From the NCBI GenBank assembly GCA_947525975.1, contig CANNVE010000004.1, positions 1 through 64,000 on the forward strand: a stretch of DNA of 64,000 bases, given 5' to 3'. This DNA is from an uncultured Muribaculaceae bacterium. Its GTDB lineage: Bacteria > Bacteroidota > Bacteroidia > Bacteroidales > Muribaculaceae. A model generated the notes under the pieces. The model was not told where the DNA came from. It searched no databases and saw nothing but the letters and a program-made list of their open reading frames with translations. Numbering within the stretch: position 1 is the stretch's first letter; each line of letters opens with the position of its first letter. Of the stretch, positions 1 through 64,000 are shown piece by piece. Both the position numbers and the translations under genes were made by a program.

Positions 1-692
1 TGAAATACTGCGAGTCGAAGGGATGGTCCACCGCAGTCTCCTCAGTCAGCGAGGCCGCGGCGGGCGGATTCAAGGAGATTGTCGTCACCGTAAGCGGCGA
101 TGGCGTCTACGGCACGCTCAAGTATGAGTCGGGAGTGCATCGCGTGCAGCGCGTGCCCGCCACCGAGACTCAGGGACGTGTGCACACGTCGGCAGCTACC
201 GTGGCAGTTCTTCCCGAGGCCGACGCCTTCGACGTAGAGATCAATGAGGGCGAAATCAAGTGGGATACCTTCCGATCGGGCGGAGCCGGCGGCCAGAACG
301 TTAATAAGGTAGAATCAGGCGTGCGCCTGCGCTATATGTGGAAGAATCCCGTTACCGGAGTGTCAGAGGAGATACTGATAGAGTGCACCGAGACTCGCGA
401 TCAGCCAAAGAATAAAGAGCGCGCATTGAGCCGCCTGCGCACATTCATATACGACAAGGAGCATCAGAAATACGTTGACGACATTGCATCGCGCCGAAAG
501 ACCCTTGTCTCCACAGGCGACCGCTCGGCAAAGATACGCACCTACAACTACCCCCAGGGCCGCATCACCGACCATCGCATAAACTACACCATCTATAACC
601 TCCAGGCTTTCGTCGACGGCGACATACAGGATTGCATCGACCGCCTCATCGTGGCCGAAAACGCCGAGAAACTTAAGGAGAGCGAATTGTAA
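1..692 (+). CDS. prfA: Peptide chain release factor 1 (5' truncated by window edge)
   Basis: C-terminal two thirds of class I release factor RF1, which recognises UAA/UAG and triggers peptidyl-tRNA hydrolysis in the ribosomal P site. The frame is open from base 3. The GGQ catalytic loop is visible ([13 protein letters not shown]), preceded by the RF1-type segment [18 protein letters not shown]. This is typical of RF1, but the RF1/RF2-discriminating tripeptide was not examined, so RF1 rests on overall similarity. The protein ends ...KLKESEL with TAA at 690-692. pyrF follows after 38 bp on the same strand, so the two may be co-transcribed. Confidence 0.93.
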
Positions 693-730
693 AAATCAGA
701 TCATCAACCCCTAAAAACATTATACCGAAA

Positions 731-1561
731 ATGAAGCGTCTCGAACTCGTTGACCAGATCCGCGCCAAGAAGTCATTCCTCTGCGTAGGGCTTGACCCAG
801 ACATCAACAAACTCCCCAAGCACCTGCTTGAGGCCGAGAACCCAATCCTCGAATTCAACAAGGCCATCATCGACGCCACAGCCCCATTCGCCGTGGCCTA
901 TAAGCCCAATCTCGCATTCTATGAGTGTGAGGGTGCAAAAGGCATGGCCGCTTTTCAGGGCACAGTCGATTACATACGCGAGCGATACCCTGAAATCCTG
1001 ATCATAGCCGACGCCAAGCGTGGTGACATCGGCAACACAGCCCGGATGTATGCCCGCGCCCTGTTTGAGCATGCCGGTGTCGACGCTGTCACCGTGGCTC
1101 CCTACATGGGCGAGGACAGTGTGACTCCCTTTCTCGAATACCCAGACAAATGGACCATCCTCCTGGCCCTAACATCCAACAAGGGCAGTCAGGATTTCCA
1201 GATGATAAAGGACGAGAACGGCCACCGCTTATTCGAGCGTGTGCTTAAGCGCGCCCAGCGTTGGGGCAACCCCACCAATCTTATGTTTGTCGTAGGCGCC
1301 ACCCAAGGTCAGTACATAGCTGATGTGCGCAAGGTCGCTCCCCGCAACTTCCTGCTCGTGCCCGGAGTTGGAGCTCAGGGCGGCAGCCTTGAGGAAGTGG
1401 CCGAATATGGCATGATCGATGAGTGCGGCCTGCTTGTAAATTCGTCAAGAGGCATCATATTCGCATCCCAGGAAGCGGATTTCGCCGAGGTGGCAGCGGC
1501 CAAGGCCGAGGCTCTCGCCTCCGAAATGGGCGCCCTGCTTGAAAAGCATGGTGTGATCTGA
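731..1561 (+). CDS. pyrF: Orotidine 5'-phosphate decarboxylase
   Basis: Converts OMP to UMP, the last step of de novo pyrimidine synthesis, in the cytosol. The 276-residue protein has the long form (type 2) architecture found in Bacteroidota: the N-terminal FLCVGLDPD strand and the catalytic Asp/Lys motif [11 protein letters not shown] around residue 95. The phosphate-binding end is seen as VPGVGAQGG and VNSSRGI. The start ATG follows prfA by 38 bp. Transcription probably ends at the strong hairpin at 1581-1632, which it shares with the convergent phosphatase gene. Confidence 0.96.
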
Positions 1562-1580
1562 CATATCCGTCCCGGACTTA

Positions 1581-1632
1581 GACAAACCGCACCCCAAAAG
1601 CCATGAAAATAGCTTTTGGGGTGCGGTTTGTC
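1581..1632. terminator. Bidirectional terminator hairpin
   Basis: A perfect 21-bp stem (1581-1601 with 1612-1632) and 10-nt loop sits between the convergent pyrF and phosphatase genes. The stem contains CCCCAAAAGC / GCTTTTGGGG. The outer stem lacks a long T-run, so the call rests on stem strength and its convergent position. Confidence 0.8.
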
Positions 1633-1674
1633 TATAGAGGCAATGCTGCTTTGGTTCGATCGCCTCGGAGAAAG

Positions 1675-2202
1675 CTAATTCTTAATGCCGGCATAGATGG
1701 CAGCGCATGCCTGCTCGAGAAGGTCGAGCACAAGCTCAAATCCTTCGCGGCCTTCATAATAAGGATCGGGCACATAGTCGTAGCCGCAATCCGCAGGCAG
1801 CCACTGGCCTATTGAATGCAGCTTGCGCTCGGCCTCGACTGTGGGAGCCATACGGCGCAGATTGCGCATATTGTTAGCATCCATGCCTATGATAAGGTCG
1901 AAATCATAGAAGTCGCTTTCTCTGACCTGACGGCACACATGATCAAGGCGCAGCCCTCTGGCAGCGGCGGCGGCCCGCATGCGGCTGTCGGGGAGATCGC
2001 CTATGTGGTAATCTCCGGTGCCGGCTGAGTCGACGCCTACGCTCGTGTCTCCCTTGGCCTTTAGCAATGCCTTCATCACACCCTCGGCGGCAGGCGAGCG
2101 GCAGATATTGCCCAGGCACACAAAAAGTATCTTTATTTTATCTTTGTTTTTCAAAGAGTTAATTAATTCTATTGTTTTATGGTTTACTTTGTGGTTTACC
2201 AT
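1675..2202 (-). CDS. Low-molecular-weight protein-tyrosine phosphatase with element-supplied N-terminus
   Basis: Cytosolic LMW phosphotyrosine phosphatase (Wzb/YwlE-like; substrate not deducible). The P-loop VCLGNICRSP contains the CX5R signature, and the acid loop VPDPYYEG lies near the C-terminus. About 175 residues from ATG 2202 compares with the usual 150-165 because the first ~24 residues are extra. They read MVNHKVNHKTIE... and lie inside the integrated element, left of the att repeat at 2108-2133. The family normally starts almost directly at KILFVCLGN. The start at 2202 is preferred over the longer frame from 2277 because the likely -7 box (2254-2247) lies downstream of that upstream ATG. 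The original 5' end of this gene is still visible at 7141-7092. Confidence 0.9.
   Translation of the reverse strand: MVNHKVNHKTIELINSLKNKDKIKILFVCLGNICRSPAAEGVMKALLKAKGDTSVGVDSAGTGDYHIGDLPDSRMRAAAAARGLRLDHVCRQVRESDFYDFDLIIGMDANNMRNLRRMAPTVEAERKLHSIGQWLPADCGYDYVPDPYYEGREGFELVLDLLEQACAAIYAGIKN
2108..2133. repeat. Left attachment site (att core repeat)
   Basis: This 26-bp copy starts TTGCCCAGGCACAC and ends AAAAGTATCTT. It matches 7092-7117 except for A/G at the fifteenth base. It encodes the KILFVCLGN stretch of the phosphatase P-loop on the minus strand, and the mismatch is synonymous (TTT/TTC, Phe). Confidence 0.9.
2180..2199 (+). repeat. Left arm-site-like direct repeat pair
   Basis: Two copies of TGGTTTAC (2180-2187 and 2192-2199) are spaced 12 bp start to start. 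The same 8-mer with the same 12-bp spacing occurs at the right end (6966-6973 and 6978-6985). Matching arrays at both ends suggest tyrosine-integrase arm-type binding sites (inference). On the minus strand they encode VNHKVNHK in the phosphatase N-terminus. Confidence 0.65.
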
Positions 2203-2246
2203 TTTTTGTTTTTTCTTGATGAGGTTGAAAACCTTAATTATAAGTG

Positions 2247-2254
2247 CAAAGGTA
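2247..2254 (-). promoter_or_regulatory. Outward promoter (-7 box) driving the interrupted phosphatase gene
   Basis: The minus strand reads TACCTTTG, followed by C, matching the Bacteroidota -7 consensus TAnnTTTG. It lies inside the element and points to the host gene, with ATG about 45 bp downstream at 2202. No TTTG is seen at the standard 19-20 bp spacing; a TTTG lies 12 bp upstream. Confidence 0.55.
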
Positions 2255-2318
2255 CGAAATTTAATCCAAAGCCGCATTATAGAGGGCTGACAAACACCAA
2301 AGTATCAAAAATAATTAG

Positions 2319-2327
2319 TAACTTTGC
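2319..2327 (+). promoter_or_regulatory. Promoter -7 box ahead of the structured RNA
   Basis: TAACTTTGC fits the Bacteroidota -7 consensus. The predicted transcription start is about 2333. No clear -33 TTTG is present at standard spacing. It would drive the structured RNA at about 2333-2556 and, by readthrough, the lipoprotein gene at 2616. Confidence 0.55.
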
Positions 2328-2332
2328 ACCCA

Positions 2333-2556
2333 AATAACAAAATCAAACCGCCTATGTAACATAGTCAACTAAAAGACATATAAATAAAAAGCGTTAGCTT
2401 TATTCAATGTTTCGGAAAATCGCCAATTAGAAGAAACAACCATTGAGTAGAAGTTGATGCTCACGGTATATCCGTGGGCTTTTACTCGTATATGGTTGTA
2501 AGGTGTTTGGCGATACCTCCGAAACGTAGACGAAGCAAAAAGTCCACGTTTTTTAT
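2333..2556 (+). ncRNA. Putative structured RNA (standalone sRNA or regulatory leader)
   Basis: The segment can fold into one long nested hairpin. Helices: P1 2409-2415/2519-2525 (GTTTCGG/CCGAAAC), P2 2420-2426/2507-2513 (TCGCCAA/TTGGCGA), P3 2437-2443/2492-2498 (CAACCAT/ATGGTTG), P4 2445-2452/2480-2487, P5 2459-2466/2472-2479 (GCTCACGG/CCGTGGGC). Two small hairpins precede it (2353-2365 CTATG/CATAG; 2388-2401 AAAGC/GCTTT). A terminator-like hairpin with a T-run follows at 2525-2556. AGGTGT (2501-2506) can pair with ATACCT (2513-2518), which would compete with P2. A -7 box lies just upstream. The pairings are seen in sequence; the function is unknown. It could act alone or as a leader that attenuates the lipoprotein gene 60 bp downstream. 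I recognise no named RNA family. Confidence 0.6.
2525..2556 (+). terminator. Terminator-like hairpin closing the structured RNA
   Basis: CGTAGAC (2525-2531) pairs with GTCCACG (2542-2548) with one internal mismatch, followed by TTTTTTATTT. The first base overlaps the 3' strand of helix P1. Alternative folding could therefore switch termination. Confidence 0.5.
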
Positions 2557-2615
2557 TTGTCTAAACCTCAGCAATGGACTTAACAGAATTAACAACAATC
2601 AAAATCATAAAGACA

Positions 2616-3074
2616 ATGAAAAAGTATCTTTACCTTTTCTTCGTGGCACTCTTTGCCACAATGTCATTAACTCTGACCTCGTGCGGAGATGATGACGATG
2701 AACCCAACGACCCCACAACTGGGAAAATGGAACTTACCATTGATGGTAAAAAGCACGTGTTTACAAACACGATGTCAAATGTGAGTGGAAACGAATACAG
2801 CTGTCTTGTCTATAACAATGACAACCAACTTAACTTTTCTATTTATGGATGGAATGATGTTGAAAAAGGCACAGCACTCACAGATGAAAACTTTACCCTC
2901 ACTTGGAGTACTGACAATGCCATAATAGGAATGCCTACATCCAACACAGCAGTAAAAGTAACTGCAAAGGATAGTAAGAATGTAACAATCTCTTTCAACA
3001 ATGCAAAATTTGAAGATATGAGAGGTTATGAATCGTTCACGGTTGATGGCGCAATAACACTTCCTTTGAAATAA
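2616..3074 (+). CDS. Small surface lipoprotein carried by the element
   Basis: I do not recognise a named family. The 152-residue protein starts MKKYLYLFFVALFA, a classical signal peptide ending in the lipobox LTSC. The acidic run GDDDDEPND directly follows the lipidated Cys. That resembles the Bacteroidota lipoprotein export signal, which sends lipoproteins to the cell surface (family knowledge). The rest is a Ser/Thr/Asn-rich beta-type domain of about 110 residues. The start at 2616 is chosen over the in-frame ATG at 2574 because it gives a proper signal peptide. It is probably cargo of the element, transcribed through the structured RNA just upstream, and ends at the bidirectional hairpin at 3130-3157. 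Confidence 0.8.
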   Translation: MKKYLYLFFVALFATMSLTLTSCGDDDDEPNDPTTGKMELTIDGKKHVFTNTMSNVSGNEYSCLVYNNDNQLNFSIYGWNDVEKGTALTDENFTLTWSTDNAIIGMPTSNTAVKVTAKDSKNVTISFNNAKFEDMRGYESFTVDGAITLPLK

Positions 3075-3129
3075 CAAAGGTGACTGGTTTCAATGATATT
3101 GTTTTAATGTCATAGTTGAACCAATGTAA

Positions 3130-3157
3130 AAGGTGGCTCTTGAAAAAAAGCCACCTT
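3130..3157. terminator. Bidirectional terminator between lipoprotein and serine recombinase
   Basis: AAGGTGGCT (3130-3138) pairs with AGCCACCTT (3149-3157) around a 10-nt loop. GTTTT follows on the plus strand and TTTTACATT on the minus. It lies between two convergent genes. Confidence 0.8.
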
Positions 3158-3160
3158 GTT

Positions 3161-3790
3161 TTAAATCCCAAATTCGGCTTTCAGTCTTTGAACGGTTGAA
3201 ACCGAAACATCGCAAAGTTTAGCGGTTTTTCGGATGCTGATACCTTGTTTCAATAACTTAATTACTTGCTTATATTCTTCGGCTTTTTCTTCTCTGGATT
3301 TAGTAGAGCCTTCTTTTCTTCCGAGTTTACCGCCCTTATCAATATACAACTGACGACCACTATTCAGACGGAATTTAATATTTTCTCTTTCCAACTGGGC
3401 GCAGGTTGATAGGGTTGCAATCATAACGGGTGCGAACATAGACGGTTTGCCTTCTTCATCTAAAAGTGTGAATTGCTCCTTCTGCATATAAAGGTTAATG
3501 CCCTCGTCAACCAACATTTTAACGGTTTCAAGCACTTCAAAAGCATTACGCCCAAGTCGTGAAAGTTCCGACACTAATAACATATCAACTTTGTTAGATT
3601 TGGCATATTCAAGAGCCTTGAGAAAAATGGGTCGCTCGTTATTTTTCTTTGCACCGCTGATTTTTTCCTCAAACACTTCAGACACTTCCATACCTTTGTA
3701 TTCGGCATACTTGGTAAGGTCGCTAATCTGACGCTCGGTATTTTGGCGGTCGGTGGTGCTTGAAACCCTTGCATATATTATTGCTTTCAT
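3161..3790 (-). CDS. Serine recombinase (resolvase/invertase family)
   Basis: A 209-residue small serine recombinase. The N-terminal catalytic domain begins MKAIIYARVSS with the nucleophile at Ser10, followed by the typical ISGAKKNNERP and LSRLGRN segments. A C-terminal helix-turn-helix (about 170-205, ISIRKTAKLCDVSVSTVQRL) would bind the recombination site. Such proteins resolve dimers or invert DNA. Its role here, beside a separate tyrosine integrase, is more likely multimer resolution or inversion than integration (inference). A good promoter (3833-3864) precedes it. Confidence 0.92.
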   Translation of the reverse strand: MKAIIYARVSSTTDRQNTERQISDLTKYAEYKGMEVSEVFEEKISGAKKNNERPIFLKALEYAKSNKVDMLLVSELSRLGRNAFEVLETVKMLVDEGINLYMQKEQFTLLDEEGKPSMFAPVMIATLSTCAQLERENIKFRLNSGRQLYIDKGGKLGRKEGSTKSREEKAEEYKQVIKLLKQGISIRKTAKLCDVSVSTVQRLKAEFGI

Positions 3791-3832
3791 CGTCTTTGAA
3801 ATTTAGTTCGTATCTTTGTTATTTCTACACTA

Positions 3833-3864
3833 CAAAGGTAGTAATAATTTCTGATGTGTGCAAA
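3833..3864 (-). promoter_or_regulatory. Promoter of the serine recombinase gene
   Basis: On the minus strand TTTG (3864-3861) is separated by exactly 20 bp from TACCTTTG (3840-3833), a full Bacteroidota -33/-7 promoter. The gene starts at 3790. A plus-strand TATCTTTG at 3811-3818 forms a near-mirror of the -7 box, which could be an overlapping promoter or recombinase binding site. Confidence 0.75.
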
Positions 3865-4111
3865 TAATTCAAAGAATAAAATGAATACAATAAGCAATGT
3901 TTTCAAAATAGGTTTTTAGATTTATTTGAATACACTTTCTAAAGAATACACTTTTGAAACAAATAATCTCTTTCGCTCCGTGGTATAATCAAAAAACATT
4001 AAGTAGAAAATTCACAGCCTCACGCACCTCAACTTTTTGTTTTTCAATTACTAAACAACAACATAATAATATGAAATGCTACTGAAACAATATCACCATA
4101 TCAATGATAAA
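3865..4111. other. Non-coding stretch with short direct repeats, possible origin region
   Basis: I see no gene here. GAATACACTTT occurs at 3928-3938 and 3944-3954 (16-bp period), and a partial copy (TGAATACA) lies near 3883. The rest is A/T-rich without a strong hairpin. Iteron-like repeats close to a Rep gene could mark an origin, but two full copies are weak evidence. Confidence 0.3.
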
Positions 4112-4279
4112 TTACTGAGATGGTATCAACCGCCAATAATCTATCATAGCCTTACTGATTTTTCGCTTGGTATCTTCGGAATGGTGCTTGCCGTGCATGG
4201 GGTTATTGCTACCTAATTTTGCTAACCTCATCTTAAATTTGGTCGCTTCGGACAATTTTCTACGGATTCTTTTCGTCAT
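4112..4279 (-). CDS. NUMOD3-motif DNA-binding microprotein
   Basis: A 55-residue basic protein from ATG 4279. It is almost entirely the pattern RRKLSEATKFKMRLAK...NNPMHGKHHSEDTKRKISKAM. This matches the NUMOD3 repeat known from homing endonucleases and small phage or element proteins, where it contacts DNA. No nuclease domain is attached. It is divergent from the Rep_trans gene across a 63-bp gap that holds nested palindromes, so it may repress or assist replication (inference). An upstream in-frame ATG at 4306 would add nine residues. Confidence 0.7.
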   Translation of the reverse strand: MTKRIRRKLSEATKFKMRLAKLGSNNPMHGKHHSEDTKRKISKAMIDYWRLIPSQ

Positions 4280-4283
4280 AATT

Positions 4284-4325
4284 TTGAACTTTAATGAATT
4301 ATTCATATATTTATAAATAGTTCAA
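4284..4325. promoter_or_regulatory. Nested palindromes between NUMOD3 protein and Rep gene
   Basis: The outer arms are TTGAACT (4284-4290) and AGTTCAA (4319-4325). The inner palindrome is ATGAAT-T-ATTCAT (4294-4306). Two nested dyads in the divergent promoter gap are a plausible operator for either flanking gene. Confidence 0.45.
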
Positions 4326-4342
4326 TACTTGGAAAAATATCA

Positions 4343-5215
4343 ATGAGCAAGAAAGAATATCTATATCAAGTCAGCATTGATGCCCTTGAAATAACATATA
4401 CGACAACTGACGAAATGAAAGAATATCTATCGTCAGACGAAAAAACATATTATTTTGGAGAGAATAAAGAGATTATACTAAAACGGTCGGATTCTCGCTA
4501 CTACAAAAATGAGTTTGTAATATGGTGTAAGGATTGGGACGAAAGTAGGGGAAATTTTATAAGGATAGTCGGTTATATGCGCTTCGGTTCGTATAACAAA
4601 AATCGTCAGAATGTTTATATCACTTATGAAAATGAGGCTCTTTATTCGTGGCTTGTTTCGGCAAGGTATTATATAGAGGAGGCTCTTAATCTGGAATTTT
4701 TGCAGATTTCTAAATTTGATATTGCGGTTGATTTCAACTTCAACATTGAAAAGCACCTTATACGGCAATATAAAGATGACTCTTATGACCTTATAATAAA
4801 TGGTCGTGTAGCCGACAATAAAGCGGTGTATGGCGTCGGTTTCTTGTCTTGGTGGAATCCTCGGCATAGGATATTTGCTAACCCCCAAATGCTTGTCAAA
4901 AACGACAAATCAACCTTAACAATGAAAACGTATAACAAGCAAAAGGAGATTGAGCAGGAAAGTAATAAATACTATATTCAAGAAAAAACTGGATTTCACT
5001 CTGTGATGTATAGGGTTGAGATAACGTGTAAAAATCACAAATTGTTAAAAAAATCGCTGGATGCACTTGGTATAAGCGATGAGTTTCTTTATGTACATCT
5101 AGATGATGAGGACGTATTATTAACCGTATTCCGTCACCTACTTGATAGGGTCATACACCTACGAAAAAAACGAAAACCTATAAATATACTTGATGAAGCA
5201 CTTAAAGACTTGTAA
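4343..5215 (+). CDS. Rep_trans-type replication initiator / MobT-like relaxase
   Basis: A 290-residue protein with the landmarks of the replication initiation factor (Rep_trans) fold: SKFDIAVDF (residues 123-131), KTYNKQKEIE (195-204) and YRVEI (223-227). Members nick DNA for rolling-circle replication of small plasmids and filamentous phages. The MobT branch (e.g. Tn916 Orf20) acts as the relaxase of integrative elements. I cannot decide between these roles, and the nicking Tyr was not assigned. The gene is divergent from the NUMOD3 microprotein and convergent with the integrase. A candidate nick or origin hairpin lies just downstream at 5303-5349. Confidence 0.7.
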   Translation: MSKKEYLYQVSIDALEITYTTTDEMKEYLSSDEKTYYFGENKEIILKRSDSRYYKNEFVIWCKDWDESRGNFIRIVGYMRFGSYNKNRQNVYITYENEALYSWLVSARYYIEEALNLEFLQISKFDIAVDFNFNIEKHLIRQYKDDSYDLIINGRVADNKAVYGVGFLSWWNPRHRIFANPQMLVKNDKSTLTMKTYNKQKEIEQESNKYYIQEKTGFHSVMYRVEITCKNHKLLKKSLDALGISDEFLYVHLDDEDVLLTVFRHLLDRVIHLRKKRKPINILDEALKDL

Positions 5216-5302
5216 ACTTATTATATGAGTTGGAAAATGGTGTATTTTGGGGCTATTGGTTAATAGGCCGAAAATGCAAAAAAATAATTTTTTTAATACG
5301 CC

Positions 5303-5349
5303 ATTCGGATAGTTTAATATAGGTCAATTTGAGGTTAATCTATCTGAAT
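5303..5349. repeat. Imperfect inverted repeat downstream of rep
   Basis: ATTCGGATAG (5303-5312) faces CTATCTGAAT (5340-5349), 10 bp with one wobble pair, around a 27-nt loop containing two AGGT copies. It lies in the 164-bp gap between the convergent rep and integrase genes. It may be an origin or transfer hairpin, or a weak terminator. Confidence 0.4.
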
Positions 5350-5379
5350 AGGAGGATACGTTGAACTGTATTAAATAAT

Positions 5380-6954
5380 TCAATGTTCTGATTTCCACTT
5401 CAGATAAGCCTCGTATTGTTCTAATGCTTTGGAGTCACCTTTTGCCTTTAATGCTTCTCGGATTTCGTCTTGATGCTTTTCTTCTTCCTTTGCCGAAATT
5501 TCCTTGAATATGTCTTGACCTATAATTAACGATTTATTGTTAGCCTCAACGATGTTAATTGTGTCAAACTCTTTGAGATAAGTTTGAATTTCAGACGGAT
5601 TGCGCCCCATATTTTGAGCGATAAGGCCGATGGGTACATTCGCATGATACAACTGACTTGCATAGCTATGACGTGCAGAATAGAATGTAATCGGTGGCAT
5701 ACCTAACCGTTTGGCGATACGTTTCAAATTAACATTAACTAAATAATTCATATAGGTCATACGTCCAAATTTCACCTCAGCAGAATCGTTAAGATGATCA
5801 AAAATCGGAAAAAGATAACGCTCCATATCTTCATCTTCTAATTGGCAATAATCATCAAAATAACTACCAAACGGATTAAGGTAAGGCATCATATTGGCGG
5901 TTTCAACAACGATCCGTGTATGGTGGTGCGTCTTGGCTCGGTATGTGCTGATGTCGTAATGTAAAACGGTGCGTTTATGTTCTTCGGCATAATCAACACC
6001 GTAGAGGGCTGAATCACGCTGATACTTTTCGTTGTCAATAACCTCAACTAAATGTAAATCTTTTAATTTCAGATTGGCAATATCAACTAACGCTAAACCT
6101 TGAAAAAGATAAGAGGTAAGATATAACGCTAATGAAAATTGCTCGGCATTAATCGGTGTGAGTTTGTTCTGACCTTTCAATTTGAACTTCTGATTAACCC
6201 AATATTGCTTGAGGTCGTGTTCTCCGAGTACATTGTTATCTTCAATTCCTAACCTACCATAACGAAGATAATAATACCTCATCAACTTAGTAATCTCGTC
6301 AATGGTTAAGGCACGTTTTCGTGTTTGAGTATTTAATTTTTTACTAAAAGTAAAGTTTGAAAATGGGGTTTCTTTAATATAATCTTGCCTTTTGGCATAG
6401 TTGAAAAGAGCCTTGAAACAATCAAAAAACTTTCTAATAGAATTATCTGAATAGTGACATCTGAGGTGTTCTTCAAATTCAGATAGCCAACTTGGAGTTA
6501 TTTCAAATAGCTCTAAATCAATATTATTAGTATATTTTTTGATACGATTAAGCAGAGTACGATATCCAACTGCATTATTATGACTCTGTTTTTCGTCCTT
6601 GAAAAAAGTTATCCTTTCTTCAAAAAGGGAATATAATGTTATTTGAGTCGGTGCAGATTTTGAGAGGTGTTTTACAATAGTGGCAGCTGTATAATCGTCT
6701 TTACCTTCTAACGATAAAACATAATCGTTAGCCTTTGTCATTTCACGGGTGATGATGGTGTTGAGGCTACTGGCACGATTTCCTTTTACCTTGTTCTTAT
6801 CTTTACTCCATTCGGATGGTTTACAGGATATTCCGATACTTTTATATGTGCGCTTACCGTTATAACACACCCTCAACATTATGGGATGCTCACCATTAGC
6901 AAGTGTCTTACTTGTGTAGAAAATAGGTGTTATAGTCGGTAAATTACGTTTCAT
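5380..6954 (-). CDS. Tyrosine site-specific recombinase (element integrase)
   Basis: A 524-residue integrase of the long Bacteroidota type. It has an N-terminal arm-binding domain (about 1-100), a SAM-like core-binding domain (about 105-200) and a C-terminal catalytic domain. Visible catalytic residues are R428 and H429 in YSARHSYAS, and the nucleophile Y459 in QTYLKEF. The box I Arg is absent: FQGLALVDIANL carries Ala288 where TGLRxSD integrases have Arg, as reported for IntDOT-type enzymes, which also lack it. The gene lies at the right end of the element, transcribed inward, with its start about 140 bp from the att repeat. A -7 box with an overlapping palindrome precedes it. Confidence 0.93.
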   Translation of the reverse strand: MKRNLPTITPIFYTSKTLANGEHPIMLRVCYNGKRTYKSIGISCKPSEWSKDKNKVKGNRASSLNTIITREMTKANDYVLSLEGKDDYTAATIVKHLSKSAPTQITLYSLFEERITFFKDEKQSHNNAVGYRTLLNRIKKYTNNIDLELFEITPSWLSEFEEHLRCHYSDNSIRKFFDCFKALFNYAKRQDYIKETPFSNFTFSKKLNTQTRKRALTIDEITKLMRYYYLRYGRLGIEDNNVLGEHDLKQYWVNQKFKLKGQNKLTPINAEQFSLALYLTSYLFQGLALVDIANLKLKDLHLVEVIDNEKYQRDSALYGVDYAEEHKRTVLHYDISTYRAKTHHHTRIVVETANMMPYLNPFGSYFDDYCQLEDEDMERYLFPIFDHLNDSAEVKFGRMTYMNYLVNVNLKRIAKRLGMPPITFYSARHSYASQLYHANVPIGLIAQNMGRNPSEIQTYLKEFDTINIVEANNKSLIIGQDIFKEISAKEEEKHQDEIREALKAKGDSKALEQYEAYLKWKSEH

Positions 6955-6965
6955 ATCCGTGCAGA

Positions 6966-6985
6966 TGGTTTACAGCGTGGTTTAC
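6966..6985 (+). repeat. Right arm-site-like direct repeat pair
   Basis: TGGTTTAC occurs at 6966-6973 and 6978-6985 with the same 12-bp spacing as the left pair. A third, isolated copy is at 7011-7018. They lie in the integrase leader, where occupancy by the integrase would also reduce its own expression (inference). Confidence 0.65.
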
Positions 6986-7022
6986 ATTATTTGAAATAAA
7001 ACCGTCTTTTTGGTTTACACTG

Positions 7023-7030
7023 CAAAGATA
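7023..7030 (-). promoter_or_regulatory. Integrase promoter -7 box
   Basis: The minus strand reads TATCTTTGC, a good Bacteroidota -7 match about 70 bp upstream of the integrase ATG at 6954. The -33 region is occupied by the palindrome at 7037-7063. Confidence 0.65.
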
Positions 7031-7036
7031 CAAAAT

Positions 7037-7063
7037 AATCCTAATATATTGAATATTAGGATT
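7037..7063. promoter_or_regulatory. Perfect palindrome over the integrase -33 region
   Basis: AATCCTAATAT (7037-7047) and ATATTAGGATT (7053-7063) form a perfect 11-bp inverted repeat with a 5-nt spacer. It sits just upstream of the integrase -7 box and 28 bp from the att repeat. It could be an operator or an excisionase/host-factor site. Confidence 0.6.
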
Positions 7064-7084
7064 ACACAATTTATTAAAAATATT

Positions 7085-7141
7085 TTATTTGTTGCCCAGG
7101 CACACGAAAAGTATCTTGTATTCTTTTTCTTCAGTTTTCAT
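7085..7141 (-). pseudogene. Orphaned original 5' end of the LMW phosphatase gene
   Basis: From ATG 7141 the minus strand reads MKTEEKEYKILFVCLGNK and then stops (TAA) just inside the element. The first 17 residues match what an intact phosphatase would need before ICRSPAAEG at about 2107. The ATG overlaps the stop codon of the upstream DUF2461 gene by 11 bp, so the two were once a translationally coupled operon. The 18-residue stub probably has no function. Confidence 0.85.
7092..7117. repeat. Right attachment site (att core repeat)
   Basis: A 26-bp copy matching 2108-2133 with one mismatch. On the minus strand it continues the ancestral phosphatase reading frame from ATG 7141 (MKTEEKEYKILFVCLGN). 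Confidence 0.9.
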
Positions 7142-7814
7142 TTTCTATGGAGTATTGGATTGCGCGGTTGAGAAAGCGCAGGAATGGTTTTGTAGTCTCC
7201 ATCTCGGCAAGGAGCCTGGAGCACAGGTCTGCTGAAGTCACGTAGGTCTCGCTTAGGGACTTTACGAGGCAGAAATTCTTATATCGGAGATATTCGCTGT
7301 AGGACTCATCTGCAGGGAATCCCTTCGGCGCCCTCTTGAGCATTTGGGCGCAGTCGAGACTGAAGCCCTTGGCCCGGTGCAATGCAGCCTTGAGGGTTTT
7401 GGCGCAATCAGCCTCTATGTCTTCCCTGAGTATCTTAAGGGCGCGAGGCTCCGTATAGTAATTGCCTGCGGCTATTAGTCCCGAGGCATTGCCGCTTTCT
7501 GCATCCAAGCCCAACTGAAAGTAATAACCGGAGAAGGGGCTTTTCTTCCCTCCGGGGGCGAAGAAACATCCGAAATGATCCTTGTACGGACGCTTGTCTG
7601 CTGAAAAGCGCGTATCGCGGTAGATGCGCCATGTGCAATCGGCCACCGTCAGGGGGCCGATGGAGTCGTCGAAGGCGCGCACCCCGCCGATAAGCTCCTC
7701 CACAAGGCTGTCAAACCGGTGCTTGGCATTGAGGTACTGATCCTTGTGGGCGGCAAACCACTCCCTGTCGTTGTGAGAGGCAAGTTGCTTAAGAAATTCT
7801 ATGACATCTTTCAT
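7131..7814 (-). CDS. DUF2461 family protein
   Basis: A 227-residue cytosolic protein of the DUF2461/TIGR02453 family, whose function is unknown. Recognised by the N-terminal FLKQLASHNDREWFAAHKDQYL, the central WRIYRDTRFSADKRPYKDHFG and the GYYFQLGLDAESG segment. Length is normal. It was the upstream partner of the LMW phosphatase gene before the element inserted: its TGA overlaps the ancestral phosphatase ATG. A -7 box (TAAATTTG, 7826-7819) lies only five bases before its ATG, which suggests a very short or absent leader. Confidence 0.88.
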   Translation of the reverse strand: MKDVIEFLKQLASHNDREWFAAHKDQYLNAKHRFDSLVEELIGGVRAFDDSIGPLTVADCTWRIYRDTRFSADKRPYKDHFGCFFAPGGKKSPFSGYYFQLGLDAESGNASGLIAAGNYYTEPRALKILREDIEADCAKTLKAALHRAKGFSLDCAQMLKRAPKGFPADESYSEYLRYKNFCLVKSLSETYVTSADLCSRLLAEMETTKPFLRFLNRAIQYSIENEN

Positions 7815-7921
7815 GCCGCAAATTTACGAAAAAAAATCGGCAATATTTAAATCCTTTGTCCTGCCTCGTTGGTTATTACAATATACGAATCATGTTTCAA
7901 CCACAAAAAACACTTCCGATC

Positions 7922-8647
7922 ATGGCACAGTCACAATCAGCCGGCACGGCTCCGAAGCCTTCAAAGGCTAAGAAAATCACGCTGTCGATAACGAATGCTG
8001 TGGAGTTGGTGCTATCGCTGTTGCTGATAGTCTACATCTCCTACGACACATTCATGCAGATACCCTACCTCAGCAATAGAAATTACATGGCCTTCCAGCT
8101 ATTCGTCTGCATAGTCTTCATCGCCGATTTCTTCATCGAGCTTTTCCTTGCCGACGACCGCCGGAGTTATGTCAAATCGCGCTGGTTCTTCCTACTGATT
8201 TCGATCCCCTACCTCAACATCATCAATTACTTCAATATATTCATTCCCGCCGACATTGTGTATTATCTGCGCTTCGTGCCCCTGATCAGAGGTGCCTATT
8301 CTCTGGCCTTGGTGCTCGGATACTTCTCGGCCAACCGGGCTGTGTCGATACTTACGCAATATACAGCCATTCTCGCGGCTGCCGTCTACATCCTTGCACT
8401 GCTCTTCTACTATCAGGAATACGGCGTAAACACCAACGTCACCAATTTCTGGGACGCTTTGTATTGGTCGGCGATGAACATGACCACGGTGGGCTGCTAC
8501 TTCTCGGCCGTCACGCCTGCGGGCAAGATAATATCTGTGGTACTCCCCATTCTTGGCATGCTGATGCTGCCCCTGTTCACGGTTTATGTAACTGACAGGG
8601 TCACGAAATTCAACGAAAAGTCAAAGTCCAAAGCCGAAAAGGCCTGA
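7922..8647 (+). CDS. Voltage-gated-like ion channel family protein with divergent selectivity filter
   Basis: A membrane protein of about 241 residues from ATG 7922; alternative starts are at 7892 and 7856. It has six hydrophobic segments, like a K+ channel subunit with a voltage-sensor-like S1-S4 followed by S5, pore and S6. S4 is poor in regularly spaced Arg. The pore loop reads DALYWSAMNMTTVGCYFSAVTPAGK, so the position of the canonical TVGYGD filter carries TVGCYF. Ion selectivity therefore cannot be assigned. The N-terminus is a basic, Ser/Pro-rich cytosolic tail. It is convergent with the UDG-like gene after 12 bp. Confidence 0.8.
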   Translation: MAQSQSAGTAPKPSKAKKITLSITNAVELVLSLLLIVYISYDTFMQIPYLSNRNYMAFQLFVCIVFIADFFIELFLADDRRSYVKSRWFFLLISIPYLNIINYFNIFIPADIVYYLRFVPLIRGAYSLALVLGYFSANRAVSILTQYTAILAAAVYILALLFYYQEYGVNTNVTNFWDALYWSAMNMTTVGCYFSAVTPAGKIISVVLPILGMLMLPLFTVYVTDRVTKFNEKSKSKAEKA

Positions 8648-8659
8648 ACAATCCCGCCC

Positions 8660-9235
8660 CTACTGATTCTTCAGGGCGCAGGCAAACATGGCGCGGTAAT
8701 ATTCGGCCTTTTTCTCCAGCTTCATGGGGTATGCCCTCGAAGTCGATGGCATGCGCCAGATGTCAAGCCCGTCGGGCGAGCTCACGCGCTCGCCCATTTT
8801 TGGTATCGGCGTGTCGGTGATCGAGGCCACCACCCCGGCGGCTTTCTCCCCGGTGGTCACCACTGTGTGGCACCGGGGCATCTGGTCAAGCAATTCGCGG
8901 AGCGGCACAGGCTCGAGAATCTCAAGGTATTTGTCAGAAGCGTTGCCTTTGAGGCGGCACACCTTGCGGGCCGTGTCGTTCAAGGCTATGCCTTTCTCTG
9001 TCAGGAGATCCTTGATCTTCGGCAATATGAAGGTGCGCGTTGTGGGGTCCCACAGCGCGTCCTTGTCCCCCAGGAATATAAGGCCCATGATGCGCCAGAA
9101 GTCATTCGTAGGATTGGGGTAATAGAAATCCATCGCCCATCTCTTTTCGCCCGGAGGGAAAGTGCCCATGATAAGCACCCTCGCGCCTTCAGGCATGAAT
9201 GGTTCCCACGGATGCGTCTCTATGATTTTATCCAT
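8660..9235 (-). CDS. Uracil-DNA glycosylase superfamily protein (family 6/HDG-like)
   Basis: A 191-residue putative DNA base-excision glycosylase. Motif 1 is VLIMGTFPPGEKRW, followed by the family-typical YYPNPTNDFWRIMG (compare YY.HPRN.FWRIMG of hypoxanthine-DNA glycosylases). The C-terminal motif is MPSTSRAYP. It would remove deaminated bases (hypoxanthine or uracil), though the substrate is inferred from family likeness only. It stands alone between a convergent channel gene and the terminator of the NagB-like gene. Confidence 0.8.
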   Translation of the reverse strand: MDKIIETHPWEPFMPEGARVLIMGTFPPGEKRWAMDFYYPNPTNDFWRIMGLIFLGDKDALWDPTTRTFILPKIKDLLTEKGIALNDTARKVCRLKGNASDKYLEILEPVPLRELLDQMPRCHTVVTTGEKAAGVVASITDTPIPKMGERVSSPDGLDIWRMPSTSRAYPMKLEKKAEYYRAMFACALKNQ

Positions 9236-9260
9236 ATTGGCAATTATTCAGGTTGAAACA

Positions 9261-9294
9261 GGGCCGGCATGACCGGGAAAAGTCATGCCGGCCC
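9261..9294 (-). terminator. Terminator hairpin of the NagB-like gene
   Basis: GGGCCGGCATGAC (9261-9273) pairs perfectly with GTCATGCCGGCCC (9282-9294) around an 8-nt loop. It lies just downstream of the minus-strand gene ending at 9310. Confidence 0.8.
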
Positions 9295-9309
9295 TATATG
9301 CGTTAAGGG

Positions 9310-11307
9310 TCAAGAATTCTGTATCGACTCCGGGCGGAAGCGCACGAATGCCTCAATCGCCTCGTAAGCGGCCAGGCCGAGGCTCTCGTAGAGCTGGGCA
9401 GTAGAGCGGTTGCGCTCTTCGGCTCGCTGCCAGAAGAGACGGTCGTCGTCGCCAAGGAAAGGAGCGTTTTCCATTTGCGACTGATGCTTGAGGATCGAAT
9501 TGCGCTTGAACCTCAGTTCTTCAGGGCTCAGAGGCACGGCCATCTCGATATGGTCGATCTCCCATTCGGCCCATGCTCCGCGATACATCCATATGTAACA
9601 GTCGTTCATCCACGGTTCGTCGCTCAGTTCGTCGATAGCTGCGAGCACGGCGTCAAGACATACGCGGTGAGTGCCGTGAGGATCAGCAAGGTCGCCCGCC
9701 ACGAAAATTTCGTGAGGCTTTACGTCCTGCAGCAGTTTCTTCACGATGTCCACGTCGGCCTGCCCGAGATCGCCCTTCTTGATGGTGCCGGTCTCGTAGA
9801 AGGGAAGACCGAGAAAATGCACGCGGTCAGGCTTTACGCCTATGTATTGGCAAGCGGTGCGCGCTTCGCATTGGCGTATCACTGTCTTGAGCATGCGTAT
9901 GTCGGCCGAGTCTACGTCGCCGGCTTTCTTTCCGTGCACATAGTCAGTAATCTCTTTGCTCTTCTCACGGAATTTCTCGTTGTCGAATCCGAACTTGTCG
10001 GCGATGCCGTCCATCAGCATCACATAGCGCATCATGTCTTCATCGCCCACTGCAATATTGCCGGAGGTCTCGTAAGCCACGTGCACATCATGCTTCTGGT
10101 CTACGAGGCGCTTGAGAGTGCCGCCCATCGAGATCACATCGTCGTCAGGGTGAGGCGAGAACACAATCACCCTCTTCGGATACGGATTGGCGCGCTCGGG
10201 GCGTGTGCTGTCGTCAGCGTTGGGCTTGCCTCCGGGCCATCCGGTGATTGTATGCTGAAGGTCGTTGAATATCTTGATGTTCACGTTGTAGGCGCTTCCG
10301 TATATGGCGAGAAGTTCGCCAAGTCCCCAGTCATTGTAGTCAATGTCGGTGAGCTTGAGTATCGGCTTCCCGGTCATCTTGCAGAGCCAGACCACAGCAC
10401 GGCGAGTGAGCATATCGTTCCATTCGCATGAAGTCACCTTCCAAGGCTCGGCGATGCGGGTGAGGTCGTCAGCGCCACCGAGATCAGTCACGATGGTGGC
10501 GTGGGAGTGCGACTGCAGATATGATGACGGCAGTGCGTCGGTGATTGGGCCTTCTATCGTCTTGGCCAGCACAGGAGCAAAGTTTTCGCCCCATGCCATA
10601 GAGCATATATGGCGGCTGCTGAGAATATTCGATATGCCGAGCGTCACCGCCGATAGGGGCGCCTCGTCGCACTTATAGTCATTGCCGATGCTGTGGCGCG
10701 CCGTATTGCTAAGGAGCACGAGACGGCATCCGCTGCCGTATTTCGTGCCGGGCTCATTGAATGCGAGCGACCCGTTGGCTCCGATCTCGCAAACAAGCAT
10801 GTCGATGCCGCCGGCGCGGTCAATGCTCAGTTCGTAGTTCTTGCACATATCGTGCACATTATTGCGGGCCACCTTCACATCCATGCTGTGGATGTTGGCG
10901 GGGATGATGTCTACATGGTCAAGAAGCACCCTGTGCAGGCGGTCGAGCGTGCTGGGCATGTCCTCGCCCTCCTTATCGCTGTAGAATTCGCTGATGTTGA
11001 ATACGATCACATTGCGGAAGCTCACTTTTCCCTTGCGGTTGAGCTCGATGAGGTGCTGGTAGATCGGGTGTGTGCCGTTGCCGGCGCCCAAGGCCATTAC
11101 GCACTTGCCTTTTGCTTCGACTGATTTGTTGATGATATCAGCCAAACGCTGAGCCTCTCTGCTGGCAGCCTCATTGACTGACTCATAGATTTCGACATAG
11201 ACCTTTTCCTCGCGGCTCAGGGCTGCGCGGTCGATCTCATTGTGAGGCGCGTAATAACGCTCAGGGATGCGATCAAGTTTGATAAGCTTACTTAAATTTG
11301 GCTTCAT
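9310..11307 (-). CDS. NagB-like isomerase domain fused to PIG-L (LmbE) deacetylase
   Basis: A 665-residue cytosolic two-domain protein known in Bacteroides as a glucosamine-6-phosphate deaminase-like protein. Residues about 35-310 are a NagB/SIS-type fold. The catalytic loop reads GANGSLAFNEPG where active NagB has NDGHIAFNEP, so the catalytic Asp is Asn and the catalytic His is Ser; Glu is kept. Residues about 380-640 are a PIG-L/LmbE domain with the zinc motif SPHPDDDVISMGG and a later DPHGTHR. The second domain looks intact and probably de-N-acetylates an amino-sugar substrate. The first may be a binding module or a changed activity (inference). Confidence 0.92.
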   Translation of the reverse strand: MKPNLSKLIKLDRIPERYYAPHNEIDRAALSREEKVYVEIYESVNEAASREAQRLADIINKSVEAKGKCVMALGAGNGTHPIYQHLIELNRKGKVSFRNVIVFNISEFYSDKEGEDMPSTLDRLHRVLLDHVDIIPANIHSMDVKVARNNVHDMCKNYELSIDRAGGIDMLVCEIGANGSLAFNEPGTKYGSGCRLVLLSNTARHSIGNDYKCDEAPLSAVTLGISNILSSRHICSMAWGENFAPVLAKTIEGPITDALPSSYLQSHSHATIVTDLGGADDLTRIAEPWKVTSCEWNDMLTRRAVVWLCKMTGKPILKLTDIDYNDWGLGELLAIYGSAYNVNIKIFNDLQHTITGWPGGKPNADDSTRPERANPYPKRVIVFSPHPDDDVISMGGTLKRLVDQKHDVHVAYETSGNIAVGDEDMMRYVMLMDGIADKFGFDNEKFREKSKEITDYVHGKKAGDVDSADIRMLKTVIRQCEARTACQYIGVKPDRVHFLGLPFYETGTIKKGDLGQADVDIVKKLLQDVKPHEIFVAGDLADPHGTHRVCLDAVLAAIDELSDEPWMNDCYIWMYRGAWAEWEIDHIEMAVPLSPEELRFKRNSILKHQSQMENAPFLGDDDRLFWQRAEERNRSTAQLYESLGLAAYEAIEAFVRFRPESIQNS

Positions 11308-11369
11308 GGATTATTTATTGATTTGTTTTTGTTTATATTGGTTATGACAAACAAACTTCTGCTATATCT

Positions 11370-12221
11370 TCATTTCCCGGCGGCTATCGCCTGGCCGGCA
11401 AGCTTCCCCTTCAGGTAATCGAGGGCGTGCATGGCCTCGGTGCGTCCGGCGTTGATCAGCTTGGGATAGTGTGCGTCACTGTTGACCACTATGCGGGCAC
11501 CCTCGGCTATCAGTCTGCGCCAATGCCTCTGGTCAGGGAATAGGTGCCTGTGCTGCGACCATGCCTTTGTGTTGATCTCCACCACCACATCTTTTTCGAT
11601 GATCGTGTCGATCAAGTCGTCGGCAAGCCTTCTATACCAAGCAGTCTCGTCTATGCCCGGCGAGTAAAGGCCGGCATTGTGCTTTATTTTGTCGAAATGA
11701 CCTATTATGTCGAATCCTCCGGCTGAAAGCATATTTTGGGACTGCGAGAAGAATGTCTCCACTACATAACGTATGTCATCGTGGAAATGTTTCTCCATCT
11801 TCTCCTTAAAGCTCGCGAATCTCCCGTCGATATCGATGTAATCACCCGACTGCGATGGTATGAAATGCACCGATCCGATGGAGAAGTCAAGGCCAAGGCC
11901 TTTGAAATAATCATGCGACGGGCCCCACTCATCGCCAAGATAGTCTATCTCCATCCCGGCCAGGAATCTCACTGCCGGATATTCGGCTTGCAGGCTCCTC
12001 ACCTCCGCAAGGTAATCGGGCACATCGTCAGCGAGCATGTTGCAAGGCGAGGCTATGGGCACAGGCGAATGCGGTGTGAATCCGTAGACGCCAAATCCCA
12101 TCGACTCCGCCGCCTGCGCGAATTCGCGCATCGTAGCGTGGCCGTCGCAATATTGAGTGTGCGAATGCAGTGTGTAGAGCCGAGTGCCGGCAATCGCCGC
12201 TATGATATCTGTGTTAGCCAT
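11370..12221 (-). CDS. PHP-domain phosphoesterase (histidinol-phosphatase-like)
   Basis: About 283 residues from ATG 12221, chosen because residues upstream show no family similarity and overlap the preceding gene. PHP metal-binding motifs are present: LHSHTQYCDGH at the N-terminus, GMEIDYLG, IGSVHFI, INTKAW and NSDAHYP. The family includes HisK-type histidinol phosphatases and YcdX-like enzymes. No histidine genes are nearby, so the substrate is uncertain. It follows the CstA-family gene by 19 bp and is likely co-transcribed. Confidence 0.85.
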   Translation of the reverse strand: MANTDIIAAIAGTRLYTLHSHTQYCDGHATMREFAQAAESMGFGVYGFTPHSPVPIASPCNMLADDVPDYLAEVRSLQAEYPAVRFLAGMEIDYLGDEWGPSHDYFKGLGLDFSIGSVHFIPSQSGDYIDIDGRFASFKEKMEKHFHDDIRYVVETFFSQSQNMLSAGGFDIIGHFDKIKHNAGLYSPGIDETAWYRRLADDLIDTIIEKDVVVEINTKAWSQHRHLFPDQRHWRRLIAEGARIVVNSDAHYPKLINAGRTEAMHALDYLKGKLAGQAIAAGK

Positions 12222-12240
12222 TTTTCTGATCCTGTTTTCC

Positions 12241-13665
12241 TCATTTCGCTGACGTTTTCTTAAGCCGTGGCAATGCGTAGAGAAATGCCAGCAGACATGC
12301 GATGCCCGCTCCTGCGCCCAACGTGACGGAGAGCGTGTAGTCGAGTCCGAAACCCTCCTTCGGGGCATACAGTATGTAGCTCACCGACACTGCCGTCATG
12401 AACATGGCAGGCAGTAACGTCACCACATAGGCCTTGCGATGGCGGGCGAGATAGACAGTCACCGCCCAAAGCGTGAAGACCGCCAATGTCTGATTGCACC
12501 AGGCGAAGTATCTCCAAAGCACGTCAAAGTCAATCAGCATTATCACAAAGGCCAAAGCGAATATGGGGATGCATACCATCAGGCGCTTGACAAATTTCCT
12601 TTGATCAATGTGAAGGAAGTCGGCCACCATAAGGCGGGTCGACCTCAACGCGGTGTCGCCGGTGGTTATTGGAGCGGCTATCACACCCATCACTGCAAGG
12701 ATGCCGCCTATCGTCCCGAGCCAATCAAGCGATATGTCCTTAACGAGCGAAGCTGTGCTGTGCCCCTCGGCGGCCATGTACTCTTTAAGCCCGTCGTATC
12801 CATTGGCGAAGGCTATTGCCGCCGCTGCCCAAATAAGAGCCACAAGCCCCTCGCAAACCATGGCTCCGTAGAATATGGGGCGCGCGAGTCTCTCATTGGT
12901 CAGGCATCGGGCCATCATGGGCGATTGAGTGGCGTGAAACCCCGATATGGCACCGCAGGCGATTGACACGAACATCATCGGGAACACGGGCATCGACCCA
13001 TTGCGCGATTGCAGGCCATCCTCAAACCCCGACGGTATCTCAAGGCCGCCGGCAAGAAGCACTATCAGGAGGCCAAGCGCCATGAAAAGAAGCGCTGCGC
13101 CGAAGATGGGATATATCTTGCCGATGAGTTTATCGATCGGCAGCAGCGTGGCCGCCATATAATATGCGAAGATGATGCATATCCAGACGGTCTTGTCAAG
13201 CGGCGTCATGCCGGCGAGCAGATCGGCCGGGCTCACCACGAACACCGCTCCAACGAGTATCAGCAGTATCACCGACCACCCTCTTACGAAGAGCTTCACG
13301 GGCCTGCCAAGCTCGCGGCCTATGCTTTCCGGGAGAGATGAGCCTCCGCTGCGCAGCGACATCATTGCGGCGAGGAAGTCATGCACAGCGCCGCCGAATA
13401 TGGTGCCGAGCACAATCCAGATAAAGGCCGCTGGGCCAAACATCACTCCCATTATGGCGCCGAATATCGGCCCGAGACCGGCTATGTTGAGGAATTGAAT
13501 CAGAAACACCTTCCACGTAGCCATCGGAGCGTAGTCTACGCCGTCTCTGCGCAGAAATGCCGGCGTGGGCTTTGATCGCCGTATGCCGAATATCTTCTCC
13601 ACCAAGGCTCCATAGATGAAGTATCCGCCTATGAGCACCGCTATGGCAATTAAAAACGAGGTCAA
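12241..13665 (-). CDS. CstA-family carbon starvation transporter (short form)
   Basis: An inner-membrane protein of 474 residues with about 12-13 hydrophobic segments. The CstA signatures are RRDGVDYAPMATWKVFLIQF, NIAGLGPIFGAIMG and GFHATQSPMMARC. E. coli CstA is about 700 residues; this is the shorter form. The family imports peptides or pyruvate during nutrient limitation. It leads a two-gene operon with the PHP phosphoesterase. Confidence 0.9.
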   Translation of the reverse strand: MTSFLIAIAVLIGGYFIYGALVEKIFGIRRSKPTPAFLRRDGVDYAPMATWKVFLIQFLNIAGLGPIFGAIMGVMFGPAAFIWIVLGTIFGGAVHDFLAAMMSLRSGGSSLPESIGRELGRPVKLFVRGWSVILLILVGAVFVVSPADLLAGMTPLDKTVWICIIFAYYMAATLLPIDKLIGKIYPIFGAALLFMALGLLIVLLAGGLEIPSGFEDGLQSRNGSMPVFPMMFVSIACGAISGFHATQSPMMARCLTNERLARPIFYGAMVCEGLVALIWAAAAIAFANGYDGLKEYMAAEGHSTASLVKDISLDWLGTIGGILAVMGVIAAPITTGDTALRSTRLMVADFLHIDQRKFVKRLMVCIPIFALAFVIMLIDFDVLWRYFAWCNQTLAVFTLWAVTVYLARHRKAYVVTLLPAMFMTAVSVSYILYAPKEGFGLDYTLSVTLGAGAGIACLLAFLYALPRLKKTSAK

Positions 13666-13692
13666 GTCAGTAAGGGTTTTATTTCAACAACC

Positions 13693-13730
13693 AAAATCCA
13701 AGTTGCCGCCGGGGCCACAACTTGGATTTT
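13693..13730 (-). terminator. Terminator of floA
   Basis: AAAATCCAAGTTG (13693-13705) pairs perfectly with CAACTTGGATTTT (13718-13730). On the minus strand the stem ends in TTTT, just after the floA stop. Confidence 0.8.
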
Positions 13731-13743
13731 ATGCAGTGTATGG

Positions 13744-14697
13744 TCATTTGCTGAGAGATTGGCGCATGTCTGTGTCCGCCTGCACATTGCGCAGGCGATA
13801 ATAATCCATCACGCCAAGGTTGCCTTTCAAGAAAGCCTCGGCCATGGCCTTTGGCAGTTCGGCCTCGGCCTGTATCACCTTGGCGCGGGCTTCCTCGGCT
13901 CTGGCCTTCATCTCCTGCTCGAGGGCGATAGCCATGGCGCGGCGCTCTTCGGCCTTGGCCTGGGCTATGTTCTTGTCGGCTTCAGCCTGGTCAATCTGCA
14001 GCGCGGCGCCTATGTTCTTGCCTATGTCGATGTCAGCGATGTCTATTGAGAGGATCTCGAATGCGGTGCCTGAGTCAAGTCCCTTTTTAAGCACGAGCTT
14101 GGATATAGAATCAGGATTCTCAAGCACCTGCTTATGGCTTTCAGCCGAACCGATAGAGGAGACGATGCCCTCTCCCACTCGGGCAAGCACTGTGTCTTCG
14201 CCGGCACCGCCCACAAGCTGGCGTATGTTGGCGCGCACCGTGACGCGGGCCTTGGCTATCAGCTGTATGCCGTCCTTTGCCACGGCGGTCACCGGAGGCG
14301 TATCGATCACCTTGGGATTGACGCTCATCTGCACGGCCTGGAACACATCGCGTCCGGCAAGGTCGATGGCGGTCGCCATCTTGAAGCCAAGGTCAATGTT
14401 GGCTTTGGAGGCCGAAACCAGAGCATGGACCACTTTCTCCACATCGCCGCCCGCAAGATAGTGAGCCTCGAGCGAATCGCGGTTGACGTCGGTCAGGCCG
14501 GCCTTGTGGGCCTCTATCAATCCGCGCACAATGACTGAAGCGGGCACTTTTCGGATGCGCATCAGCACGAGCTGAAGCAGAGAGATGCGCACGCCGCTCA
14601 CTCTGGCTGAAATCCAGAGGAAGAAGGGGCAGTAGTAGAAGAACACGCAGAGCAGCAATATGCACAGTATGCTCAAGATGATTACGGTTGTCTCCAT
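13744..14697 (-). CDS. floA: Flotillin-like membrane microdomain protein FloA
   Basis: 317 residues from ATG 14697, which gives the family's usual length and a start directly before the membrane hairpin ([16 protein letters not shown]). A PHB/SPFH domain follows, then an Ala/Glu-rich coiled coil ([19 protein letters not shown] onward). FloA (UPF0365) scaffolds functional membrane microdomains. It stands alone with a strong promoter upstream and a terminator downstream. Confidence 0.95.
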
Positions 14698-14726
14698 AAT
14701 TTTGGCGATGATATGATTAGATACTG

Positions 14727-14757
14727 CAAATATACAAATTTTTATGGTCAAACCAAA
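14727..14757 (-). promoter_or_regulatory. Promoter of floA
   Basis: On the minus strand TTTG (14757-14754), a 19-bp spacer and TATATTTG (14734-14727) make a full -33/-7 promoter 30 bp upstream of the floA ATG. This also supports the start at 14697 over the upstream one. Confidence 0.85.
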
Positions 14758-14786
14758 CCTCACGCCTTATTTTTTTTGATATCCAT

Positions 14787-16061
14787 TCAGCTTTCCCACC
14801 TTTGGCGCTGACGCTGCGCCAAGGCGTCTTCCTGCGGATTGGAGCAGGGATTCCAGAATTTCGTTCCGATAAGAGAGTCAGGGAGGTATTGCTGCCTCAC
14901 GAAATTCCCGGGGTAGTTATGGGCGTAGAGATAGTTGGCTCCGTATCCGAGGTCCTTCATCAGCTTCGTGGGCGCGTTGCGTATGTGCAGGGGCACAGGC
15001 TGGTTGCCGGTCTTGCGCACAAGTTCGAGAGCGCTGTCTATGGCCATGTAAGCTGAGTTGCTTTTTTGCGAAGTGGCCAGGTAGATGACGCATTCTGCCA
15101 GTGGGATTCGTCCTTCGGGCATGCCTATCTTGTGTATGGTGTCGAAGCACGCGTTTGCCAGAAGCAATGCGTTGGGATTGGCCAGGCCGATGTCCTCGCA
15201 AGCCAGTATCACAAGCCTGCGGGCTATGAACATAGGGTCCTCTCCTCCTTCGATCATCCTCGCGAGCCAATAAATGGCGCCGTCCGGATCGCTGCCCCTG
15301 ATGCTTTTGATGAATGCGGATATGATGTCGTAGTGCATATCGCCCTCCTTGTCATATGCCATGGGGTTTTGCTGGAGCCTGTCCACAACCACCTCATCAT
15401 TGATCACGATCGGGTGGCCGTGAGGCGTCGACTGCTCAAGCAATTCCAATATGTTGAGCAGCTTTCGGGCGTCGCCTCCCGAAAACCTGAACAGCGCGTT
15501 GGTGCCTTCTACCTTCACCTCGCGCTTCGATAGGATTTCGTCGTGGGTTAGGGCGCGGTCAAGCAGCTGGCCAAGCTCGGCCTCGTCAAGAGACCTGAGC
15601 GTATACACCTGCGCTCTCGAGAGCAAAGGCCGTATCACTTCGAATGACGGATTCTCGGTGGTGGCGCCTATCAGCGTGACAGTCCCGCTCTCGACAGCCC
15701 CGAGCAGACTGTCCTGCTGGCTCTTGCTGAAGCGGTGAATCTCGTCGATGAAGAGGATGGGGCGGCCGCCCGAGAACATGCTCGATGCCTCGCGCTTGCA
15801 TTGGTCTATCACCTCGCGCACATCCTTCACGCCGGATGTCACAGCCGACAGCGTGAAAAATTTGCTCTTTGTGGTGTTGGCGATTATGCGGGCGAGCGTG
15901 GTCTTTCCCACGCCCGGAGGCCCCCACAGTATAAACGAAGCCACCTGTCCGCAGTCAATCATCCTGCGGATAATTCCGTCCGGGCCGGTGAGGTGGGTCT
16001 GGCCGATATAGTCGTCGAGGCTGCGCGGGCGCATGCGCTCGGCAAGGGGTGCGGTTGGCAT
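14787..16061 (-). CDS. rarA: Replication-associated recombination protein A (MgsA/WHIP-type AAA+ ATPase)
   Basis: 424 residues, normal for the family. Walker A is [11 protein letters not shown] (about residue 48), Walker B is LFIDEIHRF, and the sensor segment ATTENPSFEV follows. The C-terminal tetramerisation domain is intact (YIGTKFWNPCSN...). It acts at stalled replication forks. It is the last gene of a tight minus-strand run with fmt (gap 19 bp), the RluA-type gene and aspartokinase. Confidence 0.96.
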   Translation of the reverse strand: MPTAPLAERMRPRSLDDYIGQTHLTGPDGIIRRMIDCGQVASFILWGPPGVGKTTLARIIANTTKSKFFTLSAVTSGVKDVREVIDQCKREASSMFSGGRPILFIDEIHRFSKSQQDSLLGAVESGTVTLIGATTENPSFEVIRPLLSRAQVYTLRSLDEAELGQLLDRALTHDEILSKREVKVEGTNALFRFSGGDARKLLNILELLEQSTPHGHPIVINDEVVVDRLQQNPMAYDKEGDMHYDIISAFIKSIRGSDPDGAIYWLARMIEGGEDPMFIARRLVILACEDIGLANPNALLLANACFDTIHKIGMPEGRIPLAECVIYLATSQKSNSAYMAIDSALELVRKTGNQPVPLHIRNAPTKLMKDLGYGANYLYAHNYPGNFVRQQYLPDSLIGTKFWNPCSNPQEDALAQRQRQRWES

Positions 16062-16080
16062 AGCAGTTTATCTTGCAGGC

Positions 16081-17010
16081 TTAATGTTTTCCTCGCAGAT
16101 AGTCAGCCGCGCCCATGCGTTTCTTTCCCTGAGGCTGTAGAGAGAGGATTTCGATGGCCTCGCCGTCGCCGCAACCCACAAGCATCCTTCCGTTTGAGCA
16201 CTTCATCTCTCCCCGGCCGAGGCCATTCTCTTCCGGGGCTACCCTTGTCTCAAACACCTTGATTTGGATGCCGTCTATTTCGGTCCATGCGGCCGGGTAT
16301 GGCGAAAGCCCGCGCACAAGGTTGTGCACGTTGATGGCGGGCGCGCTCCAGTCGATGCGGCACGTGTCCTTGAATATTTTAGGAGCGGGAGCCGGCTCGA
16401 TGCCGTTGGCGATCATGCTCTGGGGCATTGGCTTTAGGTCGCCTGCTATGATGTGCTCCACAGTGTCGATAGTCAGGTCTGCGCCAAGCTTCATGAGCTT
16501 GTCATGGAGTGTGCCAACATTGTCCTCGGGCAGTATATCTACGCTTTCCTGCCTGAGGATGTCGCCTGTGTCAATCTCATGCTTAAGGAAGAATGTGGTC
16601 ACTCCGGTGCGCTCGTCGCCATTTATTATGGCCCAGTTGATAGGCGCCGCTCCACGGTATCGCGGCAGCAGCGAGGCGTGGAGGTTGAATGTGCCCAATC
16701 TCGGCATCTGCCATACGGCCATCGGAAGCATGCGGAACGCTATCACTATGAATAGATCAGCGCCTATCGCCTTCAACTCGGCCAGAAAGGCCTCATCCTT
16801 GAGATTGGCGGGCTGGAGCACGGGCAGCCCGTGGACCAAGGCATAAAGCTTCACCGGCGATTCATACATCTTGTGTCCGCGTCCGGCGGGCTTGTCCGGC
16901 ATGGTTATCACCGCCGCCACATTGTAGCCGTCGGTCACAAGACGGTCAAGGCTCTCTACGGCGAAATCCGGAGTGCCTAAAAACACTATTTTGAGATCTT
17001 TCTTTTCCAA
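16081..17010 (-). CDS. fmt: Methionyl-tRNA formyltransferase
   Basis: Formylates initiator Met-tRNA using 10-formyl-THF. 309 residues; N-terminal FLGTPDFAVESL and the catalytic region NLHASLLPRYRGAAPINWAI (with the catalytic Asn, His and later Asp in HEIDTGDI). The C-terminal OB-like tRNA-binding domain is present. It lies 18 bp after the pseudouridine synthase gene. Confidence 0.97.
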   Translation of the reverse strand: MEKKDLKIVFLGTPDFAVESLDRLVTDGYNVAAVITMPDKPAGRGHKMYESPVKLYALVHGLPVLQPANLKDEAFLAELKAIGADLFIVIAFRMLPMAVWQMPRLGTFNLHASLLPRYRGAAPINWAIINGDERTGVTTFFLKHEIDTGDILRQESVDILPEDNVGTLHDKLMKLGADLTIDTVEHIIAGDLKPMPQSMIANGIEPAPAPKIFKDTCRIDWSAPAINVHNLVRGLSPYPAAWTEIDGIQIKVFETRVAPEENGLGRGEMKCSNGRMLVGCGDGEAIEILSLQPQGKKRMGAADYLRGKH

Positions 17011-17028
17011 AGAGTATGTAGGTTTGTT

Positions 17029-17721
17029 TCAATCGTTTGCAATTTCGTTGGCCTTGGCCTCGAGTGCGCGCCAAAGGTTATCGTCAGGCACAGGAGCGCA
17101 CACGTCTATTCGCTTTTTCGACACCGGATGCACAAAAGATATCCGGCGGGCCAGAAGCGATATACCTCCGTCGGGATTGCTGCGCTTGTCGCCATATTTC
17201 AAGTCGCCCTTCACCGGAGACCCTATCGCCGACATCTGTGCACGGATCTGATGTTTGCGTCCGGTCAGAAGATTGATCTCAATGAGGCAGTAGTTGTCAC
17301 CCTGCGCTATCACTTTGTATTTCAGCCTGGCCTCCTTCGCGCCCGGCTTGGGTGTGAGCGAAGTGAAGCTTTTGTTGCTTTTCTCCACCGAGGTGATATA
17401 ATGCGTGAGGGTGTCTTCCTCTTTTTCCGGACAATGGCGCGAGATGGCCCAATATGTCTTGTCGACATCTCCGTTGCGGAACATTTCATTGAGCCTTGCC
17501 AGGGCCTTTGATGTTTTTGCGAATACCACAAGGCCGGCCACCGGGCGGTCAAGCCTGTGCGCCACTCCGCAAAACACATTTCCGGGCTTTGCGTATTTCT
17601 CCTTGATCCATTCCTTGACCTGGTCGCTCAAGGGCTTGTCGCCCGTCTTGTCGCCCTGCACTATCTCGCCGGGCGATTTGTTGACGATTATTATGTGGTT
17701 GTCCTCGTATACTACTTCCAT
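17029..17721 (-). CDS. RluA-family pseudouridine synthase
   Basis: 230 residues, catalytic domain only (no S4 domain). The catalytic motif HRLDRPVAGLVVFAKTS contains the essential Asp, and LLTGRKHQIRAQMS is the second conserved motif. It isomerises uridine in rRNA or tRNA; the exact target is not deducible. It lies 15 bp after the aspartokinase stop and 18 bp before fmt. Confidence 0.93.
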   Translation of the reverse strand: MEVVYEDNHIIIVNKSPGEIVQGDKTGDKPLSDQVKEWIKEKYAKPGNVFCGVAHRLDRPVAGLVVFAKTSKALARLNEMFRNGDVDKTYWAISRHCPEKEEDTLTHYITSVEKSNKSFTSLTPKPGAKEARLKYKVIAQGDNYCLIEINLLTGRKHQIRAQMSAIGSPVKGDLKYGDKRSNPDGGISLLARRISFVHPVSKKRIDVCAPVPDDNLWRALEAKANEIAND

Positions 17722-17736
17722 CGTGGTGCGGGATGA

Positions 17737-19059
17737 TTAATCTTTGTTGAAGAGTGATTCCGACAGTCTCTGCAGCGCCTTCACCTTATCCTCCTTGCGC
17801 ACGAGCATCGAGATGTTGTAGTTGCTGCCGCCGTATGATATCATGCGCAGGGGGATGTCTCTCAATGCCTCTACGGCCATTGATTCGAAGCCCTTGTTGT
17901 GCCATTCGAGATCGCCCACCACACAGATGATCACCATATCCTTGTCTACGGTGACTGTGCCGAATCGCTTCAGGTCATCTACTATGTCGGCAAGATGGCT
18001 GTCGTCATCTATCGTCACGGTCACGCCTACCTCTGATGTGGCTATCATGTCGATCGAGGTGTTGTAGTTGTTGAATGTCTCAAACACCTTGTGCAGGAAG
18101 CCGTAGGCGAGCAGCATGCGCCCGCTCTTTATCTTGATGGCCGTGATGTTGTCTTTGGCCGCCACAGCCTTTATGGTGTGGGTGGGAGGTATGTTGCATA
18201 TCAGCGTGCCCGGGGCGTCGGGCTCCATCGTGTTGAGCAGGCGCACAGGGATGTCATGCAATTTCGCTGGGAGCACGCACGCCGGATGCAGTATCTTGGC
18301 GCCGAAGTAAGCCAATTCGGCGGCCTCCTCGAAATGCAGTATGCCTACGGGCTTGGTGCCCTCGACAAAACGCGGGTCGTTGTTGTGCATGCCGTCGATG
18401 TCGGTCCAAATCTGCACTTCCTTGGCGTCGACCACCGCACCGATGATTGACGCGGTGTAGTCGCTTCCACCGCGCTTGAGGTTGTCGACGTCGCCTTTGT
18501 AGTTGCGGCATATGTATCCGTGGGTAAGATACATGTCAGCGTCAGAATTGTATTCGAGCTCACGCTTCAGGTGAGTGCGTATGTAGTCCATGTCTGGCTC
18601 GCCGTTCTCCATAGTGCGCATATATTCGAGCGATGGAAGCACAGCGGAGTTGACTCCCATTTCGTGCATGTATATGTCCATCAGAGCCACAGAAATCAAT
18701 TCGCCCTGGGCCAGGATCTCCTTCTCGTCGGCGTCAGTGAATGAGTGCAGGCGCATAGACTTTATGAGCTCGAAGCTCTTGCCTATCCTTTTGGCGGCCT
18801 CCTTCTTGCTCTCATCTTTGCGGTAAAGAGCGTCGACCACGTTTCTGTATTTCTGCTCAAGGCCATTGATGGTCTCCTGCGCTCCCGGCACATTGCCCTT
18901 ATGGTAATAGTCGGCTATTTCCACCAGTGTGTTGGTGGTCCCCGACATGGCCGATAGCACCACAATGTTTTTGCCCCTCTCTATCACGAGATCGGCGACT
19001 TTGCGTAAGTTCTCGGGCGATCCCACAGAGGTGCCACCGAATTTCAGTACTTTAATCAT
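17737..19059 (-). CDS. lysC: Aspartate kinase (monofunctional)
   Basis: Phosphorylates aspartate as the first step towards lysine, threonine and methionine. 440 residues from ATG 19059 (MIKVLKFGGTSVG). The kinase domain includes KRGGSDYTASIIGA; two C-terminal ACT repeats (about 300-440, with SIDMIATSEVGVT) suggest feedback control by an end product. An ATG two codons upstream is also possible. It is the first gene of a four-gene operon; a -7 box (TAATTTTG, 19122-19115) precedes it. Confidence 0.93.
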   Translation of the reverse strand: MIKVLKFGGTSVGSPENLRKVADLVIERGKNIVVLSAMSGTTNTLVEIADYYHKGNVPGAQETINGLEQKYRNVVDALYRKDESKKEAAKRIGKSFELIKSMRLHSFTDADEKEILAQGELISVALMDIYMHEMGVNSAVLPSLEYMRTMENGEPDMDYIRTHLKRELEYNSDADMYLTHGYICRNYKGDVDNLKRGGSDYTASIIGAVVDAKEVQIWTDIDGMHNNDPRFVEGTKPVGILHFEEAAELAYFGAKILHPACVLPAKLHDIPVRLLNTMEPDAPGTLICNIPPTHTIKAVAAKDNITAIKIKSGRMLLAYGFLHKVFETFNNYNTSIDMIATSEVGVTVTIDDDSHLADIVDDLKRFGTVTVDKDMVIICVVGDLEWHNKGFESMAVEALRDIPLRMISYGGSNYNISMLVRKEDKVKALQRLSESLFNKD

Positions 19060-19168
19060 TGTCAACTATAAGATAAATGCACGCCATTTCCGGCGTCTGA
19101 ATATTTATTTAATGCAAAATTACATCACTTTTTACATTTAAAATAGCGGTTATTCATATAAAAATAGC

Positions 19169-19176
19169 TAATTTTG
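19169..19176 (+). promoter_or_regulatory. -7 box ahead of the envelope gene cluster
   Basis: TAATTTTG lies 11 bp before the ATG at 19188, implying a very short leader. No -33 TTTG at standard spacing. Confidence 0.45.
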
Positions 19177-19187
19177 TAAAATATTTT

Positions 19188-21668
19188 ATGCAGGATTTTG
19201 GCCCGAACGTGAAACACAACCATACACATCTGTTAATCAGGCACATATTGTTGATCGTGATTTCAGCCGCGATAACCGGTTGCACTTCGCGAGAATATAC
19301 CCAGGCCTCAGGCATGGGCTGGGTGGATTTCACCATAACCACCGCCGGCACTGTTCCCGCTGCCTCACCCCAGCCCGCCTACTCCCTCACCGTCACTTCT
19401 GCTGACGGGATGTACTCCCACACATGGGGCTCGCTTTCCGAATACCCCAGGTTTGAGCCTTACACTGTGGGGAGATACCATGCGAGCGCCATCTCCGGAT
19501 CTCTCGGCGCTGAAGGCTACGGATGCCCCTGCTATGCCGGTGATGCCGACTATGAGGTGATTGAGTCAAAATACTCCACTGTCAGCATAGACTGTCATCT
19601 GACCCAGGCATTGATAAACATATCAATTGGCGATAGGCTCATGGCCGGAAGTCCTGACACCAAAGTCATCGTGCACTCTTCGGGGCATGGCTACGTCACT
19701 GCTTCGGCATCTGAATCAGGCCCCGTCTACCTGACTCCTGGCACCACGTATCTCTACGTCACCGTCGAGGACGGCATGGGCGGAAAAGCCACTGTGGCGC
19801 CCGATTTCCGCATTGACACTGAGGCGGAGAAGGTGTATGACATCACCGTTGACATGGAGTCAGACGATACGCTTCTTGTGAAATGCGGCGACACTGTCGC
19901 GAGAATGCCCATATCAGCCCGGCTTTTCCAGTCAGCCTCGCCGTCTATAGAGGCGCAGGGATTTGAAAGCGGCGCTGTATTCAACATCATCGAGGGTTTC
20001 CCCGCCAAAGAGCCGATAAGGATGGTGGTAAGCGCGCCGGCGGGCCTTTCGTCAGCCGTGCTCACTACTGTGAGCCGCTCTGACGAGTTTTCTTCCGAGT
20101 GTGATTTGCTTTCGCCTCCCGTTCCGCTTGAAAGCAAAGGCCTGAAGGTGGAGACTGTGGGCGACGGATCGCTCATCGTAGATTTCACTGATCTGCTTGA
20201 GAACGTGGGCGTACTAAAAAATTCTTACCTCACATTTCTACTTCAGGCGCGCGACCGACTCAACAGGGTCTCACCCGCCTCAATACTCAGGGTATCGATC
20301 AAGAGCGTGGACATGACGCAAGAGAGCCAGGCTATAGCTGAAGTCGGCTCCGATATGGCTTCGATCGATGTGGCATTGACCACGCCCGACTTCGATGTCA
20401 AAGATTTCAGCGTGTATATACTTGACCACGACGGGAATATATCGTATGCCACCGAAATTGTGGGCTTTGAGGCCGACACTGAAGCCCGCACCGCCCGACT
20501 TCGCTTTGCCATCGATCGCGGTTTCGAGGACATCCCGGTAAGGATTGACTTCATGGGCAATCCCAAGCTCTACGCCATAGTCGAGCGTGTGATACCTCAC
20601 TATGACATATTTGTAGACGCATTCGCATTGGGGGCCAATATCTACATAACCGCCGAAGACGAGGCGCTGCGTGAGATAATAGTGCGAAACGCCACGCCGA
20701 CAGCCAACGGAGCCATCGCCACCGTCACTGACAGGGATGTTGACCTGGGCTGCATATCTATCGCGCATTTATCTCCCGCATCCACCTACGAAATATCCAC
20801 TGTGCTGATACCCGGAAAATACGCTCCGGCCGAACGCATCACCACCGAGAAGACAGACCAGGTGCCTTCAGGCGACTTTGAAGACTTTGAAGACCTTCTA
20901 AATTATAAGCGACTGGCTTGCGGAGGCGCATACTCCAACACTGTTTTCCCGATTTTCAACATGCAGAATTTCTCTACCATCGACGTCAAATGGCCCCAGA
21001 AGCATTGGGCAGGCACTAACGCCAAGACATTCTGCAGGGACGCCAAAGTCCACAACACGTGGTACATCTACCCCTCATGCATGCTCGACTTCTCTATGAG
21101 CGCATCCGGATCAAAGTCCATGATGATGCAGTCGGTAGGCTGGAGCCTTGACGGCCAAGAGATAGAGCCATACAAGCAGAATGGAGAGACACAGCTGCAA
21201 TATAACGCCAATGTGCCCGAGGTGGCTCACCGGTCGGCAGGCAAAGTGTTTCTGGGCTCATACAAATTCGACCCGGCCACAATGAGCGAGACATACGACC
21301 AGGGAGTCGCTTTCTCAAGTCGTCCGCGCTCACTCAACGGTTTTTACCAATACGTATCTGATATCGCCACCCCCGATTACGGATTGGTGGTGGTAGAGCT
21401 CCTGAACGACGCCGGACCCGAGCCTGTGACTGTTGGCTCTGCTTCAATGAGGTTTTCCGCATCAGCCGGCTTAAGGTCGTTCAACCTGCCGATCGACTAT
21501 CACACCATCGGCATAAAAGCCACAAAACTGCGCATCATGTTCTCTTCATCCTATCGTCAAGGAGACATGCAGGAAGAAGACGCCGAAGTGCCGGCCACAG
21601 CCGACCCGTCGAAAGGCATGTTCATCGGGAGCACTTTGCGGGTCGACAATCTATCATTCTCATACTGA
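19188..21668 (+). CDS. DUF4493/PCMD-type surface lipoprotein
   Basis: An 826-residue lipoprotein with signal peptide and lipobox ending ITGC (residues about 20-32). The N-terminal half resembles DUF4493 (WVDFTITTAG...). The last 250 residues (FPIFNMQNFSTIDVKWPQKHW... to VDNLSFSY) resemble the putative carbohydrate metabolism/binding domain (PCMD) of Bacteroidota surface proteins. Function unknown; a surface glycan-binding or structural role is inferred. It is the first of four envelope genes on this strand. Its N-terminus may start a few residues later. Confidence 0.75.
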   Translation: MQDFGPNVKHNHTHLLIRHILLIVISAAITGCTSREYTQASGMGWVDFTITTAGTVPAASPQPAYSLTVTSADGMYSHTWGSLSEYPRFEPYTVGRYHASAISGSLGAEGYGCPCYAGDADYEVIESKYSTVSIDCHLTQALINISIGDRLMAGSPDTKVIVHSSGHGYVTASASESGPVYLTPGTTYLYVTVEDGMGGKATVAPDFRIDTEAEKVYDITVDMESDDTLLVKCGDTVARMPISARLFQSASPSIEAQGFESGAVFNIIEGFPAKEPIRMVVSAPAGLSSAVLTTVSRSDEFSSECDLLSPPVPLESKGLKVETVGDGSLIVDFTDLLENVGVLKNSYLTFLLQARDRLNRVSPASILRVSIKSVDMTQESQAIAEVGSDMASIDVALTTPDFDVKDFSVYILDHDGNISYATEIVGFEADTEARTARLRFAIDRGFEDIPVRIDFMGNPKLYAIVERVIPHYDIFVDAFALGANIYITAEDEALREIIVRNATPTANGAIATVTDRDVDLGCISIAHLSPASTYEISTVLIPGKYAPAERITTEKTDQVPSGDFEDFEDLLNYKRLACGGAYSNTVFPIFNMQNFSTIDVKWPQKHWAGTNAKTFCRDAKVHNTWYIYPSCMLDFSMSASGSKSMMMQSVGWSLDGQEIEPYKQNGETQLQYNANVPEVAHRSAGKVFLGSYKFDPATMSETYDQGVAFSSRPRSLNGFYQYVSDIATPDYGLVVVELLNDAGPEPVTVGSASMRFSASAGLRSFNLPIDYHTIGIKATKLRIMFSSSYRQGDMQEEDAEVPATADPSKGMFIGSTLRVDNLSFSY

Positions 21669-21721
21669 TCATCACTATCACTTTCTGACAACAAGCCAAA
21701 AACCACATCGAAATTTCATAT

Positions 21722-22543
21722 ATGGACAGACTTAAAATCGCGATTGCCGTAGTGCTCGGAGCTTGCTCTTCGCCTTGGCTCAAAGCCCAGGAAACAGCCG
21801 ACAGCCTGACTGACGCTCGTCGCATCCAGGCAGAGGCCGCCACGATGCCGGCAATCGGGCAAAATGCCGAGATACCCGTATTTTCCCGCAGTATCGAGCA
21901 AATAGCCTTTGTGCCCAAGGGCCAATGGATCACCGGTGTCAGCGTGAGCTATTCCCAGTCAGACCAGGACAACTACCAATTCCTGATAATCGAAAACCTG
22001 AAGGGAAATACATATTCTTTCAAGGTCAGCCCCATGGTGCTATACTCTTTCGCCGACAACCTTGCTGCCGGTGGCAGATTCGCCTACACGCGCCAGCGCA
22101 CGCATCTTGACTATGCCAACGTCAAGTTGGAAGCCGACAGCGATTTTGATTTCGATAATCTCTACTCCATCTCCCACACCTACTCGGTGATGGGCGCTTT
22201 CCGCAATTACATATCGCTCGGGTCAGGCACGAGATTCGGCATATTCAACGAGGTGCAGCTCCAGGTAGGCGGAGGCCAGGCCATCCTCAGCGACGGCACC
22301 GGCAAGGACTATTCGGGCACCTATGAGCGCACATTCAACTTCAACGTAGGCGTGGCTCCGGGTTTTGTGATGTTTCTCAACAATTACTCGGCCATAGAGG
22401 TCAATGTCGGCGTTCTCGGATTTGACTATTCGCATACAAAATCCACCACCGACCGCATCTATGTGGCGCACAGGCGCTCTAAATCGGCCAATTTCCGCGT
22501 CAATCTCTTCAACATAACATTTGGCGTTGCCTTCTACCTATAA
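21722..22543 (+). CDS. Outer-membrane beta-barrel protein (paralog 1)
   Basis: 273 residues with a signal peptide (about 1-23) and alternating aromatic beta-strands. FVPKGQWITGVSVSYSQSDQDNYQFLIIENLKGNTY aligns with IPKGDWAFGFTASYGEINTEDMQFFSIIDDVNFNGKIY in the next gene, so the two are tandem paralogs. It ends in aromatic ITFGVAFYL as barrels do. No named family is recognised. It lies 54 bp after the DUF4493 lipoprotein and 12 bp before its paralog. Confidence 0.8.
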   Translation: MDRLKIAIAVVLGACSSPWLKAQETADSLTDARRIQAEAATMPAIGQNAEIPVFSRSIEQIAFVPKGQWITGVSVSYSQSDQDNYQFLIIENLKGNTYSFKVSPMVLYSFADNLAAGGRFAYTRQRTHLDYANVKLEADSDFDFDNLYSISHTYSVMGAFRNYISLGSGTRFGIFNEVQLQVGGGQAILSDGTGKDYSGTYERTFNFNVGVAPGFVMFLNNYSAIEVNVGVLGFDYSHTKSTTDRIYVAHRRSKSANFRVNLFNITFGVAFYL

Positions 22544-22554
22544 CAAGCATCTCG

Positions 22555-23433
22555 ATGAAAAATATTATAAGATACACATTGATCGCCATGGCATGCGCCT
22601 GCTTTGGCACGGCGGCGGCTTCGGAGACGCCTGACTCATCTTATCAGCACAGGCCTCCTGTGGTCAGAAAGAAATATATACATACCCCGGCACCGGAATA
22701 CAACGAATATGTGCGCGTGGGGGCTGACACTGTGTCGATAGTGATTCCGCAGAAGAATTACGGACGCTTTGACCGTGGACTCTTCAATTATCTCTACATC
22801 CCGAAGGGCGACTGGGCATTCGGATTCACAGCGTCATACGGCGAGATCAACACCGAGGACATGCAGTTTTTCTCAATCATTGACGATGTCAATTTCAACG
22901 GGAAAATTTACTCGCTTAAACCCACTGTATCATATTTCTTCGACCACAACCAGGCCATTGGCGTGCGCCTCGACTACACAAAAGGCTCCGCTAACCTCAA
23001 CAGTTTCGTGATGGACATCGATGAGGATCTGAACCTCGACATTCACGATGTGGGGTATTCGTCACAGAGCTACAAGATGGGCGTTTTCTACAGATATTAT
23101 GTAGGCCTCGACAAGAAGAGGCGATTCAGCGTATTCAATGAGGTCTCGCTCGATTTCGGCTCCGGATCGTCAAGGTTCAAGCGATATTACGACGGAGTGC
23201 TGTATGATACACGCACGACCTCTACCCTCGCCAATCTCAATTTCTGCCCCGGCGTGTGCGTCTTTATGCAAGATCACGTGGCGTTCAACGTGTCTTTCGG
23301 CGTTTTCGGCCTTAAGCTTGCCAAAGAAAAGCAGACCACCAACGGCACAAACGATGGCTCAAGATTCTCGTCGGGAGCCAATTTCAAATTCAACATTTTC
23401 AACATCAACTTCGGGTTGATGGTGGTTATCTAA
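22555..23433 (+). CDS. Outer-membrane beta-barrel protein (paralog 2)
   Basis: 292 residues: a signal peptide ending near GTAAASE, a ~50-residue linker, then a barrel of 8-10 strands that parallels the preceding gene strand for strand and ends NIFNINFGLMVVI. Function is unknown. Tandem duplication with divergence suggests the two barrels may form a complex with the flanking lipoproteins (inference). Confidence 0.8.
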   Translation: MKNIIRYTLIAMACACFGTAAASETPDSSYQHRPPVVRKKYIHTPAPEYNEYVRVGADTVSIVIPQKNYGRFDRGLFNYLYIPKGDWAFGFTASYGEINTEDMQFFSIIDDVNFNGKIYSLKPTVSYFFDHNQAIGVRLDYTKGSANLNSFVMDIDEDLNLDIHDVGYSSQSYKMGVFYRYYVGLDKKRRFSVFNEVSLDFGSGSSRFKRYYDGVLYDTRTTSTLANLNFCPGVCVFMQDHVAFNVSFGVFGLKLAKEKQTTNGTNDGSRFSSGANFKFNIFNINFGLMVVI

Positions 23434-23446
23434 TAGCACACCCGAT

Positions 23447-25027
23447 ATGTCTATACGTCAATCTGCCGCAAAAGTCTTGGCGGCCGCGGCCATTATCGCT
23501 TCCGCGCAGAGCTGTCTGCATGATAACATTCCCTACCCCTACATACAGGCCAATATCACATCCATATCAGCCGAAGGGCAGATGGGAAGCGCCTCGATCG
23601 ACTCAACTGACCTGGTGGTAAAATTCAGATTCCCTGAAGACGCCAATATCTACAGCGTCAAGATCACGGATCTATCAGTATCGCCCAACACGGAGGTTGT
23701 CGGCGACGCCTTGGCCAAAGATAAGGTCATCGATCTTGGCGAGCCTTATAAGGTCACGCTCCGGATGTATCAGGACTACGAATGGACCCTCGTCAGCGTT
23801 CGCGACATAGAGCGGTATTTCACTGTCGACGGCCAGGTAGGCTCGGCGGTGATCGATCCCGAAGCGCGGACTGTGACTGCAACTGTCACCGACCGCGTTC
23901 CGCTCGACGCTGTCCCGGTGCTCACATGCAAGCTCGGGCCTTCGTCGTCAACCCAGACACCGGCGCTGGCCGGCGGAGACGTGGATTTTTCCAATCCCGT
24001 CAAAGTAACGATCGAAAACTACGGCCACACCGAAGAGTGGACTGTTGAAATAACCCAGACACAGAGCACGGTATTCACTGTCAGGGCCGACGGCTGGACT
24101 CGCGTGGCATGGATCTACGGTCAGGCACAGGAAGGCAAGGACAACTACATTGAATACCGGTTGGCCGGCAATTCCGAGTGGCAGAGAGTGCCTGACAGCG
24201 AAGTCACGCACAGCGGCGGAGACTTTACAGCCCGCATCACCGGCCTCACCCCCAACACGGTATATGAGGCGCGCGCCGTTTCCGGCGATGAGACAGGCGC
24301 CACACTGATGTTCACCACCGGAAGCGCATTGCAGCTCCCAAACAGCAATTTTGACGACTGGTGGCAGAATGGCAAGGTATGGAATCCATGGCTGCAGGAC
24401 GCCACTCCGTATTGGGACACAGGCAATAAGGGCGCCACTACCCTTGGACAGAGCAACACCGTGCCCACCGACGACACTTGCGACGGCACGGGCAAAGCCG
24501 CAATGCTGCAGTCAAAATTTGTAGGATTCGGCAGCCTCGGAAAGCTCGCAGCCGGCAATATCTTCGTTGGCACATACGTGCGCACCGAAGGCACCAACGG
24601 CGTGCTCAGTTTCGGCAGGGACTTCGCGGAGCGCCCAACCCGGCTCACCGGATACATGAAGTACAAAACAAGCCCTATCACCTCCGTCTCCAAAGGATTC
24701 GAGTCAATGAAGGGCCAGCCTGACACATGCATCATCTGGTGCGCGCTGATTGACAGCGACGAGCCATTTGAGGTACGCACAAATCCCAATAACCGGCAGT
24801 TGTTTAATCCCGACGACGATTTTGTGATCGCATACGGAAAGTATGAGATCGGGGAAGATGTTGACGCTTACGTCCCGTTCGACATAGCGCTTGACTACAA
24901 GGCAACCGACAGAGTGCCCAAATATATACTCGTCACCGCTTCCGCCAGCAAATATGGCGACTACTTCACCGGCGCCAACGGAGCCGTGCTCTATCTTGAC
25001 AATTTCGAATTGAAGTATGATTACTGA
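23447..25027 (+). CDS. PCMD-domain lipoprotein
   Basis: 526 residues. Lipobox AQSC near residue 23. Residues about 30-210 hold two Ig-like repeats (TSISAEGQMGSASIDS..., YFTVDGQVGSAVIDPE...), then a fibronectin III-like domain (about 210-295). The C-terminal PCMD domain begins LPNSNFDDWWQNGKVWNPW and includes FVGTYVRT. Members occur next to outer-membrane barrels in Bacteroidota and are thought to bind carbohydrate. It overlaps the following hydrolase gene by 11 bp. Confidence 0.85.
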   Translation: MSIRQSAAKVLAAAAIIASAQSCLHDNIPYPYIQANITSISAEGQMGSASIDSTDLVVKFRFPEDANIYSVKITDLSVSPNTEVVGDALAKDKVIDLGEPYKVTLRMYQDYEWTLVSVRDIERYFTVDGQVGSAVIDPEARTVTATVTDRVPLDAVPVLTCKLGPSSSTQTPALAGGDVDFSNPVKVTIENYGHTEEWTVEITQTQSTVFTVRADGWTRVAWIYGQAQEGKDNYIEYRLAGNSEWQRVPDSEVTHSGGDFTARITGLTPNTVYEARAVSGDETGATLMFTTGSALQLPNSNFDDWWQNGKVWNPWLQDATPYWDTGNKGATTLGQSNTVPTDDTCDGTGKAAMLQSKFVGFGSLGKLAAGNIFVGTYVRTEGTNGVLSFGRDFAERPTRLTGYMKYKTSPITSVSKGFESMKGQPDTCIIWCALIDSDEPFEVRTNPNNRQLFNPDDDFVIAYGKYEIGEDVDAYVPFDIALDYKATDRVPKYILVTASASKYGDYFTGANGAVLYLDNFELKYDY

Positions 25028-25802
25028 CCACACGATAGACATCGAAGGGCTGAGCGCCCACTACGTGTGCGAGGGCGACCCCGCCAATCCGCCTGTAATC
25101 CTGATGCACGGCTGGGGCTGCGATGCCTCCACCCTCGCTTCGATTCAGCGCACGGCAGCCTTGTCGCATCGCGTGTACAATTTCGACCTCCCCGGATTCG
25201 GAAAGTCGCAGGAGCCGCCGGCTTCGTGGGGGGTGTATGAGTACGCCCACTGGCTGCGCAAAGCGATTGAATCAATCGGCATCAAGCATCCCTCTCTGCT
25301 CGGGCACTCTTATGGAGGTCGCATATCCATCGTATACGCGTCAGAATTTCCGGCGGAGGTAGACAAGGTGATTCTTGTCGACGCCGCCGGCATAAAGCCC
25401 AGGCGCAGCTTGCGGTATTATTTCAAGGTGTACTCTTTTAAGGCCGGGAAATTCCTTTCGCGCCTGTTCATGGGCAAAGACCGGTCTCAAAAATGGATCG
25501 AGAGGCAGAGAGCCAAACGCGGATCGGCCGATTACCGCCAGGCATCGCCTGCCATGAGAGAGATCATGTCACGCTCCATCAACCAGGACCTGACTCACCT
25601 TCTCCCGATGATCAAAGCGCCCACTTTGCTCATCTGGGGGGAAAATGACACGGCCACGCCTATGCGCGATGCCCGCATAATGGAGAAGCGCATACCGGGC
25701 GCGGGCCTGGTGTCATTTCCGGGATGCGGCCACTATAGTTTCCTCGACAATCCGGTGCAGTTTGCGGCTGTATTGCGCAGTTTCCTGCAGAGCAATAGCT
25801 AA
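25017..25802 (+). CDS. Alpha/beta hydrolase
   Basis: 261 residues, cytosolic (no signal peptide). The oxyanion segment is MHGWGCDAST and the nucleophile elbow GHSYGG. The acid is the Asp in GENDTATP and the His lies in GCGHYSFLDNP, so the triad is complete. The substrate is unknown. The start ATG overlaps the PCMD gene's end by 11 bp, so the two are translationally coupled. Confidence 0.9.
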   Translation: MITDHTIDIEGLSAHYVCEGDPANPPVILMHGWGCDASTLASIQRTAALSHRVYNFDLPGFGKSQEPPASWGVYEYAHWLRKAIESIGIKHPSLLGHSYGGRISIVYASEFPAEVDKVILVDAAGIKPRRSLRYYFKVYSFKAGKFLSRLFMGKDRSQKWIERQRAKRGSADYRQASPAMREIMSRSINQDLTHLLPMIKAPTLLIWGENDTATPMRDARIMEKRIPGAGLVSFPGCGHYSFLDNPVQFAAVLRSFLQSNS

Positions 25803-25868
25803 ATTTGGATAAAAGCCAAACTTTCATGGCCCGAATTTGTTATCAATACGCATAATCAATACCGGAAT

Positions 25869-27068
25869 TTGCCTAAAGTATCTCGCGTATATTATTCTTT
25901 GCATCGCATATTGGCGCTGTCAGTGATTTTTCTCGTGGTCATTGGCTGTGACGCCTTTATTTGGTCTACATCCATGCGCCACATGGATGCAATCTGGCAG
26001 ATACTATGGTGGGTGCCGTCATTCCTGCTGTGCTGCTGTTTTTCGCTCATTGCCACCGGCCATTGGGGATGGCCCGCCAACGGATTGATGGCTCTTGTGG
26101 TATGCATCGTCATCCCCGAACTGCTCTACACCGTCATCACTCTGATTGGCCTGCTTGTAGGTACATTCCACCCTGACGCTATCGATGTCAGTCGCATCAT
26201 CGGCGCAGTGCTGGCCACAATAGCTTTCGTTTGCGGCCTATATGGTGTCATGGTTGGCTGGAAGCGGATTTCCGTGACGGAAGTGTCAATATCCTCACGC
26301 GATTTGCCGCCGGCTTTTGACGGATACCGCATAGCCCAGATCTCTGACATGCACCTTGGCACATTCGCACGCGAGCCGAAGTTCGTGGAGCGCCTCGCGG
26401 CCAAAGTCAATTCCCTCGGGGCCGATATCATCGTATTCACGGGCGATCTTGTCAATTTCACATCAGCCGAGGCAATGCCTTTCACTGGCTGTCTCAGTTC
26501 ATTGTCAGCTCCCGACGGCGTGCTTTCGGTGCTCGGCAACCATGACTACGCACTATACGCGCCTGTGGAGACGCCTGATGCGCTTCAGAAGCATGTTGAC
26601 CGCATCATCAGCCTTGAGCGCAAACTGGGTTGGCGCCTGCTCCTTGACGAAAATGTGGAGATAAGGCGTGGAAGCGATAGCATCTGGATAGCCGGAGTGC
26701 AGAATATAGGCCGACAGAGCCGGTCATGCAAGGGCGACCTCAAGCTCGCTCTCCGCGGCATCCCGGCGAAAGCCTTCATTATTCTGCTGAGCCACGACCC
26801 TGCGCATTGGGTCGACGAGGTGATTCCATCCACTGATATCCCTGTGACCCTTTCCGGCCACACCCATGCCATGCAATTCAAGATTTTCGGGTGGTCGCCG
26901 TCCTCCCTCATATCTCCGCATTGGGGCGGTCACTTCAACGAAGGCGACCAGCATCTATTTGTGTCAACGGGCGCAGGGGCCAACCTTCCATTCCGATTCG
27001 GCGCGTGGCCTGAAATAGCGCTGATCACGCTTTCGCGTCCTTCCGCTTCAGAATGTCACACTGATTGA
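25869..27068 (+). CDS. Membrane-anchored metallophosphoesterase (YkuE-like)
   Basis: About 399 residues. Four N-terminal hydrophobic segments (about 10-140) are followed by a calcineurin-like phosphoesterase domain with DMHLG, GDLVNF, GNHDY, LSHDP and SGHTHAMQ. The family includes YkuE and LpxH/LpxG-like enzymes acting on lipid or envelope phosphates; the substrate is not known. The only in-frame start that keeps the first membrane segment is TTG 25869, since no ATG lies upstream before a stop. The 3' end overlaps the convergent DUF3943 gene by 21 bp. Confidence 0.85.
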   Translation: MPKVSRVYYSLHRILALSVIFLVVIGCDAFIWSTSMRHMDAIWQILWWVPSFLLCCCFSLIATGHWGWPANGLMALVVCIVIPELLYTVITLIGLLVGTFHPDAIDVSRIIGAVLATIAFVCGLYGVMVGWKRISVTEVSISSRDLPPAFDGYRIAQISDMHLGTFAREPKFVERLAAKVNSLGADIIVFTGDLVNFTSAEAMPFTGCLSSLSAPDGVLSVLGNHDYALYAPVETPDALQKHVDRIISLERKLGWRLLLDENVEIRRGSDSIWIAGVQNIGRQSRSCKGDLKLALRGIPAKAFIILLSHDPAHWVDEVIPSTDIPVTLSGHTHAMQFKIFGWSPSSLISPHWGGHFNEGDQHLFVSTGAGANLPFRFGAWPEIALITLSRPSASECHTD

Positions 27069-27923
27069 AAATCCGGAATAGCCTGCCGCCATCCAAGGCT
27101 GCATGCTGCCTTTGACCGAAGCCCTGTATTTGCCGTATTGCCGGGCCGGATTCCCCATGAAGCAGCCCACGACTTCATTCACAGGGTCAACGAGAAATGC
27201 CACAAGTCCGCCAAGGAAGCGCGAACCCGCAAGTTCGTATCCATTGTCGGCAATGCGCCTCTTGATCTGATAGAATCCTTCGCCGATAGCGCTTCCCACC
27301 AAAGGAGTGATGAAAAGATCCTGATACGAAGGTCGCTCCATAAAAGCCTCTATGCCAAACTCCCAGCCAATCGTCGACACGCAAGCGCTGTATAACAGGC
27401 TCTGGTAGAAGTTGAATCCGCAGCTGCGGGCTGCCATGAAATATGCCGCGCCGGCATAGGGATGAAGCACATAGTTGAATATCGGGTTGTCATGGTCCCA
27501 TTCAGGGCCCTGCTTTATCACATGGTTATACCAGCGCTGGAAAAGCGGAATGTCCTGCAGCGATGCCCTGTTCCATGAGGTAGCATCCTCCGGCAGGCAT
27601 TCAAGCACAAGCAGCGTGCCCACGAAGGCTCCGCTAAGCACCCCTGTATTGACCCACAATCTCTTCCAGTCAGGATGCTCTATTGATGTCGCGAATTTAT
27701 AAGGTTGGCTGTATGGGTTCTTGGGATCGCAGTATTTCCAGCCAGAATAGTCTCGATCCGTTTGCAGGGGATTGTTGCTTTGCTCAAGCGATTCGACAAT
27801 GACGGATTGCGTGACTGCCGTGTCGGCTATCCGTGTCTCGCATGCCATCGTGTCAACAGTCTGGGCGGAGGCAACCGTCGGTGGCAGCAAAAGGAGTAAA
27901 TATGCCCAAAATTTGTTAGTCAT
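27048..27923 (-). CDS. DUF3943 family envelope protein
   Basis: 291 residues with a signal peptide (cleavage near ASAQ). The conserved core ...YVLHPYAGAAYFMAARSCGFNFYQSL... and TIGWEFGIEAFMERPSYQDLFITPLVGSAIGE identify DUF3943. It is an outer-membrane-associated family of unknown function; the run of short hydrophobic segments with conserved His/Glu is family-typical. Confidence 0.85.
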   Translation of the reverse strand: MTNKFWAYLLLLLPPTVASAQTVDTMACETRIADTAVTQSVIVESLEQSNNPLQTDRDYSGWKYCDPKNPYSQPYKFATSIEHPDWKRLWVNTGVLSGAFVGTLLVLECLPEDATSWNRASLQDIPLFQRWYNHVIKQGPEWDHDNPIFNYVLHPYAGAAYFMAARSCGFNFYQSLLYSACVSTIGWEFGIEAFMERPSYQDLFITPLVGSAIGEGFYQIKRRIADNGYELAGSRFLGGLVAFLVDPVNEVVGCFMGNPARQYGKYRASVKGSMQPWMAAGYSGFSISVTF

Positions 27924-28008
27924 ACGAAACGTGTGTTTTTAACTTTATTCTCTCAAAATTTTAACGTTTCATAAAATAAAAAGTTCACGCCGCCGATACC
28001 GATACAAA

Positions 28009-28037
28009 GAAGCGGCCTGAGCTTGTCAGACCGCTTC
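28009..28037. terminator. Terminator hairpin downstream of lon
   Basis: GAAGCGGCCT (28009-28018) pairs with AGACCGCTTC (28028-28037) with one G-T wobble. It lies between the lon stop and the upstream side of the DUF3943 gene; TTTG follows on the minus strand. Confidence 0.65.
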
Positions 28038-28129
28038 CGTCTAATTAAAATAATTCAGTAGTGGAGATGCGTTTCTCTAAAACTCACGGGCGCAAAGACA
28101 CGTTGTCTCAGGCAGCCTCCGTCCCCTTT

Positions 28130-30526
28130 TCACTTCAAAGCCAGCGACATCACTTCGGCGGCGGTAGAAACGTATCTGAATTCAAGGCCGTCAGTGTATT
28201 TGGCCGGAATGTCCTCCACATCTTTGCGGTTGTCAGCGCATATTACAATCTCATTGACTCCCGCCCGCTTTGCGGCAAGTATCTTTTCCTTGATGCCGCC
28301 CACCGGAAGCACCTTCCCCCTGAGGGTTATCTCTCCCGTCATGGCAAGCCTTCCCTTCACGGGGCGCCTGCTGTAGGCCGAGGCAATGGCGGTGGCAATG
28401 GTGATTCCGGCCGACGGGCCGTCCTTTGGCACCGCTCCCTCCGGAAAATGTATGTGCAGGTTATATTTTTCAAACATCTCGGGGTCTATGCCAAGGCTGT
28501 CGGCATTAGATTTCACCCATTGGTAGGCGATTGACGCCGACTCTTTCATCACCTGCCCGAGATTGCCGGTGAAAGTCTCCGCTCCCTTTCCGTGAGATAG
28601 CGAAGCCTCGGCAAGTATTATTTCTCCGCCTGCTTCTGTCCATGCGAGGCCGGTGGCAACTCCCGGCACCGGATTCTCTTCACATTTATCTTTCAGGAAT
28701 GGAGGCACGCCAAGCAGTTTGTCGAGATGCGATGGCTTTACGATCTTTGGAAACTTCTCACCGCTCAAAGTGGCCATAAGGTATTTGCGTGCTATCTTTG
28801 AGAGGAGTTTCTCAAGTTGTCTCACGCCGCTCTCGGCAGTGTATCTCTCCACTATGGCCATCAGCGCGTCATCGGCTATGCGGAATTCCCCCTTGGCTAT
28901 GCTGTTTTCTTCATAAACACGGCGAAGCAGGTGCTTCTTGGCTATCTCCACCTTTTCCTCGGCGAGATAGCCGCTGAGGTTGATGATTTCCATGCGGTCG
29001 AGCAGCGGACGCGCGATCGTAGATGTGCCATTGGCCGTGGCAATGAACATCACGTGCGACAGGTCATAGTCCGTGTCTATGTAATTGTCATGGAATTTAC
29101 AGTTCTGCTCCGGATCGAGCACTTCGAGAAGCGCTGCTGCGGGATCGCCCTTATAGTCGGCTCCTATCTTGTCTATCTCATCAAGCACAAGCACGGGATT
29201 GATTGAATCAGCCTTGCGCATTGCCTCGATCACTCGTCCGGGCATGGCCCCGATGTACGTGCGGCGATGTCCGCGTATCTCGGCCTCGTCGTGCAATCCG
29301 CCGAACGACACGCGCTGATACTCGCGCCCAAGCGATGCTGCAATCGACTTTCCAAGCGAGGTCTTGCCCACTCCGGGAGGTCCCACAAGGCAGAGGATCG
29401 GAGCCTTGCCGTTGGGATTGCGGTGCATCACGGCTATGTATTCGAGCACGCGCTCCTTCACCTTCTCCATGCCGCAGTGGTCACGGTCGAGCTCCTTGCG
29501 GGCCTTGACGAAATCGCCTTCAGAGACCGACATCTCGCACCAAGGCAGATCGAGCAGAGTCTCGAGATAGTTGAGGCACACGAAATAATCGGGATTGTTA
29601 GGATTCATTTTCGACAGTTTCCCGAGCTCGCGGTCAAACACAGCGCGGGCCTGCTCGGTAAACATCTTTTTCTCGGCTCTTGCCGCAAGCCTTCCGGCAT
29701 CGTCATTGTCTCCGTAGAGCTGTGTGTGGAGTATGTCGAGCTGCTTCTGCATAATGCCGCGCTTCTGGTCTTCGCTGAGCTCTGCCCTCACCTGCTCCAT
29801 GATCTCGGCATTGAGCTGGGCCTCCTGTGACTGTGTCTCGAGAGCCTTCAGCAGCAGCAACGCACGCTCATCGAGCCTGTGGCGGTTGAGCATCTCCACC
29901 TTGGCTTTGGTGTCGATGGGGAAATTTGTGGCTATGACGTTGACAGCCATCACCTTGTCGACCTCCGAAAACAGATTGCCGAACATGTGCGAGAACCCCT
30001 CGCCCGCCATCGGCGCTATCTTCTTTATGTTCTTTCTGATATTCTTGCAGATGACGTCAAAGTTGCGGTCGTCGTCCTGAGGCTCTTCCTCTCCGATGAT
30101 GCGCACTTTGGCCACGAGCACTCCTTCGGGAATTTCGCCGCGCTTGCCGGCCCCTACTATGCGGAAAGGATCGCGCGCCCTGACAAGGGCTGTCTTTTCG
30201 CCGTCGGGGAGCTCAAGCACCTTGATCACATCGGCGAGCACGCCCTCAGGATAAAGTCCGCGCTTGAGAGTAGGATTTTCCGCTTCAGGATCTTTCTGAC
30301 ACACCACGCCTATGGTGCGGTGATGCTCCTCTGCCCATGACACCACTCTGTCAGCGCTCTCACGCTTTATGGCTATGGATGTCGACACGCCCGGGAATAG
30401 CACAAGGTTCCTTGTGGGCAATATGGCCAGAGATTCCAGGTCAGGCTCGCTGTTAAGTTTCTCCAAATCTATGCTTATCTGCTCTATCTTGACACCGATA
30501 TTTGAATTGTCAGAATTTTCGCTCAT
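28130..30526 (-). CDS. lon: ATP-dependent protease Lon
   Basis: 798 residues. The N-terminal LON substrate domain starts at [13 protein letters not shown]. The AAA+ module has Walker [16 protein letters not shown] (about 370) and LDEIDKIG. The C-terminal protease has the catalytic Ser in [10 protein letters not shown] and the catalytic Lys in [14 protein letters not shown]. It degrades misfolded and regulatory proteins. A single-gene unit with a strong promoter at 30619-30649 and a terminator hairpin downstream. Confidence 0.98.
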
Positions 30527-30618
30527 TGTAAGTATACATTATTATATAAAGAAGGCGTCGCGCGATTGGCTGCTCAATCATGACGCATCGCCTTGCGTCC
30601 TCACATTATTTTTCTCCG

Positions 30619-30649
30619 CAAATTTACGCATTATCCGCCACACTACAAA
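30619..30649 (-). promoter_or_regulatory. Promoter of lon
   Basis: On the minus strand TTTG (30649-30646), a 19-bp spacer and TAAATTTG (30626-30619) form a full Bacteroidota promoter about 90 bp upstream of the lon ATG. No heat-shock-specific element is recognised. Confidence 0.8.
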
Positions 30650-30763
30650 ATTTCGCTTGATAAGACCCTGAAAAAGCGTATTAAAATCACAACGCGCAAA
30701 TATCTAAAATATAGACGCTTGCAATCCGATGTAAAAATTCGTGTCAAAAAAGGCTCTGAAAAA

Positions 30764-30795
30764 TTTGGTAATCTCAAAAAAAGCACGTAACTTTG
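30764..30795 (+). promoter_or_regulatory. Promoter of tRNA-Pro copy 1
   Basis: TTTG (30764-30767), a 20-bp spacer and TAACTTTG (30788-30795). The same arrangement precedes copy 2. Confidence 0.85.
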
Positions 30796-30819
30796 CACCG
30801 CTTTTAAGGAACAACACTT

Positions 30820-30893
30820 CGGGGTTTAGCTCAGTTGGTTAGAGTACGCGTCTGGGGGGCGTGAGGTCGCTAGTTCGAGTCTAGTAACCCCGA
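30820..30893 (+). tRNA. tRNA-Pro (anticodon GGG), copy 1
   Basis: A 74-nt cloverleaf. Acceptor CGGGGTT (30820-30826) pairs with AACCCCG (30886-30892), with discriminator A. The anticodon loop CTGGGGG gives anticodon GGG, reading CCC/CCU. T arm GCTAG-TTCGAGT-CTAGT. C1-G72 and A73 fit bacterial tRNA-Pro identity. CCA is not encoded. Confidence 0.95.
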
Positions 30894-30906
30894 CTGAAAG
30901 CAAGTG

Positions 30907-30932
30907 AAGCCTGTGGATACATCCACAGGCTT
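30907..30932 (+). terminator. Terminator after tRNA-Pro copy 1
   Basis: AAGCCTGTGGAT (30907-30918) pairs with ATCCACAGGCTT (30921-30932) and TTTCTTTT follows. Confidence 0.9.
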
Positions 30933-30978
30933 TTTCTTTTAAAAGGAATTAGGGCGACAAAAAAAAATCGAAAAAAGA

Positions 30979-31010
30979 TTTGGTCGTTTCAAAAATTGTT
31001 CGTAACTTTG
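30979..31010 (+). promoter_or_regulatory. Promoter of tRNA-Pro copy 2
   Basis: TTTG (30979-30982), a 20-bp spacer and TAACTTTG (31003-31010), followed by a leader nearly identical to that of copy 1. Confidence 0.85.
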
Positions 31011-31034
31011 CATCGCTTTTAAGGAACAACACCT

Positions 31035-31108
31035 CGGGGTTTAGCTCAGTTGGTTAGAGTACGCGTCTGGGGGGCGTGAGGTCGCTAGTTCGAGTCTAGT
31101 AACCCCGA
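31035..31108 (+). tRNA. tRNA-Pro (anticodon GGG), copy 2
   Basis: Sequence identical to the copy at 30820-30893, offset by 215 bp, with its own promoter and terminator. This is a tandem duplication of a complete transcription unit. Confidence 0.95.
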
Positions 31109-31120
31109 CAAAAGCAAAGA

Positions 31121-31150
31121 AAGAGCCTGTGGATGCATCCACAGGCTCTT
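31121..31150. terminator. Terminator after tRNA-Pro copy 2 (also faces the MltF-like gene)
   Basis: A perfect 30-bp palindrome (AAGAGCCTGTGGAT at 31121-31134 and its complement 31137-31150). TCTTTC follows on the plus strand. It lies between the tRNA and the convergent lytic transglycosylase gene, so it may serve both. Confidence 0.9.
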
Positions 31151-31165
31151 TCTTTCGTCCGGCAA

Positions 31166-32560
31166 TCACACCGGTATCTTCTCTATCACATCGCCATAGT
31201 AGTTCCATATCCTGTCTACGTAGTCTACCGTCTCGCGTCCGCGCGAGTAGCCGTGGCGCACTACCGGATCGCGGTAGTATTTCTTGTTCATCTTCATAAG
31301 CATCGTTTTCTCCACATTGTCGTCCCATACCTGCGGATTATAGCCGTATTTCTCGGCCAGGCGTATGGCATCGAGCACATGACCGGGGCCTGCGTTATAC
31401 GACGCGATCACGAATTTCTGCCTTTCGATCGGGTCCTCCACATAAGGCACCATAAGATTCTCATAATGCTTAAGTATCTTCACAGCCGTCTCGATCGAGC
31501 GCGAAGGGTCAGTCATTTCCGACTTCTTCAGGCCAAAGTCGCGCGCGGTCTTGGGCATTATCTGCATTACCCCGGTGGCTCCGGCCCATGACTTGGCTTT
31601 TGGGTTAAAGCGGCTCTCTGCGTAGCCTTGGGCTGCGAGCAAGCGCCAGTCCCAGTTGCTTGACGACGTATGCTGCTTGTAAATGTCATCGTAGGGCGAC
31701 GCATATCCGTTGGCGAATTTGCGGTCATATCCCGCGCCCTCCACCGGCTGGTTCTTGAGAGTCTCGAAATATTTCTGCAGAATCTCGTCCTGGCGCTGCA
31801 GAGGCAGCGAATCTCGCATCCACCTGTCGAGCAGCATGGCAAGCCCCTTATTGTGCTTGGCCACCGCCCACTGGGCAAGCTCCGGCTCCGTAAGGGCCAG
31901 GGTGATGTTCATGTCGGGATAGTAAGTGCGGTTGAGCCTTGCCGTTTTGCTGTCAACTATCGCGAGCCTGATGTCACCATGCGCCACCGCAGCGAGCATG
32001 TCCTCAGTGGCGAGTGAATCCGGGTCGACAGGGCGAATGCCTATCGTGCCGCCGAGTCTCTTGTTGATGCGCTCCAATTCAGCCTGGCTCTTCGATCCCT
32101 TCTCGACATAGACGGTGCGGCCCGCCAACTGATTTACATCGACGAGCACCGTATCTCCCGGCGGCTGCACAAGCACATGCTCCACGGTGTTTTTTGGTCC
32201 GCAAAGTATCACTTGCTTCTTGTATTCTTCTGTCGACGGGACGTCAGTGGCGAGAATCAGCGCCGAGTCGCCGTTGACCATGCCTATGGCATCTTCAAGC
32301 GAGCCTGCCACTACCCAGTCGACTGCGAACCCATGCTCCTGCGCGAGTTCCTCCATCATCTCGTAGTCATATCCCATCACCGTGTCTTTGTATTCAAAAT
32401 ATGAAGCCGGGCCGTAGAGCGTCACCACCTTGACAGTGTCGGGCAGATTGGCGGCAGCCTCTTTCCATGGCTCGGTCCGACACCCGGCAAGCGAAGCGCC
32501 CACCATGGCGGTGGCGGCCACGAAAAAGGGCAAAACAGATAGACCGTTATTCCTATTCAT
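31166..32560 (-). CDS. MltF-like membrane-bound lytic transglycosylase (lipoprotein)
   Basis: 464 residues. Signal peptide with lipobox SLAGC near residue 27. The N-terminal half is a periplasmic solute-binding-like domain (about 40-270, VVTLYGPASYFEYKDTVMGYDYEM). The C-terminal half is an SLT goose-lysozyme-like domain with the catalytic Glu in GYAESRFNPKAKS and the motif GATGVMQIMP. It cleaves peptidoglycan glycan strands at the cell envelope. The architecture matches MltF. It diverges from the arginine operon across a 200-bp gap. Confidence 0.93.
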   Translation of the reverse strand: MNRNNGLSVLPFFVAATAMVGASLAGCRTEPWKEAAANLPDTVKVVTLYGPASYFEYKDTVMGYDYEMMEELAQEHGFAVDWVVAGSLEDAIGMVNGDSALILATDVPSTEEYKKQVILCGPKNTVEHVLVQPPGDTVLVDVNQLAGRTVYVEKGSKSQAELERINKRLGGTIGIRPVDPDSLATEDMLAAVAHGDIRLAIVDSKTARLNRTYYPDMNITLALTEPELAQWAVAKHNKGLAMLLDRWMRDSLPLQRQDEILQKYFETLKNQPVEGAGYDRKFANGYASPYDDIYKQHTSSSNWDWRLLAAQGYAESRFNPKAKSWAGATGVMQIMPKTARDFGLKKSEMTDPSRSIETAVKILKHYENLMVPYVEDPIERQKFVIASYNAGPGHVLDAIRLAEKYGYNPQVWDDNVEKTMLMKMNKKYYRDPVVRHGYSRGRETVDYVDRIWNYYGDVIEKIPV

Positions 32561-32701
32561 TTTACAATAAATTTGTTATATCATAATTAACGGCATGCGG
32601 CGCCACTTTGTTCACGGGAATTAATTGCATAAAATAGATTCTAATCAGCAAATAATTTCAAAAAAACAATGGTAAATAGAATTTTAATGACGATTTTTTC
32701 G

Positions 32702-32709
32702 TAATTTTG
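32702..32709 (+). promoter_or_regulatory. -7 box of the arginine operon promoter
   Basis: TAATTTTG, 54 bp upstream of the operon's first ATG at 32763. No TTTG at the -33 position. I could not identify a convincing ArgR operator in the ~200-bp gap. Confidence 0.5.
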
Positions 32710-32762
32710 TCAGATAATCGCATTCAAACTTTTTAATTCAATTGCATTTAAATCACATTTAG

Positions 32763-33380
32763 ATGAACAATGACCAGATTAAGGTGATGTTTGCCGAGGA
32801 GGAACACGTAAAGTACGCCGAGCGCATCGTCACCCTCATCTATGAATCAGCCCTGCAGCGCGGCACAGGCATAGCCCGCCGCTCTCCCGAGTACATCGCC
32901 GAGAAGATACGCAAGGGCAAAGCCGTGGTGGCCCTCTGTGATGACCGCATCATCGGCTTCAGTTATATCGAAAGTTGGGAACACGGCGACTTTGTCGCCA
33001 CTTCCGGCCTGATCGTTGACCCTGAGTTCCGACGATTGGGGCTGGCATCTCGCATCAAGGCAAAGACATTCGAACTCGCGCGCATACGGTTCCCCTTCGC
33101 CAAGATATTCAGCATCACCACTTCGCTCCCGGTGATGAAGATGAATACGGCTCTCGGATACAAGCCTGTCACATTCAGCGAACTCACCGAGGACGAGGAA
33201 TTCTGGGGCGGTTGCCAGGGATGCGTCAACTTCGACATCCTGCAGCGCAATAAGCGACGTATGTGCCTGTGCACAGGCATGCTCTTCGACCCCAAGGCCA
33301 AACTCGAGCGCAAGTCAAAGACTGCCCCCTACGTGATGTGGCTCAAAAACAAAGCCAGCAAGATATTCAACCTCAAATAG
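32763..33380 (+). CDS. GNAT acyltransferase of the arginine operon (probable N-acylglutamate synthase)
   Basis: A 205-residue GNAT-fold protein with the acyl-CoA motif VDPEFRRLGLASRI. Its place as first gene of a complete arginine operon lacking argA or argJ suggests it makes N-succinyl- or N-acetylglutamate, as proposed for Bacteroides homologs in this position. The C-terminal region has a Cys cluster (CQGC, then CLC about 17 residues later) that could bind metal or sense redox state. It is not homologous to E. coli ArgA's kinase-like half. argG follows after 20 bp. Confidence 0.8.
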   Translation: MNNDQIKVMFAEEEHVKYAERIVTLIYESALQRGTGIARRSPEYIAEKIRKGKAVVALCDDRIIGFSYIESWEHGDFVATSGLIVDPEFRRLGLASRIKAKTFELARIRFPFAKIFSITTSLPVMKMNTALGYKPVTFSELTEDEEFWGGCQGCVNFDILQRNKRRMCLCTGMLFDPKAKLERKSKTAPYVMWLKNKASKIFNLK

Positions 33381-33400
33381 ACATCTAAATAATTCAATCA

Positions 33401-34609
33401 ATGGATAAGAAAAAAGTACTGCTCGCTTTCAGCGGCGGCCTAGATACATCATTCGCTGTAAAATACCTTTCGGAAGACCTCGGATACGAGGTGCACACTG
33501 CCATCGCCAACACCGGCGGATTCTCTGACGACGAGCTGAACACCATAGAAAAGAAAGCGATCGCACTCGGCGCCGCTTCACACGCCACGCTCGACATCAC
33601 ACAGGAATACTACGAAAAGAGCATCAAATACATGGTGGCCGGCAACGTGCTGCGCAACGGCACCTACCCCATCAGCGTGTCGTCTGAACGCATCTTCCAG
33701 GCCATAGCCATCATCGAATATGCCAAGAAGATCGGAGTTGACGCCGTGGCTCACGGCTCAACGGGCGCCGGAAACGACCAGGTGCGCTTCGACCTGACTT
33801 TCCAGATTCTCGCTCCTGAAATAGAAATCATAACCCCTACCCGCGATCTTACCCTCACACGCGAATATGAAATCAACTACCTGAAGGACCACGGCTATGT
33901 GGCTGACTTCAAGAAGATGGAATATTCAATCAACAAAGGCCTCTGGGGCACGAGCATCGGCGGCAAGGAAACCCTCCACTCCGAAACGACGCTGCCCGAG
34001 GAAGCATACCCCTCGCAGCTCACCGAGCATGGCACAGAGAGCCTGAAGATCGGATTTGAGAAGGGCGAGATAGCATCAGTCAACGGCAAAGCCTTCGACG
34101 ATAAGGTGGAAGCGATCCGTGAGGTGGAGCGTATAGCATCGCGCTACGCAATTGGCCGCGACATGCACATCGGAGACACCATCATCGGCATCAAGGGACG
34201 CGTTGGATTCGAGGCAGCAGCCCCTATCCTGATAATAGCGGCCCACAAGATGCTCGAGAAGCACACCCTCACCAAGTGGCAGCAATATTGGAAAGACCAG
34301 ATAGGCACGTGGTACGGCATGTTCCTGCACGAGAGCCAGTATCTTGAGCCGGTGATGCGCGACATGGAGGCATACCTCGACAAGAGCCAGCGCAACGTCA
34401 CAGGAATCGTCGAGATCACTCTCCGCCCCTACTCCTACACCCTTGTCGGAGTTGACTCGCCCTTCGACCTGATGAAGACCGACTTCGGCGAATACGGGGA
34501 GGTCAACAAGGCGTGGACAGCCGACGACATCAAGGGATTCACCAAGATCCTCGGCAACCAGATGAAGATTTACCATAATACCCAGAAACGCAACGGAGGA
34601 GACGAATGA
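33401..34609 (+). CDS. argG: Argininosuccinate synthase
   Basis: 402 residues, cytosolic. The PP-loop LAFSGGLDTSFAVKYL binds ATP, and AHGSTGAGNDQVRFDL is the conserved citrulline/aspartate region. It joins citrulline and aspartate in arginine synthesis. The stop overlaps the argC start by 4 bp. Confidence 0.97.
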   Translation: MDKKKVLLAFSGGLDTSFAVKYLSEDLGYEVHTAIANTGGFSDDELNTIEKKAIALGAASHATLDITQEYYEKSIKYMVAGNVLRNGTYPISVSSERIFQAIAIIEYAKKIGVDAVAHGSTGAGNDQVRFDLTFQILAPEIEIITPTRDLTLTREYEINYLKDHGYVADFKKMEYSINKGLWGTSIGGKETLHSETTLPEEAYPSQLTEHGTESLKIGFEKGEIASVNGKAFDDKVEAIREVERIASRYAIGRDMHIGDTIIGIKGRVGFEAAAPILIIAAHKMLEKHTLTKWQQYWKDQIGTWYGMFLHESQYLEPVMRDMEAYLDKSQRNVTGIVEITLRPYSYTLVGVDSPFDLMKTDFGEYGEVNKAWTADDIKGFTKILGNQMKIYHNTQKRNGGDE

Positions 34610-35583
34610 GCGAGATCAAGAATGTGAAGGTAGGCATCGTGGGCGGGGCCGGATACACCGCCGGCGAGCTGTTGCGCCTGCTCATCAACCACCCTAATGC
34701 GGAAATAGCCTGGGTGCAGTCGTCGAGCAACGCCGGCAATCTTCTGGCCGATGTGCACCAAGGCCTGTGGGGCGAGACCGAGATGCGGTTTGTGCCCGAG
34801 GTGGACCTCAACGGCATCGACGTTGTGTTCCTATGCTCGGGTCATGGATTCAGCCGCCAGTTCTGGGCAGAACACGAGATGCCTGCCGGGCTCAAGGTCA
34901 TAGACCTTGCCCAGGATTTCCGCGACGAATCTGACGGATACGTATACGGCTTGCCCGAGGTCAACAGAGACCGCATAGCCGCCGCCCGGAAGATCGCTAA
35001 CCCCGGATGCTTCGCCACCGCCCTGCAATTGTCGCTTCTGCCTATGGCGAAAGCCGGACTTCTGCCTGAAGATGTGCACATCACCGCCGTCACCGGCAGC
35101 ACCGGCGCCGGTGTGAAACCCGGCGCCACCACGCATTTCTCATGGCGAGACAACAACCTCTCGGTCTACAAGGCCTTCGGCCATCAGCATCTCGCCGAGA
35201 TCAAGCGAACGCTGTCGGCCCTTCAGCCCGGCATCGACCATAAGGTGAATTTTGTGCCTGTCAGGGGCGATTTCCCGCGCGGCATCTTCTCCATGGCATA
35301 TTTTGACACTGACATTGACGAAGCCGCCGCCAAGCAATTATATAAGGACTTCTACGCTGACGCAAGGTTCACCTTTGTGATTGACAAAAGCGCTGACCTC
35401 AAGCAGGCAGTAAACACCAACAAGGCCATAATTTCGCTTGAGAAGCATGATGGCAAACTCCTGATGATCTGTGCCATCGACAATCTGCTCAAAGGGGCTT
35501 CGGGCCAGGCCGTGCAAAACATGAACATAATGTGCGGATTTGACGAAACCGCGGGGCTGCGTCTTAAGCCATCCGCTTTCTAA
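34606..35583 (+). CDS. argC: N-acyl-gamma-glutamyl-phosphate reductase
   Basis: 325 residues. NADP-binding GIVGGAGYTAGELLRLL at the N-terminus and the catalytic Cys in NPGCFATA (about residue 130), with the His-containing segment GHQHLAEI. It reduces the acylglutamyl phosphate to the semialdehyde. Whether the acyl group is acetyl or succinyl cannot be read from this gene. Its start overlaps argG (ATGA). Confidence 0.96.
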   Translation: MSEIKNVKVGIVGGAGYTAGELLRLLINHPNAEIAWVQSSSNAGNLLADVHQGLWGETEMRFVPEVDLNGIDVVFLCSGHGFSRQFWAEHEMPAGLKVIDLAQDFRDESDGYVYGLPEVNRDRIAAARKIANPGCFATALQLSLLPMAKAGLLPEDVHITAVTGSTGAGVKPGATTHFSWRDNNLSVYKAFGHQHLAEIKRTLSALQPGIDHKVNFVPVRGDFPRGIFSMAYFDTDIDEAAAKQLYKDFYADARFTFVIDKSADLKQAVNTNKAIISLEKHDGKLLMICAIDNLLKGASGQAVQNMNIMCGFDETAGLRLKPSAF

Positions 35584-35597
35584 CCACCTTACTGACA

Positions 35598-36740
35598 ATG
35601 AATCTTTTCGACGTTTATTCATTATATGACATAGAGCCTGTGAGCGGCAAAGGCTGCCACGTATACACAGCCGACGGCACTGAGTATCTCGACCTTTATG
35701 GCGGACACGCGGTGATCTCCATAGGCCACGCCCATCCTCACTACGTGGACGCGATATCGAGGCAGGCGGCTGCCCTCGGCTTCTACTCAAACTCGGTGCA
35801 GAACTCCCTGCAGCAGCGTTTCGCCGACTTGCTGGGCAAAGCCTCCGGATATGACGATTACTCGTTGTTCCTATGCAATTCAGGAGCAGAGGCCAACGAA
35901 AACGCCCTCAAGCTTGCGTCATTCGCCACCGGCCGAAAGCGCATACTCGCATTTGACCGGGCTTTCCACGGACGCACATTCGGAGCCGTCGCCGCCACCG
36001 ACAATCCCAAGATACGCGCTCCGTTCAATGCCACAGACCATGTGACTTTCATTCCCCTCAATGACATCGAAGCCGCAGAGGCCGAGCTTGCCAAAGGCGA
36101 TGTCGCAGCCGTCATTATCGAGGGCATACAGGGTGTGGCCGGCATACGCATGGTCGACGACGACTTCCTCATCTCGCTCCAAAAAGTCTGCTTTAAGTAC
36201 GGCACTCTGCTCATTGCCGACGAGATACAGTCAGGCTATGGCCGCACGGGGCTTTTCTTCGCCCACCAGCATGCCGGCATCAAAGCCGACATCGTCACCT
36301 GCGCCAAGGGCATCGCCAACGGTTTCCCCATGGGCGCCGTCATCATCTCGCCAAGGCTCAAAGCGGAAAAAGGCATGCTCGGCACCACGTTCGGAGGTAA
36401 CCATCTGGCCTGCGCCGCCGCAATCGCCGTGCTTGAGGTGATGGAGGAGGAAAATCTCGTAGAAAACGCCGCCCAAATAGGCCAATACATGCTCGAAAGT
36501 CTCAAAAGGCTTGCTGCCGATCATCCGCAGATCACTGAAGTGCGTGGTCGGGGGCTGATGATAGGCTTTGAAATCAACGGGAGCGCTTCGGATATGCGTC
36601 GGAGACTTCTATTCGGCAAGCGCGTATTCACAGGTGGTGCGGGTGCTCACACTGTGCGCCTGCTTCCGGCATTGTGCATCACCAAGGAGCAAGCCGACGA
36701 AGCACTGAACTCGATAAAAGAAATTATCGAAGAATTTTAA
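35598..36740 (+). CDS. argD: N-acylornithine aminotransferase
   Basis: A 380-residue class III PLP aminotransferase. LCNSGAEANENALKLA binds the cofactor phosphate, and the PLP-binding Lys is in TCAKGIANGFPMGA. It transaminates N-acylglutamate semialdehyde to N-acylornithine. It begins 14 bp after argC and ends 20 bp before the transcarbamylase gene. Confidence 0.95.
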   Translation: MNLFDVYSLYDIEPVSGKGCHVYTADGTEYLDLYGGHAVISIGHAHPHYVDAISRQAAALGFYSNSVQNSLQQRFADLLGKASGYDDYSLFLCNSGAEANENALKLASFATGRKRILAFDRAFHGRTFGAVAATDNPKIRAPFNATDHVTFIPLNDIEAAEAELAKGDVAAVIIEGIQGVAGIRMVDDDFLISLQKVCFKYGTLLIADEIQSGYGRTGLFFAHQHAGIKADIVTCAKGIANGFPMGAVIISPRLKAEKGMLGTTFGGNHLACAAAIAVLEVMEEENLVENAAQIGQYMLESLKRLAADHPQITEVRGRGLMIGFEINGSASDMRRRLLFGKRVFTGGAGAHTVRLLPALCITKEQADEALNSIKEIIEEF

Positions 36741-36760
36741 ACCCTTTTTCTGTAGATACA

Positions 36761-37714
36761 ATGAAGACATTCCTAAAAGTAGATGACATCGGCCCGCTTG
36801 ACCTTGCTGTCAAAGAGGCTCTTGAAATAAAGAAAGACAGATTCGCCCTCGAAAGCCTCGGCAAGAACAAGACCCTGCTGATGCTCTTCTTCAATTCAAG
36901 CCTGCGCACCCGTCTGAGCACGCAGAAAGCCGCGATGAACCTTGGCATGAACGTGATGGTTCTCGATGTGAACCAAGGCGCGTGGAAACTCGAGACCGAG
37001 CGCGGAGTGGTCATGGACGGAGACAAAGCAGAGCACCTGCTCGAAGCCATCCCTGTAATGGCAAGCTACTGCGACATCATCGGGGTGCGCTCTTTCGCCG
37101 GCCTCACCGACAAGGAGGCTGACTACAGCGAGAATGTGCTCTCGCAGTTCATAGAGCACAGCGGAAAGCCGGTATTCAGCATGGAGTCGGCCACCCGCCA
37201 TCCCTTGCAGGCATTCGCCGACCTCATCACCATCGAGGAGCACAAGACCAAGCAACGCCCCAAAGTGGTGCTCCCCTGGGCTCCCCACCCCAAAGCCCTC
37301 CCGCAGGCTGTGCCCAACTCTTTCGCCGAGTGGATGAACGCCGCCAACGTCGAATTCTTGATCACCCATCCCCACGGCTATGAACTTGCTCCTGAATTTG
37401 TCGGCAATGCCCGTGTGGAATATGACCAGCGCAAGGCTTTCGAAGGTGCTGATTTCATCTATGCCAAAAACTGGTCGGCCTATGCCGGCGATAACTATGG
37501 TAAGGTGATATGCACTGACCGCGATTGGACCGTCGACACCGACAAAATGGCGCTCACCGACAATGCTTTCTTTATGCACTGCCTGCCTGTGCGCCGCAAC
37601 ATGATTGTCACCGACGACGTGATCGAAAGCGAGCGGAGCATAGTGATTCCAGAGGCAGCGAACCGCGAGATTTCTGCGCAGACCGTGCTGAAGCGCATGC
37701 TCGAATCCCTTTAA
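36761..37714 (+). CDS. argF': N-succinylornithine-type transcarbamylase
   Basis: 317 residues from ATG 36761; the longer frame upstream overlaps argD. The carbamoyl-phosphate motif is FFNSSLRTR and the C-terminal motif is HCLPVRRN. It is the acylornithine branch rather than classical OTCase: the DxxxSMG loop is absent, and FSMESATRHPLQAFADL is present. At position 90, where Bacteroides fragilis SOTCase has Pro and Xanthomonas AOTCase has Glu, this protein has Ala (MDGDKAEHL). Published swaps tie this residue to succinyl versus acetyl preference, so succinyl is favoured (inference). Confidence 0.92.
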   Translation: MKTFLKVDDIGPLDLAVKEALEIKKDRFALESLGKNKTLLMLFFNSSLRTRLSTQKAAMNLGMNVMVLDVNQGAWKLETERGVVMDGDKAEHLLEAIPVMASYCDIIGVRSFAGLTDKEADYSENVLSQFIEHSGKPVFSMESATRHPLQAFADLITIEEHKTKQRPKVVLPWAPHPKALPQAVPNSFAEWMNAANVEFLITHPHGYELAPEFVGNARVEYDQRKAFEGADFIYAKNWSAYAGDNYGKVICTDRDWTVDTDKMALTDNAFFMHCLPVRRNMIVTDDVIESERSIVIPEAANREISAQTVLKRMLESL

Positions 37715-37725
37715 TCCCCTGCGAG

Positions 37726-38514
37726 ATGATAAATGTAGTGAAAATTGGGGGCAATGTCGTCGACAGTCCAGAGGCTCTCGCGGATTTTCTGTCTGATTTC
37801 GCCCGCATGGGCGGAAGCAAGGTGCTGGTGCATGGCGGCGGAAAAGAGGCCACCCGCCTGGCCCGCGCCCTTGGCATTGAGACCAACATGATCGATGGCA
37901 GGCGCGTCACTGACGCTGCCACTCTCGATGTGGTCACAATGGTCTACGCAGGGCTTATCAACAAGCGCATCGTCAGCATCCTGCAGTCTCTCGGATGCAA
38001 TGCAATCGGCCTCAGCGGCGCCGACGCCTCGGTCATCACCGCTGTCAGGCGCGAGCCCGTGAGACGCGGAAATGTTGATGTAGATTATGGATATGTAGGC
38101 GACATTCCAGCCGGAGGGGTCAACTCCGCTGCGCTATCGGGCTTGCTCGGGCTTGGGCTTACGCCCGTGGTGTGCGCTATAATGCATGACGGCGCCGGCC
38201 ACCTGCTCAACTGCAACGCCGACACCGTGGCTTCGGCCACTGCCATCGGCCTTTCGGCCATCGACCGCACCACCCTCACCTACTGCTTCGAGCAGCCCGG
38301 CGTGATGAAAGACATCTCTGATCCTGATTCAGTCATCAGCCTGATCACAAGCGTTGATTTCCCTTCTCTCAAAGCGGATGGCGTAGTGTCAGGCGGCATG
38401 CTCCCGAAGATAGAGAATGCCCTCGCAGCCGTCAAGGCCGGTGTAGACAGTGTGATAATAAAGCAGGCATCGGCTCTCAACATCGGTGGGGCCGGCACTA
38501 TAATACGCGATTGA
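37726..38514 (+). CDS. argB: N-acylglutamate kinase
   Basis: 262 residues from ATG 37726 (MINVVKIGGNVV); the longer frame upstream is an out-of-frame overlap with the transcarbamylase gene. The amino-acid kinase motifs are KIGGNV, LVHGGGKEATRL and NADTVASATAIGL. It phosphorylates the acylglutamate. The next gene starts at the base directly after its stop. Confidence 0.95.
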   Translation: MINVVKIGGNVVDSPEALADFLSDFARMGGSKVLVHGGGKEATRLARALGIETNMIDGRRVTDAATLDVVTMVYAGLINKRIVSILQSLGCNAIGLSGADASVITAVRREPVRRGNVDVDYGYVGDIPAGGVNSAALSGLLGLGLTPVVCAIMHDGAGHLLNCNADTVASATAIGLSAIDRTTLTYCFEQPGVMKDISDPDSVISLITSVDFPSLKADGVVSGGMLPKIENALAAVKAGVDSVIIKQASALNIGGAGTIIRD

Positions 38515-39594
38515 ATGCCCCTGAGATCTGAAACACTGGCGCTCCTGCGCCGTATGATATCCACGCCGTCGGTGTCTCGCGCCGAGGATGGAACAGCCCA
38601 GCTCATACATGATTTCCTTGAGCGGGAGGGAGCAAAGCCTTCGCGCGTCAAAAACAACGTATGGGCTTGTTCCGGATACGAAGCCTCAAGGCCCACCCTG
38701 TTGCTAAATTCGCACCATGACACCGTGAAACCTGCATCCTCCTACACGCGGCCTCCCCATGCGGCTGACATCGAAGGCGACCGCCTCTGCGGTCTTGGCT
38801 CTAACGATGCCGGTGCGTCGGCGGTGGCTCTAATGCAGGCATACCTCGATTTGCGCGATGAGACTCTGCCGTTCAATCTGATTCTCGCCATCACAGCCGA
38901 AGAGGAGGTGGGCGGCGAAAACGGAATGCGCCTGCTGCTGCCCGAACTGCAAAGCCGCGGCATAGACGTGGATCTCGCCATCGTGGGCGAGCCAACGGGC
39001 ATGCGCGCCGCCGTGGCCGAGCGAGGACTTGTGGTGCTCGATGCCGTGACCAAAGGCGTCACCGGTCATGCAGCCCGCAACGAAGGGGTCAACGCCATAT
39101 ACTTCGCTCTCGAGGACATCGGCAGGATCAACAGCTACGTCTTTCCCCGCACTTCTCCGCTACTCGGCCCGATTGGAGTGAATGTGACCCAAATCGAGGC
39201 CGGATGGCAGCACAACGCCATTCCTGACCTCTGCCGCTGGGTGGTGGACGTTCGCACCACTGACGCTTACTCCAACGCCGAAACCGCCGCGATGCTGCAG
39301 GCGGTGGCCACACACTCCACGCTCACGCCGCGGTCCACCCGCGTGTGGGCTTCGGCACTGAGCGCCGATAGCCCCCTGTGGAAAGCGTTTGAGTCGCTCG
39401 GCATCGCCCATTTCGTATCGCCCACCACAAGCGACATGTCGCTCCTGCATGGCATCCAGTCTCTTAAGATCGGCCCGGGGGAGTCGTCACGGAGCCATCG
39501 TGCCGACGAATACGTGCTGATCTCCGAGATTGAGGCCGCAACCGACATTTATCCCAAATTGATAAGAAACATAAAGCCATCCACCAATATATGA
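38515..39594 (+). CDS. M20 deacylase, ArgE-like (N-acylornithine/N-acylcitrulline deacylase)
   Basis: A 359-residue M20 metallopeptidase. Metal ligands appear in LNSHHDTV, GSNDAGAS, the catalytic ITAEEEVGGENG, and VGEPTG. By position between argB and argH it should remove the acyl group after carbamoylation, releasing citrulline from N-succinyl- or N-acetylcitrulline. DapE-like homologs exist, so the substrate rests on context. Its stop overlaps argH's ATG (ATGA). Confidence 0.88.
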   Translation: MPLRSETLALLRRMISTPSVSRAEDGTAQLIHDFLEREGAKPSRVKNNVWACSGYEASRPTLLLNSHHDTVKPASSYTRPPHAADIEGDRLCGLGSNDAGASAVALMQAYLDLRDETLPFNLILAITAEEEVGGENGMRLLLPELQSRGIDVDLAIVGEPTGMRAAVAERGLVVLDAVTKGVTGHAARNEGVNAIYFALEDIGRINSYVFPRTSPLLGPIGVNVTQIEAGWQHNAIPDLCRWVVDVRTTDAYSNAETAAMLQAVATHSTLTPRSTRVWASALSADSPLWKAFESLGIAHFVSPTTSDMSLLHGIQSLKIGPGESSRSHRADEYVLISEIEAATDIYPKLIRNIKPSTNI

Positions 39595-40886
39595 AACTTT
39601 GGAGCAAGGGCCTTGAGCCCGACAAAATGATAGAGGAATTCACTGTTGGCAACGACCGCGAGCTCGATCTGCGGCTTGCGCGCTATGATGTGGAGGGATC
39701 CATGGCCCACATCAGGATGCTTGAAAGCATTGGCCTGCTTGCCAAGGATGAGCTCGATGTGCTTCTCCCGGCTCTTGAAGAGATCGCCGCGATGATAGAG
39801 CGTGGAGATTTCACGATTGAGCCGGGCATTGAGGACGTGCATTCGCAGGTGGAATTCATGCTGACGGCCCGTCTGGGCGATGTGGGCAAGAAAATCCATT
39901 CCGGCCGCTCGCGCAACGATCAGGTGCTCGTAGACCTCAAGCTTTTCACTCGCGACGAACTCCGCAGCCTGGCCGCAGAGACAGAGGCTCTTTTCAAGCG
40001 CCTGCAAGCTTTGAGCGAGGAGCACAAAGACAAACTCATGCCCGGATACACCCATCTGCAGGTGGCGATGCCCTCGTCGTTCGGTCTGTGGTTCGGAGCT
40101 TACGCCGAGTCGCTCGCCGACGATATGCAGATGCTGCTCGCAGCCTACAACATTGCCAACCAGAATCCGCTCGGATCAGCCGCCGGCTACGGGTCATCGT
40201 TTCCCCTCGACCGAGAAATGACCACGCGCCTTCTCGGATTCCGCGATCTGCATTACAATGTAGTGGCTGCCCAGATGTCGAGAGGCAAGACCGAGCGCGC
40301 CGCCGCCATGGCCATCTCCGCCTTGGCGTCTACACTCGGACATCTGGCAATGGACTCCTGCATGTGGATGTGCCAGAATTTCGGGTTCATATCATTCCCC
40401 GACGAGCTCACCACCGGATCTTCCATAATGCCCCACAAGAAGAATCCCGATGTGTTTGAAATCATGCGCGGCAAGTGCAATAGGCTTCAGTCTGTGCAGA
40501 ATGAGATAGCATTGCTCACGGCAAATCTCCCCCTGGGATATAACCGTGACCTGCAGTTGCTGAAAGACATTTTATTCCCTGCTTTCAACGAAATGCGCCA
40601 ATGCCTGCGCATGGCCGACTTCATGCTTCAGCACATACGCATTAAGGACGGCATCCTCGACAGCTCCACCTACGACTATCTATTCACCGTTGAAGAGGTG
40701 AACCGCCTCACGCTCTCCGGCATGCCATTCCGCGAAGCCTATCGCAAAGTAGGCCTTGAAGTGGCCGATGGCGAGTTCAAGCCCGTTAAGTCAGTGCACC
40801 ACACTCACGCCGGCTCAATCGGAAATCTATGCAACGACCGCGTGGCGAAGAAATTCTACTCCATCTACGACCTGATCGCTCGCTGA
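39591..40886 (+). CDS. argH: Argininosuccinate lyase
   Basis: 431 residues. The superfamily signature GSSIMPHKKNPD is complete, as are SGRSRNDQVLVDLKL and the conserved His region TPGYTHLQ (here MPGYTHLQ). It releases arginine and fumarate, the last step of the operon's pathway. A strong terminator follows. Confidence 0.97.
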   Translation: MKLWSKGLEPDKMIEEFTVGNDRELDLRLARYDVEGSMAHIRMLESIGLLAKDELDVLLPALEEIAAMIERGDFTIEPGIEDVHSQVEFMLTARLGDVGKKIHSGRSRNDQVLVDLKLFTRDELRSLAAETEALFKRLQALSEEHKDKLMPGYTHLQVAMPSSFGLWFGAYAESLADDMQMLLAAYNIANQNPLGSAAGYGSSFPLDREMTTRLLGFRDLHYNVVAAQMSRGKTERAAAMAISALASTLGHLAMDSCMWMCQNFGFISFPDELTTGSSIMPHKKNPDVFEIMRGKCNRLQSVQNEIALLTANLPLGYNRDLQLLKDILFPAFNEMRQCLRMADFMLQHIRIKDGILDSSTYDYLFTVEEVNRLTLSGMPFREAYRKVGLEVADGEFKPVKSVHHTHAGSIGNLCNDRVAKKFYSIYDLIAR

Positions 40887-40931
40887 ATTTGAAAAGGCGA
40901 TTTCCAATCGCCCGACAGCACCAACCCAAAC

Positions 40932-40978
40932 AAAAAAATACGGATTGCACTACAAATACGTGCAATCCGTATTTTTTT
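40932..40978 (+). terminator. Terminator of the arginine operon
   Basis: A 19-bp perfect stem (40932-40950 with 40960-40978) with core ATACGGATTGCAC, flanked by A- and T-runs so that it works in both directions. It also lies downstream of the convergent glycosyltransferase gene. Confidence 0.92.
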
Positions 40979-41017
40979 GTCCTGCGTTGTATGCGATTTA
41001 TCGCGCACCTACTGATA

Positions 41018-42196
41018 TCATTGCCATATATAATGCCTGTGTGAGGTGCGGCTCGCTATGCCCACAATGATATTTCTGATAGGGCGCAAGGCGGCCACAA
41101 ACGGCAATGTCATGATCACTGACGGCACCCGCAAAGCCCGCAGTGCGCTGCGCCAACTTGCGGCCACAACCACAGCCACGGCTATCATCAAGAATCCGGC
41201 CAGAATCCAGGCTAAAGCATTGTCGCAGCCGGCTGTCAGCGCTGCCGAGGCGGCCAGGAGCCAACTTAGCCAGATACCCCATTCGCCCGACGCCATAGCC
41301 CGACGCGAGCCTTTGTAAAGGCGGCGCCCAGTGAAGGCGTGGCTGCGGCGGTCGTCAGCCGTAAGGCGCATATACGGCTCGCAGACGAGTGCGGCCATGG
41401 CATCGGCCGAAAGTTGCAGCGCCGTATTGTCTTTGCGGGCTATGGCCGAGAGAAATGCGTCGTCGTCGCCGTCTTTCATGTTGATCGAGCCTGCGAATCC
41501 TTTGGCCTCAAAAAAGAGCCTGCGCCTGTAGGCCAGATTGTAGGCGCAGCCCCGGTAGGGATGGCCGCCCATGGCGCCCGAAATCCACGCCACGGCATCG
41601 GCAGCCATATCAAACGCCCTCGTCATCTCTGCCAGGCCTGCGCCCTCGGGTAGTCGCGGATAGCCGTATCCGAGCACCACTTCGGTTTCCGGATTACGTG
41701 CGATAGGCTCTACAATGAGCCGAAGCCAACTGGCCGAAGCCACCTCGGCGCGGGCATCGGTGATCACCACCACCTTGCCTTTGGCAGCCTTTATGCCAAG
41801 CGTGAGGCCAAGTTTGCGGCGGCTGAGGTTGCGCGCCTCGTCGGGGGTGAACGTCAGATAGATGTCGGGGTATCGGGCCTTGACCTGCGCCACTGCCATA
41901 TTCACTTCAGCCGACATGCCTTCGTTGACCACAATGGCCTCAAACGCCCCCGGATAGTCCTGCTCCATGATTGCAGGCAGATTGAGGACGAGGCTGTCGG
42001 GATCGGAACCGGCATAGACGATAATGCTCACACTCGGATAGGCGCATACCGCTTCTTCTGCATTGTCTGCGGTGCGTTGCTTCTTGCCGACGGCGAGGAT
42101 GCGCAGGCAGTAGGCCAACACCACATACAGCGCCGCAAGAAACGAGGCGGAGAAAAGACATATCGAGATCGCGGGAAAATCAAAGTCAAAATTCAT
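41018..42196 (-). CDS. Membrane-anchored family 2 glycosyltransferase
   Basis: 392 residues. An N-terminal membrane segment (about 10-32) precedes a GT-A domain (VSIIVYAGSD at about 55; AKGKVVVITDARAE as the metal-binding region, with DAR in place of the usual DxD). Two or three C-terminal membrane helices follow (about 305-370). It probably extends an envelope glycan; donor and acceptor are unknown. A full promoter precedes it, so it is transcribed separately. Confidence 0.85.
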   Translation of the reverse strand: MNFDFDFPAISICLFSASFLAALYVVLAYCLRILAVGKKQRTADNAEEAVCAYPSVSIIVYAGSDPDSLVLNLPAIMEQDYPGAFEAIVVNEGMSAEVNMAVAQVKARYPDIYLTFTPDEARNLSRRKLGLTLGIKAAKGKVVVITDARAEVASASWLRLIVEPIARNPETEVVLGYGYPRLPEGAGLAEMTRAFDMAADAVAWISGAMGGHPYRGCAYNLAYRRRLFFEAKGFAGSINMKDGDDDAFLSAIARKDNTALQLSADAMAALVCEPYMRLTADDRRSHAFTGRRLYKGSRRAMASGEWGIWLSWLLAASAALTAGCDNALAWILAGFLMIAVAVVVAASWRSALRALRVPSVIMTLPFVAALRPIRNIIVGIASRTSHRHYIWQ

Positions 42197-42226
42197 AAGA
42201 CGAACAAATTAAGGAAAAATCCTACA

Positions 42227-42257
42227 CAAAGGTACGAAAAAACCGCCAACCCACAAA
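42227..42257 (-). promoter_or_regulatory. Promoter of the glycosyltransferase gene
   Basis: On the minus strand TTTG (42257-42254), a 19-bp spacer and TACCTTTG (42234-42227), 31 bp upstream of the ATG. Confidence 0.85.
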
Positions 42258-42267
42258 AACAAACTCA

Positions 42268-42333
42268 AAAACTACGGATTACACGGATGCACGGATTTTG
42301 ATCTCCGTGTGAATTCGTATAATCCGTAGTTTT
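42268..42333. terminator. Long imperfect palindrome, terminator of the glycan operon
   Basis: AAAACTACGGATTA (42268-42281) pairs with TAATCCGTAGTTTT (42320-42333). Inner pairs include ACGGA/TCCGT. It lies just after the L,D-transpeptidase gene and before the glycosyltransferase promoter. It could also be a dispersed intergenic repeat. Confidence 0.7.
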
Positions 42334-42381
42334 GTATAGGCAGGCGAGATTTATCCTCCCCCCTGCCGCGCTGATGACTTG

Positions 42382-43083
42382 TCACCGGTCAGTGGCGGGG
42401 ACGCGCAGAGGATAAATGCAGATGCGGTCCCGGGGGGTAAGGCGCAGAAGTATGCGACGCATCACATCCTCGTCGACAGCGACGCATCCGCCCGTGGCCG
42501 GCTTTGCTCCCTTGCAATGGAAGAAGATGTTTGATCCGGCGCCCGGCTCACAATCGATGTTGTAATCCAGTGCTATGCCGTAGTTGTATTCGGGCGAGTA
42601 GGCGTACATCTCCTCGCCGTCGCGCGTGCCGGCCTCATTGGCGTCGACTATGCGGTTGTAGTATTCTCCCTCGCCGTCGATGGCGTATGTATCGGGCGTG
42701 ACGCGCAGATAGGCCACTGACGCGCCCGGGTCGGGCTTTATGCCAAAGGCAAGGAGGATGCCGAAATCACCGACGGGCGACATGCCGTCGCCCTCGCGCT
42801 TGGCCTCAGTGTATCCGTTGCGGCCTATGTGACCATCGGTCTGAAGTATTCGCGACCATGTGCCGAGGCTGTCGTCCTTGCCGTACATCTCCACGCGGGC
42901 ATCGCTGCCGCCTGTGCACTGCACGAGGATCACGTTGCGCACTGCGGTGTCGGCGCGGTATTTCGACAGAGCCTTATCGCCAAAGGAGTTGAGTACGGTT
43001 GATGTCGACTGCTGCGAGGATCCGCCGCACGCCGCCATGGCAGCCACGGATGCCGCCGCTGCCAAGAGCAATATCTTATTCAT
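42382..43083 (-). CDS. L,D-transpeptidase family lipoprotein (YkuD/ErfK-like)
   Basis: 233 residues. Lipobox AAC near residue 19. The catalytic signature reads FFHCKGAKPATGGCVAV, with His and nucleophilic Cys as in the HxxG...SxGC of YkuD domains. It may cross-link peptidoglycan or attach proteins to it. It is the last gene of the six-gene operon, 12 bp after the phosphatase gene, an odd partner for glycoside hydrolases. Confidence 0.85.
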   Translation of the reverse strand: MNKILLLAAAASVAAMAACGGSSQQSTSTVLNSFGDKALSKYRADTAVRNVILVQCTGGSDARVEMYGKDDSLGTWSRILQTDGHIGRNGYTEAKREGDGMSPVGDFGILLAFGIKPDPGASVAYLRVTPDTYAIDGEGEYYNRIVDANEAGTRDGEEMYAYSPEYNYGIALDYNIDCEPGAGSNIFFHCKGAKPATGGCVAVDEDVMRRILLRLTPRDRICIYPLRVPATDR

Positions 43084-43095
43084 GGGAACATTTAT

Positions 43096-44349
43096 TTATT
43101 GATTCAATTGATCGATGAGGTGGGAGCGGAGCACCTCCCAGTCATAGAAGCCTGGAGCAGACTGCTTCAGAGGCAGAGAGACCTCGCGCTCGTTGAGCAG
43201 CACGCGCACTATCACATCGCTTTTCCGGCCCCGGAAGAATATCATCTGCAGGTTGCCGGCCATGGGCGATAATTCGTAATCGCGCCACACCTCGTGAAAC
43301 TTATCCATGCGGCTCTCCAGGCCCGAAGCCTGCTCTATGCCCATTAGTGCCAGGAGCCTGAGAAGGTGGGTATCATGGCCGAAGCGCAGGTCGGCTTTAG
43401 CGGAGCCGGAGTCCAAGGCCTCGTCAGCGCGGGATATGATGTCGCGCAGAAGGTTGTCGGCGCAATGCTTCATCACTCCGCCTGCCAGGGGCGCATCGGC
43501 GTTGCACAGATACATGCGTGCATTGATGGTGCGCCAGATGGCCTGAAGTTCGTCATAGAGAAAGAGCCCGTCAAAATCGACTCCGGCCTCCACATCCTGC
43601 ATGTCGGAGACTATCCAGTAGAGTCCCATCATCAGATCGAACTGCTCGTCGACAGAGAGGAAGTCGGGATTGATGAAAAGGGACGACATGAGTCTCGCAG
43701 GTCGTACCGTCTCGCGGCAAAAGCGATTATGGACGCTGCGCCATGAGGCGGTGTCAGACGAAAAGGCCTTCCCTTCTGGCGAGGTGTGGGCTATGAAATC
43801 CATGTCTTTGTCATAGGCCGTGCGGGTAATCCTAAGTGAAGGATTTCGTTCTTTGAGCTTTTCGCTGAATGCCGCCATGCTCAGGATGCACCTCTGCGAC
43901 GTGGATGACACGGCCCTGACCGAGGCCGTGTCAGCGAAGATGCCGGGATAGGCCTCAATCATGCGCCCGGCTATGCCGCGATGCTGTCGTTCGCCGACAG
44001 CCGAGAGGCTACCGCCCTTGCCGATCGCATCGCGGAGCACAGCCTGCAATTTCTCCCTTGTCTCCAGGCCAAGGGGAGTGAGATTAGAGGCACTGTACGC
44101 CTTGTCGAAGACATCGGCTACGTCAGTGTAGCGCTTGTCTTCGGTGATCCAGCGCGATCCGTGGCGACCATAGTGCGATGCATACACAGGCTCATACCCA
44201 TGAGGTACTTCGCGAAGATCCTCGCAAGGCTCGGGATAGGCATAGTAGATACTCGCTGTCTGGTCGAGGGTCTGCCCGAAGACTGCGGCCGCGGCAGGCA
44301 GCAAAGCGGCGCAGAGCATGGCAAGTCTTAACAACGACGGAGTCATCAT
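43096..44349 (-). CDS. Histidine-type acid phosphatase (phytase/MINPP-like)
   Basis: About 417 residues from ATG 44349 or 44346. Signal peptide LLRLAMLCAALLPAAAAVFGQ, so periplasmic or exported. The nucleophile motif is SHYGRHGSRW and the proton-donor motif GHDTHLL. The HD form is that of histidine acid phosphatases, while Bacteroides MINPP enzymes carry HAE. It would release phosphate from sugar phosphates or inositol phosphates. Its ATG overlaps the GH28 stop. Confidence 0.88.
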   Translation of the reverse strand: MMTPSLLRLAMLCAALLPAAAAVFGQTLDQTASIYYAYPEPCEDLREVPHGYEPVYASHYGRHGSRWITEDKRYTDVADVFDKAYSASNLTPLGLETREKLQAVLRDAIGKGGSLSAVGERQHRGIAGRMIEAYPGIFADTASVRAVSSTSQRCILSMAAFSEKLKERNPSLRITRTAYDKDMDFIAHTSPEGKAFSSDTASWRSVHNRFCRETVRPARLMSSLFINPDFLSVDEQFDLMMGLYWIVSDMQDVEAGVDFDGLFLYDELQAIWRTINARMYLCNADAPLAGGVMKHCADNLLRDIISRADEALDSGSAKADLRFGHDTHLLRLLALMGIEQASGLESRMDKFHEVWRDYELSPMAGNLQMIFFRGRKSDVIVRVLLNEREVSLPLKQSAPGFYDWEVLRSHLIDQLNQ

Positions 44350-45758
44350 TTCTTCACAATCAGGTTTTTGACGTCGATCGGCTTGACGAGTCCCTGCACT
44401 TCGCGGGCATCGGGCGACAGAGTGTATGAGCAATTGTCGATGCTGATGTCTGAAGCCATGTCGATATAGAAGGCGTAGGTGCCGTCAGTCACGAATCCTT
44501 CGCCAAGGCACGGGCGCTTATCATACACGCCTCCGGGGAAAGCCGAAGAGCGCACGAAGCGCATGTCGACGTTCTCGAAATGGATATTGTTGACCTTGTC
44601 GGGCGTATCGCCTCCCACGAATACGCCATTCTCGGTGGTGCACTTCACGTTGACAAACCATATATGGCTCACTTCGCCGCATCGTCCCTCGGTAGCGCCT
44701 TTCGGGAATCTCCAGCCGGCATCCTTGTGGTTGCCCACGGCTCTAGGGTAAGAGGTCACGTAGATAGGCTCGCTCTTGCCCCACCACACATCAGAGTAGA
44801 AGCCGCAATCCACGAGCATATTCGAAAAAATGACGTTGGTGACCACGCCCTCATCTCGGTTCTGGATGCCGATGCCGCGATTGCTGTCCTTTATGATGCA
44901 GTTATTGAACAGGACGTTGCTGATGGTGTCCATGTTCTCTGACCCGATCTTTATGGCGCAGGAGCGCGACACCATAGTGCAATTCTCCACCACAATATCA
45001 TGGCAGGGGCCGTAGGCCTCGTATTCGCGGCGGTTTTTCAGGCAGATGCAATCATCTCCGCTCTCGATGTGGCAGTTTGAAATGCGCACATTGGTGGAGT
45101 GATCCACATCGATGCCATCGCTGTTGCGCACCTTAAGGCTGTTGAGCACTGTGGCCCCGATTATTGAGGCATCGTTGCATCCGATCAGGTGTATCGTCCA
45201 GTATGCGCTGTTGCCGATGGTCACGTCGCGTATCTGCAGGCGGTCTACGTTGATCAGCGTGAGTACATGGGGCCTGGGGTCGAAAGTGGTGACGGGCTTC
45301 AGTTCGTATGAGTCTTCGAGCTCGGCGCCCATGAAGGCTATGCCGTTTCCGTCGAGCATGCCTTGGCCGGTGATCGACACATTCTCGATGTCCTTGCCCG
45401 AGATCCACATCATGCCCTCGCCCTCGTTGGCGAGAAATGCGCTTTCCTTGTAGATCGACTCATCAGGATTGGCCAGCAGCCTTGAATTAGGCTCAAGGTG
45501 CAGGTCAACGTTCGACTTCAGATGCAGCGGACCACACATGAAGGTTTTCCCCGCAGGCACTGTCACCACGCCACCGCCCGAGGCCGAGCAGGCGTCGATG
45601 GCTTTCTGTATGGCATCAGCATTGTCAACGCCGTCTCGCGCTTCAGCTCCATAGTCTTCAATGCGGAAATCTGTGCCGGACGGATTGGAGCACCCCGCCA
45701 TAGCCAACGATGCGGCCATAGCCGCGAAAAGCATTTTGATATTCTTCATTTCAAACAT
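44346..45758 (-). CDS. GH28-family glycoside hydrolase (polygalacturonase-like)
   Basis: 470 residues, lipoprotein signal with MAGC near residue 22 (an ATG at 45749 gives an equally good start). A right-handed parallel beta-helix with GH28 motifs NSDGIDVD and GDDCICLK, and the later GIGIQ region. GH28 hydrolyses galacturonide or related uronide/rhamnose-type linkages. Here, in an operon with GH89 and GH92, the substrate is not deducible. It lies 15 bp after the GH92 gene. Confidence 0.88.
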   Translation of the reverse strand: MFEMKNIKMLFAAMAASLAMAGCSNPSGTDFRIEDYGAEARDGVDNADAIQKAIDACSASGGGVVTVPAGKTFMCGPLHLKSNVDLHLEPNSRLLANPDESIYKESAFLANEGEGMMWISGKDIENVSITGQGMLDGNGIAFMGAELEDSYELKPVTTFDPRPHVLTLINVDRLQIRDVTIGNSAYWTIHLIGCNDASIIGATVLNSLKVRNSDGIDVDHSTNVRISNCHIESGDDCICLKNRREYEAYGPCHDIVVENCTMVSRSCAIKIGSENMDTISNVLFNNCIIKDSNRGIGIQNRDEGVVTNVIFSNMLVDCGFYSDVWWGKSEPIYVTSYPRAVGNHKDAGWRFPKGATEGRCGEVSHIWFVNVKCTTENGVFVGGDTPDKVNNIHFENVDMRFVRSSAFPGGVYDKRPCLGEGFVTDGTYAFYIDMASDISIDNCSYTLSPDAREVQGLVKPIDVKNLIVKK

Positions 45759-45773
45759 TCTGTTTTCAGAGTC

Positions 45774-48023
45774 TTATTTTTTGTTGATCTTGTCAGTCAT
45801 GTCAAATTCCCATATTCCACCCTCCGTCAGATCGGCGTGGTCAAGATAATTCTTGTCCCATTTCTTGCCGTTGTGGCGTATGCTCTTGACGTAGATGTTC
45901 TTTGCAGAAGCCTTGGGCGCGAGCAGGGTGAGAGTCTTGCCGTTTTCGAGATTGATAACGGCTTTTTTGAATGTCGGGCTTCCGATCATGTACTGCGTGG
46001 AGGCAGGACACACCGGATAGAAGCCGAGAGCCGAAAAGACGTACCACGCCGACATCTGCCCGGCATCGTCATTGCCGGAAAGGCCTCCCGGCGAGTTGAG
46101 GTATTCGGTGTCCATTATGTGGCGCACCTCCTCAGCCGTGCGCCAGGGCTTGTCGGCATAATTGAACATATACGCCACCTGATGGCAAGGCTCGTTGCCA
46201 TGCCAGTATCTTCCTTGGGTAAACATCGAGTCAAGTTTCTGCGCGTAGGCCTCCCTTCCGCCCATGGCCTTCATCAGCCCCTGCGGGTCGTGGGGCACAT
46301 ACCATGTGTAGTGACACGGCGCGCCCTCGGTGATGTGCTTTGAGAAGTCAAACGGGTAGTCGAAGCACCATGTCCCGTCGGCATGCCTGCCGTCAGCGTA
46401 TCCGGTGGCAGGATTTATGACATTAGCGTAGTTCCCGGCCCTTTGCATCAGCTCTTCATAGTCAGAGTCGCGGCCCAAAGCCTTTGCCAGCTGTGCCAGA
46501 GCGTAGTCATCATAGGCGTATTCGAGCGTGCGCGAGGTTTGCTCCTGCTTATGGAAGGCATCGGGCACGCCGTCCTCCACCGGTATATAGCCGAACGCCT
46601 GATAACTGTGCAGGGCGCGGCGCCCCTTGCCATCGAGGTATTCGCCTCTCGACGGATGGTCGAAGGCATTGCGGCGCAAGCCTTCGTAGGCTTTCTCCGC
46701 ATCAAATCCGCGCACTCCCTTGACGTAGGCGTCGGCAAACGCCGGAGCTGCGTGATCACCTATCATAGCGGCTGTGTAGCTGTTCCAGCAGGGGAAGATG
46801 GGCATCCAGCCGCCTTGCTCATATTTATGCACGAGCGACTGCATCATCTCGCCTGCCACAGAAGGCTGAAGCAGGCACAGCAGCGGGTGAAGCGCGCGGT
46901 AAGTGTCCCATAGGCTGAAGCCGTCATAATAAGCATTCTCTCCTTCGGGAAGATGCTTAACCGGATAGCCTCCGGCGAAAGCCGGATACGCCCCGTCGGC
47001 GTCATTGACCTCATGCGGCAGAAACGAGCAGCGGTAGAGGGCGCCGTAGAATTTCTCAAGAGCGTCGGTATCGTCAGTCTCCACCTCCAACACTCCGAGG
47101 TGCGAACGCCAACGGGAGCCGAGTGCATCCCTCGCAGAGTCAAATTCCCAACCCGGCATCTCGGCCTCGAGATTGGCGAGAGCGCCTTCATGGCCGGTGA
47201 ATGATGAGGCGGCCTTTACCATCACTTCATCTCCGGGCCTGACGTCAAAGCCAACGTATAGGCCGATAGCGGGCTTGTTTGAGATTTTCGCGCATCCGTC
47301 AATGATCTCATCCACAGAGTAACAGCCGTATTCGGTGATGGGCCTGTCGAGCTTCACCACAAAATGCCCGCTGAAGCCCGCGCTCTCACCCTTGCCTTGG
47401 TATATGCGGTGAACTGGATTATAGCCGTATATCGTATTCGAGAGAGTGTCGACGGCTATGAAGCCCGCGCCTTCATCGCTGTTGGGGTTGACCACCAGGT
47501 ATCCCTTTCCGCCCTTATCGTATCTGAATCTGAAGATTCCTGAGCGCGAGGTGCCCGTAATCTCGGCCCGTATTCCTTCTGAAGGCAGATTCACGCTGTA
47601 ATAATCAGGGCGCGCCACCTCATTTGCGTGACTGAATGCCACGGCCCTTGACTGGGGCGTGGTGCGCAGATGCCCGTAAAGCGGCATAAGTGTCATCGAG
47701 CCGTAGTCCTGGGTGCATCCACCCACTATCCAGTGTGAATTGCGGAAGCCCTGCAGCAGCGAATCGGCATAATAGTACGGCGCCACGCATTTGTTCTCGG
47801 TATCGCGGGTCTGCGGTGTCCAGAAGTTCATGCCGCGGGGCGACAGCACAGCTGGAATGACCTGGCCGAATTCCTCTGTTCTCTTGCCGAAAAGGCCCGC
47901 TGCCTTGGTCTCGCTGGCCGCTGTGCCCACGCGGGTGTCGATGCAGTCAAGCGGGTCGGAAGCCCATGATGACATTGCCGCGAGACTCGCGGCAATGCAG
48001 GCCAAAACTCGTGTTTCTATCAT
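45774..48023 (-). CDS. GH92 alpha-mannosidase
   Basis: 749 residues from ATG 48023; the longer frame runs into the preceding gene. Signal peptide to about residue 22. GH92 landmarks are DPLDCIDTRVGTA, WDTYRALHPLL and GNDDAGQMSAWYVFSALGFYPVCP. GH92 enzymes are calcium-dependent exo-alpha-mannosidases active on host N-glycans. The start overlaps the stop of the NagX-like gene (ATGA), so the two are translationally coupled. Confidence 0.95.
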   Translation of the reverse strand: MIETRVLACIAASLAAMSSWASDPLDCIDTRVGTAASETKAAGLFGKRTEEFGQVIPAVLSPRGMNFWTPQTRDTENKCVAPYYYADSLLQGFRNSHWIVGGCTQDYGSMTLMPLYGHLRTTPQSRAVAFSHANEVARPDYYSVNLPSEGIRAEITGTSRSGIFRFRYDKGGKGYLVVNPNSDEGAGFIAVDTLSNTIYGYNPVHRIYQGKGESAGFSGHFVVKLDRPITEYGCYSVDEIIDGCAKISNKPAIGLYVGFDVRPGDEVMVKAASSFTGHEGALANLEAEMPGWEFDSARDALGSRWRSHLGVLEVETDDTDALEKFYGALYRCSFLPHEVNDADGAYPAFAGGYPVKHLPEGENAYYDGFSLWDTYRALHPLLCLLQPSVAGEMMQSLVHKYEQGGWMPIFPCWNSYTAAMIGDHAAPAFADAYVKGVRGFDAEKAYEGLRRNAFDHPSRGEYLDGKGRRALHSYQAFGYIPVEDGVPDAFHKQEQTSRTLEYAYDDYALAQLAKALGRDSDYEELMQRAGNYANVINPATGYADGRHADGTWCFDYPFDFSKHITEGAPCHYTWYVPHDPQGLMKAMGGREAYAQKLDSMFTQGRYWHGNEPCHQVAYMFNYADKPWRTAEEVRHIMDTEYLNSPGGLSGNDDAGQMSAWYVFSALGFYPVCPASTQYMIGSPTFKKAVINLENGKTLTLLAPKASAKNIYVKSIRHNGKKWDKNYLDHADLTEGGIWEFDMTDKINKK

Positions 48024-49117
48024 ATCTTTATGTATATTTTCTTTTTGTGCAATGGATAGCCGGCGCACCACATGGCAAGCATCAGTCCCACTGAATATAA
48101 TGCTGAAGCCACGTAGGGGTCTCCTACGGTCCTCACAATGCAGCCATATATTGCCGGTTTTGCTCCGAGTGTGCCAAGCAGTATCGAGGCGATCTCGCTC
48201 AGTACATAGAGAAAGAGCGGATTGACACCGAAGACGTCGAAAAAACGAAACGGAGCCTTGCGCCCTTTCACGTCGGCAGCGTAACTGATAGCCGCCAGAG
48301 CCATTGCCACTAACCCGCACGACACCATCACGTATGAAGGCGACCATACGCGCTTATTGACCGGCAAGCCCGCAGCCACAGCCCAGCCGGCGAGCAACAG
48401 CACGAAGCCGGCCACCATGACATTGAGCAGGCGATCGGGCAGCGAGGCATCCTTGCGCATGAGCAGCCTGCCGAAGACGAAGCCTATGAGCGTGTGGGCA
48501 ATCCCAGATACTGTGCCGAGGAGGCCCTCGGGGTCTATTGGTCGCTTGGAGTAGATGTGGTTCTCGCCAAGCAAGGCATGATCCACGCGGGATATTATGT
48601 TTGAGGCATCGTTGGCGTAGCCCTCTCCCCATATCAATATAAGCGAATACACCACAAGAAGCCCGGCTATGATCCATGCGATGGCGCGCCTATGGCACGT
48701 AATCGCTATCACTGACACGAAGAAATAGCACAGGGCGATGCGTGGCAGCACGCCTGTGAGCCGGAGCCTGTCGAAAGGCATGAAGTCAGCCTTGCACACA
48801 TGTTCTATCCAATGTATCGCCCACCCTATCAGCAAGATTGTCAGGGTGCGCCTCACTATCTTGCCCATCAGAGGCCATGAAAAGGCGAAGCCCCTCTTTG
48901 ACAAGGATATGTAGGCCGAAAGGCCCACCAAAAACAGAAACGAGGGAAACACCATGTCGCAGAGCGTCAGACCGTTCCATTCCGAATGCTGAAGGCAGGA
49001 ATACGACAGTTTGCCCCCGGCATTGTTCACCACGATCATGGCCGCGACCGTCAGGCCGCGGAGAGCGTCGATGGCATACACCCTCTGGCCGCCCGGCCTG
49101 TCAGCAGCCGCCCCCAT
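48020..49117 (-). CDS. NagX/HGSNAT-like transmembrane acetyltransferase (DUF5009 family)
   Basis: 365 residues, 10-11 hydrophobic segments. N-terminal YAIDALRGLTVAAMIVVNNAG and MVFPSFLFLVGLSAYISL match the heparan-alpha-glucosaminide acetyltransferase/NagX family, which transfers acetyl groups across a membrane to terminal glucosamine. The ATG overlaps the GH89 TGA by one base (TGATG). GH89 hydrolyses the alpha-GlcNAc that such acetylation would create. Confidence 0.88.
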   Translation of the reverse strand: MGAAADRPGGQRVYAIDALRGLTVAAMIVVNNAGGKLSYSCLQHSEWNGLTLCDMVFPSFLFLVGLSAYISLSKRGFAFSWPLMGKIVRRTLTILLIGWAIHWIEHVCKADFMPFDRLRLTGVLPRIALCYFFVSVIAITCHRRAIAWIIAGLLVVYSLILIWGEGYANDASNIISRVDHALLGENHIYSKRPIDPEGLLGTVSGIAHTLIGFVFGRLLMRKDASLPDRLLNVMVAGFVLLLAGWAVAAGLPVNKRVWSPSYVMVSCGLVAMALAAISYAADVKGRKAPFRFFDVFGVNPLFLYVLSEIASILLGTLGAKPAIYGCIVRTVGDPYVASALYSVGLMLAMWCAGYPLHKKKIYIKI

Positions 49118-51276
49118 CAGTCGGCGAACACCTTGTTGAACACCGCCTTAGCCACCTCTACGCAGTCGCCTTCCGGCTCTGAAGCGTAGTGGTTCTTTGC
49201 CAAGGTCCAAGGCTCTTCCATTGTGTAGAAGTCGATCTGCTCGGCCTTTTCTCCGCGCATCTGTCCTTCCAGCGAATCGAAGTAAGCCTTCCAGCGCGGA
49301 TAGTAGAAGTCGCGTAGCATGCCGCTCCACTCCTTGTGGGCGTAATCCCTGAGTCCGGCCTCGGCGCATGTGCGGTTGCCCCAGGTGGTCACCTGCACTC
49401 GGGCGTTCCATTCGTATTGGTCTTTTTCTGCATCATTGGTGCCGGCTGCGCGGGCGCATTCAATCCACGGCCCCACCTTAAATTCAGGGCGCGTTGCCAG
49501 CAGGGAGTCCTGAAGCATGATAAGGCTGAGGAATTTCTCGCTTCCTGCCTTGAATCCCTCGCGGTTGAAGGTCTTGAAGTCGGCGATGGCGTGGTTGTAT
49601 GTCAGCCTTGCGTGGTCAGCTACGGCCTGGCGCACGATGTCGACCAGGTCATATTCAAAATTGTTGTTTCCTCTGTATTTGTCGGCGACGGAAAGCATCA
49701 GTTCTGCAGCACGGCGTGTGTCGGCGGGATCGTAGTAGTTGGCCATCTTCGACCAGCTCGATGCCTGGAAAGTGTTGAGGCTTGGACGTCCGCAGAATAT
49801 CGATTCGTGGGGGCCCTGTTGGTTGTTTCCCCGGGGGCAGTTGTAGATCGACCCTGCGAGCACGGCCCATGCCTGGTCGATGGCGGGGTCAGCCACGCCG
49901 TAGCGTGCACGGGCATAATCCTTAATCCATTCCTCTTTCGTCACGCGCTCGGACCGCCAAGGGAGTTCGGTGACAAGCTCGAACATCACGGGGTTATTCT
50001 GCGCCCCCTCCATAGTGAGCCCTACGCCCTTGATGTTGCGGCCCAGCGGATGATTGCGCGTGCGGTAGAAATTCTCGAGCAGCTGATCCATGCGTCCGTG
50101 CAGGCCCACGTTTGCCCCGAAATTCTCAAGCATGCAGAATACCCAGTCATGATGCATGTATCCCTCCTTGCGCTCCCACAACGATTCTATCCCCCACATC
50201 GGGCGGCATTCGGAGAAAAGGTCGAGCACCAGCAGATCGCCCTTCTTGAGGTTTTTGATCATGTCATGCCGCGGATTTTCATTCCAGCCCTGCACCACCC
50301 ATACGGCATCAGGATTGGCCTTCTTCATCGCGGCCATCACAGCCTTGCCTGTGGCGTCGAAGTCAAACCCTTCGGCGTTGGATAGTTCATGGCAGGGGTC
50401 CATCGAGTAGTATTCGGCCTTGCCGAAGAGCTTCTCAAGCTCTTCGTAATATATTGCTGCGATATCGGCGTAGCGCGGGTCGGCGGGGTCAAGGAATGCC
50501 GGACGCGGGTATCCGTTCCAGAGTTTGGCGGCCTTGGTGATGTTAAGGCCGAGCTTCTCGTCGGCGTCGCGCGGCATCATGCCGGAGTATCCGGGGAATA
50601 CGGGCTTTATGCCGTATTCGGCCATGCGCTTCACTATCTTCTTCTGAAGCGCCTCCTGACGGGCGTACCACGAGTCGGGATTGGGGCCGCCCCAACCCTC
50701 GAGGTTGTTCATTGCCCACCAGGCCATGAACGCTGGCCCGGAGATGAAGCCGTTGACCTCATCGGGCGTATATCCGAGACGCAGCAGCACATTGCGCCAT
50801 ACGCATTCCTGCCCCACGGCGGCCAGCGGCAGATTGATGCCGTGCATGGCCATCCAATCGATCTCCTCTTCCCATCGGTTCCAATCCCAGAATGGCATTG
50901 AATAGGAGTATGTGCAGTAGTTGAAGTCGTAGCGCAGGGCCAAATCGGTCTCATGGCGTTCTTTCGCCGACACCGGCGGGAGGACGGCGGGCAGCGACGG
51001 GTGCATGTTGTTCCAGCCAAGGTGCACCCCGGCGTGGTGCTTCAGGTACCAGTTCACTCCAGTGGCGAGGCTCACGTAGTTGTTGGCTCTCACCACCACC
51101 TTGTCTCCGGCTTGGTCGAGTTCAAAAAAGTCCTTGTCTCCCTTCTTCACCTCGAGCTTGATCTTCCGTGACAGCCCGTCGTCGATACGATCGAGCATAG
51201 ACGCCACCGGATTGGCGGCCAACATCAGCGAGGCGGCGCATATAAGCGAGGAGCAGAGCGTCAATATTCGTTTCAT
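49117..51276 (-). CDS. GH89 alpha-N-acetylglucosaminidase
   Basis: 719 residues, signal peptide cleaved near MLAANP. Landmarks: RYDFNYCTYSYSMPFWDWNR, EEEIDWMAMHGINLPLA and the catalytic-region segment MDPCHELSNAEG. This is the bacterial counterpart of lysosomal NAGLU and removes terminal alpha-GlcNAc, e.g. from mucin O-glycans or heparan fragments. First gene of the six-gene operon; a -7 box (TAACTTTG, 51315-51308) lies just upstream. Confidence 0.95.
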   Translation of the reverse strand: MKRILTLCSSLICAASLMLAANPVASMLDRIDDGLSRKIKLEVKKGDKDFFELDQAGDKVVVRANNYVSLATGVNWYLKHHAGVHLGWNNMHPSLPAVLPPVSAKERHETDLALRYDFNYCTYSYSMPFWDWNRWEEEIDWMAMHGINLPLAAVGQECVWRNVLLRLGYTPDEVNGFISGPAFMAWWAMNNLEGWGGPNPDSWYARQEALQKKIVKRMAEYGIKPVFPGYSGMMPRDADEKLGLNITKAAKLWNGYPRPAFLDPADPRYADIAAIYYEELEKLFGKAEYYSMDPCHELSNAEGFDFDATGKAVMAAMKKANPDAVWVVQGWNENPRHDMIKNLKKGDLLVLDLFSECRPMWGIESLWERKEGYMHHDWVFCMLENFGANVGLHGRMDQLLENFYRTRNHPLGRNIKGVGLTMEGAQNNPVMFELVTELPWRSERVTKEEWIKDYARARYGVADPAIDQAWAVLAGSIYNCPRGNNQQGPHESIFCGRPSLNTFQASSWSKMANYYDPADTRRAAELMLSVADKYRGNNNFEYDLVDIVRQAVADHARLTYNHAIADFKTFNREGFKAGSEKFLSLIMLQDSLLATRPEFKVGPWIECARAAGTNDAEKDQYEWNARVQVTTWGNRTCAEAGLRDYAHKEWSGMLRDFYYPRWKAYFDSLEGQMRGEKAEQIDFYTMEEPWTLAKNHYASEPEGDCVEVAKAVFNKVFAD

Positions 51277-51307
51277 GGCTATGCAATGATTATGGTCAAT
51301 ATAAATG

Positions 51308-51315
51308 CAAAGTTA
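51308..51315 (-). promoter_or_regulatory. -7 box of the GH89-led operon
   Basis: The minus strand reads TAACTTTGC, 32 bp upstream of the GH89 ATG. No TTTG at standard -33 spacing. Confidence 0.6.
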
Positions 51316-51581
51316 GTGATAATAATCGTCAGTTTGATACGTTTTTCTCTTTTTTTTTGCGTCGGCCGAGACCTCTCCGCATCCACACCCTTAATGCCTT
51401 GGCTTTTCGCCCCGGCAGGCATGATGCGTATGTTGAATGTAGCAGGCGGAAAAATGTCGTTAAATTCGGTAAAATATTGCTAACTCTGGTGGAGGTTCGG
51501 AATATTATGCGTATCTTCGCGGGAAATTCGTTTTAAATCACAAACAACAACCAATTTACGCAATCATTCACAACGACAACA
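51316..51581. other. Divergent intergenic region, no gene seen
   Basis: 265 bp between the GH89 operon and the lipoprotein gene. Short frames here lack any family signal. A weak plus-strand -7-like box (TATCTTCG, 51512-51519) may serve the lipoprotein. No hairpin or operator stands out. Confidence 0.5.
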
Positions 51582-52505
51582 ATGAAGAAAACAAATCTTT
51601 TAGCGTTGCTGCTCTCTGTGGCTTCGGCGCTGGGTGCATTGACATCATGCAACACCGGCGGTTCATCCGACCTCGTCACCAGGCAGACCCTCTCAAACTT
51701 CATTAACCTGACCAACGACTACACCACCGGCCAGCAGGTGGCAATAACCCCCATCGGATACGTGATTGAGCTCAACCTCACAAAGCAGACAGCAAACATC
51801 ACTATCGAAAGCCTGAAACTGCCCAACGGCACGTCTTTCGGCCAGCTTGTCTTCGCCAACCTGCCCTTCACCTACGACACTTCAGGCTGGATCAAGATTG
51901 ACCAGGCTGTGGCATCTCCCGTGACCAGCGCCGGCCTGACTGCTCCGCTGTTCTCATCATTAAAGATCCACCTCCTCGACCGCGTGCTCAACAGCAACCT
52001 TTACTACCCTCTCTTCGATATCAGCTATTCTGTTGACGGATACACCATCAAGAGCATTCCCCCGAGCGTGATCAACCAGGGTACCACCGTGGTGTCTACG
52101 CCCGGCCAGCCCGACTACACCCCCGGAGAGGAAGCCAACACCCTCTACGGCATATCGCTTGACCCCAAGACCATGAAGGCCAGCATCACCATACAGGGCG
52201 CCAAGTTCGCGTCGGCCATGCCCGCCTTGAACATGGGCTTCAAGGAAATCCCCTATGTCTACAACCCCTCCGGCTCTGTCACTCTCAAGGCCGACGCCCT
52301 TGAGCCGGTGCTCATCTCAGGCAACAGCACCACTCCGATGCCCAACTACCCCATCACCAACCTCACCTGCACCACAGACGACATGAACAACATGAATCTG
52401 CGCTTTACCTGCACCGTGAAGTCTGACCGCAACGGCGTGGTTACAGAGACCCCCTACGAAGTAGTGGTCAACTCGTCTACCCCTACAGCCTCAAACAATC
52501 AATAA
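51582..52505 (+). CDS. Surface lipoprotein of unknown family
   Basis: 307 residues. Signal peptide with lipobox ALTSC near residue 23. The mature part is beta-rich, Thr/Pro/Asn-rich, with no family that I recognise. Its last residues (STPTASNNQ) and terminator recur as a remnant at 54130-54220, beyond the AbiE genes. Confidence 0.8.
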   Translation: MKKTNLLALLLSVASALGALTSCNTGGSSDLVTRQTLSNFINLTNDYTTGQQVAITPIGYVIELNLTKQTANITIESLKLPNGTSFGQLVFANLPFTYDTSGWIKIDQAVASPVTSAGLTAPLFSSLKIHLLDRVLNSNLYYPLFDISYSVDGYTIKSIPPSVINQGTTVVSTPGQPDYTPGEEANTLYGISLDPKTMKASITIQGAKFASAMPALNMGFKEIPYVYNPSGSVTLKADALEPVLISGNSTTPMPNYPITNLTCTTDDMNNMNLRFTCTVKSDRNGVVTETPYEVVVNSSTPTASNNQ

Positions 52506-52525
52506 GGTCAACCATAATTACCATT

Positions 52526-52561
52526 AGCGCGGCCCGGAACCATCCGGGCCGCGCTTTTTTA
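52526..52561 (+). terminator. Terminator of the lipoprotein gene
   Basis: GCGCGGCCCGGA pairs with TCCGGGCCGCGC (52543-52554) around a short loop, followed by a run of T. A near copy lies at 54197-54226. Confidence 0.93.
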
Positions 52562-52591
52562 TCCCTACCCCAAAACAAATAAAGGTGAAAA

Positions 52592-52632
52592 TTTTCACAG
52601 ATAATATCGCCTAACAATATTATCTGTGAAAA
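52592..52632. promoter_or_regulatory. 16-bp perfect inverted repeat, likely AbiEi operator
   Basis: TTTTCACAGATAATAT (52592-52607) and its exact complement (52617-52632) flank a 9-nt spacer, directly upstream of the -7 box. AbiEi antitoxins are known to autorepress by binding inverted repeats in their promoter. That makes this dyad a good operator candidate. Confidence 0.8.
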
Positions 52633-52639
52633 ATTTCGC

Positions 52640-52647
52640 TATCTTTG
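52640..52647 (+). promoter_or_regulatory. -7 box of the AbiE pair
   Basis: TATCTTTGC just after the inverted repeat. The ATG at 52653 is five bases beyond it, so the mRNA probably has almost no leader. Confidence 0.7.
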
Positions 52648-52652
52648 CACAC

Positions 52653-53285
52653 ATGAATCTTGAGAATTTCGGAAATACTCCTTTTAGAATGCAGGATTTA
52701 AGTTCTGTATTCACAGATTGCGCCAACCTGGCGATGAAAGCCAAACGATTAGAGAGGGATGGAAATATAATCCGATTGAAAAAGGGACTATATGTTGTCA
52801 ACCCGAATATTAGTCACATTGAATTGTCTCCTTTTCTGGTTGCCAATCACATCCATGGCCCCTCTTATGTCTCAATGCAGACAGCACTACGCCATTACGG
52901 ACTGATCCCTGAAGCCGTATACGCTGTGCAATCAATAACCACGGGCATCGCTCGCGATTACACTAACAGTCTTGGCTATTTCACCTTCACCCATGCTCCT
53001 ACAGATCACTTCAATGTTGGTGTCACCATTAAAAACGAATCAAAGTCCTCGTTTTTAATCGCGACCCCAGAAAAAGCATTATGTGATCTCATCGCCTACA
53101 CTCCTCGTCTTAACCTCAGGTACCAGAGTGAAATATACGCTTATCTTGAAGAAGACATCCGCTTTGACATGGACTCTATACGCGACCTTAATCTTGACAT
53201 AATTGAGGCGTGCATAGAGACATCCAAAAAGAAGACAATGTTGAGACAACTTATTAAAACAATCAAAAATGAACAAATTGTTTGA
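52653..53285 (+). CDS. AbiEi-type antitoxin / transcriptional autorepressor
   Basis: 210 residues from ATG 52653; an in-frame ATG at 52626 lies upstream of the -7 box. The N-terminal winged helix (KAKRLERDGNIIRLKKGLYVV) is followed by an AbiEi-like C-terminal domain with SPFLVANHIHGPSYVSMQTALRHYGLIPE and TPEKALCDL. The family antitoxin neutralises the AbiEii nucleotidyltransferase without direct binding and represses the operon. Overlaps the toxin gene by 17 bp. Confidence 0.88.
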   Translation: MNLENFGNTPFRMQDLSSVFTDCANLAMKAKRLERDGNIIRLKKGLYVVNPNISHIELSPFLVANHIHGPSYVSMQTALRHYGLIPEAVYAVQSITTGIARDYTNSLGYFTFTHAPTDHFNVGVTIKNESKSSFLIATPEKALCDLIAYTPRLNLRYQSEIYAYLEEDIRFDMDSIRDLNLDIIEACIETSKKKTMLRQLIKTIKNEQIV

Positions 53286-54093
53286 CCAGATGTTGTCGGC
53301 CCATGATACGTCTACATCCGTATCAAAAAGAAATGCCATCTGCGAAGTGATGCAGCAGGTGGCTTTGGCCGGCCTACGTAGAAGCGGCTTTTTTGACAAG
53401 GCGGCTTTTTATGGCGGCACATGCCTACGCATTTTTCATGGACTCGGTCGCTACAGCGAAGACATGGACTTTTCTCTACTGAAAGAAGACCCTGATTTCA
53501 AAATCGAATATTATTTCTCGGCCATAGTTGATGAATTCAAGTCGCTCGGAAGAGACGTGATTATAACGAAAAAGGAAAAAAGGCACCATAGCAAGGTCGA
53601 ATCCGCCTTTCTCAAAGACGATACACATGTATATAATTTGATGTTTCAGACAGAGAAAAACTTGATAATAAAAATCGAGGTGGACACAAAACCTCCTCTT
53701 GGATTCAAGACTGAACAGAAACTTCTGCTTCAGCCATATTCTTTTATGACAAGATGCTTCACCTTGCCTGATTTATACGCAGGCAAAATGCACGCCTTAA
53801 TCTACCGCAAATGGGCGCAAAGGGTTAAGGGGCGTGATTGGTATGATTTTGAATGGTATGTCCGCAATGGTGTTCCATTAGATTTCGATCACTTCCGTCA
53901 ACGCACCAACGACTTCAATGGTGAAGATTTATCCAAAGAGATTTTCTTGGAGATATTGTCCAACCGCCTTTCCACTACCGATATAGGAATGGTAAAAAAA
54001 GACGTGCTTCCTTTCATTAAGAATCCATCCGAAATTGAAATCTGGAGTAATGACTATTTCCTGCAACTAATGAACTTTATTAAATTTTTGTAG
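53269..54093 (+). CDS. AbiEii-type nucleotidyltransferase toxin
   Basis: 274 residues. Nucleotidyltransferase motifs: FYGGTCLRIF (GG..LR), RYSEDMDFSL (the catalytic acidic pair), KIEVD and DLYAGKMHALIYRKWAQRVKGRDWYD. AbiEii enzymes block growth by nucleotidyl transfer, and type IV systems of this kind can abort phage infection. The active-site residues look complete. Confidence 0.9.
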   Translation: MNKLFDQMLSAHDTSTSVSKRNAICEVMQQVALAGLRRSGFFDKAAFYGGTCLRIFHGLGRYSEDMDFSLLKEDPDFKIEYYFSAIVDEFKSLGRDVIITKKEKRHHSKVESAFLKDDTHVYNLMFQTEKNLIIKIEVDTKPPLGFKTEQKLLLQPYSFMTRCFTLPDLYAGKMHALIYRKWAQRVKGRDWYDFEWYVRNGVPLDFDHFRQRTNDFNGEDLSKEIFLEILSNRLSTTDIGMVKKDVLPFIKNPSEIEIWSNDYFLQLMNFIKFL

Positions 54094-54129
54094 TGGAATT
54101 CCTACAACAGCAAAGTCATTGAGCCACCT

Positions 54130-54174
54130 AACTCGTATCAGTCATCAACCCCCACAGCCTCAAACAATCAATAA
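54130..54174 (+). pseudogene. Remnant of the lipoprotein gene's 3' end
   Basis: Reads NSYQSSTPTASNNQ then TAA, compared with NSSTPTASNNQ at the end of the gene finishing at 52505. A shared 21-base run (54154-54174) ends at the stop codon. The upstream part of the gene is missing here. A near-identical terminator follows, so gene end and terminator are both duplicated across the AbiE genes. Confidence 0.8.
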
Positions 54175-54196
54175 TACATCCCATATACCCACAGCC

Positions 54197-54228
54197 GCGG
54201 CCCGGAACCATCCGGGCCGCGCTTTTTT
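54197..54228 (+). terminator. Second copy of the lipoprotein terminator
   Basis: GCGGCCCGGA (54197-54206) pairs with TCCGGGCCGC (54211-54220), followed by a T-run. Its stem and loop match the hairpin at 52526-52555. Confidence 0.92.
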
Positions 54229-54240
54229 TATGCACGAACT

Positions 54241-54272
54241 CTTGTTATTACCGTAGATATTCCTTAATTTTG
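54241..54272 (+). promoter_or_regulatory. Promoter of the GT4 glycosyltransferase gene
   Basis: CTTG (54241-54244), a 20-bp spacer and TAATTTTG (54265-54272). Its position rules out a start codon at 54272 and supports ATG 54296. Confidence 0.6.
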
Positions 54273-54295
54273 TGGCATATTCGGAGACGGACGAC

Positions 54296-55348
54296 ATGAC
54301 TATAGCACACGTATTATACGGATTGAGCATGGGCGGCATTGAGACAATGCTCGTCAATATCACACACTTTCAGGTCAAAATGGGCCACGACATCCATATA
54401 GTGGTCATCAACGACATATTCGATGAATCGCTGGTACAGCGCATCGACCCCGCCGTGAAACTGCACAAGATAGGTAGGAAGCAAGGCTCCCGCAATCCTT
54501 GGCCTGTGATTAAAATGAACCTTTGCCTGATGCGCATACGCCCCGACGTAATCCACCTGCACGCGGCAAGCATCTCTCGCTACATACTACCGCCTTGGCT
54601 GAAATCACGGTTCTGCAACACACTTCACGCTATGTGCAGCACCGAAAACACAACAAACATAGCAAATGCCGGCCCTATATTCGCTATTTCCGATGCAGTC
54701 AAATCTGACGTACACGCCAGATTGAATCTTGAAGCCACTACTATCAGAAACGGCATAAACCCCGAAATTATAAGGCAAAGGCAAGGCCTTCCCCCTGGCA
54801 AACATCCTTTCAGAATCCTTCAGACTGGGCGACTGCTGCATGAGGTGAAAGGACAGGACATATTGATCCAAGCCATCAAGACAGTACTTGACAAAGGCTA
54901 CGATGTAGAGTTGACGCTTATGGGAGAGGGGCCATCAGAGGTATATCTGAAGCAACTATCCTCGCATTCTGGCATATCGGGAAGCGTGGTGTTCCTTGGC
55001 AATAAGCCGCAAGAATACGTATTTGACCATTTGGCTGACTATGACCTCTTTGTGCAGCCATCGAGAATCGAGGGTTTCGGACTGACCGTAGCCGAGGCTA
55101 TGGCGGCCAAAGTGCCTGTGCTTGTTTCTGACAACAATGGGCCGATGGAAATCATTGACAATGGACTGTACGGCTCATTTTTCAAAAGCGGAGATGCGGA
55201 TGACTGCGCCCGCATGATCATCTCGATTATAGAAAAATATCCCAATCAAGATTTATTGGACAATGCCCGAGAGAGAGTATTGTCAGAATTCAATGTCAGA
55301 AATACCGCGTCGCAATACGTCAATATGTACAGGACGCTAAAGCGCTGA
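54296..55348 (+). CDS. Family 4 glycosyltransferase
   Basis: 350 residues from ATG 54296 (MTIAHVLYGLSMGGIETML). GT-B fold: N-terminal GGIE loop, and a C-terminal donor-binding segment PSRIEGFGLTVAEAMAAKVPVLVSDN with the EX7E motif. It likely adds a sugar to an envelope polysaccharide or lipid; the substrate is unknown. It is convergent with smpB (gap 4 bp). Confidence 0.9.
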   Translation: MTIAHVLYGLSMGGIETMLVNITHFQVKMGHDIHIVVINDIFDESLVQRIDPAVKLHKIGRKQGSRNPWPVIKMNLCLMRIRPDVIHLHAASISRYILPPWLKSRFCNTLHAMCSTENTTNIANAGPIFAISDAVKSDVHARLNLEATTIRNGINPEIIRQRQGLPPGKHPFRILQTGRLLHEVKGQDILIQAIKTVLDKGYDVELTLMGEGPSEVYLKQLSSHSGISGSVVFLGNKPQEYVFDHLADYDLFVQPSRIEGFGLTVAEAMAAKVPVLVSDNNGPMEIIDNGLYGSFFKSGDADDCARMIISIIEKYPNQDLLDNARERVLSEFNVRNTASQYVNMYRTLKR

Positions 55349-55352
55349 GCGT

Positions 55353-55805
55353 TTATTTCATCATCATTCGGGCCATTGAGAGCTTGTCTTCACGCTCCTT
55401 TATCGACTGGCGCTTGTCATACTCCTTCTTGCCTCGGGCAATGCCTATCACCAGTTTGGCGTATCCGCGCTCGTTGATGAAGAGCCGCAAAGGCACGATG
55501 GTGAATCCGGCCTCTTTGCCGCTCTTCTGCAGCTCGCGTATCTCCTTGCGCGAAAGCAACAGCTTGCGCTCCCTGCGGGCGGCGTGGTTATTGTATGAGC
55601 CGTAGAAATACTCGGCTATGTGCATATTCTTCACCCACACCTCGCCATTGTCAACATAGCAGAATGTATCGGCGAGCGATGCCCTGCCCTGCCTGATCGA
55701 CTTTATCTCGGTGCCTGTGAGCACGAGGCCCGCCGTGAATGTGTCTGTAATCTCGTAATCGTATCGGGCTCTCTTATTTTTTATGTTTACGTCTTTTGCG
55801 TCCAC
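55353..55805 (-). CDS. smpB: SsrA-binding protein SmpB
   Basis: 150 residues, the usual length. [28 protein letters not shown] and [31 protein letters not shown] are diagnostic. It binds tmRNA for trans-translation. The tmRNA gene itself is not in the window. Confidence 0.98.
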
Positions 55806-55842
55806 TGTTTTTTCGGATAATAACTGTTAGCGAATGAGGGCG

Positions 55843-56412
55843 TCATTGCAGCGCCCATGAATAAAAAGCCTGGATCAGTATCGGTGGCAGAGTGATCACC
55901 ACAAACACAAACGTCAGGAAATCATATTCCTTTTGCTCCGGCACTGACAGATAAGCCATCGATTTCCACACCACAAGCGTTATGGCCAATGGCAGCAGAT
56001 AGCCAAGGCCGAGCGATATGGGCATGAAATTGCATATCGTGGTGGTCAGCGCCATCAGCCCCAAAGCATACGCCACCACCGTTTGGCAGCGTTCGGGATT
56101 GGCATCGGGATTCCACTTGCGCACCTTGGCGCAGAAAAAACGCGATGCCACCGCCAGCGTGACGAAGTACGACACGAATATCACGCATCCAGCCACCATA
56201 AGGTCTACAAGGTCAAGGCGCTGGTGAAACAAAATCTGCGCGAAAATCGACAGCGAAGCCACGATGAAGGCCGGAATCACCCCCTCCTTCACCAATCGGG
56301 CCGGATCAGAATCTGACAGTGCCACATCCTCCCACCCCCGCGAGGGAGAGAGCATCAGCTGCATCATATTTCTGAAGAATAGCATCATTGGCCTGTGGTT
56401 TGCTCTGATCAT
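55843..56412 (-). CDS. Yip1-domain membrane protein
   Basis: 189 residues with five hydrophobic segments after an N-terminal MLSPSRGWEDVALSD, the usual opening of bacterial Yip1-family proteins. The function is unknown. The exact start (56412 or the Met pair eight residues on) is uncertain. A -7 box (TAACTTTG, 56488-56481) lies upstream. Confidence 0.8.
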   Translation of the reverse strand: MIRANHRPMMLFFRNMMQLMLSPSRGWEDVALSDSDPARLVKEGVIPAFIVASLSIFAQILFHQRLDLVDLMVAGCVIFVSYFVTLAVASRFFCAKVRKWNPDANPERCQTVVAYALGLMALTTTICNFMPISLGLGYLLPLAITLVVWKSMAYLSVPEQKEYDFLTFVFVVITLPPILIQAFYSWALQ

Positions 56413-56523
56413 ATAAATGCTGTGGCATTTCCGACCTGAATCATTTCAATCGGGCAATGTCATTATTTCTAATATTTATGCAAAGTTAATTATTTTTTTT
56501 GAGGATATTTGAAATCTATTTGC

Positions 56524-56531
56524 TAATTTTG
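56524..56531 (+). promoter_or_regulatory. -7 box ahead of the DUF5606 gene
   Basis: TAATTTTG, 43 bp before the ATG at 56575. TTTG upstream is 22 bp away rather than 19-20. Confidence 0.45.
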
Positions 56532-56574
56532 TGGTCGAAATCTTTTTATCACTAATAACAACAAACCATATCTG

Positions 56575-57000
56575 ATGATAAAGAAAATATTGGCCATAGC
56601 CGGAAAGCCCGGCCTTTACAGCCTCGTGAGCAATGGCAAGAATATGTTTATCGTTGAGTCTCTGCTCACAAAAAAACGCATGCCCGCATACGCGCACGAT
56701 AAAGTCATCTCCCTCGCCGACATCTCAATATACACCACCGAAGGCGATGTGCCCCTGGCCCAAGTGCTTCAGGCTGTATGCGACAAGGCCCAGGCAAAGG
56801 CCATCGACGTCAAAGCCCTTGGCGATGACCAGGCCATTCGCGATTTCTTCGCCGAAGTGCTTCCCGCATTTGACCGCGACCGCGTGTACACCACCGACAT
56901 CAAGAAACTCCTCTCGTGGTATAACATCCTCGTCAACGCAGGCTGGGACAAGTTTGTCGACGACCAGGAAACAGAAGCATCTGAAAATGCCGAGGCGTGA
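56575..57000 (+). CDS. DUF5606 family protein
   Basis: 141 residues, cytosolic. The Bacteroidota family starts with LAIAGKPGLYSLVSNGKNMFIVESL and has the KVISLADISIYT segment. It also contains DFFAEVLPAFDRDRVYTTDIKKLLSWYNIL. The function is unknown. Rubrerythrin follows after 49 bp. Confidence 0.85.
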   Translation: MIKKILAIAGKPGLYSLVSNGKNMFIVESLLTKKRMPAYAHDKVISLADISIYTTEGDVPLAQVLQAVCDKAQAKAIDVKALGDDQAIRDFFAEVLPAFDRDRVYTTDIKKLLSWYNILVNAGWDKFVDDQETEASENAEA

Positions 57001-57049
57001 CCCCTCACTTAAAATGACATATTATTAACAATTTCAATATTTCCTATCA

Positions 57050-57601
57050 ATGCAAAAGAAATTCATCTGCGTAGTGTGCGGATACGTGCACGAAGGCAAC
57101 GAAGCTCCCGAGAAGTGCCCCGTATGCGGCGCTCCCAAGAGCAAGTTCAAAGAAGTTGACGAATCTGCCGAGCTGCAGTTCGTGACTGAGCACGAAATCG
57201 GAGTGGCCAAGGGCTGCGACGAAGAGATGATTAAAGACCTCAACGCCCACTTCCTCGGTGAATGCGGCGAAGTCGGCATGTATCTGGCCATGAGCCGCCA
57301 GGCCGACCGCGAGGGATACCCCGAAATCGCTGAGGCCTTCAAGCGCTACGCTATCGAAGAGGCTGAGCACGCTTCTAAATTCGCTGAACTCCTCGGCGAC
57401 GTGGTTTGGGACACAAAGACCAACCTCGAGAAGCGCATGGCTGCCGAGGCAGGTGCCAACGCTGACAAGATGCGCATCGCCAAGCGCGCCAAAGAGCTCA
57501 ATCTCGACGCCATCCACGACACCGTGCATGAGATGGCAAAGGACGAAGCTCGTCACGGCCAGGGATTCCAGGGCCTCTACAACCGCTTCTTCAAGAAATA
57601 A
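57050..57601 (+). CDS. Reverse rubrerythrin
   Basis: 183 residues with the domain order reversed compared with classical rubrerythrin. The rubredoxin-like Fe(Cys)4 domain comes first ([10 protein letters not shown] and CPVCGAP, residues 7-27). The ferritin-like diiron domain follows, with its ligands in [23 protein letters not shown] and DEARHGQG. Such enzymes reduce H2O2/O2 in anaerobes. Confidence 0.93.
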
Positions 57602-57628
57602 TCTTAAAGCGTAGACCCTCGACTCATC

Positions 57629-57654
57629 TTGCGTTGCCCCGTGGGGCAACGCAA
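57629..57654. terminator. Hairpin after the rubrerythrin gene
   Basis: TTGCGTTGCCCC (57629-57640) and GGGGCAACGCAA (57643-57654) form a perfect 12-bp stem with almost no loop. No T-run follows, so a stronger terminator may be the next hairpin. Confidence 0.55.
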
Positions 57655-57668
57655 TCAAAGAATATGGC

Positions 57669-57698
57669 GGCGGCAGAAATGCCTGCCGCCTATTTTTT
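57669..57698 (+). terminator. Terminator of the rubrerythrin gene
   Basis: GGCGGCAG (57669-57676) and CTGCCGCC (57683-57690) form the stem, followed by TATTTTTT. Confidence 0.85.
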
Positions 57699-57761
57699 GG
57701 TTCTCCCGCATAATAAAGACCTGCCCACTTCCGTTAATCACCTTGGATACAAATCTTTGAT

Positions 57762-59744
57762 ATGAATCAATCGAATATCACGCCCCTGAGGTCATTGACT
57801 CTGTTTCTGGCGCTTTGCGCCATGCTTTCGTCATGTTCGGGTCCGAAATTGGCCACAGCCGACGAACAGATGGCCCGTGGCGAATACTTCAACGCCTCGA
57901 AGACATACCGCAAGGTCTACAACAAGCTCACTAAACGCGAAGACAGGCAACTGCGCGGAGAAGTGGCCCTGAAGATGGCCGATTGCCATGCCAAATTGTC
58001 GCAGAATGCCCGAGCCGCCGCAGCCTACCAAAACGCCATCAGATACGGACAGCAGGACTCCACGATACGCCTGCGTCTGGCCCAGGCTCTGCAAGCCGAC
58101 GGGAAATATGCCGCCGCGATCAAAGAATATGAAGCGTACCTTGAGATGGACCCGGCCAATCAAGTGGCCATCAACGGATTGCTCGGATCGCGCATGGGGG
58201 CGCAAAAAGAGGGGCGCAATAGATACGTAGTCAAAAACTTCAAACTCATCAACTCCCGCCGAGCCGATTTCGCTCCCATGTATCTCGATAAGTCGCATGA
58301 TGTGCTCTACTTCACCACTACCAACGAAAAAGTCACCGGCAAAGACAAGAGCGAGATCACCGGCATGAAGAAAGGCGACATCTGGTTCACCCGCAAAAAC
58401 GAAAAGGGCGAATGGATGAAGCCGGAACCGGCTGAAGGCGAACTCAATTCAGACTTCGACGAGGGCATAGCGTCGTTCTCGCCCGACGGCTCCACCATGT
58501 ACCTCACCATGGCGCGCCGGTCTCCATCGGCCAACACTGGCGTAGAAATATACACCTCGCAGCGCTCCGATGCCAAATGGAGCAAACCCGTGAAGTTTGA
58601 GATCACGCATGACACTCTTTCGTCATATGGCCACCCCGCAGTATCGCCTGACGGCAATTGGCTGTATTTCACATCAGACATGCCCGGCGGAAGCGGAGGC
58701 AAGGACATCTGGCGCATCAACCTGAAAGAGCGCGCCGGCTCGCTCGAGAATCTTGGCGAGTGGATCAACACTCCCGGCGACGAGATGTTCCCCTACGTCC
58801 GCACCGACTCCCTGCTGTATTTCGCTTCTGACGGACGCCCCGGATACGGCGGCCTCGACATCTACAAGGCCCAGCTGACCAAGTCGGGCGGATGGAACGT
58901 GACAAACATGGGGCAACCCGTCAATTCCGCCGCAGACGACTTCGGCATAACATTCGGCGATGGCGAGAGAGGATACTTCAGTTCAAACCGCGGCGACGCC
59001 AGAGGATATGACCATATCTACAGCTTCGAACTCCCCGACCTCAACATCCTGATCTCAGGATGGGTAGTGGACCGCGACGACGAGCCTGTGCCCAACGCCG
59101 TGATTCGCATCGTCGGCAACGACGGCTCCAATCAGAAACAGATGGCCAAGCCCGACGGATCGTTCTCATTTCCTCTCGACCGAGGCGTGAGCTACGTGAT
59201 GCTCGCAGGAGCCAAGGGTTACCTCAATTCAAAGCAGGAATTCACCAGCGACTCCACCGAGGTCGACGCCGAATACGGCATTGATTTCGTCCTCGCCTCT
59301 ATAAACAAGCCTGTGGTCGTCGACAACATATTCTACGACTATGACAAAGCCACGCTCAGGCCCGAGTCCAAGACCGCTCTTGACGAACTGGCGCAGGTGC
59401 TTCGCGACAACCCGAATGTGACAATTGAGATGGCCTCGCACACCGACCGACACGGCAGCGACAGATACAATATCGACCTTTCATCGCGCCGCGCCAAATC
59501 GGTCATCGACTATCTCATATCAGTCGGCATCGACCCTGCCCGCCTGCAATCGCAGGGCTACGGCGAATCACGCCCAAAGACCATCACGAAGAAGCTCGCC
59601 AAGGCACATCCGCAATTCAAGGAAGGCGACGTGCTCACCGAAGACTACATCCTCGCCCTGCCAAAAGAGGATCAGGACGTAGCCGACCAGATCAACCGAC
59701 GCACCGAATTCCAGGTGCTCAGCATCGACTACCGAATGTACTGA
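57762..59744 (+). CDS. OmpA-family lipoprotein with TPR, propeller and CRD domains (PorE-like)
   Basis: 660 residues. Lipobox SSCSG near residue 25. Domain order: TPR (about 30-150), PD40/WD40-like beta-propeller repeats (about 170-430, e.g. ASFSPDGSTMYLTM, AVSPDGNWLYFTSD), carboxypeptidase regulatory-like domain (about 430-515), OmpA peptidoglycan-binding domain (about 525-655, MASHTDRHGSDRYNIDLSSRRA). This order is that of PorE, a periplasmic type IX secretion component. Related OmpA proteins also occur in non-secreting Bacteroidales. GSCFA follows 3 bp later. Confidence 0.85.
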   Translation: MNQSNITPLRSLTLFLALCAMLSSCSGPKLATADEQMARGEYFNASKTYRKVYNKLTKREDRQLRGEVALKMADCHAKLSQNARAAAAYQNAIRYGQQDSTIRLRLAQALQADGKYAAAIKEYEAYLEMDPANQVAINGLLGSRMGAQKEGRNRYVVKNFKLINSRRADFAPMYLDKSHDVLYFTTTNEKVTGKDKSEITGMKKGDIWFTRKNEKGEWMKPEPAEGELNSDFDEGIASFSPDGSTMYLTMARRSPSANTGVEIYTSQRSDAKWSKPVKFEITHDTLSSYGHPAVSPDGNWLYFTSDMPGGSGGKDIWRINLKERAGSLENLGEWINTPGDEMFPYVRTDSLLYFASDGRPGYGGLDIYKAQLTKSGGWNVTNMGQPVNSAADDFGITFGDGERGYFSSNRGDARGYDHIYSFELPDLNILISGWVVDRDDEPVPNAVIRIVGNDGSNQKQMAKPDGSFSFPLDRGVSYVMLAGAKGYLNSKQEFTSDSTEVDAEYGIDFVLASINKPVVVDNIFYDYDKATLRPESKTALDELAQVLRDNPNVTIEMASHTDRHGSDRYNIDLSSRRAKSVIDYLISVGIDPARLQSQGYGESRPKTITKKLAKAHPQFKEGDVLTEDYILALPKEDQDVADQINRRTEFQVLSIDYRMY

Positions 59745-59747
59745 CCC

Positions 59748-60593
59748 ATGCAATTCCGCACAGAAATAGCCATCCCCCAAAAAACGGGACTAGTCAGCCA
59801 TGCTTCGCCTATAGTGATGCTCGGCTCTTGCTTCACCGACAATGTCGGAACGCTCCTCGCCGTTGACGGCTTCGATGTGACCCACAACCCCATGGGCACG
59901 CTCTACAACCCAATGTCGATATTGCAGGCAATGCGACGCGCCCTTGGCGACCTCCCGCCCTACGCAGAGCCGGATTTGACGCCGGGGCCTGACGGCAACC
60001 TCCATTGCCTCGACTTCTCCACCAAGTATACATCTCCCGATGCCTCACGCCTGCTGCAAGCGCTCAACGATGACTTGCGCAAACTCGGTGACCGCCTCAC
60101 GCGCTCAAAAACCGTCATAATCACATTTGGTACATCATATGTCTACTTCAAGGACGGGGTTTCTGTGGGCAACTGCCATAAGTTCCCGGCAAAGGACTTC
60201 ACGCGCCGACGCATCAGCCCGGCTGAAGTGGCCCGATGCGCGGAGAGCATGGTGCGCCTTCTTCCGGAGGCCAACTTCATATTCACCGTAAGCCCTATAC
60301 GCCATACAGCCGATGGCCTTCACGGCAATCAGCTCGGCAAAGCCACGCTGTTGCTCGGGCTTGAAGAGGCTGATTGCCGCTTTGAGTACTTCCCGTCATA
60401 TGAAATAATGCTCGACGACCTGCGCGACTACCGCTTCTACGCCGCCGACATGAAACACCCGTCAGAGGTGGCCGTAGACTACATCTACGGGCTGTTCATG
60501 CAGGCCTACGTCACCGGCGCCGACCAACAAAAAGCAGCCGGCTGCCGCCGGCTGCACAAAGCCTCGCTCCATCGCGAGAATATCAAAATCTGA
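59748..60593 (+). CDS. GSCFA-domain protein
   Basis: 281 residues. The family signature is the N-terminal IVMLGSCFTDNVG. The later YFPSYEIMLDDLRDYRFYAADMKHPSEVAVDYIY also fits the GSCFA family. It resembles SGNH-type hydrolases, with conserved Gly-Ser near the N-terminus and His in MKHPSE. The function is unproven. Probably co-transcribed with the PorE-like gene. Confidence 0.88.
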   Translation: MQFRTEIAIPQKTGLVSHASPIVMLGSCFTDNVGTLLAVDGFDVTHNPMGTLYNPMSILQAMRRALGDLPPYAEPDLTPGPDGNLHCLDFSTKYTSPDASRLLQALNDDLRKLGDRLTRSKTVIITFGTSYVYFKDGVSVGNCHKFPAKDFTRRRISPAEVARCAESMVRLLPEANFIFTVSPIRHTADGLHGNQLGKATLLLGLEEADCRFEYFPSYEIMLDDLRDYRFYAADMKHPSEVAVDYIYGLFMQAYVTGADQQKAAGCRRLHKASLHRENIKI

Positions 60594-60602
60594 CCCTTGT
60601 GG

Positions 60603-61604
60603 TCAAGGCTTATACGGCTCCCCTATCACAAGCCTGTCGCCGGAATCATCGACCCTGAATAGATGAGGCACCCTGATGTAGCGGCCATTGACCACTTTAT
60701 GGCTGTGCACCGACATCAGCAGGTCTCCGTCAAACGTGCGGAAAAGCATGCCATGGCCGAAGTTTGGAGGTGTGATCGGATCCTTCTCCTGCACCCATGG
60801 GCCGTCGAGAGTGCCATCCTGCGAGTAGGCCACGCCCTGTGTGTAGACATCATCGATCCAGCTCGTCCAGATCATTGCCAGTCGCCCGGTGGCCGTGCGG
60901 TAGAGATACGGGCCGTCAGTCACGCGGTTGGGCCGGTCTTTCCCGTCGACCACCTCATGGCTCCATGGCGAATCGCTTGCCCTGAAGAGGATCTTTGCGT
61001 CTCCGACTGTGCCGCTCATGTCAGGCTTAAGCTCCATTTTCTCGATGGTGCCGTCCCAATTCTGCAGCCACTCCCAGCAATACACCATATACGGCTTGCC
61101 ATCGGTGTCGACCCAGAGAGTGCCGTCGAGAGTGAGCTTGTCAGCGGGCAGATACTCCATATCTGAATTCTCCACCATGCGGTAAGGGCCTTCTGCCTTG
61201 TCGCTCACGAGCACATGGCATGCGCGCCTCTCGAGATTGTTGCCCTTGTATTCGCCCACCGACACCTTCTGATTGGTGAATGTGGCGAAATAATAGTACT
61301 TGCCGTCGTATTTATGGAGCTCAGCCGCCCAAATCATGGGGCGCTCTCCCATCCAATCGACAGAGTTTGTCTCGGCCACGTCATAAGGCCCTTCCCACAG
61401 TTTCATGTCGGCGCTCTTCCAGAGCTTGCCGCCGGTGCCTGTCATATAGTACATGCCGGTGGCATCATCAGGCAGGATGCACGGATCGCTGAGCACGATA
61501 GAGTCAAGGGGCAGTTGGCGCACTTTCTGACGGTGCTGTGCCGCCGAGGGCAGCATTGCCATAGCAAGGGCCAATGCACTGAGCGAGCGTAGAATTGTTC
61601 TCAT
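60603..61604 (-). CDS. GH43-family glycoside hydrolase
   Basis: 333 residues from ATG 61604 (MRTILRSLSALALAMAML, a signal peptide; the longer frame lacks one). Five-bladed propeller with the catalytic-base Asp in LSDPCILPDD, the pKa-modulating Asp region LDGTLWVDTDGKPYMVY, and VTDGPYLYRT where classical enzymes have an E-G-P acid motif. Family activities are arabinofuranosidase or xylosidase-like. The substrate here is unknown. Confidence 0.88.
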   Translation of the reverse strand: MRTILRSLSALALAMAMLPSAAQHRQKVRQLPLDSIVLSDPCILPDDATGMYYMTGTGGKLWKSADMKLWEGPYDVAETNSVDWMGERPMIWAAELHKYDGKYYYFATFTNQKVSVGEYKGNNLERRACHVLVSDKAEGPYRMVENSDMEYLPADKLTLDGTLWVDTDGKPYMVYCWEWLQNWDGTIEKMELKPDMSGTVGDAKILFRASDSPWSHEVVDGKDRPNRVTDGPYLYRTATGRLAMIWTSWIDDVYTQGVAYSQDGTLDGPWVQEKDPITPPNFGHGMLFRTFDGDLLMSVHSHKVVNGRYIRVPHLFRVDDSGDRLVIGEPYKP

Positions 61605-61654
61605 AAGATGTATTCTTGAAAGGTGAAAAAAAATCAGTCGACATAATTTATCCA

Positions 61655-61685
61655 CAAAAATAGCCATTTTTCCCCTTAACTCAAA
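61655..61685 (-). promoter_or_regulatory. Promoter of the GH43 gene
   Basis: On the minus strand TTTG (61685-61682), a 19-bp spacer and TATTTTTG (61662-61655). Divergent from the Crp/Fnr promoter, so a regulator bound in this gap could control both. Confidence 0.7.
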
Positions 61686-61698
61686 ATAAAAAATGGTA

Positions 61699-61730
61699 TT
61701 TGGTGGATTGCCGATTTTTTCGTAACTTTG
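61699..61730 (+). promoter_or_regulatory. Promoter of the Crp/Fnr regulator gene
   Basis: TTTG (61699-61702), a 20-bp spacer and TAACTTTG (61723-61730), 55 bp upstream of the ATG. Confidence 0.8.
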
Positions 61731-61784
61731 CAATCCCCGATTGGTACAGTATTTATTTAGAGATTCATGGTTTAATCAAGGTTC

Positions 61785-62483
61785 ATGATTAGGAAAGCAA
61801 TAGAGAAGGTGATCAGTGAAGACATGTCGGGCATTTGGTCCATCCTTTCGCAAGAGGAGAAAAGGATCATCGCCGACAATTTCACAATCCACAACTTTAA
61901 GAAAAACGAATTGATCTACACCGAAAACGAAGATCCGGAATACCTGTGGTGCCTGCTCAAAGGCAAGGTAAAGATCTTCAAGGACGGCATAGGCGGACGC
62001 CAGCAGATACTGCGGCTCATACGCCCCGTGCAATATTTCGGTTACAGGGCTTACTTCGCCCGGGAGCGCTACGTGTCAAGCACCCAGGCCTTTGAGCCAT
62101 CCGTGCTCGGCGCCATTCCCATGGACGTGGTAGAAAGCCTCATCTCAAAAAACATACGCATAGCGTGGTTTTTCATCCACGAGCTTTCTCGCAATCTCGG
62201 AAACTCCGACTCGCGCATTGTCAACCTCACCCAGAAGCACATACGGGGCCGCTTGGCAGAGGCTCTGATCGTGCTGCGCGACAGCTACGGATACGAAGAC
62301 GACAACATGACCCTGAAGATATACATGTCGAGGGAGGACCTGGCCAATCTGTCGAACATGACCACCTCCAATGCAATACGCACTCTTTCGGGTTTTGTCG
62401 ACGACAAGCTCATCGTGGTCGACGGGCGCAACATACGCATCATCAACGAGCACCTGCTGCGCAAAATCAGCAAATTCGGATAA
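61785..62483 (+). CDS. Crp/Fnr-family transcription regulator
   Basis: 232 residues. N-terminal cyclic-nucleotide-binding fold (about 20-130, [27 protein letters not shown]) and a C-terminal winged helix (about 150-225) with [27 protein letters not shown] as recognition helix region. No N-terminal Cys cluster for an Fe-S centre. The ligand and regulon are unknown; the divergent GH43 gene is a candidate target. prfC starts 26 bp after its stop. Confidence 0.93.
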
Positions 62484-62509
62484 TTTCACCCCATTACACT
62501 TTTCTTTTC

Positions 62510-64000
62510 ATGTCAATCTTAACCGACGAAATATCGCGCCGACGCACATTCGCCATCATCTCCCACCCTGATGCCGGAAAGACCACCCTCACCGAGAAAC
62601 TGCTTCTTTTCGGCGGGGCTATCCATGTGGCCGGCGCCGTAAAGAGCAATAAGATAAAAAAGACCGCCACCAGCGACTGGATGGAAATCGAAAAGCAGCG
62701 TGGCATTTCGGTGGCGACCTCAGTCATGGGATTCAACTACGGAGATTACAAAATCAATATCCTCGACACCCCGGGCCACCAGGACTTCGCCGAGGACACC
62801 TACCGCACCCTCACGGCGGTTGACTCTGTGATCATTGTAGTCGATGTGGCCAAGGGCGTGGAGCAGCAGACGCGCAAACTGATGGAGGTATGCCGCATGC
62901 GCAACACCCCGGTCATCATTTTTGTCAACAAACTCGACCGAGAGGGACGCGACCCATTCGAAATTCTTGACGAGCTCGAAGCCGAACTGAAGATCGGAGT
63001 GCGCCCCCTGTCATGGCCCATCAACATCGGAGCCAAATTTAAAGGCGTATACAATATCTTCGAGCACTCGCTTGACCTTTTCACGCCCAACAAGCAGCGC
63101 GTTTCGGAGCGCGTGGAAATCGACAATGTCGACGATCCGCGCATCGATGAGGCCGTTGGCGAGGCCGACGCCGCCAAGCTGCGCGAAGACCTGGAGCTAA
63201 TCGAAGGTGTTTACCCCGAATTCGATCCTGCCGAATATCTCGAAGGAAAGTTGGCTCCCGTATTCTTCGGCTCCGCGCTCAACACCTTCGGCGTGAAGGA
63301 ATTGCTCGACTGCTTCGTGCAGATAGCCCCTGCCCCCAAGCCCGTAAAGGCCGAGGAGAGGATAATTAATCCCGAAGAAGAGCCGTTCACCGGATTCGTA
63401 TTCAAGATCCACGCCAACATGGATCCCAACCACCGCAGTTGCATAGCGTTTGTGAAAGTATGCTCAGGCAAGTTTGAGCGAAATGCCAACTATAAGCACG
63501 TGCGCTCGGGCAAGTTCATGCGCTTCGCCTCCCCCACCGCCTTCATGGCCCAGAAGAAAAGCATCGTCGACGAAGCTTATCCCGGTGACATCGTGGGCAT
63601 CCCCGATACCGGCAATTTCAAGATCGGAGATACGCTCACTTCAGGCGAAAGCCTGCATTTCAAGGGCTTGCCAAGCTTCTCGCCCGAGATGTTCAAATAC
63701 ATCGAGAATACTGACCCCATGAAGTCGAAGCAGCTGGAGAAAGGCATACAGCAGCTCATGGACGAGGGTGTGGCTCAGCTTTTCGTCAACCAATTCAACG
63801 GGCGCAAGCTCATCGGCACTGTAGGCCAGCTGCAATTCGAGGTGATTCAATACCGCCTCTTGCACGAATACGGCGCCCAATGCCGCTGGGAGCCTATCTC
63901 GCTCTACAAGGCGTGCTGGATAGAGAGCGACGATGCTGCGGCTCTCGAGGCATTCAAGAAGCGCAAACACCAGTTCATGGCAGTCGACCGCGATGGCCGC
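62510..64000 (+). CDS. prfC: Peptide chain release factor 3 (3' truncated by window edge)
   Basis: 497 residues to the window edge, about 28 short of the usual RF3 length. GTPase motifs: [12 protein letters not shown] (G1), RGISV (G2), DTPGHQDF (G3) and NKLD (G4). RF3 recycles RF1/RF2 from the ribosome. The start ATG 62510 gives the standard N-terminus [20 protein letters not shown]. Confidence 0.95.

Follow-up and report, generated by a model that had tools for sequence, protein, structure and literature searches.

Ribosome-mediated attenuators are the described systems that come closest to the RNA analyzed here. The layout of trp leaders sets the pairs 1:2 and 3:4 against 2:3, and the leader ORF of tetQ has three codons. 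The tetQ gene of Bacteroides CTnDOT, which comes from the same phylum and also from a mobile element, is listed as a translation attenuator in PMC5418344. Leaders of tetQ, trp, and Escherichia coli topAI/toiL share with our RNA the competing segments within the 5' leader and a very short upstream ORF. They differ in that the ORF here is often just an ATG and a stop codon and lies outside the first pairing segment (R1), the terminator-like stem belongs to the second hairpin, whose loop is complementary to that of the first, and the cargo genes have no common function.

Portable leaders of horizontally acquired operons are known from ops/JUMPstart elements with RfaH, ops being a short pause site that is read by RfaH. 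As in our case, one leader type stands before unrelated accessory genes, but the present RNA is large and structured and has no known factor. Integron attC sites, with their RYYYAAC/GTTRRRY boxes, are likewise folded repeats beside exchangeable genes, whereas our RNA precedes the gene, has a promoter box and a U-run, and lacks paired boxes.

The sequence-only reading of this locus had proposed an undescribed structured RNA, which is supported as far as we searched. Rfam 15 at the gathering threshold gave no match over the window (best permissive matches, E value of 1.3), and the same database gave nothing but a downstream DUF805b element on 20 divergent loci. A description of the family was not found in the papers and abstracts searched, and a fragment of it may be listed in some catalogue. 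PMC8040213 deals with thousands of candidate structured RNAs of human microbiomes and names Bacteroidetes candidates of 80 to 132 nt; these thousands could include a piece of the present family, but none of the named candidates compared has its architecture. Other papers give 64 structured 5' regions in Flavobacterium psychrophilum, some of them conserved without an Rfam match (PMC9723704), and 5' UTRs of >100 nt in 13.5% of Bacteroides thetaiotaomicron mRNAs (PMC7366714). PMC12121999 was among the papers compared for known relatives.

The DUF805b RNA (Rfam RF02914) carries a cis-regulatory label in Rfam and is only 35 nt long. At an E value of 0.1, ten genomes gave 27 matches to it, 9 of which lie 29 to 43 nt downstream of our RNA on the same strand, i.e., all 7 in genome G445, of which 3 exceed the Rfam cut-off, plus a single one in G603 and another in G620. 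The other 18 do not adjoin a covariance-model match, and loci L255 and L257 carry DUF805b alone before a start codon. None was found in the window's genome, and those downstream of other copies are outside the core. In several copies, L199 (2539-2574) among them, the element sits between the RNA and the gene start. DUF805b is a separate neighboring module. DUF805 RNAs were reportedly described in a 2017 paper. RF02913, which had been guessed to be DUF805, is pemK and gave one weak match, below the cut-off, in 14 genomes.

Structure of the RNA in the window

The window is the whole stretch of DNA analyzed, 64,000 nucleotides from an uncultured Muribaculaceae bacterium. The nested helices proposed for 2319-2556 lie where they were claimed, and the folding energy of this segment is -69.9 kcal/mol, compared with -42.1 (SD, 4.0) for 200 dinucleotide shuffles, none of which equaled it (z -6.9). 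The suggested covariance check was made on alignment A1, which holds 29 sequences from the 30 best loci of the window's family (L030 was excluded for Ns). A 46-pair nested model has 96.1% of its cells paired there. Both sides have changed in 115 cells, whereas shuffles give 30.5 such cells and slid structures 5 to 26. Homologs that break the helices had been named as a refutation, and the outcome was the opposite, with the pairings kept by compensatory changes in A1, in 139 units, and in a held-out set. Because of the fold score and the compensatory changes in A1, the structured RNA at 2319-2556 is, on comparative grounds, confirmed as real and as a member of a large family.

Other proposals fared unevenly. 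The -7 box, the AGGTGT and ATACCT motifs, and the lipoprotein ATG at 2616 are all at the positions given. The RNA reaches beyond its proposed limits on both sides, through GACA 2375-2378/TGTC 2558-2561 and AGTCC 2541-2545/GGACT 2576-2580. A terminator-like hairpin with a T-run had been suggested; the T-run (2549-2554) is as placed, but there is no local hairpin closing it. In one fold this run serves as the 3' strand of the outer helix, and in the other it comes directly after the long R3:R4 stem. The suggested switch is supported in a stronger form, with competing folds, but the competitors are R1:R2 plus R3:R4 versus R2:R3 and not AGGTGT/ATACCT. The latter pairing (P6) and P2 are conserved alongside each other, and P6 may form a loop pseudoknot.

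The z values of duplexes come from a pairing test in which the duplex energy of a unit's own two segments is compared with that of segments from other units, so that it is independent of the structure of any one alignment. The features, in window coordinates, are as follows.

2319..2326, + strand: -7 promoter box TAACTTTG (sequence; counts of TAnnTTTG upstream of units)
2354..2359, + strand: minimal ORF ATG-TAA, start codon adjoining the stop (ORF enrichment, frame bias)
2375..2393, + strand: P0 5' strand, GACA 2375-2378 plus AAAAAGCG 2386-2393, partner 2547-2561 (P0 z -8.6)
2391..2409, + strand: segment R1, pairing with R2; its GCG also pairs with the P0 3' strand (R1:R2 z -22.8, held-out -11.6)
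2409..2415, + strand: P1 5' strand, partner 2519-2525 (z -47.8)
2420..2426, + strand: P2 5' strand, partner 2507-2513 (z -23.9; C-G to G-C swap in 6/29)
2436..2443, + strand: P3 5' strand, partner 2492-2499 (z -44.9)
2441..2466, + strand: segment R2, of which 2441-2449 pairs with R1, 2445-2452 is the P4 5' strand, and 2459-2466 the P5 5' strand (R2:R3 z -21.2, R1:R2 z -22.8)
2472..2490, + strand: segment R3, with the P5 3' strand 2472-2479 and the P4 3' strand 2480-2487; partner R2 or R4 (R3:R4 z -22.8, held-out -12.6)
2501..2518, + strand: P6 hairpin AGGTGT/ATACCT, its loop containing the P2 3' strand 2507-2513 (z -7.3, held-out -4.7)
2519..2525, + strand: P1 3' strand (A1 covariation and P1 duplex test)
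2526..2548, + strand: segment R4, of which AGTCCACG 2541-2548 pairs with R3 (duplex tests, held-out repeat)
2549..2554, + strand: U-run immediately 3' of the R3:R4 stem; joined by 2547-2548, it doubles as the P0 3' strand (T-run of at least 5 in 117/139)
2576..2580, + strand: P8 3' strand GGACT, partner 2541-2545 (z -12.7)
2616..3074, + strand: small lipoprotein gene behind the leader (ORF; lipobox by eye)

The outer GACA/TGTC part of P0 alone has a z of -3.4, and both P0 parts together have -9.8. No Pfam family matches the lipoprotein at an E value of 0.001.

Distribution of the family

Within the window's family, a DNA search (E ≤1e-3; the weakest matches are short) found relatives in 59 of 297 genomes, the window's own included, and in 19 of 30 genera. 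A covariance model found three copies in the window's genome, of which two are divergent (59.6 and 44.9 bits), and matched 136 of 393 genomes of the order (E 0.01) and 35 of 395 genomes of a phylum-wide draw (E 1e-5). Antisense copies of strong members score 32 to 45 bits, so single matches in that range are unsafe. In 13 genomes chosen for having matches, a deeper search gave 1 to 21 copies per genome (one G603 row is an antisense self-match). About half of the copies in the genome with 21 (G312; e.g., L186, L187, L189, and L190) lie ~200 to 640 nt from a contig end, which suggests that a longer repeat near the copies broke the assembly.

A pattern scan gave at least 119 stretches with names. 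The genera among the matches listed include Bacteroides, Prevotella, Alistipes, Leyella, Dysgonomonas, Flavobacterium, Winogradskyella, Chryseobacterium, Draconibacterium, and others, so named next to single MAGs labeled Ignavibacteria (64 bits, two) and Cloacimonadota (61 bits) and a MAG labeled Desulfobulbaceae at 45.5 bits, inside the unsafe range. Hosts of the family include gut and marine Bacteroidota, and one laboratory strain with copies is Bacteroides acidifaciens DSM 15896. Four viral contigs carry the RNA; a plasmid collection gave no match to it, and a phage collection gave two 27-nt matches at an E value of 0.2.

For the unit set, 26 antisense rows of alignment A4 were dropped (115 to 89) and 6 duplicates were taken out, leaving 169 units and, after removal of similar cores, 139. 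The held-out set went from 50 to 32 units after 18 similar ones were removed; 4 rows, three of them antisense and one partial, were also dropped. P2 variation is undercounted in L063-L181 because the selection pattern fixes P2.

Two competing folds

Four segments recur by eye: R1 (GCGTTAGC...TATTCTTG), R2 (CAAGAGTA...GCTCACGC), R3 (GCGTGGGC...), and R4 (AGTCCACGC and then the T-run). Over the 139 nonredundant units, own-versus-cross z was -22.8 for R1:R2, -21.2 for R2:R3, and -22.8 for R3:R4, the mean own duplex energies being nearly equal (-18.3, -19.4, and -20.3 kcal/mol, respectively); the wrong partners R1:R3, R2:R4, and P2a:P3b gave -1.1, +1.8, and -1.0. The held-out units (n = 32) repeated the picture, with -11.6, -9.0, and -12.6 for the same three duplexes and -0.9 to -1.4 for wrong partners. 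One comparison labeled as a control, R1 with 138-150, gave -5.4 (-4.3 in a second run), probably the signal of a short GCUUU/AAAGU helix, and there is also a weaker signal for R1 reaching the P5 5' strand (z -5.7).

Covariation points the same way as the duplex energies. In the columns of alignment A2, R1:R2 plus R3:R4 have 88 both-side changes, against 42.8 in shuffles and at most 51 in slid structures, with 75.9% of cells paired versus 70.1% in shuffles (48 to 78% in the R1:R2 columns); P4 plus P5 have 153 against 38.3, with 90.8% paired. Folded alone, the left half forms at least 8 R1:R2 pairs in 136/139 units and the right half at least 8 R3:R4 pairs in 135/139, and R3:R4 also formed in 30/32 held-out units. 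The predicted energy of the long hairpin is -62.5, compared with -49.5 for its two halves when loop contacts are left out. R4 must displace P5, which forms a separate hairpin, and P8 shares the R4 strand with R3:R4. Judged by its conserved pairings, the layout is that of a transcription attenuator, 1:2/3:4 versus 2:3.

The two hairpins R1:R2 and R3:R4 have complementary loops, whose specificity was addressed with a cross-talk test on eight multicopy genomes (43 units). A left loop with its own right loop reached -32.8 kcal/mol, against -12.1 with the other copies of the same genome, and another copy equaled the own loop partner in 0/266 pairs, so P1 to P3 most likely act inside one molecule. 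Taken alone, P1, P2, and P3 were matched by other copies in 3, 20, and 5 of the 266 pairs, and the stem segments R1:R2 and R3:R4 were matched in 100 and 96.

Terminator-like end

The R3:R4 stem has a median of 20 pairs and abuts the T-run without a gap in 89 of the 122 units having at least four T's (gap of 1 to 5 in 33); 17 of the 139 units have no run of four T's. T-runs of at least 5 occur in 117/139 units and 21/32 held-out units, versus A-runs of at least 5 at the 5' end in 42/139, which argues that the T-run is not kept solely for P0 pairing. The 3:4 stem followed by a U-run that is expected of attenuators was found. A 20-pair stem with a loop of ~35 nt is an unusual intrinsic terminator, and a simple terminator scan for short loops left the R3:R4 stem unflagged and flagged the P5 hairpin followed by TTTT instead.

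Leader position and minimal ORF

The idea that the RNA is a leader is supported by position, strand, and promoter box. The -7 box of Bacteroidota has the consensus TAnnTTTG, which is found within 90 nt upstream in 101/138 units (~5% in mononucleotide shuffles), most often 60 to 69 nt before the core, and in the 90 nt downstream in 9/135. Gene counts were made on the 166 of 176 units with at least 250 nt downstream; a same-strand ORF of at least 60 aa starts within 350 nt in 160 of them, at a median of 63 nt, and a same-strand gene lies behind the RNA in 29/29 held-out units. Given the promoter box, the strand, and the gene behind, the RNA most likely forms the beginning of an mRNA. Both its structure and its leader position are well supported.

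A minimal ORF, i.e., an ATG with an in-frame stop after 0 to 2 codons, is present 22 to 42 nt upstream of the core in 69/138 units, against a mean of 11.5 (maximum, 20) in mononucleotide shuffles. Over the whole 75 nt upstream it is found in 58% of the 139 units, versus 28% in dinucleotide shuffles (maximum, 35%). Among 93 ATGs, stop offsets of 3, 6, and 9 occur in 29, 37, and 11 and offsets of 4, 5, 7, 8, 10, and 11 in 0, 2, 4, 14, 8, and 6; ATGs elsewhere have no clear stop-offset preference. All 10 nonredundant units among L001-L030 have the minimal ORF, two of the three copies in the window's own genome (L032 and L033) are without a clear one by eye, and the held-out count is 8/32; the ORF is thus common without being present in every unit. 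In the window, R1 starts 37 nt from the ATG, and with the usual footprint a ribosome on this ORF would end ~20 nt short of R1. The minimal-ORF region showed no pairing signal with R1 or the downstream spacer (z 0.0 and +1.5) and a weak one with the P0 strand (z -4.2).

Proposed mechanism

We propose that the RNA is a transcribed 5' leader of ~200 to 250 nt, belonging to a family across Bacteroidota and working as a portable two-state attenuator before accessory genes, a reading drawn from sequence to which we assign a probability of about 0.58. As RNA polymerase moves through the leader, R1:R2 would form first and leave R3 free for R4, and the R3:R4 stem with its U-run would then end transcription, releasing an RNA of ~220 nt. 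Should R2:R3 form instead, transcription would read through, with P1 to P3 zipping the two loops together and P0 hiding the U-run. Since the long hairpin is predicted to be the more stable fold, termination would have to win by folding order. The minimal ORF suggests that a ribosome starts and stops there, as in leader-ORF attenuators. This ORF and the example of tetQ make a ribosome positioned there the first candidate for the signal, although it would not cover R1 directly.

Downstream genes

The genes behind the RNA share an accessory nature and often export but no common pathway. By a simple rule applied to downstream genes of at least 120 aa, 92/130 look exported (signal peptide-like or membrane N terminus), compared with 61/350 controls, which are other ORFs of the same loci. 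Pfam scans of 144 of the 160 downstream proteins gave 83 families, the commonest in 7 proteins; the counts include BspA-type LRR (7), BACON (4), T9SS tail (3), HSDR_N (2), URI-fold toxin (2), and MmeI-type enzyme (1).

This bias toward exported or membrane products would suit a riboswitch-like leader, in which a ligand or protein binds the unpaired conserved stretches and controls translation or RNA stability instead of termination. Nearly invariant stretches in A1 (n = 29), such as GCGTTAGCTT and GTGTTTGGCGATACC, and the pseudoknot-like P2/P6 and P8 would also fit. However, P2 varies in sequence among more distant copies, which makes the invariance partly just local, a cargo of 83 families has no common pathway, and the adjacency of the U-run and the three balanced duplexes fit termination better. 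We regard a ligand- or protein-binding leader as unlikely.

Cargo turnover and mobile context

The attenuator proposed above stands before genes that vary between related loci. In L011, L014, and L134, the RNA follows a recA-like gene (by eye), and homology ends 12 to 29 nt past the core, after which the genes differ. In L015 and L017 (genomes G207 and G268), homology stops ~65 nt past the core and picks up again at a hairpin, 3.7 kb away in one and 1.1 kb in the other, with different genes in between. L001 and L002 have the LMWPTP-site element and the RNA in common and differ in the downstream gene, homology ending 60 nt past the core. As far as these alignments go, they show that genes turn over beside a kept leader, which does not imply the RNA as the cause of the turnover.

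A kept RNA followed by different genes at these shared sites is also what one would expect of a cassette or recombination site at the DNA level, an attI/attC-like landing pad that folds as single-stranded DNA. Ordinary recombination in the flanks would give the same picture, and attC-type boxes are present at both ends in 1/139 units (shuffles, mean of 0.57 and maximum of 3). Moreover, copies <3 kb apart were noticed in just three places (G312:C295, G372:C66, and L133), and the fixed place between promoter box and gene, the U-run, and the orientation all point to an RNA. A role as DNA is thus improbable.

The RNA of the window had been placed inside a small integrated element, which is right for the window but not a trait of the family: 7 of the 30 best loci are at the same LMWPTP site (L001-L006 and L009), L008 is beside the same integrase, and the other 22 have, by eye, neither that site nor the integrase within 1.5 kb on each side. 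L029 looks phage-like. The 5-kb element of the window is bounded by a 26-bp direct repeat (2108-2133/7092-7117, 25/26 identical), which lies in the 5' part of the LMWPTP gene (1678-2196, minus strand). It contains a tyrosine integrase (5380-6954), a serine recombinase (3161-3790), a 290-aa protein without a Pfam match, and a 64-aa orphan ORF (4112-4306) with NUMOD3, a homing-endonuclease DNA-binding motif, with no adjoining nuclease domain. The interrupted LMWPTP gene seems to receive a new start (MVNHKVNHKTIELINSLKNK) from the element; nearly the same N terminus is found in L002-L006 and a similar one in L009. Elsewhere in the window, a near-perfect 26-bp inverted repeat with a 4-nt loop (1579-1634), between ORFs 731-1561 and 1675-2277, is probably a two-way terminator, and two tandem tRNA-Pro(ggg) genes lie 140 nt apart at 30820-31109.

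In two genomes, an ~80-bp palindromic repeat (L228, 5733-5812; L229, 703-780 and 3049-3121) lies where the variable genes downstream of the RNA end on the right, and in one of the two it also lies left of the conserved block. Four related loci of Wenyingzhuangia aestuarii (L203, L204, L206, and L207) carry the RNA, then a short ORF whose start is related among them, and then a lipoprotein that varies; in L203 and L204 the ORF has 98 aa and is nearly identical. Between these copies, both the RNA alleles and the flanks are mosaic. We considered hypermutation of the RNA there because W203 and W204 have flanks 96 to 99% identical and different RNA alleles; it was dropped, as the four-copy alignment is mosaic and gene conversion explains the allele difference.

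Improbable alternatives: independent transcript or copied repeat

The promoter box and the terminator-like end would together yield an RNA of ~220 nt, so the main product of the locus could be a stand-alone small RNA with a terminator of its own, the gene behind it being a by-product. Such a product is compatible with the attenuator as well, since termination at the U-run would release one. A same-strand gene lies behind 160/166 units and 29/29 held-out units, and a separate TAnnTTTG box is rare in the 90 nt downstream (9/135), which makes the small RNA as the main function very improbable. Antisense self-matches of 32 to 45 bits do make weak matches unsafe, but it has a negligible likelihood that the hairpin arose by chance or is just an inverted repeat multiplied by copying, as compensatory changes in the units used are far above shuffled and slid controls, in the held-out set too.

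Biological meaning

A broader and still doubtful proposal is that one portable bistable RNA serves as a general gate for new genes in Bacteroidota. It would be carried or kept at variable, cargo-swapping sites, with private loop codes preventing cross-talk, and would open when ribosomes stall or fail to recycle at the start-stop, thereby tying surface, restriction, and toxin-like genes to translation stress. Already under the attenuator reading, a major gut phylum would have a large regulatory RNA family, for which we found no description, with up to 21 copies per genome and unrelated accessory cargo. The pair of hairpins with complementary loops, together with three near-equal competing duplexes, is an unusual switch design, and the family makes testable how single acquired genes are switched on in bacteria without Shine-Dalgarno control. 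Many unannotated surface proteins, BspA-like repeat proteins included, would gain a known type of control.
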